From: Anaerococcus murdochii
GTDB taxonomy: Bacteria; Bacillota; Clostridia; Tissierellales; Peptoniphilaceae
Assembly: GCF_019957155.1 (NCBI RefSeq)
Contig: NZ_JAIPME010000002.1
Location: 1,426,001-1,490,000, forward strand
Direction: 5' to 3'
Length of the DNA stretch: 64,000 nt
The first letter of the stretch is position 1. Each line of letters begins with the position of its first letter. Shown here in pieces: positions 1 to 64,000 of the stretch. The notes beneath the pieces were generated by a model, which saw only the letters and a list, made by a program, of their open reading frames with translations, made no database searches and was not told where the DNA came from. The translations under genes and the position numbers were made by a program.

Positions 1-639
1 ATCTACACCCTAAAACCATTCTTAACAAAACTACTAAAAAGTTATCCAAACAAACTAGATAAAATAGTAGCAGACGCAGGATACGAAAGCGAAGAAAACT
101 ATGTATACCTAGCAGAACATAATCTAACATCCTACATAAAACCTTCAAACTACGATCAATCCAAAACACGAAAATATAAAAAAGAACAAGAATTTAGAAA
201 AAGCCTAGTCTATGATGAAACCCAAGACAAATACATATCAAAAGAAGGCAAAGAATTCATAAGATCCAATGATAGATACAGTAAAAGAAAAAGGGGATAT
301 GTAACAACTACAAAAGTATACAGGTGTTTTGACTGGAATAAAGATGGTCAAAAAACTAAAGGGATCTACATAGCAGAAACATTTCAAAAATATAGGAAAG
401 AATCATTAGAAAACATAATATCCGACCAGGGAATAGAAGAAAGACTAAACAGGTCTATTCAAGCTGAGGGAGCTTTTTCCAAAATAAAATCAGGACTAAA
501 CTACAACAGATTCCACCATAGAGGAAAAGAAAATATAATAAGCGAAATATGCCTACTTTCTATTGCATTAAACTTAAATAAACTGGCATCAAAAATAGAA
601 AATAAGAACTTAGAAATTATAAAATACAAAGCTGCTTAG
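1..639 (+). CDS. IS1182-type transposase, C-terminal part (start lies before the window)
   Basis: Reading frame 1 is open from the first base to a TAG at 637-639 and gives 212 residues. It reads as the C-terminal half of a DDE transposase: an Asp in the VADAGYESEENY segment (about residues 23-34) and the catalytic Glu in SIQAEGAFSKIK (about 154-165), followed by NRFHHRGKENI and a C-terminal helix. That arrangement is typical of IS1182-family transposases, which move an insertion sequence by cut-and-paste. The frame is intact to its end, so the element may be active; the missing start is only the window edge. Codon use is rich in ATA, CTA and ACA and differs from the genes downstream, as expected for mobile DNA. 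Family placement is from motif recognition. Confidence 0.8.
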   Translation: MYTLKPFLTKLLKSYPNKLDKIVADAGYESEENYVYLAEHNLTSYIKPSNYDQSKTRKYKKEQEFRKSLVYDETQDKYISKEGKEFIRSNDRYSKRKRGYVTTTKVYRCFDWNKDGQKTKGIYIAETFQKYRKESLENIISDQGIEERLNRSIQAEGAFSKIKSGLNYNRFHHRGKENIISEICLLSIALNLNKLASKIENKNLEIIKYKAA

Positions 640-767
640 GAAAAAAATATTCATGATAGATAGCTTTATTAAGTGACCCTAATTTTAATAAAAATGTGGA
701 AAATTTATTCTTATCTTAAAAAACTCTATAAAAATTAATGGCTTGATACAAATACACAAGAAAAAAA

Positions 768-810
768 GTGATGAGCAGAATAGATTTACCTATTCTGCAT
801 CACCTTTTTT
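768..810. terminator. Bidirectional hairpin terminator
   Basis: GTGAT and GCAGAATAG pair with CTATTCTGC and ATCAC around the loop ATTTAC, with a two-base bulge. The stem is flanked by seven A on the left and a T-run on the right. It can end the minus-strand FMN reductase transcript and any message read out of the transposase. Confidence 0.8.
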
Positions 811-1349
811 TAGTCTACAAATTTTTTAGCAAAGTCTACGAAGGCATCGCAGGCACTTTTTACAAATGGTCTTGTTTCTTCGATAAGTTTTCCATCCTTA
901 TCAAATAATTCGTTAATCTTAGCTAGGTATACTTCTGGCTTGCTCATTGCTATGAGGTCTACACAAGTAAAGGATTGCTTTAGGGCAAGGTTACTTGATA
1001 CCCCACCCATTGTACCGATTGTAGAGCTAAAAACTGTAGCTGGCTTTCCAGCCCATAGGTTTCCTTCTGGCCCACGAGATGCAATGTCAATTGCATTTTT
1101 TAAGACTGGGGCTAGGGACCTGTTGTATTCTGGTGTTATAAAGATAAAGGCGTCACATTTTTTGACATCTTCTCTAAGTTTAATGTAGGCAGGGTGAATT
1201 TCGCCCATGTCTAGGTCTTGGTTATAAAAAGGTGTTTCGCTTAAATCTATCATATATGTTTCAACATCTAGAAGTTCTGCAACTTCCTTGGCAAGCTTTT
1301 TATTCCATGAATTTTTTCTAAGTGATCCTACTAATAATCCTATTTTCAT
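810..1349 (-). CDS. NAD(P)H-dependent FMN reductase family protein
   Basis: A 179-residue flavodoxin-fold protein. The N-terminal phosphate-binding loop GSLRKNSWN (residues 8-16), the PEYNRSLAPVLKNAID segment (73-88) and SSTIGTMGG (108-116) match the NADPH-dependent FMN reductase/chromate-quinone reductase family. These are cytoplasmic enzymes that use NAD(P)H and FMN to reduce quinones, azo compounds or metal ions; the physiological substrate cannot be told from sequence. The start is an ATG preceded by AAAGGA on the minus strand. It stands alone between a terminator and the nfn operon, with about 80 bp to nfnB, so it may be read through from that operon. The product is likely a general redox or detoxification enzyme. 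Confidence 0.85.
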   Translation of the reverse strand: MKIGLLVGSLRKNSWNKKLAKEVAELLDVETYMIDLSETPFYNQDLDMGEIHPAYIKLREDVKKCDAFIFITPEYNRSLAPVLKNAIDIASRGPEGNLWAGKPATVFSSTIGTMGGVSSNLALKQSFTCVDLIAMSKPEVYLAKINELFDKDGKLIEETRPFVKSACDAFVDFAKKFVD

Positions 1350-1429
1350 TGATAAATCCTTTCTTTTTTATTTATTTAATTTATACCCTAAAGTCTAAGA
1401 TATAAGCAAAAAGAGCTAGCCCTATATAA

Positions 1430-2821
1430 TTAATCATTTTTATTTCTTATATATTTATCAATGTTTGCTGCGGCCTTTTTGCCGGCTCCCATGGCTAGGA
1501 TTACTGTGGCTGCGCCTGAAACAGCGTCACCTCCTGCAAAGACTCCGTCCTTGCTGGTCATGGTGGTATCGTCAATTATAATTCCGCCCCAAGATTCGGT
1601 TTTTATATCTGGATTGGTGTGCTTGATTAGTGGGTTTGGTGATTGGCCGATTGAAACAATTACTGATTCAAATTCAACTTCTTCGAATTTTCCTGTTGCA
1701 ACTGGTCTTCTTCTGCCTGAAGCATCAGGTTCGCCGAGTTCCATTTTCTCAACCTTTACAGCCTTAACCCAACCATTTTCGCCAATAATTTCTACTGGGT
1801 TGTGGAGGTTCATAAAATTAATGCCTTCTTCTATGGCGTGGTGGCTTTCTTCTGCCCTTGCTGGCATTTCCTCAAAACTCCTACGATATACAACTGTCAC
1901 ATCAGCCCCAAGTCTTTTTGCAGATCTTGCAGCGTCCATGGCCACGTTTCCGCCACCAACTACGCAGACTTTCTTGCCCACATGGACTGGTGTGTCGTAT
2001 TTTGGAAACTTATAGGCTTTCATAAGGTTCATACGGGTTAAAAATTCATTTGCAGAATAAACTCCATTTAGGTTTTCACCTGGAATGCCCAAAAACTTTG
2101 GAAGTCCAGCACCAGATGCAATGTAAATTGCCTCATAGCCCTGATCATAGAGGTCCTCAATTGAAAGGGTCCTGCCAACTATTGTGTTGGTTTTAAGTTT
2201 TACTCCAAGTCCGATTACGTTTTTAAGCTCTGTATTTACAAGTTTTTTTGGAAGCCTAAATTCAGGAATTCCATACATCAAAACCCCGCCTGCTGTGTGG
2301 AAGGCATCAAAAAGTGTTACCTTATAGCCTAGTTTTGCAAGATCTGCAGCAGCAGTTAGGCCAGATGGGCCTGCACCAACCACAGCGACTTTTTCCTTGT
2401 TAGCGTAAACTTCAACTGGTTTTTTATATTTTTTGTTGTTGTGATAATCTGCGACAAATCTCTCGAGCCTGCCTATTCCAACAGGTTCGCCCTTGATTCC
2501 TCTTGTACAAACGCCTTCGCATTGGTTTTCTTGTGGGCAAACTCTTCCGCAAATGGCTGGAAGGTTGTTGGTTTCAGCGATTTTTTCGTAGGCGCTATCA
2601 AGGTCGCCGTCAACTATAAATTGGATAAATTCAGGAATTTTTACGGAAACAGGACAGCCAGAAACACAAGGCTGGTTCTTGCAGTGGACACACCTAGTGG
2701 CTTCTTCTAGGGCCATTTCTGCGGTATAGCCTGTGGCAACTTCGTCAAAATTTTTATTTCTAATATTTGGGTCCTGTTCAGGCATCTTTACTTTTTCATT
2801 TGACATATTAAATTTTGCCAT
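1430..2821 (-). CDS. nfnB: NfnB: large subunit of the NADH-dependent ferredoxin:NADP+ oxidoreductase (GltD-like)
   Basis: The 463 residues match the glutamate synthase small-subunit (GltD-like) fold. The N-terminal ferredoxin-like domain has cysteines 44, 47, 52, 56 and 91, 95, 101, 105 for two [4Fe-4S] clusters. An FAD-binding GAGPSG loop lies at about 149-154 and a second Rossmann motif, GGGNVAMDAARSAKR, at about 290-304 binds NADP(H). The gene overlaps the upstream flavoprotein gene by 14 bp, and that pairing is the diagnostic arrangement of NfnAB, which bifurcates electrons between ferredoxin, NADH and NADP+ in the cytoplasm of anaerobes. A stand-alone GltD would instead sit beside a glutamate synthase large subunit, which is absent here. 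GGGGAGG precedes the ATG. SudAB-type sulfide dehydrogenase is the main alternative name. Confidence 0.85.
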   Translation of the reverse strand: MAKFNMSNEKVKMPEQDPNIRNKNFDEVATGYTAEMALEEATRCVHCKNQPCVSGCPVSVKIPEFIQFIVDGDLDSAYEKIAETNNLPAICGRVCPQENQCEGVCTRGIKGEPVGIGRLERFVADYHNNKKYKKPVEVYANKEKVAVVGAGPSGLTAAADLAKLGYKVTLFDAFHTAGGVLMYGIPEFRLPKKLVNTELKNVIGLGVKLKTNTIVGRTLSIEDLYDQGYEAIYIASGAGLPKFLGIPGENLNGVYSANEFLTRMNLMKAYKFPKYDTPVHVGKKVCVVGGGNVAMDAARSAKRLGADVTVVYRRSFEEMPARAEESHHAIEEGINFMNLHNPVEIIGENGWVKAVKVEKMELGEPDASGRRRPVATGKFEEVEFESVIVSIGQSPNPLIKHTNPDIKTESWGGIIIDDTTMTSKDGVFAGGDAVSGAATVILAMGAGKKAAANIDKYIRNKND

Positions 2822-3650
2822 TTCTTACCTCCCCAGTTAGGTTGCAAATGTGTTCTCTTTCCTCTGTGGCGTAGTTTCTTGACCTATTCATGGCCTCATC
2901 AAAATCTACCAAAAATCCATCGAAATCAGGTCCGTCAACGCAGGCAAATTTCATTTCTCCGCCAACAGTAAGTCTGCAACACCCGCACATACCTGTGCCG
3001 TCAACCATAATTGAGTTCATAGACACAGTTGTTGGTATATCATGGACTTTGGTAATGTTAACCACATTTTTCATCATGATAGCAGGGCCAATAGTAAGGA
3101 CGTGGTCGTAGATTTTTCCTTCATTTAAAAGGTTTTCTAAAACTTGGGTTACAAAACCCTGTCTGCCGTAAGATCCGTCATCGGTTGTTATGTAAAGATT
3201 ATCCGAACAATTTTCAAGTTCATCTTCAAGAATGATTATGTCCTTATTTTTAAAACCCATGATGACATCAACATTGGCTCCGATTTCGTGGAGATATTTG
3301 GCCTGTGGATAGGCAATTGCAGTTCCAAGACCGCCGCCGATTACGCAGATATTTTTCCCCTTCAAATCGTCTAATTCAGTAGGTTTGCCAAGGGGACCTA
3401 CGAAGTCTAAAAATCCATCCCCAGCCTTAAGGCCGTTCATTCTCATAGTTGTGCCGCCAACGACTTGGACGATTATTGTAACATTTTCTCCGTCGACTCC
3501 TGAAATGGTAAAAGGCACTCTTTCGCCCCTTTCATCGAGCCTTAGGATTATAAATTGGCCAGGCAGAGCTTTTTTTGCAATCTCTGGGGCCTTCACAACA
3601 AACTTGATGGTTGTATCATTCAAATTTGTTTTTTCTATTATTCTTGCCAT
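2808..3650 (-). CDS. nfnA: NfnA: FAD/[2Fe-2S] subunit of the NADH-dependent ferredoxin:NADP+ oxidoreductase
   Basis: A 280-residue ferredoxin-NADP reductase-like protein of the PyrK/SudB/NfnA group. It has a flavin-binding barrel with RVPFTISG near residue 45, a nucleotide-binding GGGLGTAIAYP segment near 105, and a C-terminal MCGCCRLTVGG...FACVDGP cysteine cluster for the [2Fe-2S] centre. It carries the NAD(H)-bifurcating flavin in NfnAB. I place the start at the ATG at 3650 because AAAGGAGG lies just upstream; a longer frame with six extra residues begins at 3668 but would contain this ribosome site. The product starts MARIIEK. The gene overlaps nfnB, so the subunits are probably translationally coupled. 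PyrK is unlikely because there is no pyrD nearby. Confidence 0.85.
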   Translation of the reverse strand: MARIIEKTNLNDTTIKFVVKAPEIAKKALPGQFIILRLDERGERVPFTISGVDGENVTIIVQVVGGTTMRMNGLKAGDGFLDFVGPLGKPTELDDLKGKNICVIGGGLGTAIAYPQAKYLHEIGANVDVIMGFKNKDIIILEDELENCSDNLYITTDDGSYGRQGFVTQVLENLLNEGKIYDHVLTIGPAIMMKNVVNITKVHDIPTTVSMNSIMVDGTGMCGCCRLTVGGEMKFACVDGPDFDGFLVDFDEAMNRSRNYATEEREHICNLTGEVRNGKI

Positions 3651-3796
3651 AAGTCCTCCTTTAGACAAAGATTTATATCTTTAATTATAACATACTTCAC
3701 AATAATAAATATGTAAAAATTGAAAGGCAAGGAAAGGTGAATTATTTATAAAATATAGTATTATAGACCTATTGAGATAAAAAAGAAGGGAGTATT

Positions 3797-5572
3797 ATGG
3801 AAAAAAATCAAAGAAAATACACAAACAAATACCTCCTAAAAAAGTTCATACCTTATTATGGACCTTACAGGAAGGTTTTAACCATAGATTTGTTGGCAGC
3901 AGCCTTTACAACAGTATCTGAGCTAATCTTGCCACTTTTATTATCCTACCTTACAGACTGGGCACAAATAGGCGTCCTTGATGCGCCAAGGATAGTGAAA
4001 GTTGCTATAATTTATGCCATAACAAAGGCGGTTTCAGTCATAGCTAGGTATTTCATGCAGTCTATGGGCCACATCATGGGGGCATCGATCGAAAGAGACA
4101 TGAGAAAAGACGTCTTCAACCACCTCATGGAAATGGATACAGAATTTTTTAATGAAGCAAAAATCGGCCAGCTAATGACCAGGCTTACCTCTGATTTGTT
4201 TGAAATTACAGAATTTGCCCACCACGTTCCTGAGGAATTCCTAGTTGGGGCCATCAAGCTAATAATTTCCTTTATAGTCTTATTGACAATAGATTGGAAA
4301 TTAGCCCTAGTAATCTATATCCTAATCCCACTAATGTACGTTGTTTCAAGGAAGTCTAGGGCCAAATTTAGGCGAGCTACAAAAAATTCTAAGAAACAAA
4401 TAGGGGAAATAAATGCAGGCGTGGAAGATACCCTACTTGGCATCAGCGTTGTAAAATCTTTTGCCAATGAAAATATTGAAAAATCCAAATTTGCCAAGGA
4501 AAACGACAAGTTTGCTGACATCAAGGCCGACCAATATTACAACATGGCCAAATATTTTATGGTCAAGGACACTTTTTCAGGCCTCATGTATTTGGTTTTA
4601 ATTGTAATCGGTGGTCTACTTGTAATAAATAAAGAAATCACCCCAGGTGACCTAATCGCCTTTACCATGTATCTAAATATGTTAGTTGCAACCATTGAAA
4701 GGCTTATAAACTTCACCGACACCTATGAAAGAGGGACAACCGGTATAGAACGCTTTATCGAAATCATGAGCCTTGATAGGGATATTTTTGACGCAGAAAA
4801 CCCAGAAACCCTAGCAGACGTTAAGGGTAAGATCGAATTTGACGGGGTATCTTTTAAATATCCAAACTCAGCAGAAAATGAACCTTATGTCCTAGAAGAC
4901 ATGTCCTTTAAAATTGATGTTGGGGAAAATATTGCCCTAGTCGGTCCGTCAGGAGCAGGAAAGACCACAATTTCAAAGCTAATCCCAAGATTTTACGATG
5001 TAAATGAAGGGGAAATTAGGATTGATAATACAAATATCAAGGACCTTTCAATTGATTCTTTGAGAAACAATATTGGAATCGTCCAGCAAGATGTTTACCT
5101 ATTTTCAGGCACAGTTAGGGAAAATATCGCCTACGGCAAGGAAGATGCCACAGAAGCAGAAATCAAGGAAGCAGCAAGGCTTGCAGGTGCAGATGAATTT
5201 ATAAAAGATTTGCCAAATGGCCTTGACACCTATATAGGCGAGCGTGGAGTGAAATTATCCGGAGGGCAAAAGCAAAGAATATCAATAGCCAGAGTCTTCC
5301 TCAAAAACCCACCAATCCTAATTCTAGATGAGGCAACCAGTGCCCTAGACAATAAGAGCGAGGCTATAGTCCAAGCCTCATTAGAAAAACTATCAAAGGG
5401 TAGGACAACCCTAACAATCGCCCACAGGCTATCAACCATCATCAACGCCGATGAAATCATAGTCCTAACCTACGACGGCATAGTAGAAAGAGGCAACCAC
5501 AAAGACCTCCTAGCCAAAAAGGGAGTCTACTACAACCTATACAATTCAAATAACACAGATTTATTCGGCTAA
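3797..5572 (+). CDS. ABC exporter, fused permease and ATPase (MsbA/LmrA type)
   Basis: A 591-residue half-transporter with six predicted membrane helices in the first 320 residues, then a nucleotide-binding domain. Walker A (GPSGAGKTT) is at about 382-390, the Q-loop at IVQQDVYLFSG, the signature LSGGQKQR at about 486 and Walker B ILILDEATSALD at about 507, with the switch His in IAHRLS. All catalytic motifs are intact. It should work as a homodimer in the cytoplasmic membrane, exporting lipids, drugs or peptides; the substrate is not evident. The start ATG follows AAGGGAG. It is a single-gene unit, divergent from nfnA and closed by a strong terminator, with no neighbouring regulator. Confidence 0.88.
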   Translation: MEKNQRKYTNKYLLKKFIPYYGPYRKVLTIDLLAAAFTTVSELILPLLLSYLTDWAQIGVLDAPRIVKVAIIYAITKAVSVIARYFMQSMGHIMGASIERDMRKDVFNHLMEMDTEFFNEAKIGQLMTRLTSDLFEITEFAHHVPEEFLVGAIKLIISFIVLLTIDWKLALVIYILIPLMYVVSRKSRAKFRRATKNSKKQIGEINAGVEDTLLGISVVKSFANENIEKSKFAKENDKFADIKADQYYNMAKYFMVKDTFSGLMYLVLIVIGGLLVINKEITPGDLIAFTMYLNMLVATIERLINFTDTYERGTTGIERFIEIMSLDRDIFDAENPETLADVKGKIEFDGVSFKYPNSAENEPYVLEDMSFKIDVGENIALVGPSGAGKTTISKLIPRFYDVNEGEIRIDNTNIKDLSIDSLRNNIGIVQQDVYLFSGTVRENIAYGKEDATEAEIKEAARLAGADEFIKDLPNGLDTYIGERGVKLSGGQKQRISIARVFLKNPPILILDEATSALDNKSEAIVQASLEKLSKGRTTLTIAHRLSTIINADEIIVLTYDGIVERGNHKDLLAKKGVYYNLYNSNNTDLFG

Positions 5573-5576
5573 AAAG

Positions 5577-5602
5577 AACAGACCCCGTGGTCTGTTTTTT
5601 CT
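5577..5602 (+). terminator. Rho-independent terminator of the ABC exporter gene
   Basis: AACAGACC pairs with GGTCTGTT around CCGT, followed by a T-run, immediately after the exporter stop codon. Confidence 0.85.
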
Positions 5603-5629
5603 TGGTAATCTTATCTAAAGATGTATAAT
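5602..5629 (+). promoter_or_regulatory. Sigma-A-type promoter of the J-protein/ThrE operon
   Basis: TTGGTA (5602-5607) and TATAAT (5624-5629) are separated by 16 bp. The predicted transcription start near 5636 lies downstream of an in-frame ATG at 5621, which rules that ATG out as the start of the next gene. Confidence 0.65.
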
Positions 5630-5653
5630 ATAATGGGAAAGAAAGGACATTTT

Positions 5654-6454
5654 ATGAAAAAACTATTTGGCAAGTTCCTTCATGGACTTGCAACCCTAAT
5701 CGGAACTATTTTTGCAGTTCTAATTAACTTTATGAATATACTAGTGATGACCTTCGAAGGAATAAGATCTCTTTTAGCCCTTGTCTTTATGGTGGGCTGT
5801 TCGACTTTCATTTTCCTTCCAACTCTTTTATTATTTTTGCCTGCCAAGGTTTGGTATGCGATTTTTATTATCCTTGTAATTCCAGTCCTTGGACCTAAAT
5901 TTATTTCGATTCTAAGGTATGGAAATTATGTCCTTACTGAATGGATGTATGACAGGGCAAATTATTTGATAACAGGGGAGAGGGTCGGCTTTGAAAATAT
6001 TTCAGATTATTCTGAAAAATACAAGATTGACCAAGAAAGAGAAAGACAAAGACAGGCAGAAGAAGAGGCTCGTCGCCGCCAAGAGCAAATGTACGACTAC
6101 TTTGAAGACCTCTTTGGTAATTTCACCTACTATGACACTAGGGATTTTAACCAGGGTGACTTTGGTGGTTTTTCTGGTGGTAATTATGGCGGCTACCAAA
6201 ATTATGGCGGTGGATTTTCTGGGGTTAATGACCTTGGCTTTAAGGAAAGGTATGAAAATGCAACAAGTAAGCTTGGAGTGCCACTAAATACAGACATCTA
6301 TGATGTAAAACTTGCTTATAGGAAGCTTGCTAAAAAATACCATCCAGATTTGAATAAAGAGCCTGGTGCCAAGGAGAAATTCCAAGAAATTAACGATGCC
6401 TATGAGTTTTTGTCTGAAGAAAATATCAAGAAGTACAAGAATAATTATTTATAG
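5654..6454 (+). CDS. Membrane-anchored J-domain protein
   Basis: A 266-residue protein with three hydrophobic segments in the first 100 residues, a charged Arg/Glu/Gln-rich helix (about 125-145), a Gly/Tyr/Asn-rich linker (about 165-200) and a C-terminal J-domain. The J-domain has the invariant HPD in [18 protein letters not shown] and ends ...[12 protein letters not shown]-domains recruit DnaK and stimulate its ATPase, so this probably brings Hsp70 to the inner face of the membrane. It lacks the zinc-finger and substrate-binding domains of DnaJ. The start at 5654 is chosen for its AAAGGA site and because the promoter -10 overlaps the longer frame. The threonine/serine exporter pair follows 8 bp downstream in the same transcript. 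The client is unknown. Confidence 0.8.
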
Positions 6455-6462
6455 GAAAAACC

Positions 6463-7245
6463 ATGCACGATACAATTAAGAATGAAAAAGCAGCAGTCCT
6501 ATTATCAGAAGTCGCCTCAGATGCTGGCGCGATCATGCTTGCAAGCGGGGCGGAGATATATAGGGTTGAAGATACAGTAGAAAGAATAATAAGGTCTAAG
6601 ACAAACGCCAAGGATGTTGATGTTTACTCAACTTTTAACGTAATTATCCTATCTTTTACCTATGACAACGAGGTCCATACCAATGTTAGGAGGGTAAAAA
6701 ACAGGGCCAATAAATTATTTTACGTTGACAAGGTCAACCAATTTTCAAGAGATTTTTGTGCGGGCAAATTAAGCCTGGAAGAGGCCTTAGTGGAGCTTAA
6801 GAAGATTAAGGCTTCTACAGGAAAACCACTTTTTGAAAAAATCCTAGGCGGGGGCATAGCAGCTGGAGCTTTTTCCCTACTTCTAAGTGGTGGTCAGGAT
6901 GAGATGGCAGTTTCCTTTATAGTGGGACTCCTTTCTTACTATGCAGCAAACTTTATGGAACAAAATGGAATTGGTTATTTTGTGGTAAATTACCTCTACG
7001 GGGTCATTGTTTCCCTCCTAACCATAATTTTTGCCCATTATCTTCCTGGAATTGAATCTGGTATAATCATTGTTTCATCCATGATGGCACTCCTTCCGGG
7101 AATAATGATTACAAATGCCATGAGGGACTTGATGAGTGGGGATGCGACTAGTGGCCTAACTGGAGCTGTAATTGGTATTTTAATATCGACAGCCCTTGCC
7201 ATGGGAGTTGGTACTCCTATTACAATTATGAAGATTTGGGGTTAA
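6463..7245 (+). CDS. Threonine/serine exporter, ThrE N-terminal-domain protein
   Basis: A 260-residue member of the ThrE/YjjP family. A soluble N-terminal region of about 115 residues contains the family hallmark ASGAEIYRVEDTVERI (about 27-42); about five membrane helices follow. In Corynebacterium ThrE this unit is fused to a second membrane domain; here the second half is the next gene, one base away. Together they should export threonine and serine and possibly other small metabolites. The start ATG follows AGGAAAAACC. The coupling to a J-domain gene upstream is not something I recognise from characterised systems. Confidence 0.82.
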   Translation: MHDTIKNEKAAVLLSEVASDAGAIMLASGAEIYRVEDTVERIIRSKTNAKDVDVYSTFNVIILSFTYDNEVHTNVRRVKNRANKLFYVDKVNQFSRDFCAGKLSLEEALVELKKIKASTGKPLFEKILGGGIAAGAFSLLLSGGQDEMAVSFIVGLLSYYAANFMEQNGIGYFVVNYLYGVIVSLLTIIFAHYLPGIESGIIIVSSMMALLPGIMITNAMRDLMSGDATSGLTGAVIGILISTALAMGVGTPITIMKIWG

Positions 7246-7246
7246 T

Positions 7247-7720
7247 ATGATTTATTTTAGAGAATTTATAATTTCAGCCATTGCGGCAGTTGGTTTTGGT
7301 TTGATTTTTGATTTACCCAAAAAAGCTATTTATATTTCAAGTTTGGCAGCAGGTTTTGGTTGGGTAATCTATAAAATAACTATGGAAGTTACTGGTTCTG
7401 TATATCTAGGATCTCTAGTTTCTGCCCTTGTAATGGCTGCAACAGCAGAGGTTTTGGCCAGGGTTTTTCATTATCCAGCCAGCGTTTTTATCCTTCCAGG
7501 TATAATCAATCTTTGCCCAGGTGAAGCCATTTATAAATCGATGACAAATTTTATAGCTAATGAAAATCTTGTGGCCCTTTCTTATTTTTATAAGGCCCTA
7601 GGAATTGCAGCAGCTATTGCCTTTGGTGTTTTGTTGTCATCTTCATTTTCAGCTTCACTTAAGAATTTTAAATGGAGAAGTCAAAGAAGGACAGATTTTA
7701 CAAAATTTAGGAGAAAATAA
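7247..7720 (+). CDS. Threonine/serine exporter, ThrE C-terminal-domain protein (YjjB-like)
   Basis: A 157-residue, almost wholly hydrophobic protein with four or five membrane helices. It carries the FHYPASVFILPGIINLCPGEAIYKSM segment (about 83-109, split here by rough position only), which typifies the second half of ThrE transporters. It begins one base after the stop of the partner gene and overlaps msrA by one base (TAATG), so the three are probably translated together. It is unlikely to transport on its own. Confidence 0.8.
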   Translation: MIYFREFIISAIAAVGFGLIFDLPKKAIYISSLAAGFGWVIYKITMEVTGSVYLGSLVSALVMAATAEVLARVFHYPASVFILPGIINLCPGEAIYKSMTNFIANENLVALSYFYKALGIAAAIAFGVLLSSSFSASLKNFKWRSQRRTDFTKFRRK

Positions 7721-8205
7721 TGAAAGAAATATACCTAGCAGGTGGTTGTTTTTGGGGAGTAGATGCCTATTTTGGGGGCCTTGATGGAGTTGTTGCTACA
7801 GAATGTGGCTATGCTAATGGAAAAACTCCCACAACTACTTATGAAGAATTATACAAAACAGACTTTGCAGAAACAGTCAAAGTAACTTTTGATGAAGAAA
7901 AAATTTCTTTACATCAAATCCTTGAACATTTTTATTATATAATTAATCCTTTTTCCCTAAACAGGCAGGGCAATGACCTAGGCCGACAATATAGGACAGG
8001 GATTTATTCTGAAAATGAAGAAGATTTGGAATTTGCAAGAAATTTTCTAAGCAAAAAGCAAAAGCAAGCAGACAGGAAAATCCTAGTAGAAGTAGAAGAA
8101 TTAAGGTCTTATGTGGTGGCAGAAACCTATCACCAAGACTATTTGAAGAAAAACCCAGCTGGCTATTGCCACATTGATTTAAGCGATGTATTGGAGATAA
8201 AATGA
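7720..8205 (+). CDS. msrA: Peptide methionine-S-sulfoxide reductase MsrA
   Basis: A 161-residue protein with the catalytic GCFWG motif at residues 9-13 (Cys10 nucleophile), the YANGKTPTTTYEE segment that shapes the substrate pocket, and the C-terminal NPAGYCHIDL with a candidate resolving Cys near 153. It reduces the S-epimer of methionine sulfoxide in proteins using thioredoxin, repairing oxidative damage in the cytoplasm. The domain is stand-alone with no fused MsrB, and no msrB was seen nearby. The start codon overlaps the preceding stop (TAATG), and its own stop overlaps the next start by four bases. An anaerobe keeping msrA beside secreted and membrane proteins fits exposure to host oxidants (inference). 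Confidence 0.93.
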   Translation: MKEIYLAGGCFWGVDAYFGGLDGVVATECGYANGKTPTTTYEELYKTDFAETVKVTFDEEKISLHQILEHFYYIINPFSLNRQGNDLGRQYRTGIYSENEEDLEFARNFLSKKQKQADRKILVEVEELRSYVVAETYHQDYLKKNPAGYCHIDLSDVLEIK

Positions 8206-9242
8206 AGAAATTTACAAAAATAATGGCCCTAGGAGTGGCCTTCTTAATTGGCCTGCCAGGCCTAGCCCACGCAAGCGATGTCGTAAAATACGATTCGACT
8301 AGTCTTGACGAGGTCTTAATCAAAAATGGAGTTAAGGTTGATAGTGAAAAAGTTAAGGCCAGGCGCGAGGCCCTAATTAAGAAAAATCCTTCCGTGAAAC
8401 CAGCGGAAGAAAAGAAAAAACCAGTAGTCTATCCAAAAACTGCGGTTTATACCAAGGTTGTAGATATGAGTGAGCACCAAAATCCTGTGGCTGTAAATTA
8501 CGATGTTTTTGCCAAGGAAATTGACGGTGCCATCCTAAGATCATCCATTACAACCTTCAAAGAAGACGAGGAAACTGGGGAAAAATCCTATTACCTAAGG
8601 CGTGATCTCACAGTTGATAGCCACTACCAAAACCTAAACGCCAGAAACGTGCCAATCGGTTTTTACCACTATTCAAGGGCGACAAATGTTGAAGAAGCGA
8701 CCAAGGAAGCAAACTACGTTCTTGATTATATCAGGGGCAAAAACATTTCCTTGCCAATATTTTTGGATATGGAAGATAATATGAGACAGTCCAAGGTTTC
8801 TAGGGAAGAACTCTCAAGAGTGGCTGACACCTTCCTTGATATCATGAAGAGAAACGGCTATGTAGCAGGGATTTATTCCTACCCACATTTTGCCAAAAAC
8901 CACCTAAATAGGGAAGTAAGAAACAGGGGCAATTTCTGGATTGCCGATTATGACGGAGTTGGTTTTACAGGCTATACCGACACAGAATTTGACATCTGGC
9001 AATATGCCCACAAGGGTAGGGTTGCAGGCTATCCAGGCAACCTTGACTTAAATACTCTTTATAGGGATTATCCTTTAATCATTAAGGGTAAGTCTAGGAA
9101 AAATTACAATGACCTTATCCAGGAAATAATCGACGGTCACTGGGCTGAGGGTAAGGAAAGGGAAAAACGCCTCAAATATGCGGGCTATAACTATAATCAA
9201 GTCCAAAAAGATGTTGATAAAAAATTAAGATTGAAGAAATAA
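8202..9242 (+). CDS. Secreted glycoside hydrolase family 25 lysozyme
   Basis: A 346-residue precursor with a signal peptide (MKKFTK then a hydrophobic core, cleavage near AHAS, about residue 25), a charged linker, and a GH25 muramidase domain at about 85-290. The Asp in VVDMSEHQ, the DxE pair in IFLDMEDN and the FDIWQYAHKG strand near the C-terminal end are family hallmarks. GH25 enzymes cut the MurNAc-GlcNAc bond of peptidoglycan. There is no choline-, SH3- or LysM-type wall-binding repeat; the C-terminal 45 residues are a charged tail. It is probably used in wall turnover rather than lysis (inference). The ATG overlaps the msrA stop (ATGA). Confidence 0.88.
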   Translation: MKKFTKIMALGVAFLIGLPGLAHASDVVKYDSTSLDEVLIKNGVKVDSEKVKARREALIKKNPSVKPAEEKKKPVVYPKTAVYTKVVDMSEHQNPVAVNYDVFAKEIDGAILRSSITTFKEDEETGEKSYYLRRDLTVDSHYQNLNARNVPIGFYHYSRATNVEEATKEANYVLDYIRGKNISLPIFLDMEDNMRQSKVSREELSRVADTFLDIMKRNGYVAGIYSYPHFAKNHLNREVRNRGNFWIADYDGVGFTGYTDTEFDIWQYAHKGRVAGYPGNLDLNTLYRDYPLIIKGKSRKNYNDLIQEIIDGHWAEGKEREKRLKYAGYNYNQVQKDVDKKLRLKK

Positions 9243-9277
9243 AAAATAAACATATACTGTAACTAGGAGTGTGAATT

Positions 9278-9499
9278 ATGGCAATTAAATATGATATAGT
9301 AGAAAATATTGGCATCCTTTCAACAAATGCAAAGGGTTGGACCAAGGAGTTAAACCTTGTTAGCTGGAATGAAAGAGAGCCAAAATACGACATCAGAGAC
9401 TGGAACGAAGACCACACTAGGATGAGCAAGGGCATCACCCTTACAGCAGAAGAGGCAGAAGTCCTAAAAAATATCCTAGCTGACGAATTCGAAGACTAA
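9278..9499 (+). CDS. YdbC-like (PC4-fold) small nucleic-acid-binding protein
   Basis: A 73-residue protein resembling the YdbC family: GWTKELNLVSWNEREPKYDIRDW-type beta strands (about 20-42) followed by a C-terminal helix after LTAEEAEVLKNIL. Family members adopt the PC4 single-stranded DNA-binding fold and are common in Firmicutes; the cellular role is not settled. A GGAG site lies nine bases before the ATG. It sits between the lysozyme gene and a terminator, so it is probably a short monocistronic unit or the end of the preceding operon. Confidence 0.75.
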   Translation: MAIKYDIVENIGILSTNAKGWTKELNLVSWNEREPKYDIRDWNEDHTRMSKGITLTAEEAEVLKNILADEFED

Positions 9500-9504
9500 T
9501 TAGG

Positions 9505-9530
9505 CTCTCCCTTGATGGGGGAGTTTTTTT
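9505..9530 (+). terminator. Rho-independent terminator after the YdbC-like gene
   Basis: CTCTCCC pairs with GGGGGAG around TTGAT, followed by seven T. Confidence 0.85.
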
Positions 9531-9543
9531 CTAAGGAGAAGAT

Positions 9544-9957
9544 ATGGCATATTTTTACGCCTTTTTATCAGCGATATTTGCAGCTTTGACATCAATCTTG
9601 GCTAAAATCGGCATTTCCGACATCAATTCAAACCTAGCCACAGCCATTAGAACTACAGTGGTCCTTGTCTTTTCTTGGATAATGGTTTTTGTGGTCGGTG
9701 GCCAGCATGATTTGGGAAGTATTAGCAAAAAAACTTTGGTATTTTTAATTCTCTCAGGTCTTGCCACAGGCATTTCATGGCTAGCCTTTTATAAGGCCCT
9801 ACAAATGACTGACGCATCAAAGGTTGTGCCAATCGATAAGCTAAGCGTGGTTTTCACAATTATTTTTGCCTTCATAATTTTGGGAGAAGCAGCAAGCAAA
9901 AAAGCTATAATTGGCGCAATATTAATAAGTATTGGGACCTTGGTAATGGTCCTTTAA
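9544..9957 (+). CDS. Half-size EamA-family transporter
   Basis: A 137-residue protein with five predicted helices and one EamA domain: the N-terminal YAFLSAIFAALTSILAKIG and the C-terminal LGEAASKKAIIGAILISIGTL are family signatures. Most DMT-superfamily transporters carry two such domains in about 300 residues; single-domain members are thought to work as dimers. The substrate is not predictable. AAGGAG precedes the ATG. The gene begins 14 bases after a terminator T-run, and the aldose epimerase follows after 12 bp, so the two probably share a message. Confidence 0.78.
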   Translation: MAYFYAFLSAIFAALTSILAKIGISDINSNLATAIRTTVVLVFSWIMVFVVGGQHDLGSISKKTLVFLILSGLATGISWLAFYKALQMTDASKVVPIDKLSVVFTIIFAFIILGEAASKKAIIGAILISIGTLVMVL

Positions 9958-9969
9958 AAAGGAGTTAAG

Positions 9970-10665
9970 ATGAAAATTGAACTAACAAATGATAAAACAA
10001 GATTAACCGCAGACACAAATGGTGCCTACATAGAAGAATTTACCTACGATGGCAAAGATGTATTTTTCCCAAAATTTGAGACAGAAATTGCTGGCAAAAA
10101 GAAAACTAGGGGAGGATCTCACCCATGTCTTCCATCTTTTGGACCAAGCGAGATAAATGACCTAAAAGACCATGGATATGGCAGGGATTTTGAATGGGAA
10201 GTGGTAGAAAAAAGCCCTAATAAAGTTATTTTAAAACTTGCCGGCACCTGTGGCTATGAGGGCATGGACTCTTTTATTACTTATGAGCTTTCTGATAAAT
10301 CTTTGATTGCTGAAATTAAAATGATAAATGAGTCTGACAAAGATTTGCCGGTCGCACCAGGTTTTCACCCATATTTTAGGGCGGGAGACGGTTTTGAAGT
10401 CCATGGCCTAGATTTTGGAGATTTTAAATTAGAAGATACTTATTTTCTAGACGCAAGTGAGGTTTCCTTTAAGGCGGAGAATTTCTCCATTAAAATCACT
10501 TCAGAAAATTTCCACAAATTTGCTATTTGGACAGATTTTCTAGATGATTACAGGTGTGTGGAGCCTTGCTACAATGGAAAATCTTTTGTAAAGGGCGGAG
10601 AACCTTACATCCTAAAAGCTGGGGAGACATTCCTTGCAAAGATGAAAATAGACATAGAAGAATAA
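9970..10665 (+). CDS. Aldose 1-epimerase family protein (LacX-like)
   Basis: A 231-residue all-beta protein of the galactose mutarotase superfamily. The HPCLPSFGPSEI segment (about 51-62) and PVAPGFHPYFRAG (about 127-139), with its conserved His, fit the LacX/YihR-like branch; the family length is usually 270-300, so this is a short member. It would interconvert anomers of a hexose or sugar phosphate in the cytoplasm; which sugar is unknown. No sugar pathway genes are adjacent. AAAAAGGAG precedes the ATG, and a terminator follows directly. Confidence 0.75.
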   Translation: MKIELTNDKTRLTADTNGAYIEEFTYDGKDVFFPKFETEIAGKKKTRGGSHPCLPSFGPSEINDLKDHGYGRDFEWEVVEKSPNKVILKLAGTCGYEGMDSFITYELSDKSLIAEIKMINESDKDLPVAPGFHPYFRAGDGFEVHGLDFGDFKLEDTYFLDASEVSFKAENFSIKITSENFHKFAIWTDFLDDYRCVEPCYNGKSFVKGGEPYILKAGETFLAKMKIDIEE

Positions 10666-10669
10666 AATT

Positions 10670-10697
10670 AACCAGGCCTTGGGTCTGGTTTTTTCTT
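10670..10697 (+). terminator. Rho-independent terminator after the aldose epimerase gene
   Basis: AACCAGGCC pairs with GGTCTGGTT (one G-T pair) and is followed by a T-run. Confidence 0.8.
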
Positions 10698-10749
10698 GTC
10701 TTTACCAATTTTTGATAAAATTCATTTATAATATAGGAGAGGTGAGAAA

Positions 10750-11409
10750 ATGGACATTTGTATAATTGAAGATAATTTTGCCCTGGTCGAGTCCCTCAAA
10801 GACCTCTTGGAAAATGAAGGTTATGGGGTGGACTATTTTTTTGACCTTGGGGAAATTGACGATTATCTGATATTAAATAAATATGATTTGATAATTTTGG
10901 ACCTTATGTTGGGTAATTTTGATGGTTTGGATTTTCTGAAAATGGTCAGAAGTGAGATAAAAAGGCCGATAATAATCCTAACTGCCAAGGGTGGCAAAGA
11001 AGATGAGCTTAAAGGCCTAGAGTTTGGAGCAGATGACTATATCAAAAAACCCTTTGATCCGGATATCCTACTTGCTAGGATAAAATCAAAATTAAGGATA
11101 AATGAAAATTCAGAAATTTCCTACAAGGGGACCACTTTTGATTTTGAAACTGGATTGGTTAAGAAAAATCAAAGTCAAATCTATTTAACAAGTCAGGAAA
11201 AAAAGATTTTAAAAATTTTATTTATCAATAAGGGCAGGGTCCTTTCTAAAGAGAGCCTTCTTTCTATGGCATCGGATAATTTTGATTCTGCATCAGAGAG
11301 GACGATTGTGACCCATATTTATAACATTAGGAAGAAAATCCTAGAAATCGGGGCAGATGATCCGGTAGAAAATGTTTGGAAGGAGGGTTATAAGTGGAAA
11401 AACGAGTAA
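10750..11409 (+). CDS. OmpR/PhoB-family response regulator
   Basis: A 219-residue regulator. The receiver domain (1-115) has acidic residues in CIIEDNF, the phosphorylated Asp in LIILDLMLG (about residue 54), the Thr in ILTAKGG and Lys in YIKKPF. A winged-helix DNA-binding domain follows (about 125-219) with ERTIVTHIYNIRKKI as recognition helix. It should be phosphorylated by the overlapping sensor kinase. A strong GGAGAGGTGAG site precedes the ATG, and TATAAT at 10727-10732 is a likely -10. Its targets are unknown; the two small membrane-protein genes in the same operon are the obvious candidates for the output or input of the system (inference). Confidence 0.88.
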   Translation: MDICIIEDNFALVESLKDLLENEGYGVDYFFDLGEIDDYLILNKYDLIILDLMLGNFDGLDFLKMVRSEIKRPIIILTAKGGKEDELKGLEFGADDYIKKPFDPDILLARIKSKLRINENSEISYKGTTFDFETGLVKKNQSQIYLTSQEKKILKILFINKGRVLSKESLLSMASDNFDSASERTIVTHIYNIRKKILEIGADDPVENVWKEGYKWKNE

Positions 11410-12410
11410 AGAATTTGGCCCTAGGACTTCTCTTAGATAATTTTTTAAGGGTCTTAGTCTACGGAATATTAACAATTATTGCCCTCAAATTAGGTCAAGA
11501 ATACCTGTATCCCCTTAAGCTAAAAAAAGATTTTCCCATGGGAGTTTTTATGATTTATTCCCTTTATTTTCTAAGGAAATTTTACATTGGAATCGACAAA
11601 AATATTCTTAATGATTTAAGAATTCTAGAAGAATCTATCAAAAAAGACAACTGTGACAAGGACTTGGAATTAGCAGAATTTGACCTAATTGCCAAGACTT
11701 TAAAAGATAAAAACCAAAAAATAAGAGAGAAGGATACTTTCATCAAAACAAGTCTAGCAGCCATTTCCCACGATATGAAAACTCCTCTAACAGTGATAAA
11801 TACAAATTTATCCCTTCTTAAGCCTATTGATCTAAAAAACCAGGCTAGGGTTGTAAAAATAAAAGGTGAGACCGACAAAATCGCTGCTTACATTGACGAT
11901 TTGATGGAAGTGAGTGGGGGATTCATTGACCAAATAAGCTTAGAAAAAATTTCTCTGCTAGAATTTTTGGCCAATTTAAAGGCAAATTTATCTCTTTTTG
12001 AAGACATGAGGGAAGAGGAAATTGGTCTTATAAATGAAATTAATATTCGAAGTAAATATTACCTAAAGATTGACAAAATAAGGTTTGATAAGGCCCTAAG
12101 CCAGCTTTTGACCAATGCCTTTGAACATAGGAAGAGTGCAGTTTGGATAGAATTAAATGAGAAAAATGGGCAAATCATAATCACAGTAGCCGATGATGGG
12201 GCAGGTTTTGATGAAAAAAGCCTAAAAGATGGAAAAAATCTTTTTTATACAGATAATTACGGCAGAACATCCGGAAAAGGCACTGGCATGGGACTCTTTA
12301 TAGGAAATTCTTATATAGAAGCTATGGGAGGAAGGCTTGTTCTTGAAAATCAAAATGGAGGACGTGCCAAAATTTGCTTAGAAATTGGGGAGGAAGAGAA
12401 TGGAAAATAA
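11394..12410 (+). CDS. Membrane sensor histidine kinase
   Basis: A 338-residue kinase with two N-terminal membrane helices (about 12-35 and 48-65) joined by a very short loop, so it has no real extracellular sensor domain and may sense within the membrane. The H-box is AISHDMKTPLTV (His about 128), followed by an N-box LLTNAFEHRKSA and the ATP-lid motifs VADDGAGFD and GKGTGMGLFIGN. It starts at GTG 11394, supported by GGAGGG upstream and by a 16-bp overlap with the regulator gene. Phosphotransfer to that regulator is expected. Confidence 0.85.
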   Translation: MEKRVKNLALGLLLDNFLRVLVYGILTIIALKLGQEYLYPLKLKKDFPMGVFMIYSLYFLRKFYIGIDKNILNDLRILEESIKKDNCDKDLELAEFDLIAKTLKDKNQKIREKDTFIKTSLAAISHDMKTPLTVINTNLSLLKPIDLKNQARVVKIKGETDKIAAYIDDLMEVSGGFIDQISLEKISLLEFLANLKANLSLFEDMREEEIGLINEINIRSKYYLKIDKIRFDKALSQLLTNAFEHRKSAVWIELNEKNGQIIITVADDGAGFDEKSLKDGKNLFYTDNYGRTSGKGTGMGLFIGNSYIEAMGGRLVLENQNGGRAKICLEIGEEENGK

Positions 12411-12645
12411 ATTATTTTTAATATTTTTAATAATTTTTGCCTGCTTTGACCTTAATAAACTTATAAAAAAAGACCTAAACTTTTTTAGCTTTTTTAGGCC
12501 ACTAAGCCTTGCAATAACTTATAATTTTATCCTCGACGGTATTGATGATACGCTTTATTTAATAGTCCTTGTTTATTTTATATTTTTAGCAACTATTTAC
12601 ACAAAGAACATGAGAAAGGAAGAAATTTATGAAAAAGAAATTTGA
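12400..12645 (+). CDS. Small membrane protein of a two-component operon, unknown function
   Basis: An 81-residue protein with hydrophobic helices at about 3-17, 29-45 and 50-65 and a charged C-terminal tail (KNMRKEEIYEKEI). I recognise no family. The start at 12400 is taken because GGGGAGG lies six bases upstream; a frame five codons longer would include that site. It overlaps the kinase stop by 11 bp and the next gene by 17 bp, so it is tightly coupled to both. The context suggests an accessory sensor, a kinase partner or a regulated target. Confidence 0.6.
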   Translation: MENKLFLIFLIIFACFDLNKLIKKDLNFFSFFRPLSLAITYNFILDGIDDTLYLIVLVYFIFLATIYTKNMRKEEIYEKEI

Positions 12646-12913
12646 TTTTTACGATTTTTTAGTATTTATTTTTGGACTTGTTGGTTTTGGTGGATATTAT
12701 TTAGTAATGACCCAATATTTTAAAGTTGATCCTTTTGAAGGATTAGCCATCATACCAACTATATACTTTGGTATTTCAGTTTTTACCATGGTTTTTGTTT
12801 ACGATATAGTTAATGAGAAAATTGGAGATATTTTTCTCTTAACACACAGGACCGTCCACCTAGTTTCCTATGTCTTTGGACCGATAATACTAATCTATAA
12901 AAAATTAAAATAA
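12629..12913 (+). CDS. Small membrane protein of a two-component operon, unknown function
   Basis: A 94-residue protein with three predicted helices: YDFLVFIFGLVGFGGYYLV (about 8-26), AIIPTIYFGISVFTMVFVY (about 40-58) and VHLVSYVFGPIILIY (about 76-90). AAAGGAAG precedes the ATG. I recognise no family. It is the last gene of the regulator-kinase operon and is followed by a clear terminator. Together with the preceding ORF it could form a small membrane complex. Confidence 0.6.
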   Translation: MKKKFDFYDFLVFIFGLVGFGGYYLVMTQYFKVDPFEGLAIIPTIYFGISVFTMVFVYDIVNEKIGDIFLLTHRTVHLVSYVFGPIILIYKKLK

Positions 12914-12917
12914 TGAT

Positions 12918-12939
12918 AAGCCGCCTGTGGGCGGTTTTT
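12918..12939 (+). terminator. Rho-independent terminator of the two-component operon
   Basis: AAGCCGCC pairs with GGCGGTTT around TGTG, with a following T-run. Confidence 0.85.
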
Positions 12940-12954
12940 ACTTGGCCAAAAACC

Positions 12955-12982
12955 TTGAATACAAGCCCTAGAAAAGTATATT
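12955..12982 (+). promoter_or_regulatory. Promoter of the cysteine desulfurase-mnmA operon, possibly giving a leaderless mRNA
   Basis: TTGAAT (12955-12960) and TATATT (12977-12982) are spaced by 16 bp. A start seven bases after the -10 falls on the ATG at 12989, so the message may have no 5' leader. Only a poor GAGAG lies just before the ATG. Confidence 0.55.
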
Positions 12983-12988
12983 GAGAGA

Positions 12989-15155
<2,167 letters not shown>

Positions 15156-15194
15156 AATCTATTTAAAAATTAAAATACATTGCAAATAAAAATA

Positions 15195-15237
15195 AACCTT
15201 GAAGACCATAAAAATGGATCCTTCAAGGTTTTTTTCT
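15195..15237. terminator. Bidirectional terminator between mnmA and the exonuclease III gene
   Basis: AACCTTGAAG (15195-15204) pairs with CTTCAAGGTT (15221-15230), with an inner CCAT/ATGG pairing and T-run on the plus side. It lies between convergent genes. Confidence 0.8.
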
Positions 15238-16064
15238 TATATATTAATTTCTAAAACAATTGGTGTGTGGTCTTGTCTTTCGCCAGAGTCGATCATGTCC
15301 GAATTTGTAATTAAGTCTTTAATCCTATCTGAAACTATGAAATAATCAATCCTCCAGCCGGAGTTGTTGATTTTACTTGTCTTAACCCTTTGGGCCCACC
15401 AAGTGTAGCGACCTTCCACATCGCCGTGGATGTGTCTAAAGGTGTCTGTAAATCCTTTATCAAGAAGATTTGTAAAGCCTTCCCTTTCTTCATCCGTAAA
15501 ACCAGCTGATTCGTGGTTGTTATCAGGGTTTGCAAGGTCAATTTCCTTGTGGGCAACGTTAAAGTCACCAGCTGCTATTACTGGCTTATTTTGATCCAAA
15601 CTTTTTAGATAATCAGCATAGAGCCTATCCCAAACCTGCCTATCAGGAAGTCTTACTAATTTGTCACCAGCATTTGGTGTATAGACGTGGGTGAAATAAA
15701 AATTATCAAACTCTAGGGTGATAATCCTGCCTTCAAAATCCATAGTACAAGGTGCACCAATTTGTGGGAAGGATGCTTCTACTTCTAGACCTTTTTTGTA
15801 AAGGGTCATAGTCCCTGCATAAGATTTTCTCGCAGGCTCCTCGCTTTGCCTATAAACATAATCATATTCTGGGAAATATTCAGCAAGTTTTTCCACATGT
15901 TTTTTGCTAAGGCCAGAATAAGGAAGTTTGGTTTCTTGGATGGCTATTACATCAGCATCTTCTTTTACAAGCCTATCTAAAACCAAACGGCTCAATAAAG
16001 CCCTTGCAGAATCAGATGTAAGGGCAGCATTTAGTGAATCTATATTCCATGAAATAAATTTCAT
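15237..16064 (-). CDS. xth: Exodeoxyribonuclease III / AP endonuclease
   Basis: A 275-residue member of the exonuclease III (ExoA) family. Active-site residues are visible: the Asn in ISWNIDSL (4-11), Glu in IQETKL (about 41-46), the Tyr segment HVYTPNAGDKL, DFNVAHKEIDLAN (Asp/Asn pair), and the C-terminal DHTPIVLEINI with the catalytic Asp-His. It cuts abasic sites and trims 3' ends in base-excision repair, using a divalent metal. GAGAGG precedes the ATG on the minus strand. It is monocistronic, convergent with mnmA and divergent from the surface-protein gene. Confidence 0.92.
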   Translation of the reverse strand: MKFISWNIDSLNAALTSDSARALLSRLVLDRLVKEDADVIAIQETKLPYSGLSKKHVEKLAEYFPEYDYVYRQSEEPARKSYAGTMTLYKKGLEVEASFPQIGAPCTMDFEGRIITLEFDNFYFTHVYTPNAGDKLVRLPDRQVWDRLYADYLKSLDQNKPVIAAGDFNVAHKEIDLANPDNNHESAGFTDEEREGFTNLLDKGFTDTFRHIHGDVEGRYTWWAQRVKTSKINNSGWRIDYFIVSDRIKDLITNSDMIDSGERQDHTPIVLEINI

Positions 16065-16154
16065 AATTACCTCTCTTTATTTATTCTCTCTTATTAATAT
16101 ACAACTTTAAAAAAACTTTCAAAATTTCTACAAATTTAACACAAAATTAACACC

Positions 16155-16171
16155 TTTTTGGGTATTATATA
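16155..16171 (+). promoter_or_regulatory. Putative promoter core shared with a lipoprotein gene
   Basis: The 17-mer TTTTTGGGTATTATATA occurs here, 41 bp before the surface-protein ATG, and again at 48307-48323 before a lipoprotein gene. TATTAT could be a -10 element; no clear -35 is present. Confidence 0.4.
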
Positions 16172-16212
16172 GTTAAGAAGACACTAATATAAGAATTTTT
16201 AAGGAGGGTGTC

Positions 16213-17658
16213 ATGAAAAAATCTAAATTATTACTAGCCCTAGCAGTGTCAGCTATGTTGATTAATAGCGCCTATGCTAGCGAAATGAGAAATGATCAAA
16301 AAGTAAATGAAATCGAAGCAGAAGACCCTATTACAAATCCAAAAGTTGCAGAATACAAGGTAAAGAAAATTTATGAAGAAGGGGTTGATATTGTGGACGT
16401 TAATAACGAAGCTGATGTCTACAATGTTCCAAAATCTTATTTTAAGGGCATGGACCTTAAAGAAGGTAAGATTTTCACCCTTTATACAAATAGGGAAATT
16501 TTAGAATCAGATCCAGCAAAATTTGGCAAGGTTTATAAGGTTATTGAAGGCAAGGAAAGCCACGTTACTTCTGATATTTATGTAATTAAGACCATAAATG
16601 AAGAAGGAGTAGATTTATACCTTAAATCAAATCCTGATGACCTTTACAATGTTCCTAAGAAAGAATTTAAGGATATTGAATTAAAAGAAGGAAAAGAAGT
16701 GGAAATTGTAGCAGATGATGTACTTTACGCTTCATATCCAGCTAAATTTACAAAAATCCACAAAATAAGTGAAGTAAAACCTAAGGAAGAAAAGGTCGTA
16801 AGAGATTTTGTTGTTAAAGAAATCAACGAAGAAGGCGTCACCCTTTATGAAGTAGGAAACGAATCAAATCTTTACAATGTGCCAAAATCTGAATTTAAGG
16901 ATATGAAAGTCGAAAAAGGCAAGGTCTTTACTATTACATCTGATAATATTTCTCTAAAATCCTACCCAGCTCAATTTGGCAAGATTTTCTCAATTGTAGA
17001 AAAGAAGATGCCAGCAAAAACTATGGTGAAATCTTATGTTGTAGAAAAAGTTGCCGACGATATGGTGACTGTTCACGAAAAAGATAACAAAGATAGCAAA
17101 TATAATATAGCTAAAAAAGACTTTGGAAAAGCTATGCCAAAAGTAGGCGAGACTTATAAAATAGAAACATCAGAAGAAATCCTAACTTCAGATCCAGCCC
17201 AATTTGCGAAAGTAATAAAGGCAGAGCTAGAAAAAGAAGCTCCAAAAAAGGCAGAAAAGCCTGCTGATAAAAAGAAAACACCTGAAAAATCTAAGGAAAA
17301 ACCAGCTAAAGAAGAAAAGGCTAAGGAAAAAACTCTTTCTGACATCTTTGTAGTAGAAAAAATCGACCAAGATGGTGTGACTGTTTATAGAAAGTCAAAC
17401 AAGGAAGATAAGTACCTTGTTCCTAAAAAAGACTTCGGTAAACTTACAATCAAAGAAGGCAAGGAATATAAGATTTTCACAAATGATGTAGTTCTCACAT
17501 CTTATCCAGCCCAATTTGGAAAGATTATAAAAATCGAAGAAGTAATGGCAGGAAAGAATAAACAGTCTGCTAAAAACCCAAAAACCGGTCTAGTAGGCAC
17601 AAGCCTTGCTCTTGTTACTCTAATTGGTGCAGGAATCGGCTATAAGAAAATTAAATAG
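16213..17658 (+). CDS. Cell-wall-sorted surface protein with five ~70-residue repeats
   Basis: A 481-residue precursor: signal peptide (about 1-23, ending SAYAS), then five repeats at about 49-115, 118-188, 196-265, 272-341 and 377-447, then NPKTG (about 456-460), a hydrophobic helix and a short basic tail KKIK. Each repeat has the pattern EEGV...YNVPKxxFK...LKEGKxxxI...SxPAxFxKI, which faintly recalls the small beta-rich DUF3006 unit (my impression only). A Lys/Glu/Pro linker (about 342-376) separates repeats four and five. The C-terminal signal is an LPXTG-like sortase motif with N in place of L, so a sortase should link it to peptidoglycan. AAGGAGGGTGTC precedes the ATG. The binding partner is unknown. 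Confidence 0.75.
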   Translation: MKKSKLLLALAVSAMLINSAYASEMRNDQKVNEIEAEDPITNPKVAEYKVKKIYEEGVDIVDVNNEADVYNVPKSYFKGMDLKEGKIFTLYTNREILESDPAKFGKVYKVIEGKESHVTSDIYVIKTINEEGVDLYLKSNPDDLYNVPKKEFKDIELKEGKEVEIVADDVLYASYPAKFTKIHKISEVKPKEEKVVRDFVVKEINEEGVTLYEVGNESNLYNVPKSEFKDMKVEKGKVFTITSDNISLKSYPAQFGKIFSIVEKKMPAKTMVKSYVVEKVADDMVTVHEKDNKDSKYNIAKKDFGKAMPKVGETYKIETSEEILTSDPAQFAKVIKAELEKEAPKKAEKPADKKKTPEKSKEKPAKEEKAKEKTLSDIFVVEKIDQDGVTVYRKSNKEDKYLVPKKDFGKLTIKEGKEYKIFTNDVVLTSYPAQFGKIIKIEEVMAGKNKQSAKNPKTGLVGTSLALVTLIGAGIGYKKIK

Positions 17659-17670
17659 AATCTAGGATCA

Positions 17671-17697
17671 AACGGTACCTTAGGGTGCCGTTTTTTT
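17671..17697 (+). terminator. Rho-independent terminator of the surface-protein gene
   Basis: AACGGTACC pairs imperfectly with GGTGCCGTT around TTAG and is followed by seven T. Confidence 0.82.
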
Positions 17698-17759
17698 GTC
17701 TTTAATTCCCTTTATTTGCAAATTATGATAAAATTATTAGTAGGATAAAGGAGGCAAGC

Positions 17760-19259
17760 ATGAATAATTCTTATTTTAAAACCGACCTGGCCCACATCTT
17801 TGATGTCGCTGAAAGATATAATTTTGTAAAAGATGAAATCGGCCATTGTTTGCAATTTTTTGCGGCAGTTTATGGTCTAAGCCTAAGTGAACTTGAATTT
17901 TTAATAGATAGTATTCATTTTGAGAGGAGTGAAATCTTTAAAAACCTTGATTCTAGTGGGTTTTTTAAGGGAGAAGACGTTTTGGAAGAATTTTTATCTT
18001 TGGTTGATAAGGGATATTTGAAAATAGAAACTCAAAATCAAAGTGATGACAATTACTATTATTCATATTTACACACCCAAAAGGCAAAAAACCTTGCAAA
18101 AGACCTAGATAAAAGGCTATCAAGCCTCCTTGATGATTTTGGTCGTGGCAAAGACTTGGTTGATTTTGCCTATACAGACGTGATTGATAAGTTAAATTAC
18201 CTTTTTGATGATTTGAGGATTTTGGGAAATGATAAGTACATATTGGATATAAAAGCTGATGGTGACCTAGATCCTGAATATACCAGGCGTTATGAATTAG
18301 TGAGGGACCTTAAAAAAGCCTTAAATGAGAAATACCCTTACCTATCTATAATTAATTTTGATGAATATAAGGAGCCTTCCTTTGATGACCTTGATGAAGA
18401 TGATGAAAACTTTGAGGAAGATTTTGACGATATGGTTGAAAACTACCTAAAAGATGGCAGGCACCTTGTAGAAATTGAATACACTATGAATTCTAGAAGG
18501 GTTAAGACAAGTCTACTTGTAAATGCGGAAGACTTTTCGGATGTGATTGAAATGGGAGACTTGGATGCTGATGAAATGGAGGACGGCGAGGCCTTCACAC
18601 ATTTTGTGATGTTGATGGATGACTTTAACAAGAACCATAAAAAAATCAAGGAAAAATTGAGAAATCTCTATTCTTTCATCGCGCCAGCCTACGATTTAAC
18701 AATAGGGGAATTTGAATTTTGCCTTTATTACTCAACAATTTATACTTGTGGTGAAGAAGAAATTTACGATATAGATGGATATTTTATCGACGATTCTAGG
18801 GAAATTGTGGCAAGTCTTCTTGAAAAAAGATACTTATATAAGGATGAAGATGGATTTACCCTTACAGAAAAATCTGATGCTGTTTTTAAGCATATGGGTG
18901 CACTATTTGCAACCACTATGGAGAAAAATAAGGAAGATTATAAGACTCTTTTAACTTGTGTCAACAATTATTATGATGCAAGTGAAAGCCTTGATAAATT
19001 TACTGACGATTTTGCCTATAGATTTTGCTTTGAAGGCTTCAATATTGAGGATAAGATAAGCGATGAAATAGACGAATATAGCTTGTCTGTGCCTTTTGAC
19101 AAGGCGGTCTTTCCTATAGTTAGTAAACATTTTTCAAATCCTAAAATCCTAGCCGTAAAAGATGAAGGTTCTTATATCAGCATAATTTTTACAACCGATG
19201 ACCAACCAGGCAAGGAAATCCTAGGCCGAATTTTTAAAACTGCTTTGGGAGATTTGTAA
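17760..19259 (+). CDS. Unrecognised acidic cytoplasmic protein with an internal duplication
   Basis: A 499-residue, strongly acidic protein with no signal peptide or membrane helix. I do not recognise its family. Two segments resemble one another: residues about 31-92 (FFAAVYGLSLSELEFLID, ending LVDKGYLKIE) and about 300-375 (FIAPAYDLTIGEFEFCLYYS, ending LLEKRYLYKDEDGFTLTEKS). Both look like winged-helix or MarR-like folds, with the second including a TLTE strand-turn. A very acidic stretch lies between about 205 and 225. AAAGGAGG precedes the ATG. The gene is only four bases ahead of a secreted serine-hydrolase gene and probably shares its message. The function is unknown. Confidence 0.7.
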   Translation: MNNSYFKTDLAHIFDVAERYNFVKDEIGHCLQFFAAVYGLSLSELEFLIDSIHFERSEIFKNLDSSGFFKGEDVLEEFLSLVDKGYLKIETQNQSDDNYYYSYLHTQKAKNLAKDLDKRLSSLLDDFGRGKDLVDFAYTDVIDKLNYLFDDLRILGNDKYILDIKADGDLDPEYTRRYELVRDLKKALNEKYPYLSIINFDEYKEPSFDDLDEDDENFEEDFDDMVENYLKDGRHLVEIEYTMNSRRVKTSLLVNAEDFSDVIEMGDLDADEMEDGEAFTHFVMLMDDFNKNHKKIKEKLRNLYSFIAPAYDLTIGEFEFCLYYSTIYTCGEEEIYDIDGYFIDDSREIVASLLEKRYLYKDEDGFTLTEKSDAVFKHMGALFATTMEKNKEDYKTLLTCVNNYYDASESLDKFTDDFAYRFCFEGFNIEDKISDEIDEYSLSVPFDKAVFPIVSKHFSNPKILAVKDEGSYISIIFTTDDQPGKEILGRIFKTALGDL

Positions 19260-19263
19260 GATT

Positions 19264-20571
19264 ATGAAAAAAATATTTAAGATTCTTTGTGCTTTTGCTT
19301 TGATAAATTTGACTTTAATTGGAAAATCTTTTGCAAGTGATGATGAAAAAATCCTTAAAGACGATCTTTATCAAGCCGTTAAAGGTACTATTGATGGCAA
19401 GTTTTACTATCAGGTAAATATAAAAACTGTTTACGGACCAAGTGATATCAATATTTACATGGCAAATGCCGACAAAGATACCTTGCCAGCGGCATCTACC
19501 ATTAAGCCCTTCATAGGCCTAGCTCTTTTAGAAAAGGTTGAAAATGGCCAGATGATTTATACAGAAGAAATCAAAAAAGACCTTGATCTAAGCCTTCGCC
19601 TATCAGACAATGATGCGACAAATAGGCTAATTGAGGAAATAGGTGGTTTTGAGGAAGTAAATTCCTATATAAAATCCTTTACAAAAAATGACAGGACAAG
19701 TTTAAATAGACTGATGCTAGGCAAAGGCGAGGAAAATACCGCCAATGCTAAGGACCTAACTATAGCCTTGTATAAGATTTATAGAAATGATAGTGAAATT
19801 GGCCAAGATATGGCAGTTTCCTTGTCCAATTCTTCTACAAAGAGGGTTAAATTATTAAAAAATGTTAATCCAACCTATAAAACCATGAACAAAACTGGGG
19901 AGCTAGCCCACATCGAAAACGACGTCGCCCTTGTAGAAACAGGATCCCAGGCTTATATAATAAGTCTCATGACAGAAAATGATGATTTTATGGATACCTA
20001 CAACCAAATCCTCCTCATAAATAAGCTTGGAGAAAAAGTTGCTAAGGCCTACGAGAAATATGAAATTGCTAATAAAAACAAGGAGAAAATCTCCGAAGCA
20101 AAGCTTTTGGAAAGGCTTGATAGCAAGGAGAAAAAACTTGCCTATGCTGTCTATAAAAACCAAATTTTTATAAACGCAGGCCAAACTCTCCTTGAGTCTG
20201 ATTTGCCAGCCATAGACCAAATTAGACCTGTCCTTAGCGAGCAAATTGAAAATTCAAAGGCTGTTTTGGACAAATCTAAAAAGACTTTGGCAAATTTTTC
20301 TAAAGAGCCTATTCAAAGTGAGGAAGATATGATTGTAAACCTAGTAAGGCTTCTTTATACCAATAAGGATTTAAATTCTGACCTTAACAGAAAGCTTGCC
20401 ATAGCCTTTTATAATAACAAGTCAGCGGCCATGGCGGGGAATATAATCCTAAAGGAAGCTCCAAAGAAAAGTCTTGGGATCAGAAGACCTCTTCTTAGAA
20501 ATATCAAGGCCTCAGAAAAAATCCTAGAAAAAACTCAGTCCTACTTTGAAAAGTTAAATGCAGAAAATTAA
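19264..20571 (+). CDS. Secreted beta-lactamase-fold serine hydrolase with a duplicated C-terminal domain
   Basis: A 435-residue precursor with a signal peptide (1-25). Residues about 45-250 have the penicillin-recognition motifs: S78-T-I-K81, S114-D-N and K210-T-G. The Glu166 region of class A beta-lactamases (EPELN) is replaced by SLNRLMLGKGEE, so hydrolysis of beta-lactams looks doubtful; a peptidoglycan-peptide or binding role is more likely (inference). The C-terminal part contains two similar helical units, about 291-342 and 378-430 (KLAYAVYKNQIFINAGQ and KLAIAFYNNKSAAMAGN), which I do not recognise. The ribosome site is weak and distant (GGGAG), so translation may depend on coupling to the gene four bases upstream. 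Confidence 0.75.
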   Translation: MKKIFKILCAFALINLTLIGKSFASDDEKILKDDLYQAVKGTIDGKFYYQVNIKTVYGPSDINIYMANADKDTLPAASTIKPFIGLALLEKVENGQMIYTEEIKKDLDLSLRLSDNDATNRLIEEIGGFEEVNSYIKSFTKNDRTSLNRLMLGKGEENTANAKDLTIALYKIYRNDSEIGQDMAVSLSNSSTKRVKLLKNVNPTYKTMNKTGELAHIENDVALVETGSQAYIISLMTENDDFMDTYNQILLINKLGEKVAKAYEKYEIANKNKEKISEAKLLERLDSKEKKLAYAVYKNQIFINAGQTLLESDLPAIDQIRPVLSEQIENSKAVLDKSKKTLANFSKEPIQSEEDMIVNLVRLLYTNKDLNSDLNRKLAIAFYNNKSAAMAGNIILKEAPKKSLGIRRPLLRNIKASEKILEKTQSYFEKLNAEN

Positions 20572-20579
20572 TTTTCTCA

Positions 20580-20585
20580 TATAAT
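20580..20585 (+). promoter_or_regulatory. -10 element placing transcription start on the pseudouridine synthase ATG
   Basis: TATAAT ends six bases before the ATG at 20592. No good -35 element is seen, and there is no Shine-Dalgarno, so a leaderless message is possible. Confidence 0.35.
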
Positions 20586-20591
20586 AATCAT

Positions 20592-21485
20592 ATGATACTA
20601 ATAGCAGATGACCTTATAAGAGTTGATAAATACATATCTGACGAACTTGACGAAATACCAAGGGAGAAGATAAAAGATTTTATCAAAGCTTCTTTAATAA
20701 AAGTAAATAATGAAAAAGTAAAGCCCTCAACCAAGCTTAAGATGGGCGATGAAATTTTTATAGATGATTCACTTTTTGAAGTCCCAGAGATTGTACCAGA
20801 GGATATTCCACTTGATATTGTCTATGAAAATGATGACTTAGCTATAATTAACAAGCAAAAAAACCTAATTGTCCACCCAGCAGGGTCAATTGTGACAGGG
20901 ACCTTGGTGAATGCCCTGCTTTTTAAATACGGCTACGACGGCCTTTCCCACATTGGCGGGGAAGATAGGCCAGGGATTGTCCACAGACTTGATAAGGATA
21001 CGACAGGCCTAATGGTGATTGCAAAAAATAATGAATCCTATCGATATTTAAAGGAGCTTTTTGAAACCAGACAGGTAAGAAAAGAATATCTGGCCATTGT
21101 CTTTGGAAATTTTGAACAAAAGTCTGGCAGGATAGAAAATTTCATGGATAGGGACCCTCATAATAGGCGCAAGATGGCAGTTCGTCCTAGTGGGAGAAAG
21201 GCAATTTCTGAATACCAAGTTCTAAGCGAAGTAGACGGTTTTAGCTTAGTGAAGGTCCACATCATAACAGGTAGGACCCACCAAATAAGAGTTCACATGA
21301 CAGACATTAACCATCCACTTCTGGGAGATCCTGTCTATGGCAATTTTAAACATAAATTCAACCTAGACCATCCACTTCTCCACTGCACCCATTTGGCCTT
21401 TACCGACAAGAACGGCAGGGAAATGGTCTTTGATAAGGAAGTCCCAGAGGAATTTGAAAAATATAAAAATATCCTAGGTTTGTAA
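20592..21485 (+). CDS. RluA/RluD-family pseudouridine synthase
   Basis: A 297-residue enzyme with an N-terminal S4-like RNA-binding domain (about 8-60, IRVDKYISDELDEIPREKIKDFI overall, with LIKVNNEKVK) and a catalytic domain carrying GIVHRLDKDTTGL (about 134-146), whose Asp forms the covalent intermediate, plus GRTHQIRVHM (about 228-237). It converts uridines to pseudouridine in 23S rRNA or tRNA; the exact site cannot be told from sequence, but RluD-like modification of helix 69 is common. There is no Shine-Dalgarno before the ATG and no alternative in-frame start nearby. It lies 20 bp after the serine hydrolase gene. Confidence 0.9.
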   Translation: MILIADDLIRVDKYISDELDEIPREKIKDFIKASLIKVNNEKVKPSTKLKMGDEIFIDDSLFEVPEIVPEDIPLDIVYENDDLAIINKQKNLIVHPAGSIVTGTLVNALLFKYGYDGLSHIGGEDRPGIVHRLDKDTTGLMVIAKNNESYRYLKELFETRQVRKEYLAIVFGNFEQKSGRIENFMDRDPHNRRKMAVRPSGRKAISEYQVLSEVDGFSLVKVHIITGRTHQIRVHMTDINHPLLGDPVYGNFKHKFNLDHPLLHCTHLAFTDKNGREMVFDKEVPEEFEKYKNILGL

Positions 21486-21532
21486 AATTTCAAAATATTA
21501 AGTAAAAAAATTTGATTTTCAATTAATACAAG

Positions 21533-21561
21533 GAGTCCTAAAGGAATTTAGGGCTTTTTTC
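21533..21561 (+). terminator. Rho-independent terminator after the pseudouridine synthase gene
   Basis: AGTCCTAAA pairs with TTTAGGGCT around GGAA, followed by a T-run. The remaining ~200 bp up to secA holds a TATAAT at 21725-21730 with a poorly spaced TTGCCT upstream, and nothing else I can identify. Confidence 0.78.
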
Positions 21562-21767
21562 TATTAAATTTGCCTTAAATTAGGAAAATAGATTGAATTA
21601 ACCATAGAAAGCTATTATAATGTATAGTGGATTAAAATCATTATCAGTTTATTTTACAAAATTAATACTTAAGTATAAAAGGATTAATCCTTGCCTAGAT
21701 TGCCTATTTTTGATTGAAATTTTGTATAATAAGGGTAGGATAAGTGAAGAATTGGAAGGTGAAAAAT

Positions 21768-24497
21768 TTGGCATTATTTAATATATTTAAATCATTTAGT
21801 CAAAAAGAAATCGAAGAAAATAAAAAAATTGTCGATAAAATCTTAGCACTAGATGAAGATATGCAAAAGTTAAGTGACGAAGACTTAAAACATAAAACAG
21901 TTGAATTTAAAGAAAGATTAAAAAACGGAGAAACCCTTGATGACCTCTTAGTTGAGGCCTTTGCTGTAGTTAGAGAAGCAAGTGATAGGGTACTAGGAAT
22001 CAAGCATTATCCAGTGCAACTTTTAGGTGGTATTGTACTACATAATGGACAGATAGCAGAAATGAAGACAGGTGAAGGTAAGACTCTTGTAGCAACACTT
22101 CCATCTTACTTAAATGCCTTATCTGGAAAGGGTGTTCACGTAGTAACAGTAAACGACTACCTTGCAAAGCGTGACCAAGAGTGGATGGGCAAGGTCCATA
22201 CCTGGCTTGGTTTATCTGTAGGTTGTATAATTTACGGACTTACAAATAGCGAAAGAAGAGAAAATTATAACGCTGATATCACTTATGGTACAAACAACCA
22301 ATTTGGTTTCGACTACCTAAGGGATAACATGGTTATCTATAAGGAAGACATGGTTCAACGTGGTCTAAACTACGCAATCGTAGACGAGGTTGACTCAATC
22401 TTAATAGATGAGGCAAGAACACCACTTATTATTTCAGGCCAAGGCGATGAATCAACAGATACCTACCAAAAGGCAAATGAGTTTATCCAAACTCTTGAAG
22501 GTAGAATCTTAGATCCTAATGAAGATGCAGATATTGACCCATTTGATAGGGAATTTAAAGTAGAAGACGTAGACTTCCTTGTAGATGAAAAGAGAAAATC
22601 ATCAAACCTTACAGAAAAAGGTACAAAAAAGGCTGAAGAATTCTTTGGTATCGACAACCTTTCTGATACAGAAAACCTAGAATTATCTCACTATATCAAC
22701 AACGCCCTAAAGGCTAATACAACAATGACAAGAGACATTGACTATGTTGTAAACCATGGCGAAGTTGAAATCGTAGACGAATTCACAGGTCGTATCATGC
22801 AAGGTAGGAGATTCTCAGATGGTCTTCACCAAGCGATAGAAGCTAAAGAAGGTGTAGAAGTTAAGGCAGAAAGTAAAACACTTGCTACCATTACCTTCCA
22901 AAACTACTTTAGAATGTATGATAAACTTTCAGGTATGACTGGTACTGCAAAAACAGAAGAAGACGAATTTGACGAAATCTACAAGCTAGACGTAGTTGAA
23001 ATTCCAACTAATAGACCAGTTCAAAGGGAAGATGACAACGACCACGTTTATATCAACGAACGCGGCAAGTTCAACGCAATTATAAACGAAATTAACAAGG
23101 TCCACGCAACAGGCCAACCAATCCTTGTAGGTACTATTTCAATCGAGGCAAGTGAGAGACTTTCTGATGCCCTAAAACAAGCTGGCATCAAGCACACAGT
23201 CCTAAACGCTAAAAACCACGAAAGAGAAGCAGAAATAGTTGCCCAAGCAGGACGTCTTGGTTCAGTAACAATCGCAACCAACATGGCGGGCCGTGGTACA
23301 GATATTACCCTCGGCGGTAACGTAGATTTCATGGCTAAACAAAAGCTAAGAAGAGAAGGAATTTCAGACGAATTAATCGAAGAAGTTGACTCATTCTCAG
23401 CAACAGATAACCAAGAAATCCTTGATGTTAGAAAGAAATTTAGACATTATAAAGATCAATTTAGACCAGGAATCAAGGCTGAAGAAGCCGAAGTAATCAA
23501 GGCAGGTGGTCTATACATTATCGGTTCTGAAAGACACGAATCAAGACGTATCGATAACCAGCTAAGAGGACGTTCAGGCCGTCAAGGAGACCCTGGTAAG
23601 TCAAGATTCTTTATATCTCTAGAAGATGATCTAATCAGATTAAACGGTGGTGAAGCTGTAGCAAAATTTGTTCAAAAGGCAGATTTTGACGAAAATGAGC
23701 CAATCGTATCAAGAATGGTGACAAGGTCAATTGAAAAGGCTCAAACAAGAGTAGAAGCAAATAACTTTGCGACAAGAAAGAGAGTCCTTCAATACGACGA
23801 CGTTATGAACAAGCAAAGAACAATCATCTACAACGAAAGACGTGAAGTTCTAATGGGTCATGACATGAAAGAAACCATCGTCGATATGATTAAACAAGTT
23901 ATAAAAGATGCAGTTTATACCTTCACTAATCCTGAAGTCAAGCCTGAAAATTGGGAAATGACAGCCCTTCTAAACTACTTAAATGGTCTAGGAGTTCCTG
24001 TAACCCAACTTCATTTTGAAAATATAAATTCTTACACCCAAGATAACCTAATTGACTATATCACAGGTGCAACCCTTGCTAAATACGAAGACAAGGAAGC
24101 TACTTTCGGACCAGAAAACATGAGAGAAGTTGAAAGAGTAATACTTCTTAGGGTTATAGACCAAAAATGGATGGACCACATCGATGCAATGGATCAAATG
24201 CGTAAGGAAATCGGCGTTAGGGCTATGGGTCAAGAAGACCCAGTTAGAGCCTACACTAACGAAGGTTTTGATATGTACGAAGAAATGACCAGAGCAATCC
24301 AAGAAGACACTGTTAGATACATGATGAATGTAGAAATCAGACAAAATATCCAAAGAAAGCAAATTCTTGTTCCAGAAGAAGCTAGCCACGAGGATATAAC
24401 AGGTCCTTCTACAGATGAAGAAGACTACGAAGGTCTAAACAGAGCTGAACGCAGAAGATTAGACCGTGAAGCCAAGAAATCAACTGTAAAGAAATAG
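21768..24497 (+). CDS. secA: Preprotein translocase ATPase SecA
   Basis: A roughly 909-residue motor that pushes unfolded preproteins through SecYEG. Walker A is in MKTGEGKTLVA, the DEAD-like VDEVDSILIDEARTP follows, then GMTGTAKTE, TNMAGRGTDITLGGN and the QLRGRSGRQGDPG helicase motifs. I prefer TTG at 21768, because GGAAGGTG is six bases upstream and the product then begins ALFNIFKSF like other SecA proteins; GTG at 21744 would add eight residues. The C-terminal zinc-binding CxCxSGK tail that contacts SecB is absent: the protein ends RAERRRLDREAKK. The stop is one base from the prfB start, the usual secA-prfB order. Confidence 0.96.
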   Translation: MALFNIFKSFSQKEIEENKKIVDKILALDEDMQKLSDEDLKHKTVEFKERLKNGETLDDLLVEAFAVVREASDRVLGIKHYPVQLLGGIVLHNGQIAEMKTGEGKTLVATLPSYLNALSGKGVHVVTVNDYLAKRDQEWMGKVHTWLGLSVGCIIYGLTNSERRENYNADITYGTNNQFGFDYLRDNMVIYKEDMVQRGLNYAIVDEVDSILIDEARTPLIISGQGDESTDTYQKANEFIQTLEGRILDPNEDADIDPFDREFKVEDVDFLVDEKRKSSNLTEKGTKKAEEFFGIDNLSDTENLELSHYINNALKANTTMTRDIDYVVNHGEVEIVDEFTGRIMQGRRFSDGLHQAIEAKEGVEVKAESKTLATITFQNYFRMYDKLSGMTGTAKTEEDEFDEIYKLDVVEIPTNRPVQREDDNDHVYINERGKFNAIINEINKVHATGQPILVGTISIEASERLSDALKQAGIKHTVLNAKNHEREAEIVAQAGRLGSVTIATNMAGRGTDITLGGNVDFMAKQKLRREGISDELIEEVDSFSATDNQEILDVRKKFRHYKDQFRPGIKAEEAEVIKAGGLYIIGSERHESRRIDNQLRGRSGRQGDPGKSRFFISLEDDLIRLNGGEAVAKFVQKADFDENEPIVSRMVTRSIEKAQTRVEANNFATRKRVLQYDDVMNKQRTIIYNERREVLMGHDMKETIVDMIKQVIKDAVYTFTNPEVKPENWEMTALLNYLNGLGVPVTQLHFENINSYTQDNLIDYITGATLAKYEDKEATFGPENMREVERVILLRVIDQKWMDHIDAMDQMRKEIGVRAMGQEDPVRAYTNEGFDMYEEMTRAIQEDTVRYMMNVEIRQNIQRKQILVPEEASHEDITGPSTDEEDYEGLNRAERRRLDREAKKSTVKK

Positions 24498-24498
24498 T

Positions 24499-25609
24499 AT
24501 GAGAGAAATATTTGAACTAAAAGAAGAAATCAAAAACCTCGAAGAAACTCTAAACCTAGTCGGAGATAGTCTTTGACCCGGCTAGGCTAAAAGAAGAAAT
24601 AGATGGCCTACAAAAGAAATCAATTAGCCCAGATTTTTGGGATGATTCTGACAAGGCCCAAAATGTCATGGCGACCCTTTCTGATAAGAAAGAAGATTTA
24701 AAAGCCTACACTGACATTGAAGATGCTATCAAAGATAACCAAGATTTGATAGACTTGGTAGAATTAAGCGATGATGAAGAGCTTTCCACTCTAGAAGAGG
24801 TTGATTCTAACCTTAAAAAAATCAAAAAAGACCTAGGAAGCCTAAAACTTAAGACCCAATTAAATGGAGAATATGACAAAAACAATGCCTATCTTTCCAT
24901 AAATGCAGGTGCAGGTGGTCTTGAGGCGACAGACTGGGCGGACATGCTCTTTAGGATGTACACCAGGTATTGCGAAAAAAGGGGCTTTAAGGTTGAGGTC
25001 AAGGACTTAAACAACGAGGAAGCAGGCGGGATTAAGTCTGTTACCCTCCATGTCAAGGGCCCTTACGCCTACGGCTATCTAAAGGGAGAAAAAGGGGTTC
25101 ACAGACTTGTGAGGATTTCACCATTTGACAGCCAATCTAGGCGCCACACTTCTTTTTCTTCAGTAGATATATTTCCTGAATTAGACGAAGATACAAGCAT
25201 AGAAATTGATCCATCAGATTTAAGGATTGATACCTACAGGGCAAGTGGGGCAGGCGGCCAGCACGTAAATAAGACTGACTCTGCGGTAAGGATCACCCAC
25301 ATTCCAACAGGAGTGGTTGCCACAAGCCAGGCTGAAAGAAGCCAGATGCAAAATAGGGAAACAGCGATGAACCTCCTTATTTCAAAACTAATTCAGATTA
25401 AAGAAGAAGAGAAAAAAGAAAAAATAGAAGATATCCAAGGCAAGTATTCGCAAATTGCCTGGGGTAGCCAGATAAGATCTTATGTTTTCCAACCTTATAC
25501 CATGGTCAAAGACCACAGGACAAACTACGAGATGGGAAATGTAGAAGCAGTGATGGATGGGGACATCCAAGGCTTTATAGACGCTTATCTAGCAAAAAAT
25601 GAAAATTAA
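24499..25609 (+). CDS. prfB: Peptide chain release factor 2, with programmed +1 frameshift
   Basis: The ATG at 24499 opens a 25-codon frame that ends CTT TGA at 24571-24576. Slipping one base forward gives CTT GAC CCG and continues to 25609, for about 369 residues in total. This is the autoregulatory RF2 frameshift: when RF2 is scarce, TGA is read slowly and ribosomes shift. GGAG at 24562-24565 is the internal Shine-Dalgarno-like stimulator. The factor has the SPF stop-codon-recognition motif in RISPFDSQ and the catalytic GGQ in SGAGGQHVNK. A gene finder working from one frame would start it near 24668 and truncate it. It overlaps secA's operon and ends at a terminator. Confidence 0.95.
24562..24577 (+). 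promoter_or_regulatory. RF2 programmed frameshift signal
   Basis: GGAG, five bases, CTT TGA C: a Shine-Dalgarno-like stimulator followed by the slippery Leu codon and the in-frame stop of prfB. Confidence 0.9.
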
Positions 25610-25611
25610 TA

Positions 25612-25636
25612 GGGAAGCAATAGCTTCCCCTTTTTT
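25612..25636 (+). terminator. Rho-independent terminator between prfB and trpS
   Basis: GGGAAGC pairs with GCTTCCC around AATA, followed by C and six T. Confidence 0.85.
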
Positions 25637-25655
25637 ACATCAAAAGGAGAAAATT

Positions 25656-26741
25656 ATGGGAGATATAATTTTAACAGGTGATAGGCCAACAGGTAGACTT
25701 CACCTTGGCCATTATGTAGGAAGCCTAAGAAATAGGGTAAAGATGCAGAATGAAGGTAACTATGATAAGATGTATGTCATGATTGCAGATAGCCAAGCCC
25801 TTACAGATAATTTTGCCAATCCAGCAAAAATCCGTGAAAACCTTATCGAAGTTGCCCTCGACTACCTAAGCGTGGGCATTGACCCAGAAAAGGTGAGCAT
25901 TTTTGTTCAATCACAAGTGGCAGAGCTTACAGAACTGACATTTTATTTTCTAAACTTAGTTACACTTTCAAGACTTGAAAGGAACCCAACTGTTAAACAA
26001 GAAATTAAGCTAAGAAATTTTGAAACTAGCCTTCCAGCAGGGTTTTTAATCTATCCAGTAAGCCAGGCTGCAGATATTTTGCTCTTTGATGCCAATGTTG
26101 TACCGGTTGGTGAAGACCAGGAACCAATGCTAGAACAAGCTAGGGAACTTGCAAGAAGTTTTAATAATATCTACGGAGAAATTTTTGTAGAACCAAAGGC
26201 AGTTTTGCCAGAATCAAAAATGGCTCGCCGTATGCCTGGAATTGACGGGGCTGCTAAGATGAGCAAGTCTCTAGGAAATGCGATTTATCTTGCAGATGAC
26301 AAAAAAACTGTCAAGAAAAAAGTCATGGCCATGTACACAGATCCAGACCATATCAATATCGACGATCCTGGCAAGGTGGAGGGAAATATAGTCTTTACCT
26401 ACCTAGATGTATTTTCAAATGACAGCCATTTTGAAAAATATTTACCAGAATACAAAAATCTTGACGAACTAAAGGCCCACTACCAAAGGGGAGGTCTTGG
26501 TGATGTTAAGTGCAAGAAGTTTTTAATCAAGGTCCTAGAAGAGGAATTAGAACCAATAAGGGCAAGGCGTGCCGAATACGAAAAAGACATAGAAAAAGTC
26601 TTTGAAATCCTAGAAAAAGGCACTGCTGACGCTAGGGCCCAAGGCGCTAAGAAAATCGAAAGAGTCAAGGCTGCCATGGGTATAGATTATTTTGAAGATA
26701 CAGAACTTATAAAAGAAATCCAAGAAAAATATAGGGGCTAG
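25656..26741 (+). CDS. trpS: Tryptophanyl-tRNA synthetase
   Basis: A 361-residue class I synthetase charging tRNA-Trp. The HIGH-like GRLHLGHYVG motif is at about 13-22 and KMSKS in GAAKMSKSLGN at about 204. The fold and length fit, though it is slightly longer than the ~330-residue Bacillus type, with insertions near the C-terminus. AAGGAG lies before the ATG at 25656; an upstream in-frame ATG at 25599 would run through the terminator hairpin and lacks a ribosome site. No T-box precedes it. The next gene, an NSS transporter, starts two bases after the stop, so the two may be co-expressed; amino-acid uptake would fit (inference). Confidence 0.94.
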   Translation: MGDIILTGDRPTGRLHLGHYVGSLRNRVKMQNEGNYDKMYVMIADSQALTDNFANPAKIRENLIEVALDYLSVGIDPEKVSIFVQSQVAELTELTFYFLNLVTLSRLERNPTVKQEIKLRNFETSLPAGFLIYPVSQAADILLFDANVVPVGEDQEPMLEQARELARSFNNIYGEIFVEPKAVLPESKMARRMPGIDGAAKMSKSLGNAIYLADDKKTVKKKVMAMYTDPDHINIDDPGKVEGNIVFTYLDVFSNDSHFEKYLPEYKNLDELKAHYQRGGLGDVKCKKFLIKVLEEELEPIRARRAEYEKDIEKVFEILEKGTADARAQGAKKIERVKAAMGIDYFEDTELIKEIQEKYRG

Positions 26742-26743
26742 CC

Positions 26744-28042
26744 ATGAAGCTCCCTAAGACAAAATCCAAAACCATCTTTGTCCTATCAGCCACAGGTTCT
26801 GCGGTTGGTATGGCAAATGTTTGGGGTTTTCCTTATAAGTTTCACAAGGGCGGGCTATTTTTCCTGATTTTTTACCTGATTTTCATCTCGCTTTTTTCCT
26901 ATGTTGGCCTATCTAGCGAATTTGCCATAGGAAGGATGGGCAAGGGATCAGTTGTAAATTCTTACGAAAAAGCCATAAAAACATCCCGCCCAAATTCAAA
27001 AATAGCAAAAATTTATGGCTATTTTCCACTTTTAATTTCCCTAATCATAGCGGTTGGCTATACAATAATAGTTTCCTATGTGGCCAAGGCCTTGGTGGAT
27101 ACCATAAATGGTAAACTTTTACTAACCCCACCATCAGTTTGGTTTGAAGACTTTTCTTCAAGGTCCTTTGCTGTTATGGAAGTCCATTTATTGATAATTG
27201 TCATGGTAATTTTGATAAGTCTCGGTGGTTTTAAGTCGGTTCAAAAACTAAACTCGATTTTGATGCCATCAATGATTGTAATTTACCTAATAGTTTTAGT
27301 AAAGATGTTAATGCTTCCAAACATAGGGGAAGGCTACAGACTACTTTTTAGGTTTGACTGGAAAGATTGTAATATTGGCACAGCAATTTCTGCCATGGGA
27401 GATGCCCTCTTTGCCCTTTCTATTACGGGTTTTGGCATGATTTTTGTGGGAAGGATGCTTGCTGACAACCACGATATAGTCACAAACTCAAAACTTACAG
27501 GACTTTTTGATACCATAGTTGCTCTTTTGTCAGCCTTTATAATTGTGCCAGCAATAGCAGTTTTTTCTATGGGTCACGCTGAGGGACCTGCCTTAATTTT
27601 CCACATCCTGCCTAGCATTTTTAATTCTATGAGGATAGGAAGTGGCTTTGCAATTTTATTTTACATGGCCATAATAATGGCGGGATTGACTTCGCTTCAA
27701 ACAATATTCGAATCGATTTCCCATACCCTAAACAAGGAATTTAAAATGGATGACAAACAAGCTCTTCTATTAGTAGGTACACTTGTTCTAATTTTGGGAA
27801 TTGACCTCCACCCACTAGCTAGGTGGTCACATTTGATGGACATAACAATCTATTACCTAATCCCACTTGGGGCCATGCTTGGCGCTGTGGTTTGGTTTTT
27901 CGTAATGGATCCTAAGGTTCTCTTAAAAGAGATAAATCTTGGGGCTAAAAAGCAAAAAAATGAAAATTTCATAAAAATTGGTAGGTATGTATATACACCG
28001 CTTGTAATAATAGTTTGTATAGGTGCAATACTCTTCCATTAA
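26744..28042 (+). CDS. Sodium-dependent NSS-family transporter, copy 1
   Basis: A 432-residue, roughly 11-helix membrane protein of the neurotransmitter:sodium symporter family. The unwound first helix SAVGMANVWGFPYKFHKGG (about 16-34) corresponds to the sodium and substrate site of LeuT. Bacterial members import amino acids with Na+. It starts two bases after trpS, and tryptophan or another aromatic amino acid is a plausible but unproven substrate. A paralogue of nearly equal length follows after a structured spacer. MANVWGFP in helix 1 differs from the LeuT NFLRFP and marks a divergent branch shared by both copies. Confidence 0.85.
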   Translation: MKLPKTKSKTIFVLSATGSAVGMANVWGFPYKFHKGGLFFLIFYLIFISLFSYVGLSSEFAIGRMGKGSVVNSYEKAIKTSRPNSKIAKIYGYFPLLISLIIAVGYTIIVSYVAKALVDTINGKLLLTPPSVWFEDFSSRSFAVMEVHLLIIVMVILISLGGFKSVQKLNSILMPSMIVIYLIVLVKMLMLPNIGEGYRLLFRFDWKDCNIGTAISAMGDALFALSITGFGMIFVGRMLADNHDIVTNSKLTGLFDTIVALLSAFIIVPAIAVFSMGHAEGPALIFHILPSIFNSMRIGSGFAILFYMAIIMAGLTSLQTIFESISHTLNKEFKMDDKQALLLVGTLVLILGIDLHPLARWSHLMDITIYYLIPLGAMLGAVVWFFVMDPKVLLKEINLGAKKQKNENFIKIGRYVYTPLVIIVCIGAILFH

Positions 28043-28048
28043 ATATTA

Positions 28049-28123
28049 CTCCTACAGAGATTCTTTGCTAGAAACTTTCCAAGTTTTTAGGTAAATAGCC
28101 AATCTTTGTAGGAGATTTTTTTT
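28049..28123 (+). terminator. Long structured terminator between the two NSS genes
   Basis: CTCCTACAGAGATT (28049-28062) pairs with AATCTTTGTAGGAG (28101-28114) with one mismatch, followed by eight T. The 38-base loop can form a second hairpin (GCTA...TAGC, AAACT...AGTTT). It is larger than a normal terminator and could be an attenuator. Confidence 0.7.
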
Positions 28124-28124
28124 C

Positions 28125-28152
28125 TTGAATTATTTTCAAAATGGGTTATAAT
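28125..28152 (+). promoter_or_regulatory. Promoter of the second NSS transporter gene
   Basis: TTGAAT (28125-28130) and TATAAT (28147-28152) are separated by 16 bp, right after the terminator T-run. Confidence 0.65.
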
Positions 28153-28219
28153 TAGACTATGCTTTAAAGTGATATACCGACAAAGAAAATAAATTTTTAT
28201 ATAAATAAAGGAGAAAAAA

Positions 28220-29524
28220 ATGAATAAGTTTAGTTCGAAATTAGGATTTATCCTCACGGCAGTCGGATCGGCCGTCGGTATGGCAAACGTGTGGGGCTTT
28301 CCATATAAATTCCAAAAAGGAGGCTTAGTTTTTTTAATAGCCTACATATTTTTTGTTAGTGTCTTCTCTTACTGCGGACTCGCTAGTGAGTTTGCAGTTG
28401 GAAGATATGCTCAAACAGGCACACTCGGTGCTTACCACAAGGCTTTCAAAAGCCGTAAAGAAGACACAGTTGTAGGCAAGTTTATAGGCTACATTCCATT
28501 AATTGGGTCTTTATTAATAGCTATTGGCTATGCAGTTATAGTTGCCTACGTTCTAAAAGCCTTGGTTGATTCTTTATCTGGATTTTTATTAACTACTGAC
28601 ACTACATCTTACTTTGATAGTTTTTCCTTAAAGCCATTCTCAGTAGTGCCTTACCACTTTTTTATAATTGCAATTACATTGCTTTCATGTATAGGTGGAG
28701 CAACAACCATTGAAAAATCAAACAAAATTATGATGCCAACCTTCTTTGTACTTTTTGTAATTTTAGCAATTAGGATTTTAACACTTCCAAATGCTATAGA
28801 AGGCTACAAATACATGTTTAGGTTTGATAAAGAAATGCTATCTTGGGGAACAATCCTTCAGGCCATGGGCCAGGCATTTTTCTCCCTATCTGTAACAGGA
28901 TCGGGCATGCTAGTAGTAGGTGCGTATCTTTCTGATGATGAAGATATAGTTTCATCATCAAAAATGACAGGATTTCTTGATACTCTAGCAGCCATGCTAG
29001 CGTCTTTTGTAATGATTCCAGCAATTATTGTTTATAGTATGGACCAAGCAGGTGGACCTGGACTCTTATTCCAAGTTCTACCAACAATTCTTCAAGACAT
29101 GGCAGCAGGAAGAATTTTTGCCATTATTTTATACGTAGCAGTTGTTTTCGGCGGTATATCATCCCTACAAAATATGTTTGAAGTAGTAGCAGAATCCCTT
29201 ATGCAAAGGCATCCAAAATTAAAACGTAATTTGGTTTTAGTTTTAATCGGAATCGTAGTTTTTGCCATTGGTGTGAATATGGAAATGATTAGCCAGTGGG
29301 GGCCATTTATGGACATTATCTCAATCTATGTAATCCCAATAGGGGCAATGATTGGTGCAGTGACCTGGTTCTGGATTTTGAAAAAAGACCAATTACTCGG
29401 TGCAATAAACCTAGGTTCAAAGAAAGTCTACGGCGATACTTGGTACAATATTGGAAAATTCCTATACGTACCTTTAGCAGTTATTTTATGTTTAATTGCA
29501 GTCATATTTAGAATATCATTTTAA
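28220..29524 (+). CDS. Sodium-dependent NSS-family transporter, copy 2
   Basis: A 434-residue paralogue of the preceding gene, sharing SAVGMANVWGFPYK near the start, matching loops around helices 4-6 and a similar end (GAINLGSKK beside EINLGAKK in copy 1). It should be an Na+-coupled amino-acid importer with about 11 helices. It has its own promoter and AAAGGAG site, and a terminator follows, so it is expressed separately from copy 1. The likely use of the duplication is a different substrate range or a different growth condition (inference). Confidence 0.85.
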   Translation: MNKFSSKLGFILTAVGSAVGMANVWGFPYKFQKGGLVFLIAYIFFVSVFSYCGLASEFAVGRYAQTGTLGAYHKAFKSRKEDTVVGKFIGYIPLIGSLLIAIGYAVIVAYVLKALVDSLSGFLLTTDTTSYFDSFSLKPFSVVPYHFFIIAITLLSCIGGATTIEKSNKIMMPTFFVLFVILAIRILTLPNAIEGYKYMFRFDKEMLSWGTILQAMGQAFFSLSVTGSGMLVVGAYLSDDEDIVSSSKMTGFLDTLAAMLASFVMIPAIIVYSMDQAGGPGLLFQVLPTILQDMAAGRIFAIILYVAVVFGGISSLQNMFEVVAESLMQRHPKLKRNLVLVLIGIVVFAIGVNMEMISQWGPFMDIISIYVIPIGAMIGAVTWFWILKKDQLLGAINLGSKKVYGDTWYNIGKFLYVPLAVILCLIAVIFRISF

Positions 29525-29530
29525 TGAAAA

Positions 29531-29557
29531 AAGCGGGTCTAAGACTTGCTTTTCTTA
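29531..29557 (+). terminator. Rho-independent terminator after NSS copy 2
   Basis: AAGCGGGTC pairs with GACTTGCTT (two G-T pairs) around TAA, followed by a short T-run. Confidence 0.65.
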
Positions 29558-29695
29558 TGTTTTAGATGTTATAAAATTGTTTTTTATTTATGGTATAGTT
29601 ACTATAGATAGTATATAAATTAGCATAAGTGAGTTTAAATATATTCAAATTCGTATTACGATTTTTTATTAGGATTTTTATGAATAGGAAATGGT

Positions 29696-30349
29696 ATGAA
29701 AAAGATATTAATAATTGAAGATGATACAAATTTAAATAAAGGGCTTTCTATAGCCTTAAATAAAGAATATGAAGTTTTTTCTGTAAACACAATTAGTGAA
29801 GCTAAATCTTTTATTGATGATGCGGATTTGATTTTACTTGATATGAACTTACCAGATGGAGATGGGCTTGAAATAATAAAATATACCAGAGAAACTTCAT
29901 CAATTCCTATTATAGTTTTATCAGCCATAGATCTAGAAGCATATATCATTTCAGCCATAAATTTAGGTGCAGATGATTATTTAACCAAGCCTTTTTCTTT
30001 AGGAATCTTAGAAGCAAAGATAAAAAGAGCTTTTGAAAAAATAGTGTCTAGTGATTTAAATCTTTATAAGAAAGATGGTCTAGACTTTAATTTCAATGAA
30101 AATACTTTCTATGTAGATAATAAAAATATAGATCTCACAAGAACAGAGACAAAAATTTTATACTACATGATAAAAAACAAGTCTCAAGTTATTACTAAGG
30201 AATTACTTTTTGATTTTGTTTGGGGAATAGATGATGACTTTATTGATCAAAATACATTGAGCGTCAATATTTCTAGGATACGAAATAAATTAAAACCCTA
30301 TGACCCAATAGAAACAGTCTTTGGAGTTGGATATAAATGGAAATTTTAA
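29696..30349 (+). CDS. OmpR-family response regulator of an ABC-transporter module
   Basis: A 217-residue regulator with a receiver domain (phospho-Asp in LILLDMNLPDGDG, about residue 48; switch Lys in DDYLTKPFS) and a winged-helix DNA-binding domain ending TVFGVGYKWKF. It overlaps its kinase gene by 13 bp. It most likely controls the ABC genes downstream through the TTACA-N4-TGTAA operator at 31223-31236, which resembles the sites used by BceR-type regulators of antimicrobial-peptide resistance. Codon use (many ATA, TTA, AAA) looks more AT-rich than that of flanking genes. AGGAA precedes the ATG. Confidence 0.87.
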   Translation: MKKILIIEDDTNLNKGLSIALNKEYEVFSVNTISEAKSFIDDADLILLDMNLPDGDGLEIIKYTRETSSIPIIVLSAIDLEAYIISAINLGADDYLTKPFSLGILEAKIKRAFEKIVSSDLNLYKKDGLDFNFNENTFYVDNKNIDLTRTETKILYYMIKNKSQVITKELLFDFVWGIDDDFIDQNTLSVNISRIRNKLKPYDPIETVFGVGYKWKF

Positions 30350-31209
30350 TAGGTCTTTTAGTAATTATAATTGGAATTCTTTTATATAAATATATTACCT
30401 TGAGAAATGAAATGCTTGAACTTTCAGACTATATTGATAAGGCTTTGGATGGAAATTTAGAAATCACAGAATTTGATGAAAAGGAATTATCTAAAATAAA
30501 ATCAAAGCTCATTAAGTTTTTGTATGCCAGCCAAGTAAAAGAAGCGAAAATAAATATAGAAAAAAGTAAAACAAAAGATTTAATAGCAGATATATCACAC
30601 CAAACCAAGACACCCATTACCAACCTTTCTTTATACATCAGTCTTTTAGAAGATGATCCGAAAGATGAGTATCTTGAAATTATAAAGTATGAGCTTAATA
30701 AACTAGAATTTTTAATTCAAAACCTAGTAAAATCTTCTAGGCTTGAATCAGATATTATTTCCTTACAAAAACATCAAGCAAATTTAAAAGACATAGTAGA
30801 AGATGTTTTGAGAGAATTTAAAGTAATATTATATGAAAAAAACATAAGCATAAATTTAAAAGACGAAGACTTAATTTTCAATTTAGACGAAAGATGGCTC
30901 AAAGAAGCTATCCACAATCTAGTAGATAATGCTATAAAATACTCGCCAAATGGTTCTACTATTAATATTTCAATTTATAAATCTTACCTAAACTATAATC
31001 TAGACATAGAAAATGAGTGCAAAGACATATCAGAAGAAGCTTTGCCGAAGATATTTGAAAGATTTTATAGAGGAAAAAATTCAGTTTCAAAGGATGGTTT
31101 GGGTTTAGGTCTTTTTATAGCCAGAGAAATTATAGAAAAGCATGGCGGAAATATAAGAGCGTCTTTGGATAATAACAGAATAAAATTTTCAGTAGACTTC
31201 CCATTGTGA
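30337..31209 (+). CDS. Sensor histidine kinase of an ABC-transporter module
   Basis: A 290-residue kinase with one N-terminal membrane helix (about 3-20) and no extracellular domain. The H-box is ISHQTKTPITNLS (His about 88), the N-box HNLVDNAIKYSPNG and the glycine boxes GLGLGLFIAREI. Kinases this short that sit beside an ABC transporter usually receive their signal from the transporter rather than sensing a ligand themselves; I infer the same here. GGAG upstream and the overlap with the regulator gene support the start. Confidence 0.85.
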   Translation: MEILIGLLVIIIGILLYKYITLRNEMLELSDYIDKALDGNLEITEFDEKELSKIKSKLIKFLYASQVKEAKINIEKSKTKDLIADISHQTKTPITNLSLYISLLEDDPKDEYLEIIKYELNKLEFLIQNLVKSSRLESDIISLQKHQANLKDIVEDVLREFKVILYEKNISINLKDEDLIFNLDERWLKEAIHNLVDNAIKYSPNGSTINISIYKSYLNYNLDIENECKDISEEALPKIFERFYRGKNSVSKDGLGLGLFIAREIIEKHGGNIRASLDNNRIKFSVDFPL

Positions 31210-31221
31210 GAAGTCTTTTTT

Positions 31222-31260
31222 CTTACAAAACTGTAAGAAGTCTTGTAAGTAATTTGTAAG
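31222..31260 (+). promoter_or_regulatory. BceR-like operator and TGTAAG direct-repeat array before the ABC operon
   Basis: CTTACA-AAAC-TGTAAG (31222-31237) is an inverted repeat containing TTACA-N4-TGTAA. Two more TGTAAG copies follow at 31244-31249 and 31255-31260, with 12- and 11-base steps, about one helical turn. Winged-helix regulators of the OmpR class bind such repeats, and BceR-type sites have the TNACA-N4-TGTAA consensus as I recall it. Confidence 0.65.
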
Positions 31261-31298
31261 ATATGAATGTTAATATTAAATGTAAAGAGGTGATAGAT

Positions 31299-31976
31299 AT
31301 GTTAAAAGTGGAAAATTTAAAAAGATATTATAAAACAAATGATGTGGAAGTAAGAGCTCTTGATGGAGTATCTTTCGATGTAGAAAAAGGAGAATTTATT
31401 TCTATTATAGGAGCATCTGGATCTGGTAAATCAACCCTATTACATTTACTAGGAGGACTTGATTATCCTACAAGCGGAAAAGTTTTGATTGATGATACTG
31501 ACATTTATGCATTGAAAGATGATGAGAGAACAATTTTTAGAAGAAGAAATATTGGTTTTGTCTTTCAAGCATATAATCTTTTGCCAATGTTAAATGTGTA
31601 TGAGAATATAATTATTCCCTTTGGTCTAGATGGGGATGTGGTAGATAAGAAATATGTTGATTCCGTAATAGACATTCTAGAGATAAGTGATCAAAAATAT
31701 AAAATGCCAAACGAATTATCTGGTGGACAGCAACAAAGAGTTGCTATAGCAAGAGCCTTGGTTACCAAACCTTCTTTAATTTTAGCTGACGAACCTACAG
31801 GAAATTTAGATTCAAAATCATCTTCTCAAGTTGTTTACTTACTAAAAAAGATTAATAAAGAGCTTGGAAATACTATTCTTATGATCACTCACGATGATGC
31901 GGTAGCTCAAGCCGCAGAAAGAACTTTAAGGATAGAAGATGGAAGGCTGGCGGGAAAAAATGAAAGTCAAAAATAA
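31299..31976 (+). CDS. ABC transporter ATPase (MacB/LolD type)
   Basis: A 225-residue ATPase with Walker [13 protein letters not shown] (about 38-49), Q-loop VFQAYNLLP, signature [15 protein letters not shown], Walker [12 protein letters not shown] and the H-loop His. This is the standard subunit for FtsX-like permeases in mechanotransmission-type transporters. AGAGGTGAT precedes ATG 31299; the longer frame from 31263 lacks such a site. It overlaps the permease gene by 17 bp. With the two-component genes upstream it forms a regulator-kinase-ATPase-permease set typical of peptide-antibiotic resistance. Confidence 0.9.
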
Positions 31977-34440
31977 AGCTTATATAAGACGTCTTGCAAA
32001 AAGTATTTTAAATGCGAATAAAAGCAGGAGAAATATTCTCTTATTAGCAATTGCCTTAACTTCTATACTATTTACGAGCCTATTTTCAGTAGCCTTAGGG
32101 TTAGGAAAGAGCATGGAAACCCAAACAATGAAAACTATTGGTACAATCAGCCATGGCTGTTTTAAAGAACTTTCTGACAAAGACATAAATATTTTATCCA
32201 AGGATAAAGACATAAAGGATTTTTCAATAAGAGAGAAAGTTGGTATTCTTAATGATGAAAAAATAAGTGCAGAACTATCCTATATGGACAAAAATGGATT
32301 TGAATGGTCGCTAATAGAAAAAGTTAAAGGGAAATTTCCTGAAAAAGAAAACGACGTATTTATAGATTTAGCAACTGCAAAAAAATTAGGTTATAAGGGT
32401 GAAATTGGAGAAGAGATTGAAATTCCCTACAATATAGAAAAACCTTACACAGGAGAAATTATCGAAAATAAAAGTGATAAATTTATTATATCGGGGACTT
32501 TTCAAAATCCTATTGACTCTAATGTCGGTGTAGGTCAAATCTATTTATCAAAAGCTTATGTAGATAAATTATCCCTTCCAAAAAATAATAGCGATTTGGG
32601 AGTAATGTTAAATAATTCTTTTAAGATAGGGGATAAGCTTTTAAAAATTGCTGAGAGAAATGGTTATAAAGTGGTAGATGACCCTGGAAATCTATCCGAC
32701 AAAGAAATAAGGATTGGTGTTAACTTTGCCTATCTTTTATCTGGTGATTCTAGTTTTGATTTTAAAACATTTCTACCCTTCTTAGCTTTTTTGATTTTGG
32801 TAATAGTCGCGGGATATCTGATAATAAATAATATTTTTAAGATATCCGTAAATGAAGATATTAAACTTCTAGGACTTTTAAAAACAATTGGAATGACAAA
32901 GCCACAAATCAAAAGGCTTATTCATCTTGAGTCTTTAGCAGTCGCACTTCCTTCAATAATAATTGGAGATATAATTGGAATTTCTATCGGAAAAATCATT
33001 TTAAACAAAATATTTGCAAGTAATGAGATGTTAACGGATGTAAAATTATCACTTGCTGTAATAATCTTAATTATCTTATTTTCGACAGCCTTTACATTGC
33101 TTACAGTATTTCTATCAGTGATGAGACCAGCTAGGTTCGCAGCAAAAGTTTCTCCAATAGATGCCAGCAGATACAATGAAATCCAAATAAAAAATAAGTA
33201 TAAAAGCGAGGATATTTCTCTAGGTAAACTTGCTAGAAGACAAGTATTTTCCAATAAATTTAGATTTATATCCATAGTTCTATCTATTAGCCTTTCTGCA
33301 GTTATTTTGAATAGTGTCTTAACTTATACAAGCAATATTGATCTAGAAAAGGGAATTTCTGATGTAATTGCAACGGACTATAATATAGCAAGCCCAAAAT
33401 ATTTTAGGTATATGTACTCAGGAAGTGAAGACGGTATTAATGAAAAGTATATTGGTGAAATAGAAAACCATAAAGGATTTAAAAGTGGAGGTGCCTTATA
33501 TTCATACGGATATGAGTACACATATCCGGTTATAAAAATAGAAGACAATAAAGTTGCTCCAATATTATTGGGAATAGATGATTATTTAATAAATAAACAA
33601 AAAATAATAGATGGAGAATTTGATAAAGAAAAATGGCAAACAGGAAATTATGTTATCATAGGAGAATATGGAGATAAAAAATCTGCATTTAAAGCTGGCG
33701 ATAAAATAAAGATCAAAGTAAAAAATAGCATCAAAGAAGTCCAAATTATGGGAAAGATTAATTATAATTTTTCCGATGGATTGAGATATTTTCCTATTAT
33801 CCAGGAAAATCAATTTGATGAGTCTAGCCCTGAGTTAGATTTAGAATATTTTTATTTAAATCCTAATTTGTACAAAGAACTCACAGGTGATAATAGTATA
33901 ATGTCCTATGGATTTGATGTAGTAGATAGCGAAAAGGAAAATTTTGATAAGTTATTAAAATCTTTTGAAAATGAACCAGGATTTTCCTATGACTCAAGAG
34001 ATCTTCAAATAAAGTCTTTTAAAGATTTCAAAAATCTTATAGAATTTGTGGGTTATAGTTTATCTATAGTATTGTTTTTAATTTCTGTACTGAATTTTAT
34101 AAATGTTATTGCTACTGAAATTTTGAGAAATATGGTTAACTTATCAATTCTTGAAGCAATTGGAATGACAAAGAAAAATATTAAAAAATATTTGGTGAAA
34201 AAGAATTTGATCTATTCTTTATGTGGCTTAATATTTTCTTTCATCATTATGCTTCTTGTAGATAAATACATCTTGATGGATTTTATTGAACAGACTCAGT
34301 GGACTTCCTATAAATTTGTAATCATGCCACTTATACTTGTAAACTTTGTAAATATTATCATTGGTATAATATTTACAGGTAGATTCTATGAAAAGCATAG
34401 CCAAAATAGTCTTGTAGATAGAATAAGAAGTTTAGAATAA
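31960..34440 (+). CDS. FtsX-like ABC permease with two extracellular domains
   Basis: An 826-residue permease. The layout is helix 1 (about 28-50), an external domain of about 215 residues, helices 2-4 (about 275-400), a short link, helix 5 (about 435), a second external domain of about 250 residues, and helices 6-8 at the end: two FtsX units. The Bce-type permeases that pair with such regulators usually have ten helices and one large external domain, so this one is a different branch. The start at 31960 is chosen for GGCGGGAAAAA upstream; an earlier in-frame ATG at 31939 is possible. The likely role is removal or sensing of membrane-active peptides or lipid-linked antibiotics (inference). 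Confidence 0.83.
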   Translation: MKVKNKAYIRRLAKSILNANKSRRNILLLAIALTSILFTSLFSVALGLGKSMETQTMKTIGTISHGCFKELSDKDINILSKDKDIKDFSIREKVGILNDEKISAELSYMDKNGFEWSLIEKVKGKFPEKENDVFIDLATAKKLGYKGEIGEEIEIPYNIEKPYTGEIIENKSDKFIISGTFQNPIDSNVGVGQIYLSKAYVDKLSLPKNNSDLGVMLNNSFKIGDKLLKIAERNGYKVVDDPGNLSDKEIRIGVNFAYLLSGDSSFDFKTFLPFLAFLILVIVAGYLIINNIFKISVNEDIKLLGLLKTIGMTKPQIKRLIHLESLAVALPSIIIGDIIGISIGKIILNKIFASNEMLTDVKLSLAVIILIILFSTAFTLLTVFLSVMRPARFAAKVSPIDASRYNEIQIKNKYKSEDISLGKLARRQVFSNKFRFISIVLSISLSAVILNSVLTYTSNIDLEKGISDVIATDYNIASPKYFRYMYSGSEDGINEKYIGEIENHKGFKSGGALYSYGYEYTYPVIKIEDNKVAPILLGIDDYLINKQKIIDGEFDKEKWQTGNYVIIGEYGDKKSAFKAGDKIKIKVKNSIKEVQIMGKINYNFSDGLRYFPIIQENQFDESSPELDLEYFYLNPNLYKELTGDNSIMSYGFDVVDSEKENFDKLLKSFENEPGFSYDSRDLQIKSFKDFKNLIEFVGYSLSIVLFLISVLNFINVIATEILRNMVNLSILEAIGMTKKNIKKYLVKKNLIYSLCGLIFSFIIMLLVDKYILMDFIEQTQWTSYKFVIMPLILVNFVNIIIGIIFTGRFYEKHSQNSLVDRIRSLE

Positions 34441-34561
34441 AAATTTCATCTTTAAATATAAAGATTTTATTGAGTTTCGATTTATAAATCTATAGTATAA
34501 TAACATTATTAAAAAACAAATGTGTATACCAAATATATATAACTGAGATTTTCAATAAAAT

Positions 34562-34597
34562 AAAATCCCTTTTTAAGTTTTTTAAAAAGGGATTTTT
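34562..34597. terminator. Strong bidirectional terminator between the ABC module and purC
   Basis: AAATCCCTTTTTAA pairs with TTAAAAAGGGATTT around GTTTT, with A/T-runs on both sides. It ends minus-strand purC and plus-strand read-through from the ABC genes. The 120 bp before it are AT-rich with no identifiable element. Confidence 0.85.
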
Positions 34598-34601
34598 ATA
34601 A

Positions 34602-35282
34602 TTAGTCTAAAACCAAATCAGTAAGTCTAAGTGGTTCGATATATTCATCGCCCTTGTAGACTCTCATGTTGCCGCCAGATATTTCATCTATTAGGATGAC
34701 TTTGTCATTTTCATCTAGGCCGAATTCTAGTTTTATATCATAAAGGTCAAGATTTTTTTCTTTTAGGATGTCACGGATTATGCCGCAAATTTCTTTTGTA
34801 AGCCTTTTTAGTTCTTCATATTGGTCAGCTGTTGCGATATTTAGAACTTCTAGGCAGTCTTTAGAAATTGTAGGGTCGCCTGCTGCGTCATCTTTGATTG
34901 TTACTTCAAAAAATGCGTCAAGTGGAGCGCCTTCTTCTATGTATTTGCCGTATCTTTTGTAAAAAGATCCTACAGCCCTGTATCTGCAAATAAATTCAAG
35001 ACCCTTGCCAAATACTCTAGCTTTTCTAACTTCCATTGTGTTTTCACTTACATTTGCTTTTACATAATGGGTTGGGATATTTTTTTCATTTAGTTTATTA
35101 AAGAAAAATTCTGTCATCCTAAGACCTGCATTGCCTGCGCCTTCTATTGATAGGCCGACTTGGTTTTCACCTGGGTCAAAAACGCCGTCCTTGCCTGTAA
35201 CGTCGTCTTTAAATTTCATCAAGATGTTGCCATTTTCGAGGCTGTAGATGTTCTTAGTCTTGCCTTTGTAAATTAAATCCAT
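34602..35282 (-). CDS. purC: Phosphoribosylaminoimidazole-succinocarboxamide synthase (SAICAR synthetase)
   Basis: A 226-residue enzyme joining CAIR and aspartate with ATP, the eighth step of IMP synthesis. KGKTKNIYS at the N-terminus binds ATP; SVEYVCR-type and GLKLIDFKLEFG-type segments appear as GLEFICRYRAVGSF and LYDIKLEFGLD, followed by LIDEISGGNMR. AAGGAG precedes ATG 35282. It is transcribed away from the purE operon, with 182 bp between the two starts, so the purine genes are split into divergent units that could share a control region. I saw no purine riboswitch there. Confidence 0.93.
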   Translation of the reverse strand: MDLIYKGKTKNIYSLENGNILMKFKDDVTGKDGVFDPGENQVGLSIEGAGNAGLRMTEFFFNKLNEKNIPTHYVKANVSENTMEVRKARVFGKGLEFICRYRAVGSFYKRYGKYIEEGAPLDAFFEVTIKDDAAGDPTISKDCLEVLNIATADQYEELKRLTKEICGIIRDILKEKNLDLYDIKLEFGLDENDKVILIDEISGGNMRVYKGDEYIEPLRLTDLVLD

Positions 35283-35405
35283 TATTTTCTCCTTATACAT
35301 TTACAATAATGATATAATACTTACGACTTTCTTACAAATAAATTTTATTTACTAAGAATAATTTGTCAAGCCGACTTCATAAAAAATTTAATTTTCACTT
35401 TACCA

Positions 35406-35433
35406 TTGAAAAAAATAATAAAATAGATATACT
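35406..35433 (+). promoter_or_regulatory. Promoter of the purE-fhs operon
   Basis: TTGAAA (35406-35411) and TATACT (35428-35433) have a 16-bp spacer, and purE begins 31 bases later with an AAGGAG site. Confidence 0.6.
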
Positions 35434-35464
35434 AATTTTGTAGAAGAAAAGTTAAGGAGTTAAA

Positions 35465-35944
35465 ATGTCAAAAATAGCTGTCATAATGGGTTCAAAATCT
35501 GACTACAAGACTATGAAAGAGTGCTGTGCTGTACTTGATAAGTTTGGCATAGACTACGATAAGAGGGTTGTTAGTGCGCATAGGACACCTGAGTTAATGG
35601 TTGACTTTGCGAAAAATGCTAGGAAAAACGGCTACAGCCTTATTATTGCTGCGGCTGGTGGTGCTGCACATTTGCCAGGTATGGTTGCTGCGTCAACTAC
35701 TCTACCTGTGATTGGTGTCCCAATTAAATCATCAACCCTAAACGGCGTTGACTCGCTTCTTTCTATTGTGCAAATGCCATATGGTGTGCCTGTTGCAACC
35801 ATGGCTATAGGAGAGGCAGGTGCAAAAAACGCTGCTATTACTGCCCTTGCAATTCTTGCTATAAACGACGAAAAATTAGCAGAAAAGTACAGGGATTTTA
35901 AAATTGAATTAGAAAATATAGTAAAGGAAGATATGAAAATATGA
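35465..35944 (+). CDS. purE: N5-carboxyaminoimidazole ribonucleotide mutase
   Basis: A 159-residue class I PurE that moves the carboxyl group of N5-CAIR to C4. [10 protein letters not shown] (9-18), SAHRTPE (38-44) and [13 protein letters not shown] (59-71) form the active site, including the essential His. It works with PurK, whose start overlaps its stop by four bases. First gene of the purine operon. Confidence 0.95.
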
Positions 35945-36981
35945 TCAAGACTATATTACCCAAAAGCACTATCGGTATAATCGGTGGCGGCCAACTTGGA
36001 AGGATGCTCGCTATGAGCGCAAAGGAAATGGGCTATAAAGTAGCAATTCTAGATCCGGGTGAAGACGCCTGCGCAAGAAAATTTGCAGATTATTTTATCC
36101 ATAGTGCTTTTAATGTATACGAAAATATCGAAAAACTTTGCAAAATGAGTGATGTAGTGACTTTTGAGTTTGAAAATATAGATATAGAGTCCTATAAGAA
36201 ACTTGAAAATAAGTACAATTTCGTCCAATCTTCAAGGCTTTTGGAAATTAGTCAGCACAGGCTAAGAGAGAAGGAATATGCCAAATCACTTGGGATTCCA
36301 ACTGTAAAATACTTTGATGCAAACATTGACGATTACGATATTAACGGCAAGTATGTCATGAAAACCACCAGGTTTGGCTATGACGGCAAGGGGCAAAAAA
36401 TTATTTCTTCAAATGAGGAAGTTGAAAAAGATACTATCCTTGAAGAATTAATCAACCTTGATAAGGAGATTTCTGTAGTTGCTGTTAAGGATATCGAGGG
36501 AATCGAGATTGTGGCTGTGGTTGAAAATGAACACAGAAACAACATTCTCTATAGGTCAAATATTCCAGCAAGAATTACAGAGGACCAAGAAGCTAAGGCT
36601 ATCGATTATACAAAAAGAATCCTAGCCGACAATGACTATTATGGAGTTCTTACAGTTGAGTATTTCATATCAAATGGAGAGGTAATTTTCAATGAGATTG
36701 CCCCAAGAGTGCACAATTCTGGCCATATTACCCAAGAATCAGCGACCAAATCCCAATTTAGGGCCCACATAGAAGGTATTTGCGGACTTAAGGTAGGAAA
36801 AATCGAAAACAGGGAAGCGACTTTATATAATATCCTAGGCCAAAACGAAGAATATTTTATAAACCTAATCACCAAGAAACAAGGCTACCTTCACTTATAC
36901 GAAAAGGAAGCTCGCCACAACAGGAAAATCGGACACATGAACTTTTTAGGAAGCGTATATTTGGAGGATGACTTTGAATAA
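35941..36981 (+). CDS. purK: N5-carboxyaminoimidazole ribonucleotide synthetase
   Basis: A 346-residue ATP-grasp enzyme that carboxylates AIR with bicarbonate and [15 protein letters not shown] (12-23), the ATP-grasp loop [11 protein letters not shown] and [16 protein letters not shown] are intact. It overlaps purE by ATGA and runs into the start of purL, so the three should be translated in step. The length is a little under that of E. coli PurK (355). Confidence 0.93.
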
Positions 36982-39900
36982 AAGAATATTTGTACAAAAA
37001 AGACCAGCCTATGACAGGGAAAGTGAAAATTTAAAAAATCTTTTTAATAGGGACTTTGATCTAGACTTAAAAGACCTTAAGACTTATGTAATCTACGACC
37101 TTTATAACATAAGCGATGACCTTTATGAAAAATCAAAAACTAGAGTTTTTTCAGAAATAATGACAGACCAGGTTTTTGAAGAACTTGATTTATCTGGCAG
37201 AACATACATAGCCTACGAAACCCTCCCAGCCCAATATGACCAAAGGTCAGACTCTGCAATGCAGGCCCTAAAGTTAATTGACGATAAGGTAGATGTCTTG
37301 GTAAGGGCAGGCAAACTTGTTGTTTTAGACGGGGAAGTTTCAGAGGAAAAACTAAAAGAAATTAAAAAATACCTTATAAACCCAATCGAATCAAGCGAAA
37401 AAGACCTTGGTAAAATGGACTTTGCCATAGATTCACAGATGAAACCTCTAAAAGATTTAAGAGGTTTTAGGAATTATGGAAAAGAAGAATTAGAAGGACT
37501 TATTAAAGACCTTTCTCTAGCCCTAGATTTAGAAGATTTAGAATTTATCCAAGACCATTACAAAAAAGAAGAAAGGGATCCAAGTGAAACTGAAATCTAC
37601 GTCCTAGATGTATTTTGGTCTGACCACTGCAGGCACACAACCTTTGAAACAAGCCTTGATGAGGTAAAAATCAGCTCAAAACTTTTCCAAAAGGAAATGC
37701 AAGACGCCTTTGATTATTATTTGAAATTAAGGGAAGAACTTGGAATTACAAAGGCAATTAGGCTTATGGATATGGCATCAATCTTTGGCAAATACCACAC
37801 CAAGGTTTTGGGCGATACCAATATTGAAGTTTCTGAAGAAATTAACGCTTGTTCCTTCTTTACAGAAATTGAAAATAAGGGCAAGAAGGAAAGGTGGCTT
37901 ATCCAATTTAAAAACGAAACCCACAACCACCCTTCAGAAATCGAGCCATTTGGCGGTGCTTCAACCTGTATAGGCGGTGCCATCAGAGATCCACTTTCAG
38001 GAAGGTCCTATGTTTACCAAGCTATGAGGGTGTCAGGTGCGGGCAATATCCTAGAAAAAAGAGAAGAAACCCTTGCCAACAAGCTACCACAAGTTGAAAT
38101 TTCAAAGGGTAAGGCCTTAGGAAATTCTTCTTATGGTAACCAAATTGGCCTTGCGACTACCTTTGTTAGAGAAATCTACGACCCTTCTTATGTTGCAAAA
38201 ACCATGGAAGTTGGGGCAGTTGTAGGAGCTGTTAAAGACGGTGATTACAAGAGAGAAGAGCTTGTTCCTGGTGATATAGTTGTCATGATTGGCGGCAGAA
38301 CTGGTCGTGACGGCATCCAAGGAGCGTCAGGATCATCTGTAATCCACGATGACTCATCCCTAACTACAGCTTCAAGTCAGGTTCAAAAGGGAAACCCAGT
38401 CGAAGAGAGAAAAATCCAAAGACTCTTTAGAAAACCAGAAGTCACAAGACTTGTCAAAAAATCAAACGACTTCGGTGCTGGTGGTGTATCTGTAGCCATA
38501 GGCGAGCTTTCAGAAGGTATTGAAATCTTCCTTGACAGGGTTAAAACCAAGTATAAGGGACTTAATCCAACTGAAATAGCTATTTCTGAATCTCAGGAAA
38601 GAATGGCAGTAGGTATAGATAAAAAAGACTACGAGGCCTTTGTAAAAGAGTGTGAGAAAGAAAATCTCGAATACGTTCACGTTGCAAACATAACCGACAG
38701 AAACCGCCTAGAAATGTACTACGAAGACGCAAAAATTGTAGACTTTAGCGCAGAATTTTTAGCAACAGCAGGTGTCAGAAAACACGCCCAGGCAGATTTG
38801 GTTGATAATGTAAGGGAAAATCCTTTTGTCAAAAAAGAAGTCACTAAGGAAGCAATCCTAGATGAGCTAAAAGATTTAAATGTGACCAACCAAAAGGGTA
38901 TGGTTTCAATGTTTGACTCAACAGTAGGTGCCCAAACAGTAATGATGCCATTTTCAGGCAAGGAAAGGATAACTCCAGTCCAAGCCTCAGTTGCAGCCAT
39001 TCCGACACTTTATTCAACACCAGATACAGCGACCATATTGGCCTACGGTTTTATACCAAAGATTTCAAAATATTCTCCATTCCTATCAAGCATTTACGCA
39101 GTATTAGAATCTGTGGCAAAAGTTTATGCGGTTGGTGGAAATAAGGAAGATTTGTACTTCTCCTTCCAAGAATATTTTGAAAAACTCTTAGATGACCCAG
39201 AAAAATGGGGCAAGGTAAGCCAGGCAATGCTTGGTTCAATCATAGCCCAAAGGGAAATTGGTAGACCTTCTATAGGTGGAAAAGACTCAATGTCAGGATC
39301 TTTTAACGACCTAAATGTAGTTGAAACCTTGATTTCCTTTGCATGTACACCAGTAAAAATCGAAGACGTAATTACACCAGACCTTAAAAAAGTCGGTAAT
39401 AAATTATATATAATAGAAATAGAAAAAGACGAAAAGGCCTATCCAAACCTAGCTAAGGCCATGGCAGACTTTGAGAAATTAAATTCTTATATCAAGGATA
39501 AAAAGGTCGTTTCCGCTTATGTCCAAGATTTTGGATCAGTCACTTCATCCTTAATCAAGATGTCTTTAGGAAATAAATTAGGATTTACTATTGATTATGA
39601 CAAGGCCCTTGATTTCAATCCTTGCTCAATCGTCGTAGAATCTAATTGTGATTTAGACTTTAAGGAAATTGGTAGGGTGAGCGAAGAAATTTCTATAAAT
39701 GGAATTAAAATCGACCTTGATGATGCTGAAAAATCCTACATGTCAACCTTAGAGGAAATCTATCCAACCTACTACAACAAAAATGATGGTAAGGTTGAAA
39801 ATCTCGTATCAGAAAAAACTGAAGCTGTCTATTACAAGGAAAAAGTTGATGAGGTTAAGGTAGTAATTCCAGTATTTCCTGGCACTAACTCAGAATACGA

Positions 39901-40636
39901 TACCCAAAAGGCCTTTGAAGAGGCAGGCGCATCTGTAACTCAAGTTGTCTTTACAAATACAAAGGAAGACGATATTGAAAAATCAATCGATGCCTTTGTT
40001 AAGGAAATTAAATCTTCCCACATCATAGCCTTCCCTGGTGGATTTTCTGCAGGTGATGAGCCAGATGGGTCAGCGAAATTTATAGTAAATATCCTAAAAA
40101 ATGACAAGGTAAAAGATGCAATTCACGCCCACCTTGCTGACAAAAAGCTAATCCTTGGTATTTGTAACGGCTTCCAAGCCCTTATAAAATCTGGACTTTT
40201 ACCTTATGGAAAGATCACAGACCTTGACGAAAACGACCTAAGCCTCTTTAGGAATGTTGGTTTTAGGCATATATCAGATACAGCTATTACTAGAGTGGCA
40301 TCTACCAAGTCACCATGGACCCAAGGATTTGAAATTGGTGACCTTCATGAACTTGTATTTAGCCACGGAGAAGGAAGACTCGTTGGAAATAATATAGAGA
40401 AATTCAAACACCTTGCAGCCTTCCAATATGTAGACGCCGATGGGGATGCGACCTTAAACGGCAAATACAATCCAAATGGATCAGCCCTAGCCATAGAGGG
40501 AATGGTGAGTGAAGATGGTCTAATATTAGGAAAGATGGGCCATTCAGAAAGGTCTTACAAGACCCTTTACAAAACCAATACCCTAAAGGATAGGCAAGAC
40601 ATATTTAAAAATGGTGTGAAATATTTTACTAGATAG
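36974..40636 (+). CDS. purL: Phosphoribosylformylglycinamidine synthase, single-chain
   Basis: A roughly 1220-residue fusion of synthetase and glutaminase domains, converting FGAR to FGAM with glutamine and ATP. FKNETHNHPSEIEPFGGA is the synthetase motif. The C-terminal class I glutaminase has an intact triad: Cys in LGICNGFQA and His/Glu in FSHGEGRL. It therefore supplies its own ammonia, unlike the PurF of this operon. The likely start is TTG at 36974, six bases after GGAGG; an ATG at 36968 directly abuts that site. There are no separate purS or purQ genes. It overlaps the end of purK by eight bases. Confidence 0.94.
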   Translation: MNKRIFVQKRPAYDRESENLKNLFNRDFDLDLKDLKTYVIYDLYNISDDLYEKSKTRVFSEIMTDQVFEELDLSGRTYIAYETLPAQYDQRSDSAMQALKLIDDKVDVLVRAGKLVVLDGEVSEEKLKEIKKYLINPIESSEKDLGKMDFAIDSQMKPLKDLRGFRNYGKEELEGLIKDLSLALDLEDLEFIQDHYKKEERDPSETEIYVLDVFWSDHCRHTTFETSLDEVKISSKLFQKEMQDAFDYYLKLREELGITKAIRLMDMASIFGKYHTKVLGDTNIEVSEEINACSFFTEIENKGKKERWLIQFKNETHNHPSEIEPFGGASTCIGGAIRDPLSGRSYVYQAMRVSGAGNILEKREETLANKLPQVEISKGKALGNSSYGNQIGLATTFVREIYDPSYVAKTMEVGAVVGAVKDGDYKREELVPGDIVVMIGGRTGRDGIQGASGSSVIHDDSSLTTASSQVQKGNPVEERKIQRLFRKPEVTRLVKKSNDFGAGGVSVAIGELSEGIEIFLDRVKTKYKGLNPTEIAISESQERMAVGIDKKDYEAFVKECEKENLEYVHVANITDRNRLEMYYEDAKIVDFSAEFLATAGVRKHAQADLVDNVRENPFVKKEVTKEAILDELKDLNVTNQKGMVSMFDSTVGAQTVMMPFSGKERITPVQASVAAIPTLYSTPDTATILAYGFIPKISKYSPFLSSIYAVLESVAKVYAVGGNKEDLYFSFQEYFEKLLDDPEKWGKVSQAMLGSIIAQREIGRPSIGGKDSMSGSFNDLNVVETLISFACTPVKIEDVITPDLKKVGNKLYIIEIEKDEKAYPNLAKAMADFEKLNSYIKDKKVVSAYVQDFGSVTSSLIKMSLGNKLGFTIDYDKALDFNPCSIVVESNCDLDFKEIGRVSEEISINGIKIDLDDAEKSYMSTLEEIYPTYYNKNDGKVENLVSEKTEAVYYKEKVDEVKVVIPVFPGTNSEYDTQKAFEEAGASVTQVVFTNTKEDDIEKSIDAFVKEIKSSHIIAFPGGFSAGDEPDGSAKFIVNILKNDKVKDAIHAHLADKKLILGICNGFQALIKSGLLPYGKITDLDENDLSLFRNVGFRHISDTAITRVASTKSPWTQGFEIGDLHELVFSHGEGRLVGNNIEKFKHLAAFQYVDADGDATLNGKYNPNGSALAIEGMVSEDGLILGKMGHSERSYKTLYKTNTLKDRQDIFKNGVKYFTR

Positions 40637-40656
40637 ATTTTTTATAAGGAGTAAGG

Positions 40657-42072
40657 ATGTTTGGAATTTGGAATATAGAAAAGGCTCCAAGTGTTGCCTT
40701 TTATGCCCTTCACGCCCTTCAACACAGGGGCCAACAAGGTGCAGGAATTGTCTCAACAGAAAGAACTAGACTTAGGGGATACAGAAATGTTGGTCTCTTA
40801 GCAGATGTTTTTAAGGATAATGGAAAACTAGAAAAAATCGATGGATCAGCTGCCTTGGGTGCCCTTTGGTACTCAAGCGGCAATTCTACCAACGTTCAAA
40901 ATATAGAACCACTTTTGTATAAATTTAACGACGGCCACCTAGGAATTGCCATGAACGGAAATTTAAATAACGCCAAATGGTTAAGAGCCGAGCTTGAAGA
41001 TGAGGGAGCAGTTTTCCACTCAGAAAGCCATGCAGAAATCATCATGCACCTAATTAGAAGGTCCAGAAAAGAAAGTATCGAAGAAAGATTTAAGGAAGCT
41101 TTAAACAAGCTTAAGGGATCATTTTCTGTAATGCTTCTAACCCAAGATGCCTTATATGGTGCCGTTGATAGACACGCAACAAGGCCTCTAGTCCTTGGAA
41201 AACTCGGAGATTCTTACACAATCGCTTCGGAGTCTTGTGCCCTAAATGTTATTGGAGCAGACTTTCTAAAGGATATTTCTGCTGGTGAAATTATAAAAAT
41301 TGACGATGAAGGTTACGAAATAGGAAGCTTCACAGAAGCGTCAAATATAGCCATCGAATCCATGGAATTTATTTATTTTGCAAGGCCTGACTCAACCATC
41401 CTTGGCAAAAACGTCCACATAGTAAGGAAAAATACCGGTAGGGTTTTGGCGAGAGAATATCCTGTGGAAGCTGACATAGTTGTCGGTGTACCAAATTCTT
41501 CATTATCTCTTGCAACAGGTTATGCGGAAGAAATCGGCCTTCCATACGAGATGGGCCTTATCAAAAACCAATACATAGGAAGGACCTTTATCGAGCCTTC
41601 CCAAAATCTTAGGGATATTGCAGTAAAGATGAAATTATCAGCTCTTTCTGATGTTGTGAGAAATAAGAGGGTAATCCTACTTGATGACTCAATCGTAAGA
41701 GGCACTACCTCAAAGAGAATCATTTCCATGCTTAAAAAGGCAGGAGCAAGCGAAGTTCACTTAAGGATAGGTTCACCAGAGATAATCTTCCCATCTTTTT
41801 CTGGAATTGATATGAAAACCTCCAAGGAACTAATCGCTGCCAACCTTACAAAAGACGAAGTAAGGGATTTGATCGGTGCAGATAGTTTGGAATTTATAAG
41901 TGTTGAAGGCCTTAAGGAAGCGGTTGGCTTTGACTTTGACAGTCCAAATAAGGGAATTTCCCTAGATATTTTCACAGGCGACTATGTCGAAGGCTTAGGA
42001 AATTACGAAGAAGAATTTAAGGCGGAACTTACAGATATACAAAAAGAATTTTTAGCAAAGGGGAGTAAATGA
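40657..42072 (+). CDS. purF: PurF-like amidophosphoribosyltransferase with a degenerate glutaminase domain
   Basis: The 471 residues align throughout with Bacillus-type PurF, which makes phosphoribosylamine from PRPP and glutamine. The PRPP loop LLDDSIVRGTTSK (341-353) and KNQYIGRTFIEPSQ are kept. The glutaminase half is not: the N-terminus is MFGIW, with no propeptide and no Cys nucleophile; Trp71 replaces the substrate-binding Arg and His125 the Asp, while Asn100-Gly101 remain. Fe-S ligand positions read Glu234, Ser380, Lys432 and Ser435. The only Cys is 194. In-frame sequence upstream of the ATG is TAA-GGA-GTA-AGG, so no missed cysteine start exists. I infer an ammonia-dependent enzyme. 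Comparison with B. subtilis PurF is from memory. Confidence 0.85.
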   Translation: MFGIWNIEKAPSVAFYALHALQHRGQQGAGIVSTERTRLRGYRNVGLLADVFKDNGKLEKIDGSAALGALWYSSGNSTNVQNIEPLLYKFNDGHLGIAMNGNLNNAKWLRAELEDEGAVFHSESHAEIIMHLIRRSRKESIEERFKEALNKLKGSFSVMLLTQDALYGAVDRHATRPLVLGKLGDSYTIASESCALNVIGADFLKDISAGEIIKIDDEGYEIGSFTEASNIAIESMEFIYFARPDSTILGKNVHIVRKNTGRVLAREYPVEADIVVGVPNSSLSLATGYAEEIGLPYEMGLIKNQYIGRTFIEPSQNLRDIAVKMKLSALSDVVRNKRVILLDDSIVRGTTSKRIISMLKKAGASEVHLRIGSPEIIFPSFSGIDMKTSKELIAANLTKDEVRDLIGADSLEFISVEGLKEAVGFDFDSPNKGISLDIFTGDYVEGLGNYEEEFKAELTDIQKEFLAKGSK

Positions 42073-43073
42073 GCGAGAAATACAAGGCGGCAGGTGTTAG
42101 CCTAAATGCCGGTTATGAATCAGTTGAGAGAATAAAAAAACACGTCGAATCCACAAAAAACAAGGGCATGATGGATATGATTGGATCTTTTGGCGGAGCC
42201 TTTGACCTTTCTGCCTACGGTTTTAAAAATCCAGTTCTTGTTAGCGGGACAGACGGGGTTGGAACCAAGCTTAAGCTTGCTTTTGACATGGATAAGCACG
42301 ACACAATCGGCATCGACGCTGTTGCCATGTGTGTTAATGACATCCTTGCCCAAGGCGCAATTCCACTTTTCTTCCTAGACTACATTGCCTGTGGCAAAAA
42401 CGACCCAGCCCAAATCGAAGCTATTGTAAAGGGTGTGGCTGATGGTTGTAGGCAGGCGGGGGCAGCTTTAGTAGGCGGGGAAACTGCTGAAATGCCAGGT
42501 TTTTATAAGGAAGGCGAATACGACATAGCAGGTTTTGCTGTTGGAGCTGCCGAAAAGGAAGATTTAATAAATCCAGAAAACACAAAGCCTGGCCAAGCGG
42601 TAATTGGTATTCCATCTACTGGTTTTCATTCAAATGGATTTTCACTAATTAGAAAGGTCCTAAAGGATGAAAATATAAGCTTAAATGACGAATTTAACGG
42701 GGAAACCATTGGCGAGGCCCTATTAAGACCTACAAGGATCTACGCTGAGGAAGTAAAAACTTTATTAGAAAATGTAAAGATTGCTGGCATTTCCCACATC
42801 ACAGGTGGTGGCTTTATAGAAAACCTACCAAGAGCCCTCAAAAAAGGTCTGGGCATGAAAATTTACAGGGATTCTTATGAGGTTCCAGAAATTTTCAAGT
42901 TTATTGAAGAAGAAGGCAAAATCGATCACGACGAGATGTACCAAGTCTTTAATATGGGAGTAGGCCTTGCAGTAATTGTTGATGATGCTGACAAGGAAAA
43001 AGTCCTTGACCTAATCGACGACGCCTTTATCCTAGGAGAAGTCACAGATCAGGAAGGAATCGTCCTTCTATGA
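42069..43073 (+). CDS. purM: Phosphoribosylformylglycinamidine cyclo-ligase (AIR synthetase)
   Basis: A 334-residue enzyme closing the imidazole ring of AIR with ATP. YKAAGVSLNAGYESVERIK at the start, SGTDGVGTKLKLA (about 59-71), GGETAEMPGFY and HITGGGFIENLPR are all family motifs. GGGGAG lies before the ATG, which overlaps the purF stop by four bases. The product feeds PurK and PurE. Confidence 0.95.
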   Translation: MSEKYKAAGVSLNAGYESVERIKKHVESTKNKGMMDMIGSFGGAFDLSAYGFKNPVLVSGTDGVGTKLKLAFDMDKHDTIGIDAVAMCVNDILAQGAIPLFFLDYIACGKNDPAQIEAIVKGVADGCRQAGAALVGGETAEMPGFYKEGEYDIAGFAVGAAEKEDLINPENTKPGQAVIGIPSTGFHSNGFSLIRKVLKDENISLNDEFNGETIGEALLRPTRIYAEEVKTLLENVKIAGISHITGGGFIENLPRALKKGLGMKIYRDSYEVPEIFKFIEEEGKIDHDEMYQVFNMGVGLAVIVDDADKEKVLDLIDDAFILGEVTDQEGIVLL

Positions 43074-43633
43074 AAAAAATAGGAATATTTGCCTCTGGGA
43101 CAGGCACAAACTTCGATGCTTTGGCAAGTTCAGATGAGATAAAAAAACTGGCAGACATTGAAATCATGGTTTGCGACAAGCCTGGAGCCAAGGTTATAAA
43201 AAAAGCTGAGGATAAAAATATTAAGACCTTTGTCTTTAATCCAAAAGACTATGACAATAAGGCAGCCTACGAAAAAGAAATCTTAGAAAAGGTAAAAGAC
43301 CTAGATTATATTTTCCTAGCAGGTTATATGAGGATTTTATCTAAAGATTTTCTAGAAAAATTTAAGGGCAAGGTGGTTAATATACATCCTTCCCTCCTTC
43401 CAAAATATAAGGGCATAGAGTCAATCAAAAGGGCTTACGAAGCGGGAGAGGAATATATCGGAGTTACAATCCATTACGTAAACGAAGAAATCGACGGCGG
43501 AGAAATCCTCGCGCAAGATAAGTTTAAGGTTGATTATACAAAGAGTCTAGATGAGATAGAAAGTCAGGTTCATGACCTAGAGCATAGGCTTTACATAAAG
43601 ACAGGAGCAGAAATCTTAAAGGGGGAAAAATGA
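43070..43633 (+). CDS. purN: Phosphoribosylglycinamide formyltransferase
   Basis: A 187-residue enzyme transferring a formyl group from 10-formyl-THF to GAR. GIFASGTGTNFDAL (4-17), the catalytic NIHPSLLPKYKG (about 103-114) with its Asn and His, and the Asp in EIDGGEIL match the family. It overlaps purM by ATGA and purH by four bases. The formyl donor is made by the Fhs encoded at the end of this operon. Confidence 0.94.
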   Translation: MKKIGIFASGTGTNFDALASSDEIKKLADIEIMVCDKPGAKVIKKAEDKNIKTFVFNPKDYDNKAAYEKEILEKVKDLDYIFLAGYMRILSKDFLEKFKGKVVNIHPSLLPKYKGIESIKRAYEAGEEYIGVTIHYVNEEIDGGEILAQDKFKVDYTKSLDEIESQVHDLEHRLYIKTGAEILKGEK

Positions 43634-45147
43634 AAAGAGCATTGATAAGTGTGAGCGATAAGGCTGGTGTTGCAGATTTTGCCAAAGGTCTTGTGGCAAA
43701 TGGTTTTGAAATAATTTCTACAGGTGGGACTTTAAACCACCTTAGGGAAAATGGAGTTGATTGCATTTCCATAGAAGACTACACAGGATTTCCAGAAATT
43801 TTAGAAGGTAGGGTAAAGACCCTTCATCCAAAAGTTCATGGTGGTCTTCTTTCAAAAAGAGATAATGATAGCCATATTGAAGAGCTTAAGGCCAATGAGA
43901 TAGGCTATATAGACCTAATTTGCGTTAATCTTTATCCTTTCGCAGAAACCCTTGCTAAAGTTGGGGTAAGCCATGATGAAATAATTGAAAACATCGACAT
44001 CGGTGGTCCTTCTATGCTAAGATCTGCTGCAAAAAATTATAAATTTGTAACAGTTGTCACAGATAAAAATGACTATGAAACTATTCTTAAGGAATTAGAA
44101 GAAAAGGGAGAGACAAGCCTAGAAACAAGACAAAGGCTTGCAGGCAAAGTTTTTAGCAAAACAGCCCAATACGATTCTCTAATCGCTTCTTATTTTAATA
44201 AAATAAATGGAAGTGAAGAAACTTTGAATTTAACATTTAGATTAGAAGACGAACTAAGGTATGGAGAAAATCCTCACCAAAAAGCGGCCTTCTACGTTTC
44301 AGACGAGGAAGTTTCCTATGCCCTTCAAGATTGTGTCCAATTACATGGCAAGAAAATGTCTTACAACAATATCCAAGACGCCTCAGCTGCCCTTGATATT
44401 TTGCAAGAATTTGACGAGACAGTTTGTGTTGGCCTTAAACACATGAACCCATGCGGGGTTGCCACAGGAAAGACTGTTTATGAGGCATGGACTAGGGCTT
44501 TTGAAGCAGATCCTGTTTCTATTTTTGGTGGAATTGTTGCTATTAACGGCACAATTGATAAGAAAACTGCAGAAAAAATGCACGAAATTTTCCTTGAAAT
44601 AATTCTTGCCTATGACTACGAAGACGAAGCCCTAGAAATCCTAGAAAAGAAGAAAAACGTTAGAATTTATAAGATTCCAAAGAAAACTAATAAAAATCCA
44701 AAATTAATAAAATCTGTAAGAGGCGGAATCCTAGTCCAAGATTACGATGACAAGGTTTTTGAAAAACTAGAAACAGTTACAGATACAAAGGTCAGCAAAG
44801 AAGACCTAAAGGACCTAGAATTTGCCTACAAGATTGTAAAACACGTCAAATCAAATGCAATCTTACTTGCCAAGGACGGCCAAACTGTAGGTGTGGGTGC
44901 TGGTCAAATGAATAGGGTAGGTGCAGCTGAAATTGCCTTTAAACAAGCAGGCGATAAGGCAAAGGGCGCAGTCCTTGCATCAGATGCTTTCTTCCCATTC
45001 AGGGATAGCGTTGATGAGGCAGCGGGACACGACATCAAGGCCATCATCCAACCAGGTGGATCAATAAGAGACCAAGAATCAATCGAAGCTTGTAACGAAA
45101 ACGGCATAGCCATGGTATTTACTGGTATGCGCCACTTTAAACATTAA
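43630..45147 (+). CDS. purH: Bifunctional AICAR transformylase / IMP cyclohydrolase
   Basis: A 505-residue enzyme for the last two steps to IMP. The N-terminal cyclohydrolase (about 1-190) has ALISVSDKAG, STGGTLNHL and GRVKTLHPKVHGG; the C-terminal transformylase has RYGENPHQKAAFY, the catalytic KHMNPCGVATG and the end GGSIRDQESI...MVFTGMRHFKH. GGGGG precedes the ATG. It needs 10-formyl-THF. Length is normal and no motif is lost. Confidence 0.95.
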   Translation: MKRALISVSDKAGVADFAKGLVANGFEIISTGGTLNHLRENGVDCISIEDYTGFPEILEGRVKTLHPKVHGGLLSKRDNDSHIEELKANEIGYIDLICVNLYPFAETLAKVGVSHDEIIENIDIGGPSMLRSAAKNYKFVTVVTDKNDYETILKELEEKGETSLETRQRLAGKVFSKTAQYDSLIASYFNKINGSEETLNLTFRLEDELRYGENPHQKAAFYVSDEEVSYALQDCVQLHGKKMSYNNIQDASAALDILQEFDETVCVGLKHMNPCGVATGKTVYEAWTRAFEADPVSIFGGIVAINGTIDKKTAEKMHEIFLEIILAYDYEDEALEILEKKKNVRIYKIPKKTNKNPKLIKSVRGGILVQDYDDKVFEKLETVTDTKVSKEDLKDLEFAYKIVKHVKSNAILLAKDGQTVGVGAGQMNRVGAAEIAFKQAGDKAKGAVLASDAFFPFRDSVDEAAGHDIKAIIQPGGSIRDQESIEACNENGIAMVFTGMRHFKH

Positions 45148-45148
45148 T

Positions 45149-46387
45149 ATGGCAAGGGTATTAGTAGTAGGAAATGGCGGCAGGGAGCATGCCATTTCTG
45201 ATAAATTATATAGGGAAGGCCACGAAATATTTATGCTGGGAGAAAATCCTGGCGTGGCCCAGTTTGGAACATGCATCACTTGCGAGGTCGGAGAGCTTCC
45301 AGCTTTTTGCAAGGAAAATGCAATTGACCTGGTTTTTGTAGGTCCAGAAGCCTTTTTGGTTGACGGAATCGTAGACCTTTTAGAAAAAGAAAATATTAGG
45401 GTCTTTGGCCCAAATAAGGCCGCTGCCATCCTTGAAGGCTCAAAGGCTTTTGCCAAAGATTTGATGAAAAAATATGACATACCAACAGCATCCTATGAGA
45501 CTTTTACAGATTACGAAAAAGCTCTAGCTTATGTTGAAAAATCTGAGTTTCCTTTGGTAATCAAAGCTGATGGAATAGCTGCAGGTAAGGGTGTAATTAT
45601 TGCCCAAGATCTCGAAGAGGGAAGAGAAGCCCTCAAAGAGATTATGGTTGATCAGAAATTTGCAGAAGCTGGTGCATCTGTTGTTATAGAAGAATTTCTT
45701 GAGGGAGAAGAATTTTCCCTCCTAGCCTTTGTGTCAGGCGAAATAGTTATGCCTATGAAGGTTGTCCAAGACCACAAGAGGGCCTATGACAACGACCAAG
45801 GCCTAAATACTGGAGGCATGGGCGTTTATATGCCAATTAAGCACATCACTGACGCAGATATTGAAGAAGCCTTAGAAAAGGTCCTAAAACCAACAGCTAA
45901 GGATATGATTAAGGAAGGCCGCCCATTTAAGGGAATCTTATTTGCAGGCCTTATGAAAACCAAGGATGGAATAAAAACTATAGAATACAACGTCCGTTTT
46001 GGTGACCCTGAGACAGAAATTATCCTCTTGTCTATGGAAACTTCCCTTTACGACTTGGCTCAGGCAGTCCTAGACGGTAGGGAAATGGAAATTAAGTGGA
46101 AGGATAGGGCCTATATAGGAGTTGTCCTTGCATCAAAGGGTTATCCAGAATCCTATGAGAAAGGTTTTGAAATTACAGGTCTTGACGGCCTTGATTCAAA
46201 AGTTTTCCATATGGGTACAAAGGAAAGTGACGGAAAGATTCTTACAAATGGCGGCAGGGTTTTAATCGTGTGTGCCGAAGGAGAAACTTTGGCAGAAGCG
46301 AGAGAAGCCGCCTATAGGGACGTTGAAAAAATCAAGTGTGACAATCTTTTCTATAGAAAAGACATCGGACATTTATCATTAAAGTGA
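45149..46387 (+). CDS. purD: Phosphoribosylamine-glycine ligase (GAR synthetase)
   Basis: A 412-residue ATP-grasp enzyme joining phosphoribosylamine and glycine. VVGNGGREHAIS (5-16), KADGIAAGKGV, GGMGVYMP and EYNVRFGDPETE are the family motifs. It consumes the unstable product of PurF. It has no clear ribosome site of its own and begins one base after the purH stop, so coupled translation is likely. The terminal 30 residues are short of C-terminal extensions seen in some homologues. Confidence 0.94.
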   Translation: MARVLVVGNGGREHAISDKLYREGHEIFMLGENPGVAQFGTCITCEVGELPAFCKENAIDLVFVGPEAFLVDGIVDLLEKENIRVFGPNKAAAILEGSKAFAKDLMKKYDIPTASYETFTDYEKALAYVEKSEFPLVIKADGIAAGKGVIIAQDLEEGREALKEIMVDQKFAEAGASVVIEEFLEGEEFSLLAFVSGEIVMPMKVVQDHKRAYDNDQGLNTGGMGVYMPIKHITDADIEEALEKVLKPTAKDMIKEGRPFKGILFAGLMKTKDGIKTIEYNVRFGDPETEIILLSMETSLYDLAQAVLDGREMEIKWKDRAYIGVVLASKGYPESYEKGFEITGLDGLDSKVFHMGTKESDGKILTNGGRVLIVCAEGETLAEAREAAYRDVEKIKCDNLFYRKDIGHLSLK

Positions 46388-46393
46388 GGGAAA

Positions 46394-48037
46394 ATGAAGA
46401 CTGATTACGAAATATCTTTACAAGCAAAGAAAGAAAAAATAGAAGACGTTGCAGCAAAGATTGGCATTTCAGCCGATAAATTAATAAAATATGGTGACTA
46501 CAAGGCAAAGATAAAAAGAGAAAATTTTGATAATTTATCTGAAAATCTTGTTTTAGTCACATCTATAAACCCAACCTCATCTGGGGAAGGAAAATCAACT
46601 GTTACTGTAGGCCTATCTGATGGTTTAAATAAAATTGGCAAAAAATCTACAGTTGCACTTAGGGAACCATCTTTTGGACCAGTTCTTGGTAGAAAAGGTG
46701 GGGCAACAGGCGGAGGCTTCGCCCAAGTTGTGCCAATGGATGAGATAAATCTACATTTTAATGGGGACTTTCACGCCATCACATCTGCCCACAATGCGAT
46801 TATGGCCCTAATTAATAACCATATCTTCCAAGGAAACGAACTTGGTTTTAAGGAAGTTTTGTTTAACTATGTCATGGACATGAACGAAAGGGCCCTTAGA
46901 AGGATAAAAATCAACGCTAATGGCAAGGACGAGAGAGATTCCTCTTTTGACATCACAGTTGCAAGTGAAATCATGGCTATTTTATGCCTTGCAGAAGATC
47001 TAGAAGACCTAAGGTCTAGGATTGGCGATATCATGGTAGGCTATAACCAAGATGACAAACCTATTTTTGCAAAAGATATGGGCGTTGAAGGTGTAGTTGT
47101 GGCCATCCTTAAAGATGCCATGAATCCAAACCTTGTTCAATCTTTGGAAAACAACCCAGCAATCATCCACGGCGGCCCATTTGCCAATATTGCCCACGGC
47201 TGTAACTCTGTTATTGCAACAAAAACAGCCCTTAAATACTCCGATTATGTAATCACAGAAGCAGGTTTTGGTGCAGATCTAGGTGCTGAGAAATTCTTAG
47301 ACATCAAATGTAGGGTTTCAGGTCTAAGACCAAAGGCAGCTGTTGTAGTTGCAACAATCAAGGCCCTTAAACTTCACGGCGGGGTTGATGAAAGTAAGCT
47401 CACCGAAGAAAATCTTGATGCCCTAAAAGAAGGGGTTAAAAACCTTGAAAAGCACGTAGAAAACATGAGAAAATACAATCTTCCTGTAATAGTTGCCCTC
47501 AATGAATTTGTGACAGATACAGATGCTGAAATCAAATTTATGGAAGACTGGGCAAGGGACTTTGACGTTGAATTTTCCCTAACCCAAGTATGGGCAAAAG
47601 GCGGTGACGGTGCGATTGACCTTGCTAATAAACTTGTGAATTTAGTTGAAAATAATAAGGAAGAAATGAAACTTCTTTACAAAGATGACCTATCAACAGA
47701 AGAGAAAATCAACACCATCGCCAAGGAAATCTACGGTGCAGGCAAGGTTAACTTTACAGATGAAGCAAGGGCGGTCCTTGATAAAATCGACCAACTGGGC
47801 TACAGGAATTTCCCAGTATGTATGGCTAAAACCCCAGCATCCCTAACAGATGATGGCAAAATTAAGGGTAGACCTCAAGGCTTTGAAATTACAGTTTCTG
47901 ATATTAAAATCAAGACTGGATCAAGGTTTATAGTTGCCTACCTTAACAAGGTCCTAACTATGCCAGGCCTACCAAAACATCCAAACGCCCTAGACATTGA
48001 TGTTGACGAAAATGATAATATAATAAACTTATTCTAG
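46394..48037 (+). CDS. fhs: Formate-tetrahydrofolate ligase
   Basis: A 547-residue ATP-dependent synthetase making 10-formyl-THF from formate and THF. INPTSSGEGKSTVTVGL (about 57-73) is the ATP loop, REPSFGPVLGRKGGATGGG the family block, and ITEAGFGADLGAEKF follows. Placed last in the purine operon, it supplies the one-carbon units for PurN and PurH, a sensible arrangement in an anaerobe that produces formate. GAGGGAAA precedes the ATG. Confidence 0.95.
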   Translation: MKTDYEISLQAKKEKIEDVAAKIGISADKLIKYGDYKAKIKRENFDNLSENLVLVTSINPTSSGEGKSTVTVGLSDGLNKIGKKSTVALREPSFGPVLGRKGGATGGGFAQVVPMDEINLHFNGDFHAITSAHNAIMALINNHIFQGNELGFKEVLFNYVMDMNERALRRIKINANGKDERDSSFDITVASEIMAILCLAEDLEDLRSRIGDIMVGYNQDDKPIFAKDMGVEGVVVAILKDAMNPNLVQSLENNPAIIHGGPFANIAHGCNSVIATKTALKYSDYVITEAGFGADLGAEKFLDIKCRVSGLRPKAAVVVATIKALKLHGGVDESKLTEENLDALKEGVKNLEKHVENMRKYNLPVIVALNEFVTDTDAEIKFMEDWARDFDVEFSLTQVWAKGGDGAIDLANKLVNLVENNKEEMKLLYKDDLSTEEKINTIAKEIYGAGKVNFTDEARAVLDKIDQLGYRNFPVCMAKTPASLTDDGKIKGRPQGFEITVSDIKIKTGSRFIVAYLNKVLTMPGLPKHPNALDIDVDENDNIINLF

Positions 48038-48059
48038 AAAATATAAGAAGGAAAGCAAG

Positions 48060-48251
48060 TTGAAAGACAAAATCATTAAATTTAAGGAAAATTTAGCTTA
48101 TTATATAAAATCCTTGTACCTTACGAGTTCATATATAGAGGATCAAAAAATGTATAAGAGCACAGATTGGGAAAAGGAAGTTAAAATCTTGCCCATGGGT
48201 GCCAAGGTATGGATGGTACTTTTGCTTATCTTCTTATTAATAATTCTATAA
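48060..48251 (+). CDS. Small single-helix membrane protein at the end of the purine operon
   Basis: A 63-residue ORF starting at TTG 48060 after GAAGGAAAG. It has a charged N-terminal two thirds and one C-terminal membrane helix (WMVLLLIFLLIIL, about 50-63), so it would be tail-anchored. It lies 22 bp after fhs and before the operon terminator. I recognise no family, and the non-ATG start leaves some doubt that it is translated. Confidence 0.5.
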   Translation: MKDKIIKFKENLAYYIKSLYLTSSYIEDQKMYKSTDWEKEVKILPMGAKVWMVLLLIFLLIIL

Positions 48252-48258
48252 AAGTTTA

Positions 48259-48283
48259 CAAGCGGCTTCGGCCGCTTTTTTTG
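48259..48283 (+). terminator. Terminator of the purine operon
   Basis: AAGCGGC pairs with GCCGCTT around a TTCG tetraloop, followed by a T-run. Confidence 0.9.
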
Positions 48284-48306
48284 TGAAATTTATTTAGGAA
48301 ATCCTT

Positions 48307-48323
48307 TTTTTGGGTATTATATA
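48307..48323 (+). promoter_or_regulatory. Putative promoter core shared with the surface-protein gene
   Basis: Second copy of TTTTTGGGTATTATATA (first at 16155-16171), 24 bp before the lipoprotein ATG. TATTAT may be the -10. Confidence 0.4.
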
Positions 48324-48347
48324 AGTAACAAGATAAAGGAGGATAAG

Positions 48348-48932
48348 ATGAAAAAGTTTTTGTTAATTTGTGCCCTAGCCCTTGCTATTACAGGCTGTAA
48401 TAAGGAAGCCAATCTAGAAGAAGGTGTAAAAATAAGTGAGGCTAAGACAAATGTGGATGTGGAAGAGTATTTTAGCAAAGAAAAGAATTTAGACCTTGCC
48501 TATAATACTTATTCCCTAAAAGGACTTGATACAGAAAAACTAGAAATGAACTTATTTACTATAAAAGACGGGGAAGTTTCTAACTTTGTAGATGGACCTT
48601 TAATTGATGCTAAAGAAAATTCTTTGCTTGGTATTGGTTTTAATGAAAATTCCTATACAGACTTTAGGATAGAAGGAGATAAAGTAAATTATAATTCAAC
48701 TTATAAGTCAGATGCCGCTATGGACAAGGACTATTTTAACAAGACTTATTGGCTAGACCAAGCTGATATAAAAGATAAGGAGTCAACCATCCTCTTTGTT
48801 GGCATGTCTAAAGATGATAAGGATATTGATATAAAAAATATCACAAAAGAAGACCTTAAAAAAATGACTGATGAAGATAAGGACCTTAAAATATTGGCCT
48901 ATGAACTTATTTTGGATAAGGAGGCAGAGTAA
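48348..48932 (+). CDS. Lipoprotein of unknown function, copy 1
   Basis: A 194-residue precursor with a lipoprotein signal: MKKF, a hydrophobic core and lipobox AITGC, giving lipidated Cys17. The mature part is acidic with no domain I recognise. It resembles the next gene in length and in YSLKG...FTIKDGE against YSIKG...TSFDNGE, so the two are probably old paralogues. AAAGGAGG precedes the ATG. It should be anchored on the outer face of the membrane. Confidence 0.72.
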   Translation: MKKFLLICALALAITGCNKEANLEEGVKISEAKTNVDVEEYFSKEKNLDLAYNTYSLKGLDTEKLEMNLFTIKDGEVSNFVDGPLIDAKENSLLGIGFNENSYTDFRIEGDKVNYNSTYKSDAAMDKDYFNKTYWLDQADIKDKESTILFVGMSKDDKDIDIKNITKEDLKKMTDEDKDLKILAYELILDKEAE

Positions 48933-48975
48933 TTTTTATATGCTGATTTAATTCCAAGGCACTAAGGAGATTGAA

Positions 48976-49569
48976 ATGAAAAAGAAAAATATACTATTAA
49001 GTCTATTGCTCATAATAATCCTAGGGGCATGCAAAATCGAAAGCCAAAGTCCTGGGGAAGTGGGACTTGTAAAAGAAGATTTTGACCTTGATCTCATGGA
49101 TAAATATGATGGTGGCAATATTGTCGATTTTGGAACTGGAGTTTATTCCATTAAGGGCGGCAAAGACTCAAATCTTAAACTGAAACTCACAAGTTTTGAC
49201 AATGGAGAAGAAAATAAAATTTTTGAAATTAGCCTTCCAGATTTGGAAGAAGGGGAAAAACTAGGTTTTGAACTTTCTTCAAACCAAGTCAACGTTTATG
49301 AGATTTCAGACAAGAAAATTTCCCAAGTTACTAAATTTGATTATGAAAATCAAGTTTTTACAAATGGGGAATTCAAGGTTTCGGAATGGACAGAAGGCGG
49401 ATTACTTAAGGAAAATAAGCCTTTCCCTGTATTTGCAGCCTTCCTTGTTGATTCAAATGAATTTTCATTTATAGGCATAGGAAATCCAGATTTTAGGTCT
49501 CAATTTAAAGATAATAAAGATCTATCGGCCCTAGTTTTGGAATTAAATATAAGCGATGATGAGAAATAG
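48976..49569 (+). CDS. Lipoprotein of unknown function, copy 2
   Basis: A 197-residue precursor with signal MKKKN, hydrophobic core and lipobox ILGAC (Cys19). The mature part is acidic, mostly beta-type by composition, and weakly similar to the preceding lipoprotein. TAAGGAG precedes the ATG; 43 bp separate the genes and a terminator follows the second, so they form one unit. The function is unknown. Confidence 0.72.
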   Translation: MKKKNILLSLLLIIILGACKIESQSPGEVGLVKEDFDLDLMDKYDGGNIVDFGTGVYSIKGGKDSNLKLKLTSFDNGEENKIFEISLPDLEEGEKLGFELSSNQVNVYEISDKKISQVTKFDYENQVFTNGEFKVSEWTEGGLLKENKPFPVFAAFLVDSNEFSFIGIGNPDFRSQFKDNKDLSALVLELNISDDEK

Positions 49570-49594
49570 CAGTGGTCAAATCCACTGTTTTTTT
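49570..49594 (+). terminator. Terminator of the lipoprotein pair
   Basis: CAGTGG pairs with CCACTG around TCAAAT, followed by seven T. Confidence 0.8.
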
Positions 49595-49662
49595 CTTAAA
49601 TATTTTGATGGTGTGGGATTTTATATTAGGTAAAGTATAGATTTTATAAGAAAGGATAAAAT

Positions 49663-49956
49663 ATGGAAATTCTAGGAAAAGCACTTTATTTATTACTTAT
49701 TATAGTTTTTATGAGATTTTTCTATTTTGTGTTGAGAAAATCTTTTGAAGATAAAAATTCAACTACAGTGAAAATGGCAACAAGAGACATTGTCTTATCT
49801 ATCTATACAATAGCGATTCTTTCACTATTTGCCATAGCGATTTTTATCCCGGCTGTGGGAATGACAAAAAGAGCTCTTGCAGGAGTTGTAGCTATCTTGA
49901 TGTCAATATATTTTGGAATCATAGTTAAGAAATATATAAAAAAGGAAGCTTTCTAA
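49663..49956 (+). CDS. Small membrane protein, unknown function
   Basis: A 97-residue protein with three predicted helices (about 4-23, 41-63 and 68-88). AAAGGAT precedes the ATG. I recognise no family. Its stop overlaps the start of the next membrane protein (TAATG), so the two probably act together. Confidence 0.6.
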   Translation: MEILGKALYLLLIIVFMRFFYFVLRKSFEDKNSTTVKMATRDIVLSIYTIAILSLFAIAIFIPAVGMTKRALAGVVAILMSIYFGIIVKKYIKKEAF

Positions 49957-50252
49957 TGTGGCTTATTTTTGGGGCGGGTGCAATAATTACCGCCCTTTTA
50001 AATATAATGAATTTCAAAAACCTATCTGATCTTTTTAGATTTTTGTCTTTATCTATCACAAGCCTTACCGTCTGCGCTTTTTACGCCGATGGGGCAGGAA
50101 GAGTTGTTAGAGAGGATTGGAGCGGCATAATGGATACCATACCAACCATATCTAAGGCCCTTTGGATTTGTGTGGCTCTTTCAATTCTTATAAATTCCAT
50201 TTCATTAATAAAATCTCATAGAAAAAAATTGCAAAATAAAAAGGCAGCTTAA
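49956..50252 (+). CDS. Small membrane protein, partner of the preceding gene
   Basis: A 98-residue protein with three helices (about 2-19, 26-45 and 68-86) and a basic tail (KSHRKKLQNKKAA). The ATG overlaps the preceding stop by one base. I recognise no family. A weak hairpin overlaps its stop. Confidence 0.6.
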   Translation: MWLIFGAGAIITALLNIMNFKNLSDLFRFLSLSITSLTVCAFYADGAGRVVREDWSGIMDTIPTISKALWICVALSILINSISLIKSHRKKLQNKKAA

Positions 50253-50270
50253 AATTAAGCTGTATTTTAG
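50245..50270. terminator. Weak hairpin between convergent genes
   Basis: CAGCTT pairs with AAGCTG around AAAATT, next to a short T-rich tract and close to the end of the minus-strand TraX-like gene. Confidence 0.45.
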
Positions 50271-50974
50271 ATTTTAAAGACCATTCTTATTATTCCGAAT
50301 ATTAGCAAATGTACTGGATAAAATAGGTAGTTAAATATTTTATTTTGTTTGCCCTTTTCTCCGTTATAGAAAAGTACAGTTGCAAAACCCAGGATGGCGT
50401 ATATTTCCTTAATTATCACAAGGTAGGAAAGTCCTGATGCCAGATGTCTTTTGTCATAGAAAAGATAGTATAGGTAAATTATTATAATGGCATAGTACTC
50501 ATAGTCAGATGAAATGAGCATGGAGCCTAGGCTTGAAAGGACAACTATTAAGATAGAAACAAAAATCCATAGGGGTCTTTTTTTAATGTAATCTTTTAAT
50601 TTATCAATTACCATGATTGTAAATAGTCCAAGGGCGAGGCCCCAGAGAATATTTTGTGACCAGGTATTTACAAATTCAGCCGACTGGAACATATCGTAAG
50701 GAATTTCAGAAATTACCGCAAAAATCAAAAGATTCCTTAAATATGACCAGCGTGATTTTGTTTTGAAAAAACCTTCCACAACCATAAAGGCAAAGATTGG
50801 AAAGGCAATCCTTCCCAAGATGTCAAAGATTGTTGTAATAATGACCATAGGGCCAGTTCCTGTTAAAAATGGTGTTATGATTGCCTTGTTGAAATGGTCT
50901 ATAAACATTGAAGCGAAGGCTATATATTTTAATTGGGCACCGTTTATGCCCTTGATGCTTTTTATTTTTTCCAT
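50267..50974 (-). CDS. TraX-family membrane protein
   Basis: A 235-residue protein with about seven helices. It begins KGINGAQLKYIAFASMFIDH and has GRIAFPIFAFMVVEGFFKT (about 53-71) and EIPYDMF (about 91-97), hallmarks of the TraX family, named from the F-pilin acetylase. Chromosomal members in Firmicutes are common acyltransferase-like membrane proteins of unknown substrate and do not imply conjugation. AAAGGAG precedes the ATG. Confidence 0.8.
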   Translation of the reverse strand: MEKIKSIKGINGAQLKYIAFASMFIDHFNKAIITPFLTGTGPMVIITTIFDILGRIAFPIFAFMVVEGFFKTKSRWSYLRNLLIFAVISEIPYDMFQSAEFVNTWSQNILWGLALGLFTIMVIDKLKDYIKKRPLWIFVSILIVVLSSLGSMLISSDYEYYAIIIIYLYYLFYDKRHLASGLSYLVIIKEIYAILGFATVLFYNGEKGKQNKIFNYLFYPVHLLIFGIIRMVFKI

Positions 50975-51043
50975 AAAATCTCCTTTAAGATTATTTGAAG
51001 ATTTTATCCCAAATATATAAAAATTGCAAATTTTAGGCGAAAA

Positions 51044-51077
51044 AATCTCCGACTAGGATTTTTCCTAGTCGGAGATT
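51044..51077 (-). terminator. Terminator of ppdK
   Basis: A perfect 15-bp stem (AATCTCCGACTAGGA with its complement) around four bases; on the minus strand it is followed by a T-run. Confidence 0.9.
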
Positions 51078-51087
51078 AGTTTTAATC

Positions 51088-53712
51088 TTATTTATTTTTT
51101 TCAATTGCTGCTTGGGCTGCTGCAAGTTTAGCGATTGGAATTCTAAATGGTGAACAAGATACATAGTCAAGACCTACGTTGTATAGGTATTTAACAGTGT
51201 TTGGTTCTCCACCGTGCTCACCACAGATACCTAGGTGGAGGGCAGGATTAGATTTTCTACCTTTTTCAACAGCTGTTTCTACTAAGAAACCAACACCTTT
51301 TTGGTCTAGAACTTGGAAAGGATCCTTTTCTAGGATGTCTTTTTCGATGTATGCTGGTAGGAATTTACCTGCGTCATCTCTTGATAGACCGAAGGTCATT
51401 TGTGTCAAGTCGTTTGTACCAAAGCTGAAGAAGTCTGTGATTTGTGCGATTTCATCGGCAGTGATAGCAGCTCTTGGAATTTCAATCATGGTACCAAGTA
51501 GGTATTTGATTTCCATGCCTTGTTCTTCAAAGACTTTTTCGATTTCTTTTACAACTATATCTTTTACATAGGCAAGTTCGTGAACATCTGAAGATAGTGG
51601 AATCATGATTTCTGGAACTACATTTACGCCTTCTTTATTTAGTCTAATAGCAGCTTGCATGATTGCTCTTGCTTGCATTCTAGAGATTTCTGGATAGATA
51701 ACGCCTAGTCTTAGACCTCTGAAACCTAACATTGGGTTTACTTCTTGAAGTTCTGAAATTCTTTCGTGAACTCTTGCTGGTTGGATTTTTAATTCTAGGG
51801 CAAGGTCAGCTATTTCTTTTTCTCCCTTTGGTAGGAATTCGTGAAGTGGTGGGTCAAGAAGTCTTACAGTTACTGGTCTTTCTTCCATTAATTTATAAAT
51901 TTGATAGAAGTCTTCTTCTTGCATTGGAAGAATCTTATCAAGGGCAGCTTGTCTTGTTTCAACGTCAGCAGCAAGGATCATCTTTCTAACTTGGAAAATC
52001 CTGTCATCTGCAAAGAACATGTGCTCTGTCCTACATAGACCAATACCTTCAGCACCAAATTCTAGGGCTTGTTTAGCATCTCTTGGTGTATCAGCGTTTG
52101 TTCTAACTTTCATATCCCTATACTCATCAACCCATTGCATGAATTTACCAAAAGCACCGTGCATTTGTGGTGGTTGGGTAGCAAGGGCACCTGCAAAGAT
52201 TTCACCAGTTGAACCGTCAATTGAGATTGTATCTTCGCTAGTTAGGACAACATCGCCTACTCTTAATGTATGTTCAAGTTCGTTAACGTGGATATCTTGG
52301 GCACCAGATACACAGCACTTACCCATACCTCTTGCAACTACTGCTGCGTGGGAAGTCATACCGCCTCTTGCAGTAAGGATACCAACTGCTGATACCATAC
52401 CTTCAAGGTCTTCTGGGCTTGTTTCTTCACGAACAAGGATAACTGTTTCGCCGTCTTTTGCTCTTCTAGCTGCTTCAGGTGCTGAGAAAGCAATCTTACC
52501 AACAGCTGCTCCTGGAGATGCGGCAAGACCCTTTGTTAAAGCTTGGGCTTTTTTAACAGCTTCTTGAGTGAAGGTTGGGTGGAGAAGTCCGTCAAGATCT
52601 TGTGGGTTGACTCTTAATAGGGCTTCTTTTTCGTCAACTAATCCTTCTTCTACCATATCTACTGCTACTTGGACAGCTGCTTGGGCAGTTCTCTTACCAT
52701 TTCTAGTTTGAAGTAGGTAAAGCTTGCCCTCTTGGATAGTAAATTCCATATCTTGCATGTCTTTGTAGTGTTTTTCAAGAGTTTGTGCTGTATTATAAAA
52801 TTCATCATAAACTTCAGGCATTAATTCGTGAAGGTGGCTGATTGGTTCTGGTGTACGAACACCTGCTACTACGTCTTCACCTTGAGCGTTCATTAGGTAT
52901 TCACCGTAAAGTACGTTTTCACCAGTTGCTGGGTTTCTTGAGAAAGCAACACCAGTACCAGAAGTTTCTCCCATGTTACCAAATACCATGGTTTGAACGT
53001 TTACAGCTGTACCCATTTTATCATCAATATCGTTTAACTTTCTATATAGGATAGCTCTTGGGTTATTCCATGAAGAAAATACTGCTGAAATAGCAAGGTC
53101 AAGTTGTTTTCTAGGATCTTGTGGGAATTCTTCTCCAGCAAGTTCTTTGTAAACTACCTTATATTTTTCAACAACGTCAACAAAGTCTTCTGCTACTAGG
53201 TCGTGGTCTGTTTTTACGCCTTTTTCCTCTTTTTTAGCTGTTAGGACTTCTTCAAATTTGTTTTTGTCAAGGCCCATAGCAACGTCAGCAAACATTTGGA
53301 TAAATCTTCTGTAAGAATCATAGGCAAATCTCTTGTTGTTTGTCTTATTTTCAAGGCCTTTAACAGCTATATCGTTAAGACCAAGGTTTAAGATTGTATC
53401 CATCATACCTGGCATTGAAATAGGAGCGCCTGATCTAACTGATACTAGAAGTGGGTCTTCGTTGTTACCAAAGGTCTTGCCATTGTGTTTTTCAAGGTCT
53501 TTGATGTGGTTTGTGATTTCTTCATTTAAGGCATCCCAAAGTTTTTTGTCTTCTTTGTAATATCTAATACATGCCTCAGTTGTTACAGAAAAACCATATG
53601 GTACATTGATTCCCATATTTGTCATTTCTGCTAGGTTTGCACCCTTGCCGCCTAGAAGGTCTCTCATTGTTTTGTTACCTTCATCGAAATTGTAAACGTA
53701 TTTTGTGCTCAT
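51088..53712 (-). CDS. ppdK: Pyruvate phosphate dikinase
   Basis: An 874-residue enzyme interconverting pyruvate, ATP and Pi with PEP, AMP and PPi. The N-terminal ATP-grasp domain has GGKGANLAEMTNMG, the central phospho-His is in GGMTSHAAVVARGMG (about 450), and the C-terminal barrel has GTNDLTQMTFGLSRDD and the catalytic Cys in LGICGEHGG. Length is standard. In anaerobes it can run towards pyruvate to save ATP, or towards PEP for gluconeogenesis. Its regulator gene lies 14 bp upstream in the same operon. AAAGGG precedes the ATG. Confidence 0.96.
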   Translation of the reverse strand: MSTKYVYNFDEGNKTMRDLLGGKGANLAEMTNMGINVPYGFSVTTEACIRYYKEDKKLWDALNEEITNHIKDLEKHNGKTFGNNEDPLLVSVRSGAPISMPGMMDTILNLGLNDIAVKGLENKTNNKRFAYDSYRRFIQMFADVAMGLDKNKFEEVLTAKKEEKGVKTDHDLVAEDFVDVVEKYKVVYKELAGEEFPQDPRKQLDLAISAVFSSWNNPRAILYRKLNDIDDKMGTAVNVQTMVFGNMGETSGTGVAFSRNPATGENVLYGEYLMNAQGEDVVAGVRTPEPISHLHELMPEVYDEFYNTAQTLEKHYKDMQDMEFTIQEGKLYLLQTRNGKRTAQAAVQVAVDMVEEGLVDEKEALLRVNPQDLDGLLHPTFTQEAVKKAQALTKGLAASPGAAVGKIAFSAPEAARRAKDGETVILVREETSPEDLEGMVSAVGILTARGGMTSHAAVVARGMGKCCVSGAQDIHVNELEHTLRVGDVVLTSEDTISIDGSTGEIFAGALATQPPQMHGAFGKFMQWVDEYRDMKVRTNADTPRDAKQALEFGAEGIGLCRTEHMFFADDRIFQVRKMILAADVETRQAALDKILPMQEEDFYQIYKLMEERPVTVRLLDPPLHEFLPKGEKEIADLALELKIQPARVHERISELQEVNPMLGFRGLRLGVIYPEISRMQARAIMQAAIRLNKEGVNVVPEIMIPLSSDVHELAYVKDIVVKEIEKVFEEQGMEIKYLLGTMIEIPRAAITADEIAQITDFFSFGTNDLTQMTFGLSRDDAGKFLPAYIEKDILEKDPFQVLDQKGVGFLVETAVEKGRKSNPALHLGICGEHGGEPNTVKYLYNVGLDYVSCSPFRIPIAKLAAAQAAIEKNK

Positions 53713-53726
53713 AATTTTTTCCCTTT

Positions 53727-54524
53727 CTATATTTTATTTAATTTGCTTGTGATAATTTCTGAAGTTTCTTCTATAGACCTGTAAGTCACATCAATGATTG
53801 TGCAGTCCAAGTCATTCATAAGCTCAAGTGCATAATCGATTTCCTTGCCTATTCTTTCCTTTGACGAATAAAGAGAATCTACAGATAAGCCCAAAGACTT
53901 GAGTCTTTCTTCCCTGATTTTTTTTAGGACATCCTTATCGATTGTAAGGCCAAAGATCTTATTTGGATCTATTTCAAATAATTCTTGTGGGACCTTTGAG
54001 TCTACAAGGATTGGAATGTTGCTTACCTTATATCCCATACTCGCAAGATACATGGATAGGGGAGTCTTAGAAGATCTTGAAACTCCAATTATTGCTATGT
54101 CACAATATGCGAGTCCCCTAAAATCTTGTCCATCGTCAAAATCAATGGCAAAATCAAGGGCTGCTAGCCTCCTCTGGTGGACTGGGTCTAAGGAATTTTT
54201 GTTTTTCTTATTTTGTGGAAGATTTTCCAAAAACTCATTCATTTCCCTTACAGAATAATCTATTAGACCAATTTCCCTAAGGTTTCTACTAGCTAGGTAG
54301 TTTTTGACATAGGCCTTCATTTTAGAATCTCTAAATGAGTGGTAAATTATCGAAGAATTTGAATCTGTAATTGATGTTAGTAGCTTAGTTAAGTTTTCTC
54401 TATTAATAATCCTATCAAAAATCTTTATTTCATAGGGTTGATTAAAGTGGCTCATAGTTTCTTTTACTATATCTATTAGGCCAATAGAGCTACCATCTGA
54501 GATTATATATACTATTAATTTCAT
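53727..54524 (-). CDS. Pyruvate phosphate dikinase regulatory kinase/phosphorylase (DUF299)
   Basis: A 265-residue bifunctional regulator that inactivates PPDK by ADP-dependent phosphorylation of a Thr beside its catalytic His, and reverses this with Pi. The N-terminal YIISDGSSIGLIDIV and the P-loop-like GVSRSSKTPLSMYLA (about 145-160) are diagnostic, as is NIPILVDSKVPQELF. It precedes ppdK on the same strand by 14 bp, so enzyme and regulator are made together. A plausible RBS is AGGAGAAA. Confidence 0.92.
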   Translation of the reverse strand: MKLIVYIISDGSSIGLIDIVKETMSHFNQPYEIKIFDRIINRENLTKLLTSITDSNSSIIYHSFRDSKMKAYVKNYLASRNLREIGLIDYSVREMNEFLENLPQNKKNKNSLDPVHQRRLAALDFAIDFDDGQDFRGLAYCDIAIIGVSRSSKTPLSMYLASMGYKVSNIPILVDSKVPQELFEIDPNKIFGLTIDKDVLKKIREERLKSLGLSVDSLYSSKERIGKEIDYALELMNDLDCTIIDVTYRSIEETSEIITSKLNKI

Positions 54525-54732
54525 AATTTCTCCTACACCAAGACTCTATAGCTATTATACCAAAAAAATTAAAATAATGAAAATATTTTCATCAAAAATT
54601 TATAAATATCCTTAATTAATAGAAAATCTTATGATAATCATAGGCTTTTTATCAATATTTTTCATATTTATTAGAAAAAGGAAATCAATATCATGTAAGA
54701 GATTGACATTAAGATAACAAAGATAAAAAACA

Positions 54733-54760
54733 TTGACTTTTGGGGATTTATTAATATAAT
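54733..54760 (+). promoter_or_regulatory. Promoter of the T-box/valS operon
   Basis: TTGACT (54733-54738) and TATAAT (54755-54760) with a 16-bp spacer; transcription would start near 54767, just before the T-box leader. The 200 bp between the PPDK-regulator start and this promoter are AT-rich with no gene. Confidence 0.75.
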
Positions 54761-54779
54761 AATCCCAACAGTTTAATAC

Positions 54780-54970
54780 TAACAATGAAAGAGGATTAGC
54801 CTAGGAAGTCCTTTAGAGAGAAGATGGTTGGTGAAAATCTTTGGAATAAATAGGTGAAGGTTGCTTTCATATATGTTAATGTAGCATGCATAAATGCAAA
54901 GAGAGTCTTTTTATAAGAAATTTAGGTGGTAACGCGATAATTCGTCCTAGAATGCGTTGCCATTTTTTTA
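54780..54970 (+). ncRNA. T-box riboswitch controlling valS
   Basis: The leader has the Stem I features AGAGAAGAT-GGTTGGTGAAA-ATCTT, a candidate specifier GTT (Val) at 54860-54862 within GAAGGTTGC, a small Stem III (GCAT...ATGC, 54884-54898), and the T-box AGGTGGTAACGCG with TTCGTCCT. The terminator pairs TGGTAACGC (54927-54935) with GCGTTGCCA (54954-54962) before seven T. Uncharged tRNA-Val should stabilise the antiterminator and raise valS expression. Confidence 0.88.
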
Positions 54971-54986
54971 ATTGAGAGGAGAAAAT

Positions 54987-57623
54987 ATGGATACAAAATA
55001 TAGTCCACAGGATTTTGAGAAAAAAATCTACAAAGAATGGGAAGAAGGCGGCTATTTTAAGGCAGGAGTAAATCCTGACAAAAAACCATTTACAATTGTT
55101 ATGCCACCACCAAATGTTACAGGCCAACTCCACTTAGGCCACGCCCTAAATAACACTTTGCAAGATATTATTATTAGGTATAAGAGGCTAGCTGGTTTTG
55201 AAGCCCTTTGGATACCAGGCACTGACCATGCTTCTATTTCTACAGAAGCAAAGGTAGTTGGGAAGATTGCCAAAGAAGGAAAAACCAAGGCGGACCTCGG
55301 CAGGGATGGTTTCCTTAAGGAAGCTTGGGATTGGACCCACGAATACGGCGGCACAATCAAAAGACAACTAAGGACAATAGGTGTTTCTTGCGACTGGGAT
55401 CACGATTCCTTCACCATGGATGAAAACTTAACTTGTGCTGTTAAAAGAGTTTTCAAAAAAATGTACGATGACGGTTTGATTTATAGGGGCAACAGGATTG
55501 TAAACTGGGATCCAATGGCTGAAACTGCTATTTCAGATGCAGAAGTTTACCACAAAGACCAAAAAGGCAAGCTTTGGTATATCAAATACCATTATGAAGA
55601 TTCTGATGATTTTATAACCATCGCTACAACCCGTCCAGAAACCATGCTAGGCGATTTGGCTGTGGCAGTAAATCCAGAAGATACAAGATTTAAAGATAAG
55701 ATAGGCAAAAATTTAATTCTTCCACTTGTAGGTAGGAAAATTCCAATAATTGCTGACGATTATGTAGATATGGAATATGGTACAGGTTGTGTAAAAATAA
55801 CCCCATCCCACGACCCTAACGACTTTGAAGTTGGCGCCCGCCACGACCTTGGCCAATGTGTTGTTCTTGACACTAAGGCCCACATTGTAGATGGCTATGG
55901 AAGATATTCTGGTATGGATAGGTATGAAGCTAGAAAAGCAATGCTAGCTGATCTTGAAGAGCAAGGATTACTTGTAAAAATCGAAGAAATCGACCACGCA
56001 GTTGGCTATTCTGAGAGAACTGATGTTGTAATCGAGCCACTTATTTCTAAGCAATGGTTTGTTAAGATGGATGGCTTTGCTAAGATGTGTATAGATGCCT
56101 ACAATTCAGGCGAACTTACTCTTATTCCAGAAAACCTATCAAAAACCTATATGAACTGGCTTGAAAATATCAGAGACTGGACAATTTCCCGTCAGCTTTG
56201 GTGGGGTCACAGACTACCAGTTTTCTATACAGAAGACGGGGAAATCATAGTTTCAGAAGACGAACCAGATGAAAATGGCATGCTAGAAGGCAAAAAAGTA
56301 ACCCAAGAAGAAGATACTCTCGATACTTGGTTCTCATCAGCTCTTTGGCCTTTCGCAACCCTAGGTTGGCCAGAAGAAAACGAAGAATTTGATTATTTCT
56401 TCCCAACAGATATTTTAATAACTGGCTATGACATAATCTTTTTCTGGGTAATAAGAATGGTATTTGCTTCTTTATATACAACTGGAAAAGTTCCGTTCTC
56501 CCACGTTTTATTTACAGGTCTAATCAGAGATAGCCAAGGCAGAAAAATGAGTAAATCACTTGGTAATGGTGTTGACCCAATAGACGTAGTTGATAAATAC
56601 GGAGCAGACGCCCTTAGGTTTACCCTAATTACAGGCAATTCTCCAGGAAACGACATGAGATATGACGAAGATAGGCTCCTTGCATCTAGAAACTTTGCAA
56701 ATAAGTTGTGGAATGCATCAAGATTTGTCCTTATGAATATAGATGAGTCTGATGATTTGGACTTTGATGGCAAAAATCTTACACTCGAAGATGAATGGAT
56801 TCTAAAAAGGCTTAACCAAGTTATAGAAGACGTATCCAAAAACCTTGATAAATACGAAATAGGTCTGGCAGCTGATAGGATAGAGGACTTTATTTGGAAC
56901 GAATATTGTGACTGGTATATAGAATTTGCTAAGATTAGACTTTATGGTGATGATGAAGAAGCAAAAGCTAATGTAAAGAAAGTTCTTCTTTACGTTCTAA
57001 AATCAATGCTAATCCTCCTTCATCCATTTATGCCATTTATAACAGAAGAAATTTATTCTTCCCTTCCAAACAAAAAGGACATGCTAATTGTTGAAGAATG
57101 GCCAGAGATTAAGGAAGAATTTAACTTCACTGAAGAAGAGAAAAACGTAAATTCTGTGATCAAGGCAATAACTGCAATCAGAAACCAAAGAGCAAGCCTA
57201 AATGTACCTGCAAAGACTAAGCAAAAATTAACTATAGTAGCAGAAAATGATAAAAATAAAGACTTACTTGAACAAATCAAGGCCCAATTTATCAACCTTG
57301 CTAGTGCAAGCGAAGTAGAAGTTTTAGAAAAGTCTCAAGCTAATATTTCTGATGACGGTCTTGTAAAACTTGTCTTTAACGAATTTTCAGTTTATATGTC
57401 CCTAGATGAATTGATGGACTATGAAAAAGAAAGAGAACGTCTAAGAGGCGAGATTAAGAAAATCGAATCTGAAATCAAAAGGGCAGAAGGCAAGCTTTCA
57501 AACAAGGGCTTTACAGACAAGGCTCCAGAGGCTGTAGTAAATAAAGAAAAAGAAAAACTAGCAGACTATAAGGATCTTTTAGAAAAAACAAAGGCCAGCC
57601 TTGAAGAAATAAAGGATAAGTAA
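54987..57623 (+). CDS. valS: Valyl-tRNA synthetase
   Basis: An 878-residue class I synthetase with HIGH-type PNVTGQLHLGHALN (about 43-56), the editing domain TTRPETMLGD, KMSKS in GRKMSKSLGNG (about 522) and a C-terminal coiled-coil tail (about 810-878). GAGGAG lies before ATG 54987; a frame five codons longer would include it. The upstream T-box responds to tRNA-Val. The next gene overlaps by one base. Confidence 0.96.
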   Translation: MDTKYSPQDFEKKIYKEWEEGGYFKAGVNPDKKPFTIVMPPPNVTGQLHLGHALNNTLQDIIIRYKRLAGFEALWIPGTDHASISTEAKVVGKIAKEGKTKADLGRDGFLKEAWDWTHEYGGTIKRQLRTIGVSCDWDHDSFTMDENLTCAVKRVFKKMYDDGLIYRGNRIVNWDPMAETAISDAEVYHKDQKGKLWYIKYHYEDSDDFITIATTRPETMLGDLAVAVNPEDTRFKDKIGKNLILPLVGRKIPIIADDYVDMEYGTGCVKITPSHDPNDFEVGARHDLGQCVVLDTKAHIVDGYGRYSGMDRYEARKAMLADLEEQGLLVKIEEIDHAVGYSERTDVVIEPLISKQWFVKMDGFAKMCIDAYNSGELTLIPENLSKTYMNWLENIRDWTISRQLWWGHRLPVFYTEDGEIIVSEDEPDENGMLEGKKVTQEEDTLDTWFSSALWPFATLGWPEENEEFDYFFPTDILITGYDIIFFWVIRMVFASLYTTGKVPFSHVLFTGLIRDSQGRKMSKSLGNGVDPIDVVDKYGADALRFTLITGNSPGNDMRYDEDRLLASRNFANKLWNASRFVLMNIDESDDLDFDGKNLTLEDEWILKRLNQVIEDVSKNLDKYEIGLAADRIEDFIWNEYCDWYIEFAKIRLYGDDEEAKANVKKVLLYVLKSMLILLHPFMPFITEEIYSSLPNKKDMLIVEEWPEIKEEFNFTEEEKNVNSVIKAITAIRNQRASLNVPAKTKQKLTIVAENDKNKDLLEQIKAQFINLASASEVEVLEKSQANISDDGLVKLVFNEFSVYMSLDELMDYEKERERLRGEIKKIESEIKRAEGKLSNKGFTDKAPEAVVNKEKEKLADYKDLLEKTKASLEEIKDK

Positions 57624-58357
57624 TGTACGGAGAGTTTTCCTATATCTATGATAAATTAAGTTTTGATATAGATTACGACTACTATGCTCAAAATATCAAG
57701 GATTTGGCCAAAGATTATAAAATTGGAAATGAGAATATGCTTGAGCTCGCTTGTGGCTCAGGCATGCTCACCCAATATTTTTTCGATGACTTTGATAGGA
57801 TAGACGCCCTTGATATTTCAACAGATATGCTAAACTGTTTTGCAGAAAAATACGACAATGACAAGGTAAATCTCATCTATTATGACATGGTAGAATACGA
57901 GAAAAAAGACTTTTACGATCTAATAGTAATCCTTTTGGATAGTGTAAATTACGTCACAAATCCAGCTGACCTTGAGAAGTTATTTAGAAACTCCTATAAC
58001 AACCTCAAGGACGATTCGCTTTTGGTTTTTGATATAAATTCAGAAATGAAAATGCGAGAAATTTTTGGGTCAGAATGTTATGTCTACGAGTATGAGGATA
58101 TTTTCTATACTTGGGATAATTATATGGAAGATGACCTAATTGATATGAATCTAAACTTTTTCGTAGAAAATCCAGACGGAACATACAGGAGAATAGAAGA
58201 ATACCAACAAGAAAGGATTTACGGGATTGACTATGTAAAAACTTTGCTTGAAAAGATTGGTTTTACTGATATAAGGATTTTTGACGAGGATACACTTGAC
58301 GATGTAAATGAGGAAACTTTGAGAGTCCTATTTTCAGCAAGAAAGGCGGCAAAATGA
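57623..58357 (+). CDS. Class I SAM-dependent methyltransferase
   Basis: A 244-residue protein with the SAM-binding motif [15 protein letters not shown] (about 39-53), acidic residue in DALDISTDM and motif [14 protein letters not shown]. It belongs to the large methyltransferase type 11/25 group. The substrate is not known. It starts inside the valS stop (TAATG) and overlaps the cold-shock gene by four bases, so it is under the T-box. Confidence 0.82.
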
Positions 58358-58554
58358 GTATAGGTGTAGTTAAATTTTTTGATAATAAAAAAGGATTTGG
58401 CTTCATAAAATGGGGCGGAGAAGACCTCTTCGTCCATTTTTCAGATATTATTTCTGAGGAAGAATTTAAGAGGCTAGATACTGGAGATAATGTAGAATTT
58501 GAAAAAATAGATGCCCCAAGAGGCCCACAAGCAAAAAAAGTTAAGAAATTATAG
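58354..58554 (+). CDS. Cold-shock-domain protein
   Basis: A 66-residue RNA/ssDNA-binding protein. [17 protein letters not shown] contains RNP1 (KGFGFIKW, 13-20) and DLFVHFSDI is RNP2 (24-32). It would act as an RNA chaperone or antiterminator. Its place as the last gene of a T-box operon is unusual, since csp genes are normally monocistronic with their own leader. AAAGG precedes the ATG. Confidence 0.92.
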
Positions 58555-58557
58555 TAA

Positions 58558-58583
58558 AAATCCCTCGGTTGAGGGATTTTTTT
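58558..58583 (+). terminator. Terminator of the valS operon
   Basis: AAATCCCTC pairs with GAGGGATTT around GGTT, followed by a T-run. Confidence 0.88.
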
Positions 58584-58664
58584 GCATATTGAATTTCTAA
58601 TAAAATAATCAATTGATTAACAAGCTAAATTGTGCTAGTATAGAATCATAAGAAAGGATTAATT

Positions 58665-59033
58665 ATGGATTTTTTAGACAGTGTTTTTTCAAAAGTTAGT
58701 AAGGCTTCTAACAAGGTTAGTGAATCTGCTAAAACAAAAATAGAAGAAAATAAACTAAAAAAAGAATATAAAAATTTGGAAGAAGAGATGAATCAAGCTC
58801 TAAGGCTTATGGGATGTGAGCTTTATGATAGGTTAGAAAAAGGCGAAAGTCTACCAGATTTTAAAGAGGAAAGAGAAAATATAAAAAAATTATATGAAAG
58901 ACTCACAGACCTAAATAAGCAAATAATTATCCTAACAAATGCAACTAGAAAATGTCCTAATTGCGGGGCCATATATGAGGCAAACGCAAATTTTTGCCCT
59001 GTTTGCGGACAAAAGAGAGAATTAAATGGATAA
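58665..59033 (+). CDS. Zinc-ribbon protein with a coiled-coil N-terminus
   Basis: A 122-residue protein. Residues about 20-90 are highly charged and helical, likely a coiled coil; the C-terminus carries a zinc ribbon with cysteines 97, 100, 111 and 114 (CPNC...CPVC). It has no signal peptide. It overlaps the next gene by eight bases, and that gene also has a zinc ribbon, so the two may form one complex at the membrane. I do not know the function. AAAGGA precedes the ATG. Confidence 0.7.
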   Translation: MDFLDSVFSKVSKASNKVSESAKTKIEENKLKKEYKNLEEEMNQALRLMGCELYDRLEKGESLPDFKEERENIKKLYERLTDLNKQIIILTNATRKCPNCGAIYEANANFCPVCGQKRELNG

Positions 59034-60609
59034 GTATTTGTTAAAAGAAAAATGTCCTCAGTGTTCTTATGAATTAAAAATAGGCTATAAATATTGCCCT
59101 AATTGTGGAATTCTTGTAGGAAACGACGGGCCTAGGGTTAAGAGGACGTCTTTTATTGATTTAAAGGATACGACAAAAAAGACTGGACCAATTGCAAAAC
59201 CTCTTATAGATATATATGACAATCTCAGTAAAAGCATAAATGCGTCAGATAAGATTTTAAATACCGATATTTATCCTCTTATAATTAAAATAGGTGAAAA
59301 TCCCGAAATTATAAAGTTTAATAAGGAAATTATCTTAGAAAATGATGTTGTCTTAGCAAATGATTATAAGGGCTATTATATTGAGGTTAATCCAAGTTCG
59401 AACCTATTTGTAAACAAAAAAATTATAGACTCCACCAATAAATATTATCTTCATAACAATGATCTAATAGAATTAAAAGGCCTTATCCTAATTTATACAA
59501 TTTTAGACCAGGAAGATGTTATATGGGAAAAGCAAAAAGTTGATGGAAGCTTTAACTTAGATGTCGATTTTATAAGATATGAAAATGCTAGACTTGTAAT
59601 CAAGCCACCTTCTGAGGGACTTTTCTTAAATAATAAAAAAATTTATGATGAAATTTTATTTAATAATAATGATTTTGTCCAAAAAGACGGAAGGATGTTT
59701 ATCCTAAGGGATGATTTCCTAATTTATCAAAAAGAATTAGAAGACTATCAGAAAAGATCCAAGGCTATTTTTGCTGTAAATATAGATAAGGATGATATCC
59801 TGGATGTAGATATTAAAGAAAAAGTGGTTATGACAGAAAATGGTCCTAAAACCCTACTTAAGGATATTAAATTTGAAGCAAAACCAGGGGAACTTATCTT
59901 AGTGCTAGGATCATCAGGAGCTGGCAAATCCACATTTTTCAATGAATTTTTAAATGAACATAACTCAAAGGCTCAAATAAGTATAGGCAATATAGACTTT
60001 GCCAAAAACTTTGATTTGGCCAAAAGAATGGTGTCGACAGTACCTCAATTTGACCTATCTAGAGACAATGATACGGTTTTTATGACTCTTAAAAACTCTG
60101 GGGAATTAAAACTTCCTAGGGACTTTACCAAGGATGATAACTTATTAGATGCTTACGTAATAGAAATCCTTGATATGATGAACCTTTCAAGGTTAAAAGA
60201 ATCCTTAGTAAAAGATTTATCTGGAGGTGAGAGAAAAAGGCTATCCATAGCCAGTGAATATATTGCATCACCTGTAGTTTTTTTGCTAGATGAGCCAGAT
60301 TCTGGGCTTGACGGCTATAATGCAAGGTCGATTATGGCAAACCTAAGGACAATAGCAGATAATGGCAAGATAATTATGGTAATTTCCCATAGCCCAGATA
60401 GGACTGTAGAATTATATGATAAAATCTTAGTTCTGGGTAAAAGTCAGACTGAAAATTGTGGTGAACTAGCCTTTTATGGAAGCCCAGATGAAGCTATGGA
60501 ATTTTTTGATACAAAAAATATTGAAACAATTGTCGATAGACTTTTAGATGATACGGATTATTATGTAGAAAAATTTAATAAAGGGGAAAGAGATGAATTA
60601 TCTATCTAA
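59026..60609 (+). CDS. ABCG-type ATPase with N-terminal zinc ribbon and FHA-like region
   Basis: A 527-residue protein. A zinc ribbon (Cys 10, 13, 24, 27) is followed by two beta-rich segments (about 85-165 and 180-235) that look like degenerate FHA modules, each with a FVNKKII or FLNNKKIY turn. The ABC domain (about 265-480) has Walker A GSSGAGKSTFFN, signature LSGGERKRLS and Walker B VFLLDEPDSGLDG, and then the GELAFYGSPDEAMEFF segment typical of ABCG/White transporters. The membrane part is the next gene, overlapping by 17 bp. It recalls the FHA-ABC transporter Rv1747 of mycobacteria, but split and with zinc ribbons. The substrate is unknown. Confidence 0.8.
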   Translation: MDKYLLKEKCPQCSYELKIGYKYCPNCGILVGNDGPRVKRTSFIDLKDTTKKTGPIAKPLIDIYDNLSKSINASDKILNTDIYPLIIKIGENPEIIKFNKEIILENDVVLANDYKGYYIEVNPSSNLFVNKKIIDSTNKYYLHNNDLIELKGLILIYTILDQEDVIWEKQKVDGSFNLDVDFIRYENARLVIKPPSEGLFLNNKKIYDEILFNNNDFVQKDGRMFILRDDFLIYQKELEDYQKRSKAIFAVNIDKDDILDVDIKEKVVMTENGPKTLLKDIKFEAKPGELILVLGSSGAGKSTFFNEFLNEHNSKAQISIGNIDFAKNFDLAKRMVSTVPQFDLSRDNDTVFMTLKNSGELKLPRDFTKDDNLLDAYVIEILDMMNLSRLKESLVKDLSGGERKRLSIASEYIASPVVFLLDEPDSGLDGYNARSIMANLRTIADNGKIIMVISHSPDRTVELYDKILVLGKSQTENCGELAFYGSPDEAMEFFDTKNIETIVDRLLDDTDYYVEKFNKGERDELSI

Positions 60610-61387
60610 AAAAGAACAGATAAAAGTTTATTATGGAAAATTAATTAGGGATTTTAAAAATAAGTCAAAATTAGTAATTTTACTAGGAGCTATCACTACA
60701 CCTTTAATAGTAAGGCTCATAACTGGTCCAGATAGTTTTTTAACAACATCGTCTGATGCTGGAACAGCTGTATTTATCTTGGCTTGTGCTTGTTTGTGGC
60801 TAGGGATTTTTAACTCCATCACATCAATTTGCAAGGAAAGAGACATAATAAAGCACGAATATAGGGAAGGACTAGATATAAAATCATATATAGCCAGTCA
60901 TATGATCTTCGGTCTTTTGATAGTTTTAATAGAAGCTTTAATAATAACAATACTTCTTACAATTTTTTACCATCAAAATATGGATAATTATATTGTAATT
61001 CTTGGATTATTTATTAGTTTTTTCCTTATTATCTATGCTGCCAATGCCCTTGGAATTTTAATTTCTGCAGCAGTTAAAAATACAGAAATAGCAATGACTG
61101 TCATGCCTTTTGTCTTATTAATTCAACTGGTTTTGGCAGGAAATATCAAACTTGAAAAATTGTATCTCCAAGCCATATCATGCCTTATGATTAGTAAAAA
61201 TGGCTATGATTCCATCTTAAGACTAACAGGTTTTACTGAAAGACCTGGGTCCTTCCATGGTGTTGGAAAATTTATTGACTACTCCAATGTAAGTCATTTT
61301 ATAGTTTGTTGGTTGATGCTTATAGTCTTGTCAGTCCTATGTGGATACTTGGCAGGAAAAGTTTTAGAAAAAAACATAAACAAATAA
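60593..61387 (+). CDS. ABC-2-type permease partner of the zinc-ribbon ATPase
   Basis: A 264-residue membrane protein with about six helices, beginning with a cytoplasmic stretch and TSICKERDIIKHEYREGLDIKSY-like region (about 81-103), which matches the coupling region of ABCG/ABC-2 permeases. GGGG lies six bases before the ATG. It should pair with the overlapping ATPase to form the transporter. The operon ends here at a terminator. Confidence 0.8.
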   Translation: MNYLSKKEQIKVYYGKLIRDFKNKSKLVILLGAITTPLIVRLITGPDSFLTTSSDAGTAVFILACACLWLGIFNSITSICKERDIIKHEYREGLDIKSYIASHMIFGLLIVLIEALIITILLTIFYHQNMDNYIVILGLFISFFLIIYAANALGILISAAVKNTEIAMTVMPFVLLIQLVLAGNIKLEKLYLQAISCLMISKNGYDSILRLTGFTERPGSFHGVGKFIDYSNVSHFIVCWLMLIVLSVLCGYLAGKVLEKNINK

Positions 61388-61412
61388 AGGTCTTGCCTGG
61401 CAAGGCCTTTTA
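61386..61412. terminator. Bidirectional terminator between the ABC permease and rhodanese genes
   Basis: AAAGGTCTTGCC pairs with GGCAAGGCCTTT (one G-T pair) around a very tight loop; T-rich on the plus side, A-rich on the minus side. Confidence 0.75.
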
Positions 61413-61706
61413 TTTAATTAGCTTATAGTCAAAGAGTTCAACTCCTGGGGCAAGGCTTAGGTTTTTATAGCCAAGTGCAGCTAGTTTTTTAACAGCCATC
61501 TTAGATCTGCCATTTGTCCTGCAATGGATTATGAGTTTTTCATCTTTTCCAAGGTCAAAGTCATTTTCCAAAATTTTATCAAGTGGAATGTTTATGGCAT
61601 TTTTGATGTGGCCATTTTTATATTCTTCTTCAGTTCTTACGTCGATAATTTTATATGTTGGGTCAAGTTTTAATAAGTCGTCGCCTGAAATTGCTTTAAT
61701 ATCCAT
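61410..61706 (-). CDS. Single-domain rhodanese-like sulfurtransferase
   Basis: A 98-residue rhodanese domain with the catalytic Cys62 in HCRTNGRSKMA, IIDVRTEEEYKNGHI (20-34) and the final LAPGVELFDY. It would carry a persulfide sulfur or act on another thiol substrate in the cytoplasm. The start at 61706 is preceded by AAGGAGAT; an open frame extends to 61766 but lacks a ribosome site. It is monocistronic. Confidence 0.88.
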   Translation of the reverse strand: MDIKAISGDDLLKLDPTYKIIDVRTEEEYKNGHIKNAINIPLDKILENDFDLGKDEKLIIHCRTNGRSKMAVKKLAALGYKNLSLAPGVELFDYKLIK

Positions 61707-61795
61707 ACTTATCTCCTTTTCATCACTATACCATAAATTTATATTATTTTGTTTAAAAACTGACACTTTATGGTAAATAAATATAGAGGTGAATT

Positions 61796-62440
61796 ATGAA
61801 AATTTTAATTACAGGATTTGATGCCTTTGGCGGAGAAAAAATAAACCCAGCAAGTCTAATTTTAAATAAGCTCGGAGATGAAATTGATGGTCACAGGTTA
61901 GAAAAACTCTTTCTTCCTACTAAGTTTGTTGGAAGTGCAGATATACTTGAAAAGAAAATAATCAAGACAAGGCCAGATATAATCATTTCTCTTGGTCAAG
62001 CAGGCGGGAGGACTGATATTACAGCAGAAAGGGTGGCTATAAATATAGCAGATGCTTCGATTGCTGATAACGATGGGAAGATGCCTATTGATGAAAAAAT
62101 AAGATGGGATGGAGAAAATGCCTATTTTTCGACACTGCCAATTAAGGCAATAGTTGAAAATCTTAGAAAAGAAGAAATTCCTGCTTCAGTTTCAAACTCA
62201 GCTGGTACCTATGTTTGCAATTTCATCATGTATAACGACTTGTATTTTGCCGATAAATACAAAAATATATCAGCAGGCTTTATCCATGTCCCATATTTGC
62301 CAGCCCAGGTTTTAGATAAGAGGGGTATGGGATCTATGAGTCTTGAAAATATGGTCAAGGCTGTAGAAATTATTATAAAAACATCGATAGCATACAAGGG
62401 CAAGGAAGACTTGGCCAAAGCAGAAGGGAGGATATGCTAA
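61796..62440 (+). CDS. pcp: Pyroglutamyl-peptidase I
   Basis: A 214-residue cysteine peptidase (C15 family) that removes N-terminal pyroglutamate. The triad is visible: Glu78 in AERVAINI, Cys141 in AGTYVCNFIMY and His164 in GFIHVPYLP. FGGEKINPAS (11-20) is the substrate loop. GAGGTG precedes the ATG. Its stop overlaps the start of the lipase-like gene (TAATG). It fits amino-acid and peptide use by an asaccharolytic anaerobe (inference). Confidence 0.93.
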   Translation: MKILITGFDAFGGEKINPASLILNKLGDEIDGHRLEKLFLPTKFVGSADILEKKIIKTRPDIIISLGQAGGRTDITAERVAINIADASIADNDGKMPIDEKIRWDGENAYFSTLPIKAIVENLRKEEIPASVSNSAGTYVCNFIMYNDLYFADKYKNISAGFIHVPYLPAQVLDKRGMGSMSLENMVKAVEIIIKTSIAYKGKEDLAKAEGRIC

Positions 62441-63444
62441 TGAACAAAATAATAATTATTTTATTAATTTTACTCATTCCACAAATTTATTATTTGATTA
62501 AGGAAATTCGTTATAAGTCACTTGATATGACAAAGAAGTTTTTTAGGAGGCAGACTGTAAAAAAAGATGGATTTTATGAGGAAGCCTACCTTACAAATAC
62601 CGATGGTTTTGACTCTTTTGTAAGGATATTAAGTTGTGAAAATCCCAAGGCTATTGTTCAACTAATCCACGGTGTGGCAGAACATTCGGGAAATTATTTA
62701 GATTTTGCAAACTTTTTAAATAAAAATGGATACATAGTTGTAATAGGCGATCACAGGGGCCACGGCAAATCAATTTCAACTACCTATCCAAATGGCTATA
62801 TGAAAAGGGCAGAAGAGATCGTGGACGATGAGATAATGGTTGCAAAATACATGAAAAAAGAATATCCAGGCCTTAAATATTATATGTTGGGCCATTCAAT
62901 GGGATCTATGCTTGCTAGATTATTTATAAGGAAAAACGATGATTTAATAGACAAACTTATTTTAACTGGAACTGTGCCAACAAATCCTCTATCAGCCTTT
63001 GCCTTATTTTTCTTTAATATAGGATGTTTTTACTTTGGAGATAAGGGAGAAAGCAGGTTGATCGATGCCCTTGTTGGGGCAAAGGGTTTAGAATTTATAT
63101 CTTATGATGGGGAAAATATAGAAATAAAAGCTAATGACCCACTTAGGATTTTTAAGTTTAAGACTGGTTATTCAAGGGTCTTAGTAGAGATTAATAAAAA
63201 ATTAGGCCAAAAATCCACATATAAATGTAAAAATAAGGATTTGGAAATTTATAATATGGTTGGCGAAGATGACATTATAACCAAGGGAGATAAGGGAATT
63301 AAGTCCAGTCTAGATTTTTTAAAATCAATTGGTTATAAAAATATCCAAAATAAGGTCTATAAAAATATGAAACACGAAATTCTAAATGAAACCGACAAAA
63401 AAATGGTCTATGAGGATATATTGAATTTTTTTGAAGGTAAATAA
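62440..63444 (+). CDS. Alpha/beta hydrolase, lysophospholipase/monoglyceride-lipase type
   Basis: A 334-residue protein with an N-terminal hydrophobic helix (about 2-17), probably a membrane anchor, then an alpha/beta hydrolase fold: oxyanion region LIHGVAEHSGNY, GDHRGHGKS, nucleophile Ser in LGHSMGS, and a C-terminal Asp (VGEDDIITKG) and His (MKHEILNE). It likely cleaves monoacylglycerol or lysophospholipid. The start at ATG 62440 lies eight bases after GGGAGG; an ATG at 62434 is too close to the site. It is coupled to pcp. Confidence 0.85.
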   Translation: MNKIIIILLILLIPQIYYLIKEIRYKSLDMTKKFFRRQTVKKDGFYEEAYLTNTDGFDSFVRILSCENPKAIVQLIHGVAEHSGNYLDFANFLNKNGYIVVIGDHRGHGKSISTTYPNGYMKRAEEIVDDEIMVAKYMKKEYPGLKYYMLGHSMGSMLARLFIRKNDDLIDKLILTGTVPTNPLSAFALFFFNIGCFYFGDKGESRLIDALVGAKGLEFISYDGENIEIKANDPLRIFKFKTGYSRVLVEINKKLGQKSTYKCKNKDLEIYNMVGEDDIITKGDKGIKSSLDFLKSIGYKNIQNKVYKNMKHEILNETDKKMVYEDILNFFEGK

Positions 63445-63479
63445 TTAAAGATTTTAATGTAACTTTACAATAAAATATT

Positions 63480-63507
63480 TTGTTATAAAAGTAACTTATG
63501 TTATAAT
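63480..63507 (+). promoter_or_regulatory. Promoter of the secreted CAP-like protein gene
   Basis: TTGTTA (63480-63485) and TATAAT (63502-63507), 16-bp spacer, 27 bases before the ATG. Confidence 0.65.
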
Positions 63508-63534
63508 AGTACTAATAAATATAAAGGAGCAGTC

Positions 63535-64000
63535 ATGAAAAAAACAAAAAAAGTTCTAGCCTTAGCGCTATTAGCAAGTTTATCAGCAAATAGCCTAGCA
63601 TTTGTAAATCCTCAAAGTGAAAATGTAGCTTATGCGAGCCAAAAGCTTGATTTTGGTATTTCTACAAAAAATTTTGAAAGTAAGGCTATCACCTTAAATT
63701 TAAAACAAGATGAGGAAAATAAATCTCAAGCACTTGCAGCAATTAGAAACTTAAGAGCAAAGATGTGGGATGAAAATGTACCATATATTTCTGATGCTGA
63801 ATCAAATCCAACTAATATGAAGCTAAGAGAATATTTAAAGACTAAGGGAATCACATCAAAAGAAGCCTACATCAATAGAACAAAGTGGTCAACAGACCTT
63901 GAAAAAATAACCATTCAAAGGATGTATGAAGTTAGTCTTACAGGACTTTCTCACCAAAGACCTGACGGTAGTGATTGTGCTACAGCAGGGCTTCCAAGTG
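63535..64000 (+). CDS. Secreted protein, probably CAP-domain, 3' end outside the window
   Basis: An open frame from ATG 63535, after AAAGGAGC, runs to the window end (155 residues). The signal peptide is MKKTKK plus a hydrophobic core ending near NSLAFV or VAYAS. The region TDLEKITIQRMYEVSLTGLSHQRPDGS (about 120-146, quoted here in parts: TDLEKITIQRM and GLSHQRPDGS) resembles bacterial CAP/SCP domains, with the His being a likely metal-site residue. Such domains occur in secreted and wall proteins of Gram-positive cocci. The C-terminus, which would show any wall anchor, is not visible. Confidence 0.65.
   Translation, partial: MKKTKKVLALALLASLSANSLAFVNPQSENVAYASQKLDFGISTKNFESKAITLNLKQDEENKSQALAAIRNLRAKMWDENVPYISDAESNPTNMKLREYLKTKGITSKEAYINRTKWSTDLEKITIQRMYEVSLTGLSHQRPDGSDCATAGLPS

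Follow-up and report, generated by a model that had tools for sequence, protein, structure and literature searches.

PurF carries out the step that commits a cell to purine synthesis, and textbooks use it to illustrate how ammonia released from glutamine is channelled. The B. subtilis-type enzyme (TIGR01134; PDB 1gph and 1ao0) joins an N-terminal Ntn glutaminase domain to a C-terminal phosphoribosyltransferase (PRTase) domain with the PRPP loop, and possesses Cys1, a propeptide and Fe-S ligands. In E. coli PurF, Arg73 binds the carboxylate of glutamine and Tyr74 forms one wall of the ammonia channel (PMC7953260), and replacement of Cys1 by Ala or Ser leaves no detectable glutamine activity while ammonia can still be used (PMC3261824, citing Mei and Zalkin 1989). 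The nearest precedent we found is the crenarchaeal PurF', a PurF homologue that lacks Cys1 and is encoded close to pur genes. According to the same 2011 paper, every genome with PurF' also has a Cys-bearing PurF, and PurF' was proposed there to use ammonia.

The window, that is, the whole 64,000-nucleotide stretch of Anaerococcus murdochii DNA analyzed here, holds the gene run purE-purK-purL-purF-purM-purN-purH-purD-fhs, with purC upstream and divergently oriented. No gene is broken between purE and purD, and purF presumably has the same place in the pur operon of B. subtilis. The names of purF, purL, purC and purD were checked with profiles, purC scoring below its own cut-off. The features are as follows.

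34602..35300, minus strand: purC variant, with DEISGGNMRVYK replacing DEISPDTCRLWD (TIGR00081, 128.6 bits; cut-off 189.9)
35465..35944, plus strand: purE, named by sequence recognition
35941..36981, plus strand: purK, named by sequence recognition
36968..40636, plus strand: purL, FGAM synthase in its fused form, glutaminase nucleophile motif LGICNGFQ retained
40645..40647, plus strand: TAA, in frame, 9 bases before the purF ATG (from the sequence)
40646..40651, plus strand: AAGGAG, which probably serves the MFGIW start as ribosome-binding site (from the sequence)
40657..42072, plus strand: purF, encoding a PurF homologue of 471 aa that starts MFGIW (match to TIGR01134)
40867..40869, plus strand: TGG, Trp71, at the position of the glutamine-carboxylate Arg (from the alignment)
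41029..41031, plus strand: CAT, His125, at the position of Asp127 (from the alignment)
41680..41709, plus strand: PRPP-binding loop LDDSIVRGTT, intact (from the sequence)
42069..43073, plus strand: purM, named by sequence recognition
43070..43633, plus strand: purN, named by sequence recognition
43630..45147, plus strand: purH, named by sequence recognition
45149..46387, plus strand: purD (TIGR00877, 499.8 bits)

Judged from its sequence, the purF product is a PurF by descent that lacks the features defining a glutamine-dependent PurF. It scores 415.5 bits against TIGR01134, the NCBI purF equivalog (cut-off 350; residues 1-443), a model that accepts it as an ordinary amidophosphoribosyltransferase, and it aligns over its full length, with the same two domains, to B. 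subtilis PurF (chain 1gph; E 1.6e-145). This alignment starts at residue 3, leaving Cys1-Gly2 of the B. subtilis protein without a counterpart; the propeptide is absent too. Because of the in-frame TAA 9 bases 5' of the ATG, no upstream start could supply Cys1, and no in-frame upstream start for purF exists either in the window or in six related loci (L003-L008). Arg72 of B. subtilis PurF (Arg73 in E. coli) is replaced by Trp71, and Asp127, which we take to have a glutamine-binding role, by His125, while Asn102-Gly103 (B. subtilis numbering) is retained. The Fe-S cysteines 236, 382, 434, 437 and 440 have become Glu, Ser, Lys, Ser and Ile, respectively. The PRPP loop is intact. An earlier note, made from the letters of the window, had described the MFGIW start without possible rescue, Trp71 and His125 at the glutamine-binding Arg and Asp positions, the replacement of all Fe-S cysteines, the intact PRPP loop and the position between purL and purM, and the alignments bear out this description throughout. 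As in the E. coli C1A and C1S proteins, no glutamine use would be expected of the window PurF while ammonia use would be kept; in contrast to that engineered single change, the state seen here is natural, fixed in a clade and accompanied by loss of the glutamine pocket.

A six-frame search of the 2.25 Mb assembly (99.68% complete) matched purF at the window gene and at one 610-aa frame, which was rejected as a second purF because it reads as GlmS. The second intact purF that the earlier note had proposed to look for was thus not found in this genome, and the window gene encodes the only PurF detected there. This contrasts with the crenarchaeal situation, in which a Cys-bearing copy accompanies PurF'; the likeness to PurF' noted here is one of features.

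To place the protein among its relatives, 5.8 billion proteins were searched and 7,997 candidates scored. At the top of the best 120 of these stand 19 clusters (P0001-P0019), 64-83% identical to the window PurF, and all 19 begin with MF and no Cys, whereas the other 101 carry ECG before VFG or IFG. An alignment of the window protein, the 19 clusters and the six loci comprises 26 rows, 25 of them distinct, from Anaerococcus, Helcococcus and relatives (three genus codes, g1, g4 and g20). Cys1 is absent from every row, and none keeps any of the four scored Fe-S cysteines. The position of Arg72 is occupied by Trp in 26/26, as against Arg in 40/40 Cys-bearing PurFs of the family, and that of Tyr73, by alignment the equivalent of E. 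coli Tyr74, by Tyr in 26/26. Elsewhere the pocket varies, with N in 11, S in 13 and F in 2 rows at position 102 and H in 12, D in 10 and N in 4 at position 127. A fixed Trp next to varying Asn102 and Asp127 positions indicates that the glutamine pocket has been abandoned and the Trp retained. The PRPP loop DDSIVRGTT is present in all 26 rows, one of which reads DDSVVRGTT, and purF lies between purL and purM-purN in all seven clade loci (the window and L003-L008). Among named species, Anaerococcus lactolyticus and A. degeneri come nearest, at 95% identity. Sequencing error, chance and a misplaced start are excluded by the in-frame TAA together with the recurrence of the same state in 26/26 clade rows, in other genomes and in named strains.

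The loss of Cys1 extends well beyond this clade. In the family, 120 genomes were searched, 115 gave a match and 109 PurF loci were read (29 obtained with the genome search itself and 80 retrieved in addition); a fragment (L180) was left out, and a frame-broken gene (L167) was kept out of the tree and the residue table and counted as Cys elsewhere. Position 1 of the 108 readable family PurFs is Cys in 41, Ser in 47, Gly in 13 and Ala in 1, and is deleted in 6; adding the window brings the PurFs without Cys1 to 68 of 109. Of the 13 Gly cases, ten belong to a remote type, hereafter GG-type, that starts M-GGFFG or M-GAFFG. Within the genus of the window, 20 of 21 genomes, the window's included, have a PurF, in all 20 cases without Cys1. 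These genus PurFs fall into three groups in a whole-protein tree (4 of the MFGIW type, 13 of the Ser type and 3 of the short Ser type) and into four in a tree of the PRTase domain, where one Ser row (L119) is set apart. Each of the two trees requires a minimum of 12 switches between Cys and non-Cys; if only losses are allowed, the Cys-less clades number 20 on the PRTase tree and 15 on the whole-protein tree. The trees alone do not tell loss from gain, and loss is preferred because Cys1 is the general state, being present in 40 of 41 readable canonical-branch loci of the class. The remaining one lacks it, six more class loci are of the GG-type and two (L281, L282) are unreadable there. Outside the family but within the order, 9 of 46 loci read lack Cys1. 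The order and class sets are partly best-scoring and partly chosen, hence non-random, and the order set includes three second copies. The earlier note had seen in the window protein a single PurF branch; that branch exists, and the state is much wider across the family.

It had also called a joint loss of the oxygen-sensitive cluster and the glutaminase not known to be described. A Cys-less PurF' and the ammonia hypothesis were published for Crenarchaeota in 2011 (PMC3261824); titles and opening lines of abstracts in the open-licence literature yielded no description of a Cys-less PurF in this family, of a Cys-less PurF that recurs as sole copy through a bacterial family or of a purine pathway without PurB. 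Repeated glutaminase loss with the domain kept is a natural experiment that bears on what this domain does and on the conditions under which a cell can rely on free ammonia.

The residues of the glutamine pocket follow the fate of Cys1. Cys-bearing family PurFs keep Arg72 in 40/40, Tyr73 in 40/40, Asp127 in 39/40 and Asn102 in 33/40 cases, compared with 27/51, 29/51, 30/51 and 1/51, respectively, in PurFs with Ser, Gly or Ala at position 1. Such decay where Cys1 is gone is the pattern predicted by loss of glutaminase function. Position 102 is Asp in 7/40 Cys-bearing and 49/51 Ser/Gly/Ala family PurFs, and the change from Asn102 to Asp may be an intermediate towards glutaminase loss. In genus g23, where Cys1 is present in 11 of the 13 PurFs read at position 1 (L167 included), purF is split or frame-broken in two genomes, at L167 (G112) and L180 (G022).

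A joint loss of the Fe-S cluster and the glutaminase, as the earlier note had envisaged, does not hold. Of the four scored Fe-S cysteines, two or three are missing in each of four Cys-bearing relatives of the Gemella type (about 55-58% identical), those at 236 and 382 being already gone in this type (genus g21), and 31 of the 51 Ser/Gly/Ala family PurFs keep all four. These two patterns rule out coupling; on the sequences compared, Fe-S loss is separate from glutaminase loss.

Divergence of the glutaminase domain was compared with that of the PRTase domain. At a PRTase divergence of 0.2-0.3, the ratio is 1.46 in the window clade, and in the same bin Cys-bearing PurFs give 1.47 (family), 1.43 (Enterococcus/Bifidobacterium type) and 1.32 (order and class). 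Relaxed decay of the domain in the window clade is accordingly little or none. The short Ser clade (20 members) reaches 1.38, against 1.19 and 1.13, at a divergence of 0.4-0.5, a weak relaxation. The near-normal relative rate suggests that the Cys-less domain probably still has a role. Most simply, it probably closes the PRPP site and shapes the ammonia path, and it may do more than serve as a scaffold.

Glutaminase loss in PurF is not general to these cells, as other glutaminases keep their Cys. GlmS, whose glutaminase is of the same type as that of PurF, retains MCG in all 19 readable cases among 20 loci taken from genomes in which PurF is Cys-less, GuaA of the window genome keeps GICYGHQ, and the GICNGFQ motif of PurL is present both in the window and in L003-L008. 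By raw counts, which ignore shared descent, glutamine synthetase (PF00120) is found in 34/41 genomes with a Cys-bearing PurF, 20/58 with a Cys-less PurF of the canonical branch and 9/10 with the GG-type, and GlmS, counted from strong matches, in 39/41, 27/58 and 9/10, likewise. Matches are thus lacking in 38/58 (glutamine synthetase) and 31/58 (GlmS) of the Cys-less-PurF genomes. This distribution suggests a broader retreat of these genomes from glutamine as a source of nitrogen, a trend that the GG-type genomes do not share; without Cys1, yet with glutamine synthetase in 9 of 10, the latter argue against a simple link between the two. The window genome itself has both a glutamine synthetase match (a 690-aa frame) and GlmS, so a glutamine shortage is not forced there.

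Taken on its sequence context, the window PurF, as the only PurF of its cell, is probably an ammonia-dependent PRPP aminotransferase. Its C-terminal phosphoribosyltransferase site, which is intact, would make phosphoribosylamine from PRPP and free NH3, and the N-terminal Ntn domain, having lost glutamine hydrolysis, would probably persist to support or close off the active site and the ammonia path. The likely source of ammonia would be amino-acid fermentation: Peptoniphilus relatives are described as users of peptone and amino acids (PMC3813181), so free ammonia should be plentiful. If PurF does use free ammonia, metabolic models of such anaerobes would carry the wrong nitrogen source at this step. 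The earlier note had left the choice between free ammonia and a partner glutaminase. In the latter case a glutaminase would dock on PurF and feed it ammonia, like PurQ for PurL; the Ntn domain, evolving at a near-normal relative rate, could be the docking surface, and the fixation of Trp71 in 26/26 clade rows also speaks for a partner. Against this, the class I profile (PF00117) matches only GuaA and a 260-aa peptidase-C26-like ORF in the window genome, by which a free-standing class I partner was rejected; neither CTP synthase nor the small subunit of carbamoyl-phosphate synthase is among these matches. Moreover, no additional gene was seen to recur next to Cys-less purF in flanks of about 3 kb or less per side, in which pur genes and fhs were the only ones labelled. 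We therefore regard a partner as improbable; of the two options in the earlier note, comparison supports a glutaminase-less, ammonia-using enzyme.

A decaying PurF in a pathway out of use would fit the failure to find purB and purA in the window genome, but is still less credible, given the unbroken purE-purD operon, the PRPP loop intact in 26/26 clade rows, a relative domain rate near that of Cys-bearing PurFs and a clade spanning three genus codes. Ntn hydrolases with Ser nucleophiles exist, and Ser is the commonest replacement of Cys1 (47 of 108 family PurFs), which could mean that the protein is still an amidotransferase, with Ser1 as nucleophile in lineages starting MSG or with another amine as donor. 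This is the least credible of the alternatives: a Ser1 nucleophile is impossible for MFGIW, Asn102 has become Asp in nearly all Ser/Gly/Ala PurFs and Arg72 and Asp127 are often lost, and the C1S protein of E. coli is without detectable glutamine activity (PMC3261824).

Two further enzymes of purine synthesis were not found in the window genome. For PurB, TIGR00928 has just two matches, a fumarase-like protein and a 479-aa aspartase-like one, neither of which reaches the cut-off, PF00206 returns the same two (C2:827280-829663; named from motifs) and a 44-aa scrap below cut-off, and ADSL_C (PF10397) has no match in this genome and matches in 2/26 in the genus. PurA was not found in it either. 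Nevertheless, purC, purH and the rest of the pur operon are present. In the family, where PurB is equated with an ADSL_C match, the profile misses 3/14 controls and other kinds of PurB could escape. In raw counts of matches above cut-off (37/39 for ADSL_C and 20/21 for PurA), ADSL_C occurs in 20/41 genomes with a Cys-bearing, 6/58 with a Cys-less and 10/10 with a GG-type PurF, and PurA in 13/41, 0/58 and 6/10, respectively. As ADSL_C is also missing in 21/41 Cys-PurF genomes, Cys1 loss and PurB absence are linked loosely at best.

The type of PurC goes with the absence of ADSL_C. Among PurCs encoded in purF loci and long enough for comparison, plus that of the window (L175 and L179 being dropped for length), the variant type with DEISGGNMRVYK for DEISPDTCRLWD accounts for 14/14 from genomes without ADSL_C, while 28/29 from genomes with ADSL_C are not of this type; the exception (L185) comes from a genome that also has PurA. 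The window PurC carries DEISGGNMR, and DE[IV]SGGNMR is present in 119 of its best 120 database relatives, the other one being a 182-aa entry. In the 14 variant proteins the Lys of LDKD is always Pro, and the Arg four places on is Ser in 10, His in 3 and Thr in 1. These two residues are the putative equivalents of Lys228 and Arg232 in human PAICS. Lys228 and Arg232 are among four residues that bind the aspartate carboxylates in that enzyme, the others being Thr40 and Lys191 (PMC9376930), the equivalents of which look kept in the variant. On the other hand, Arg215 of E. coli PurC, perhaps the same Arg, is described as CAIR-contacting (PMC3261824), which would weaken the aspartate-binding reading. 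Missing PurB and variant PurC would open an alternative route to AICAR: possibly, the variant PurC would take ammonia and give AICAR directly. A rival explanation for the missing PurB is that the aspartase-like protein acts as SAICAR lyase. Combining both steps, we put forward, as a tentative and rather doubtful extension, that the purine pathway of these amino-acid-fermenting anaerobes might have exchanged amide and aspartate donors for free ammonia at two steps, at PurF to form phosphoribosylamine and at the variant PurC to convert CAIR and NH3 to AICAR, which would render PurB, and with salvage PurA, dispensable.

The GG-type PurF-like proteins share the absence of Cys1 with the window PurF, but form a far branch (24-30% identity) in which the Fe-S cysteines are kept and the PRPP loop reads RGTQ, both in 10/10 family rows. 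In 10 family genomes the top-scoring PurF match is of this type (L182-L191, L283-L288), and pur genes adjoin it.
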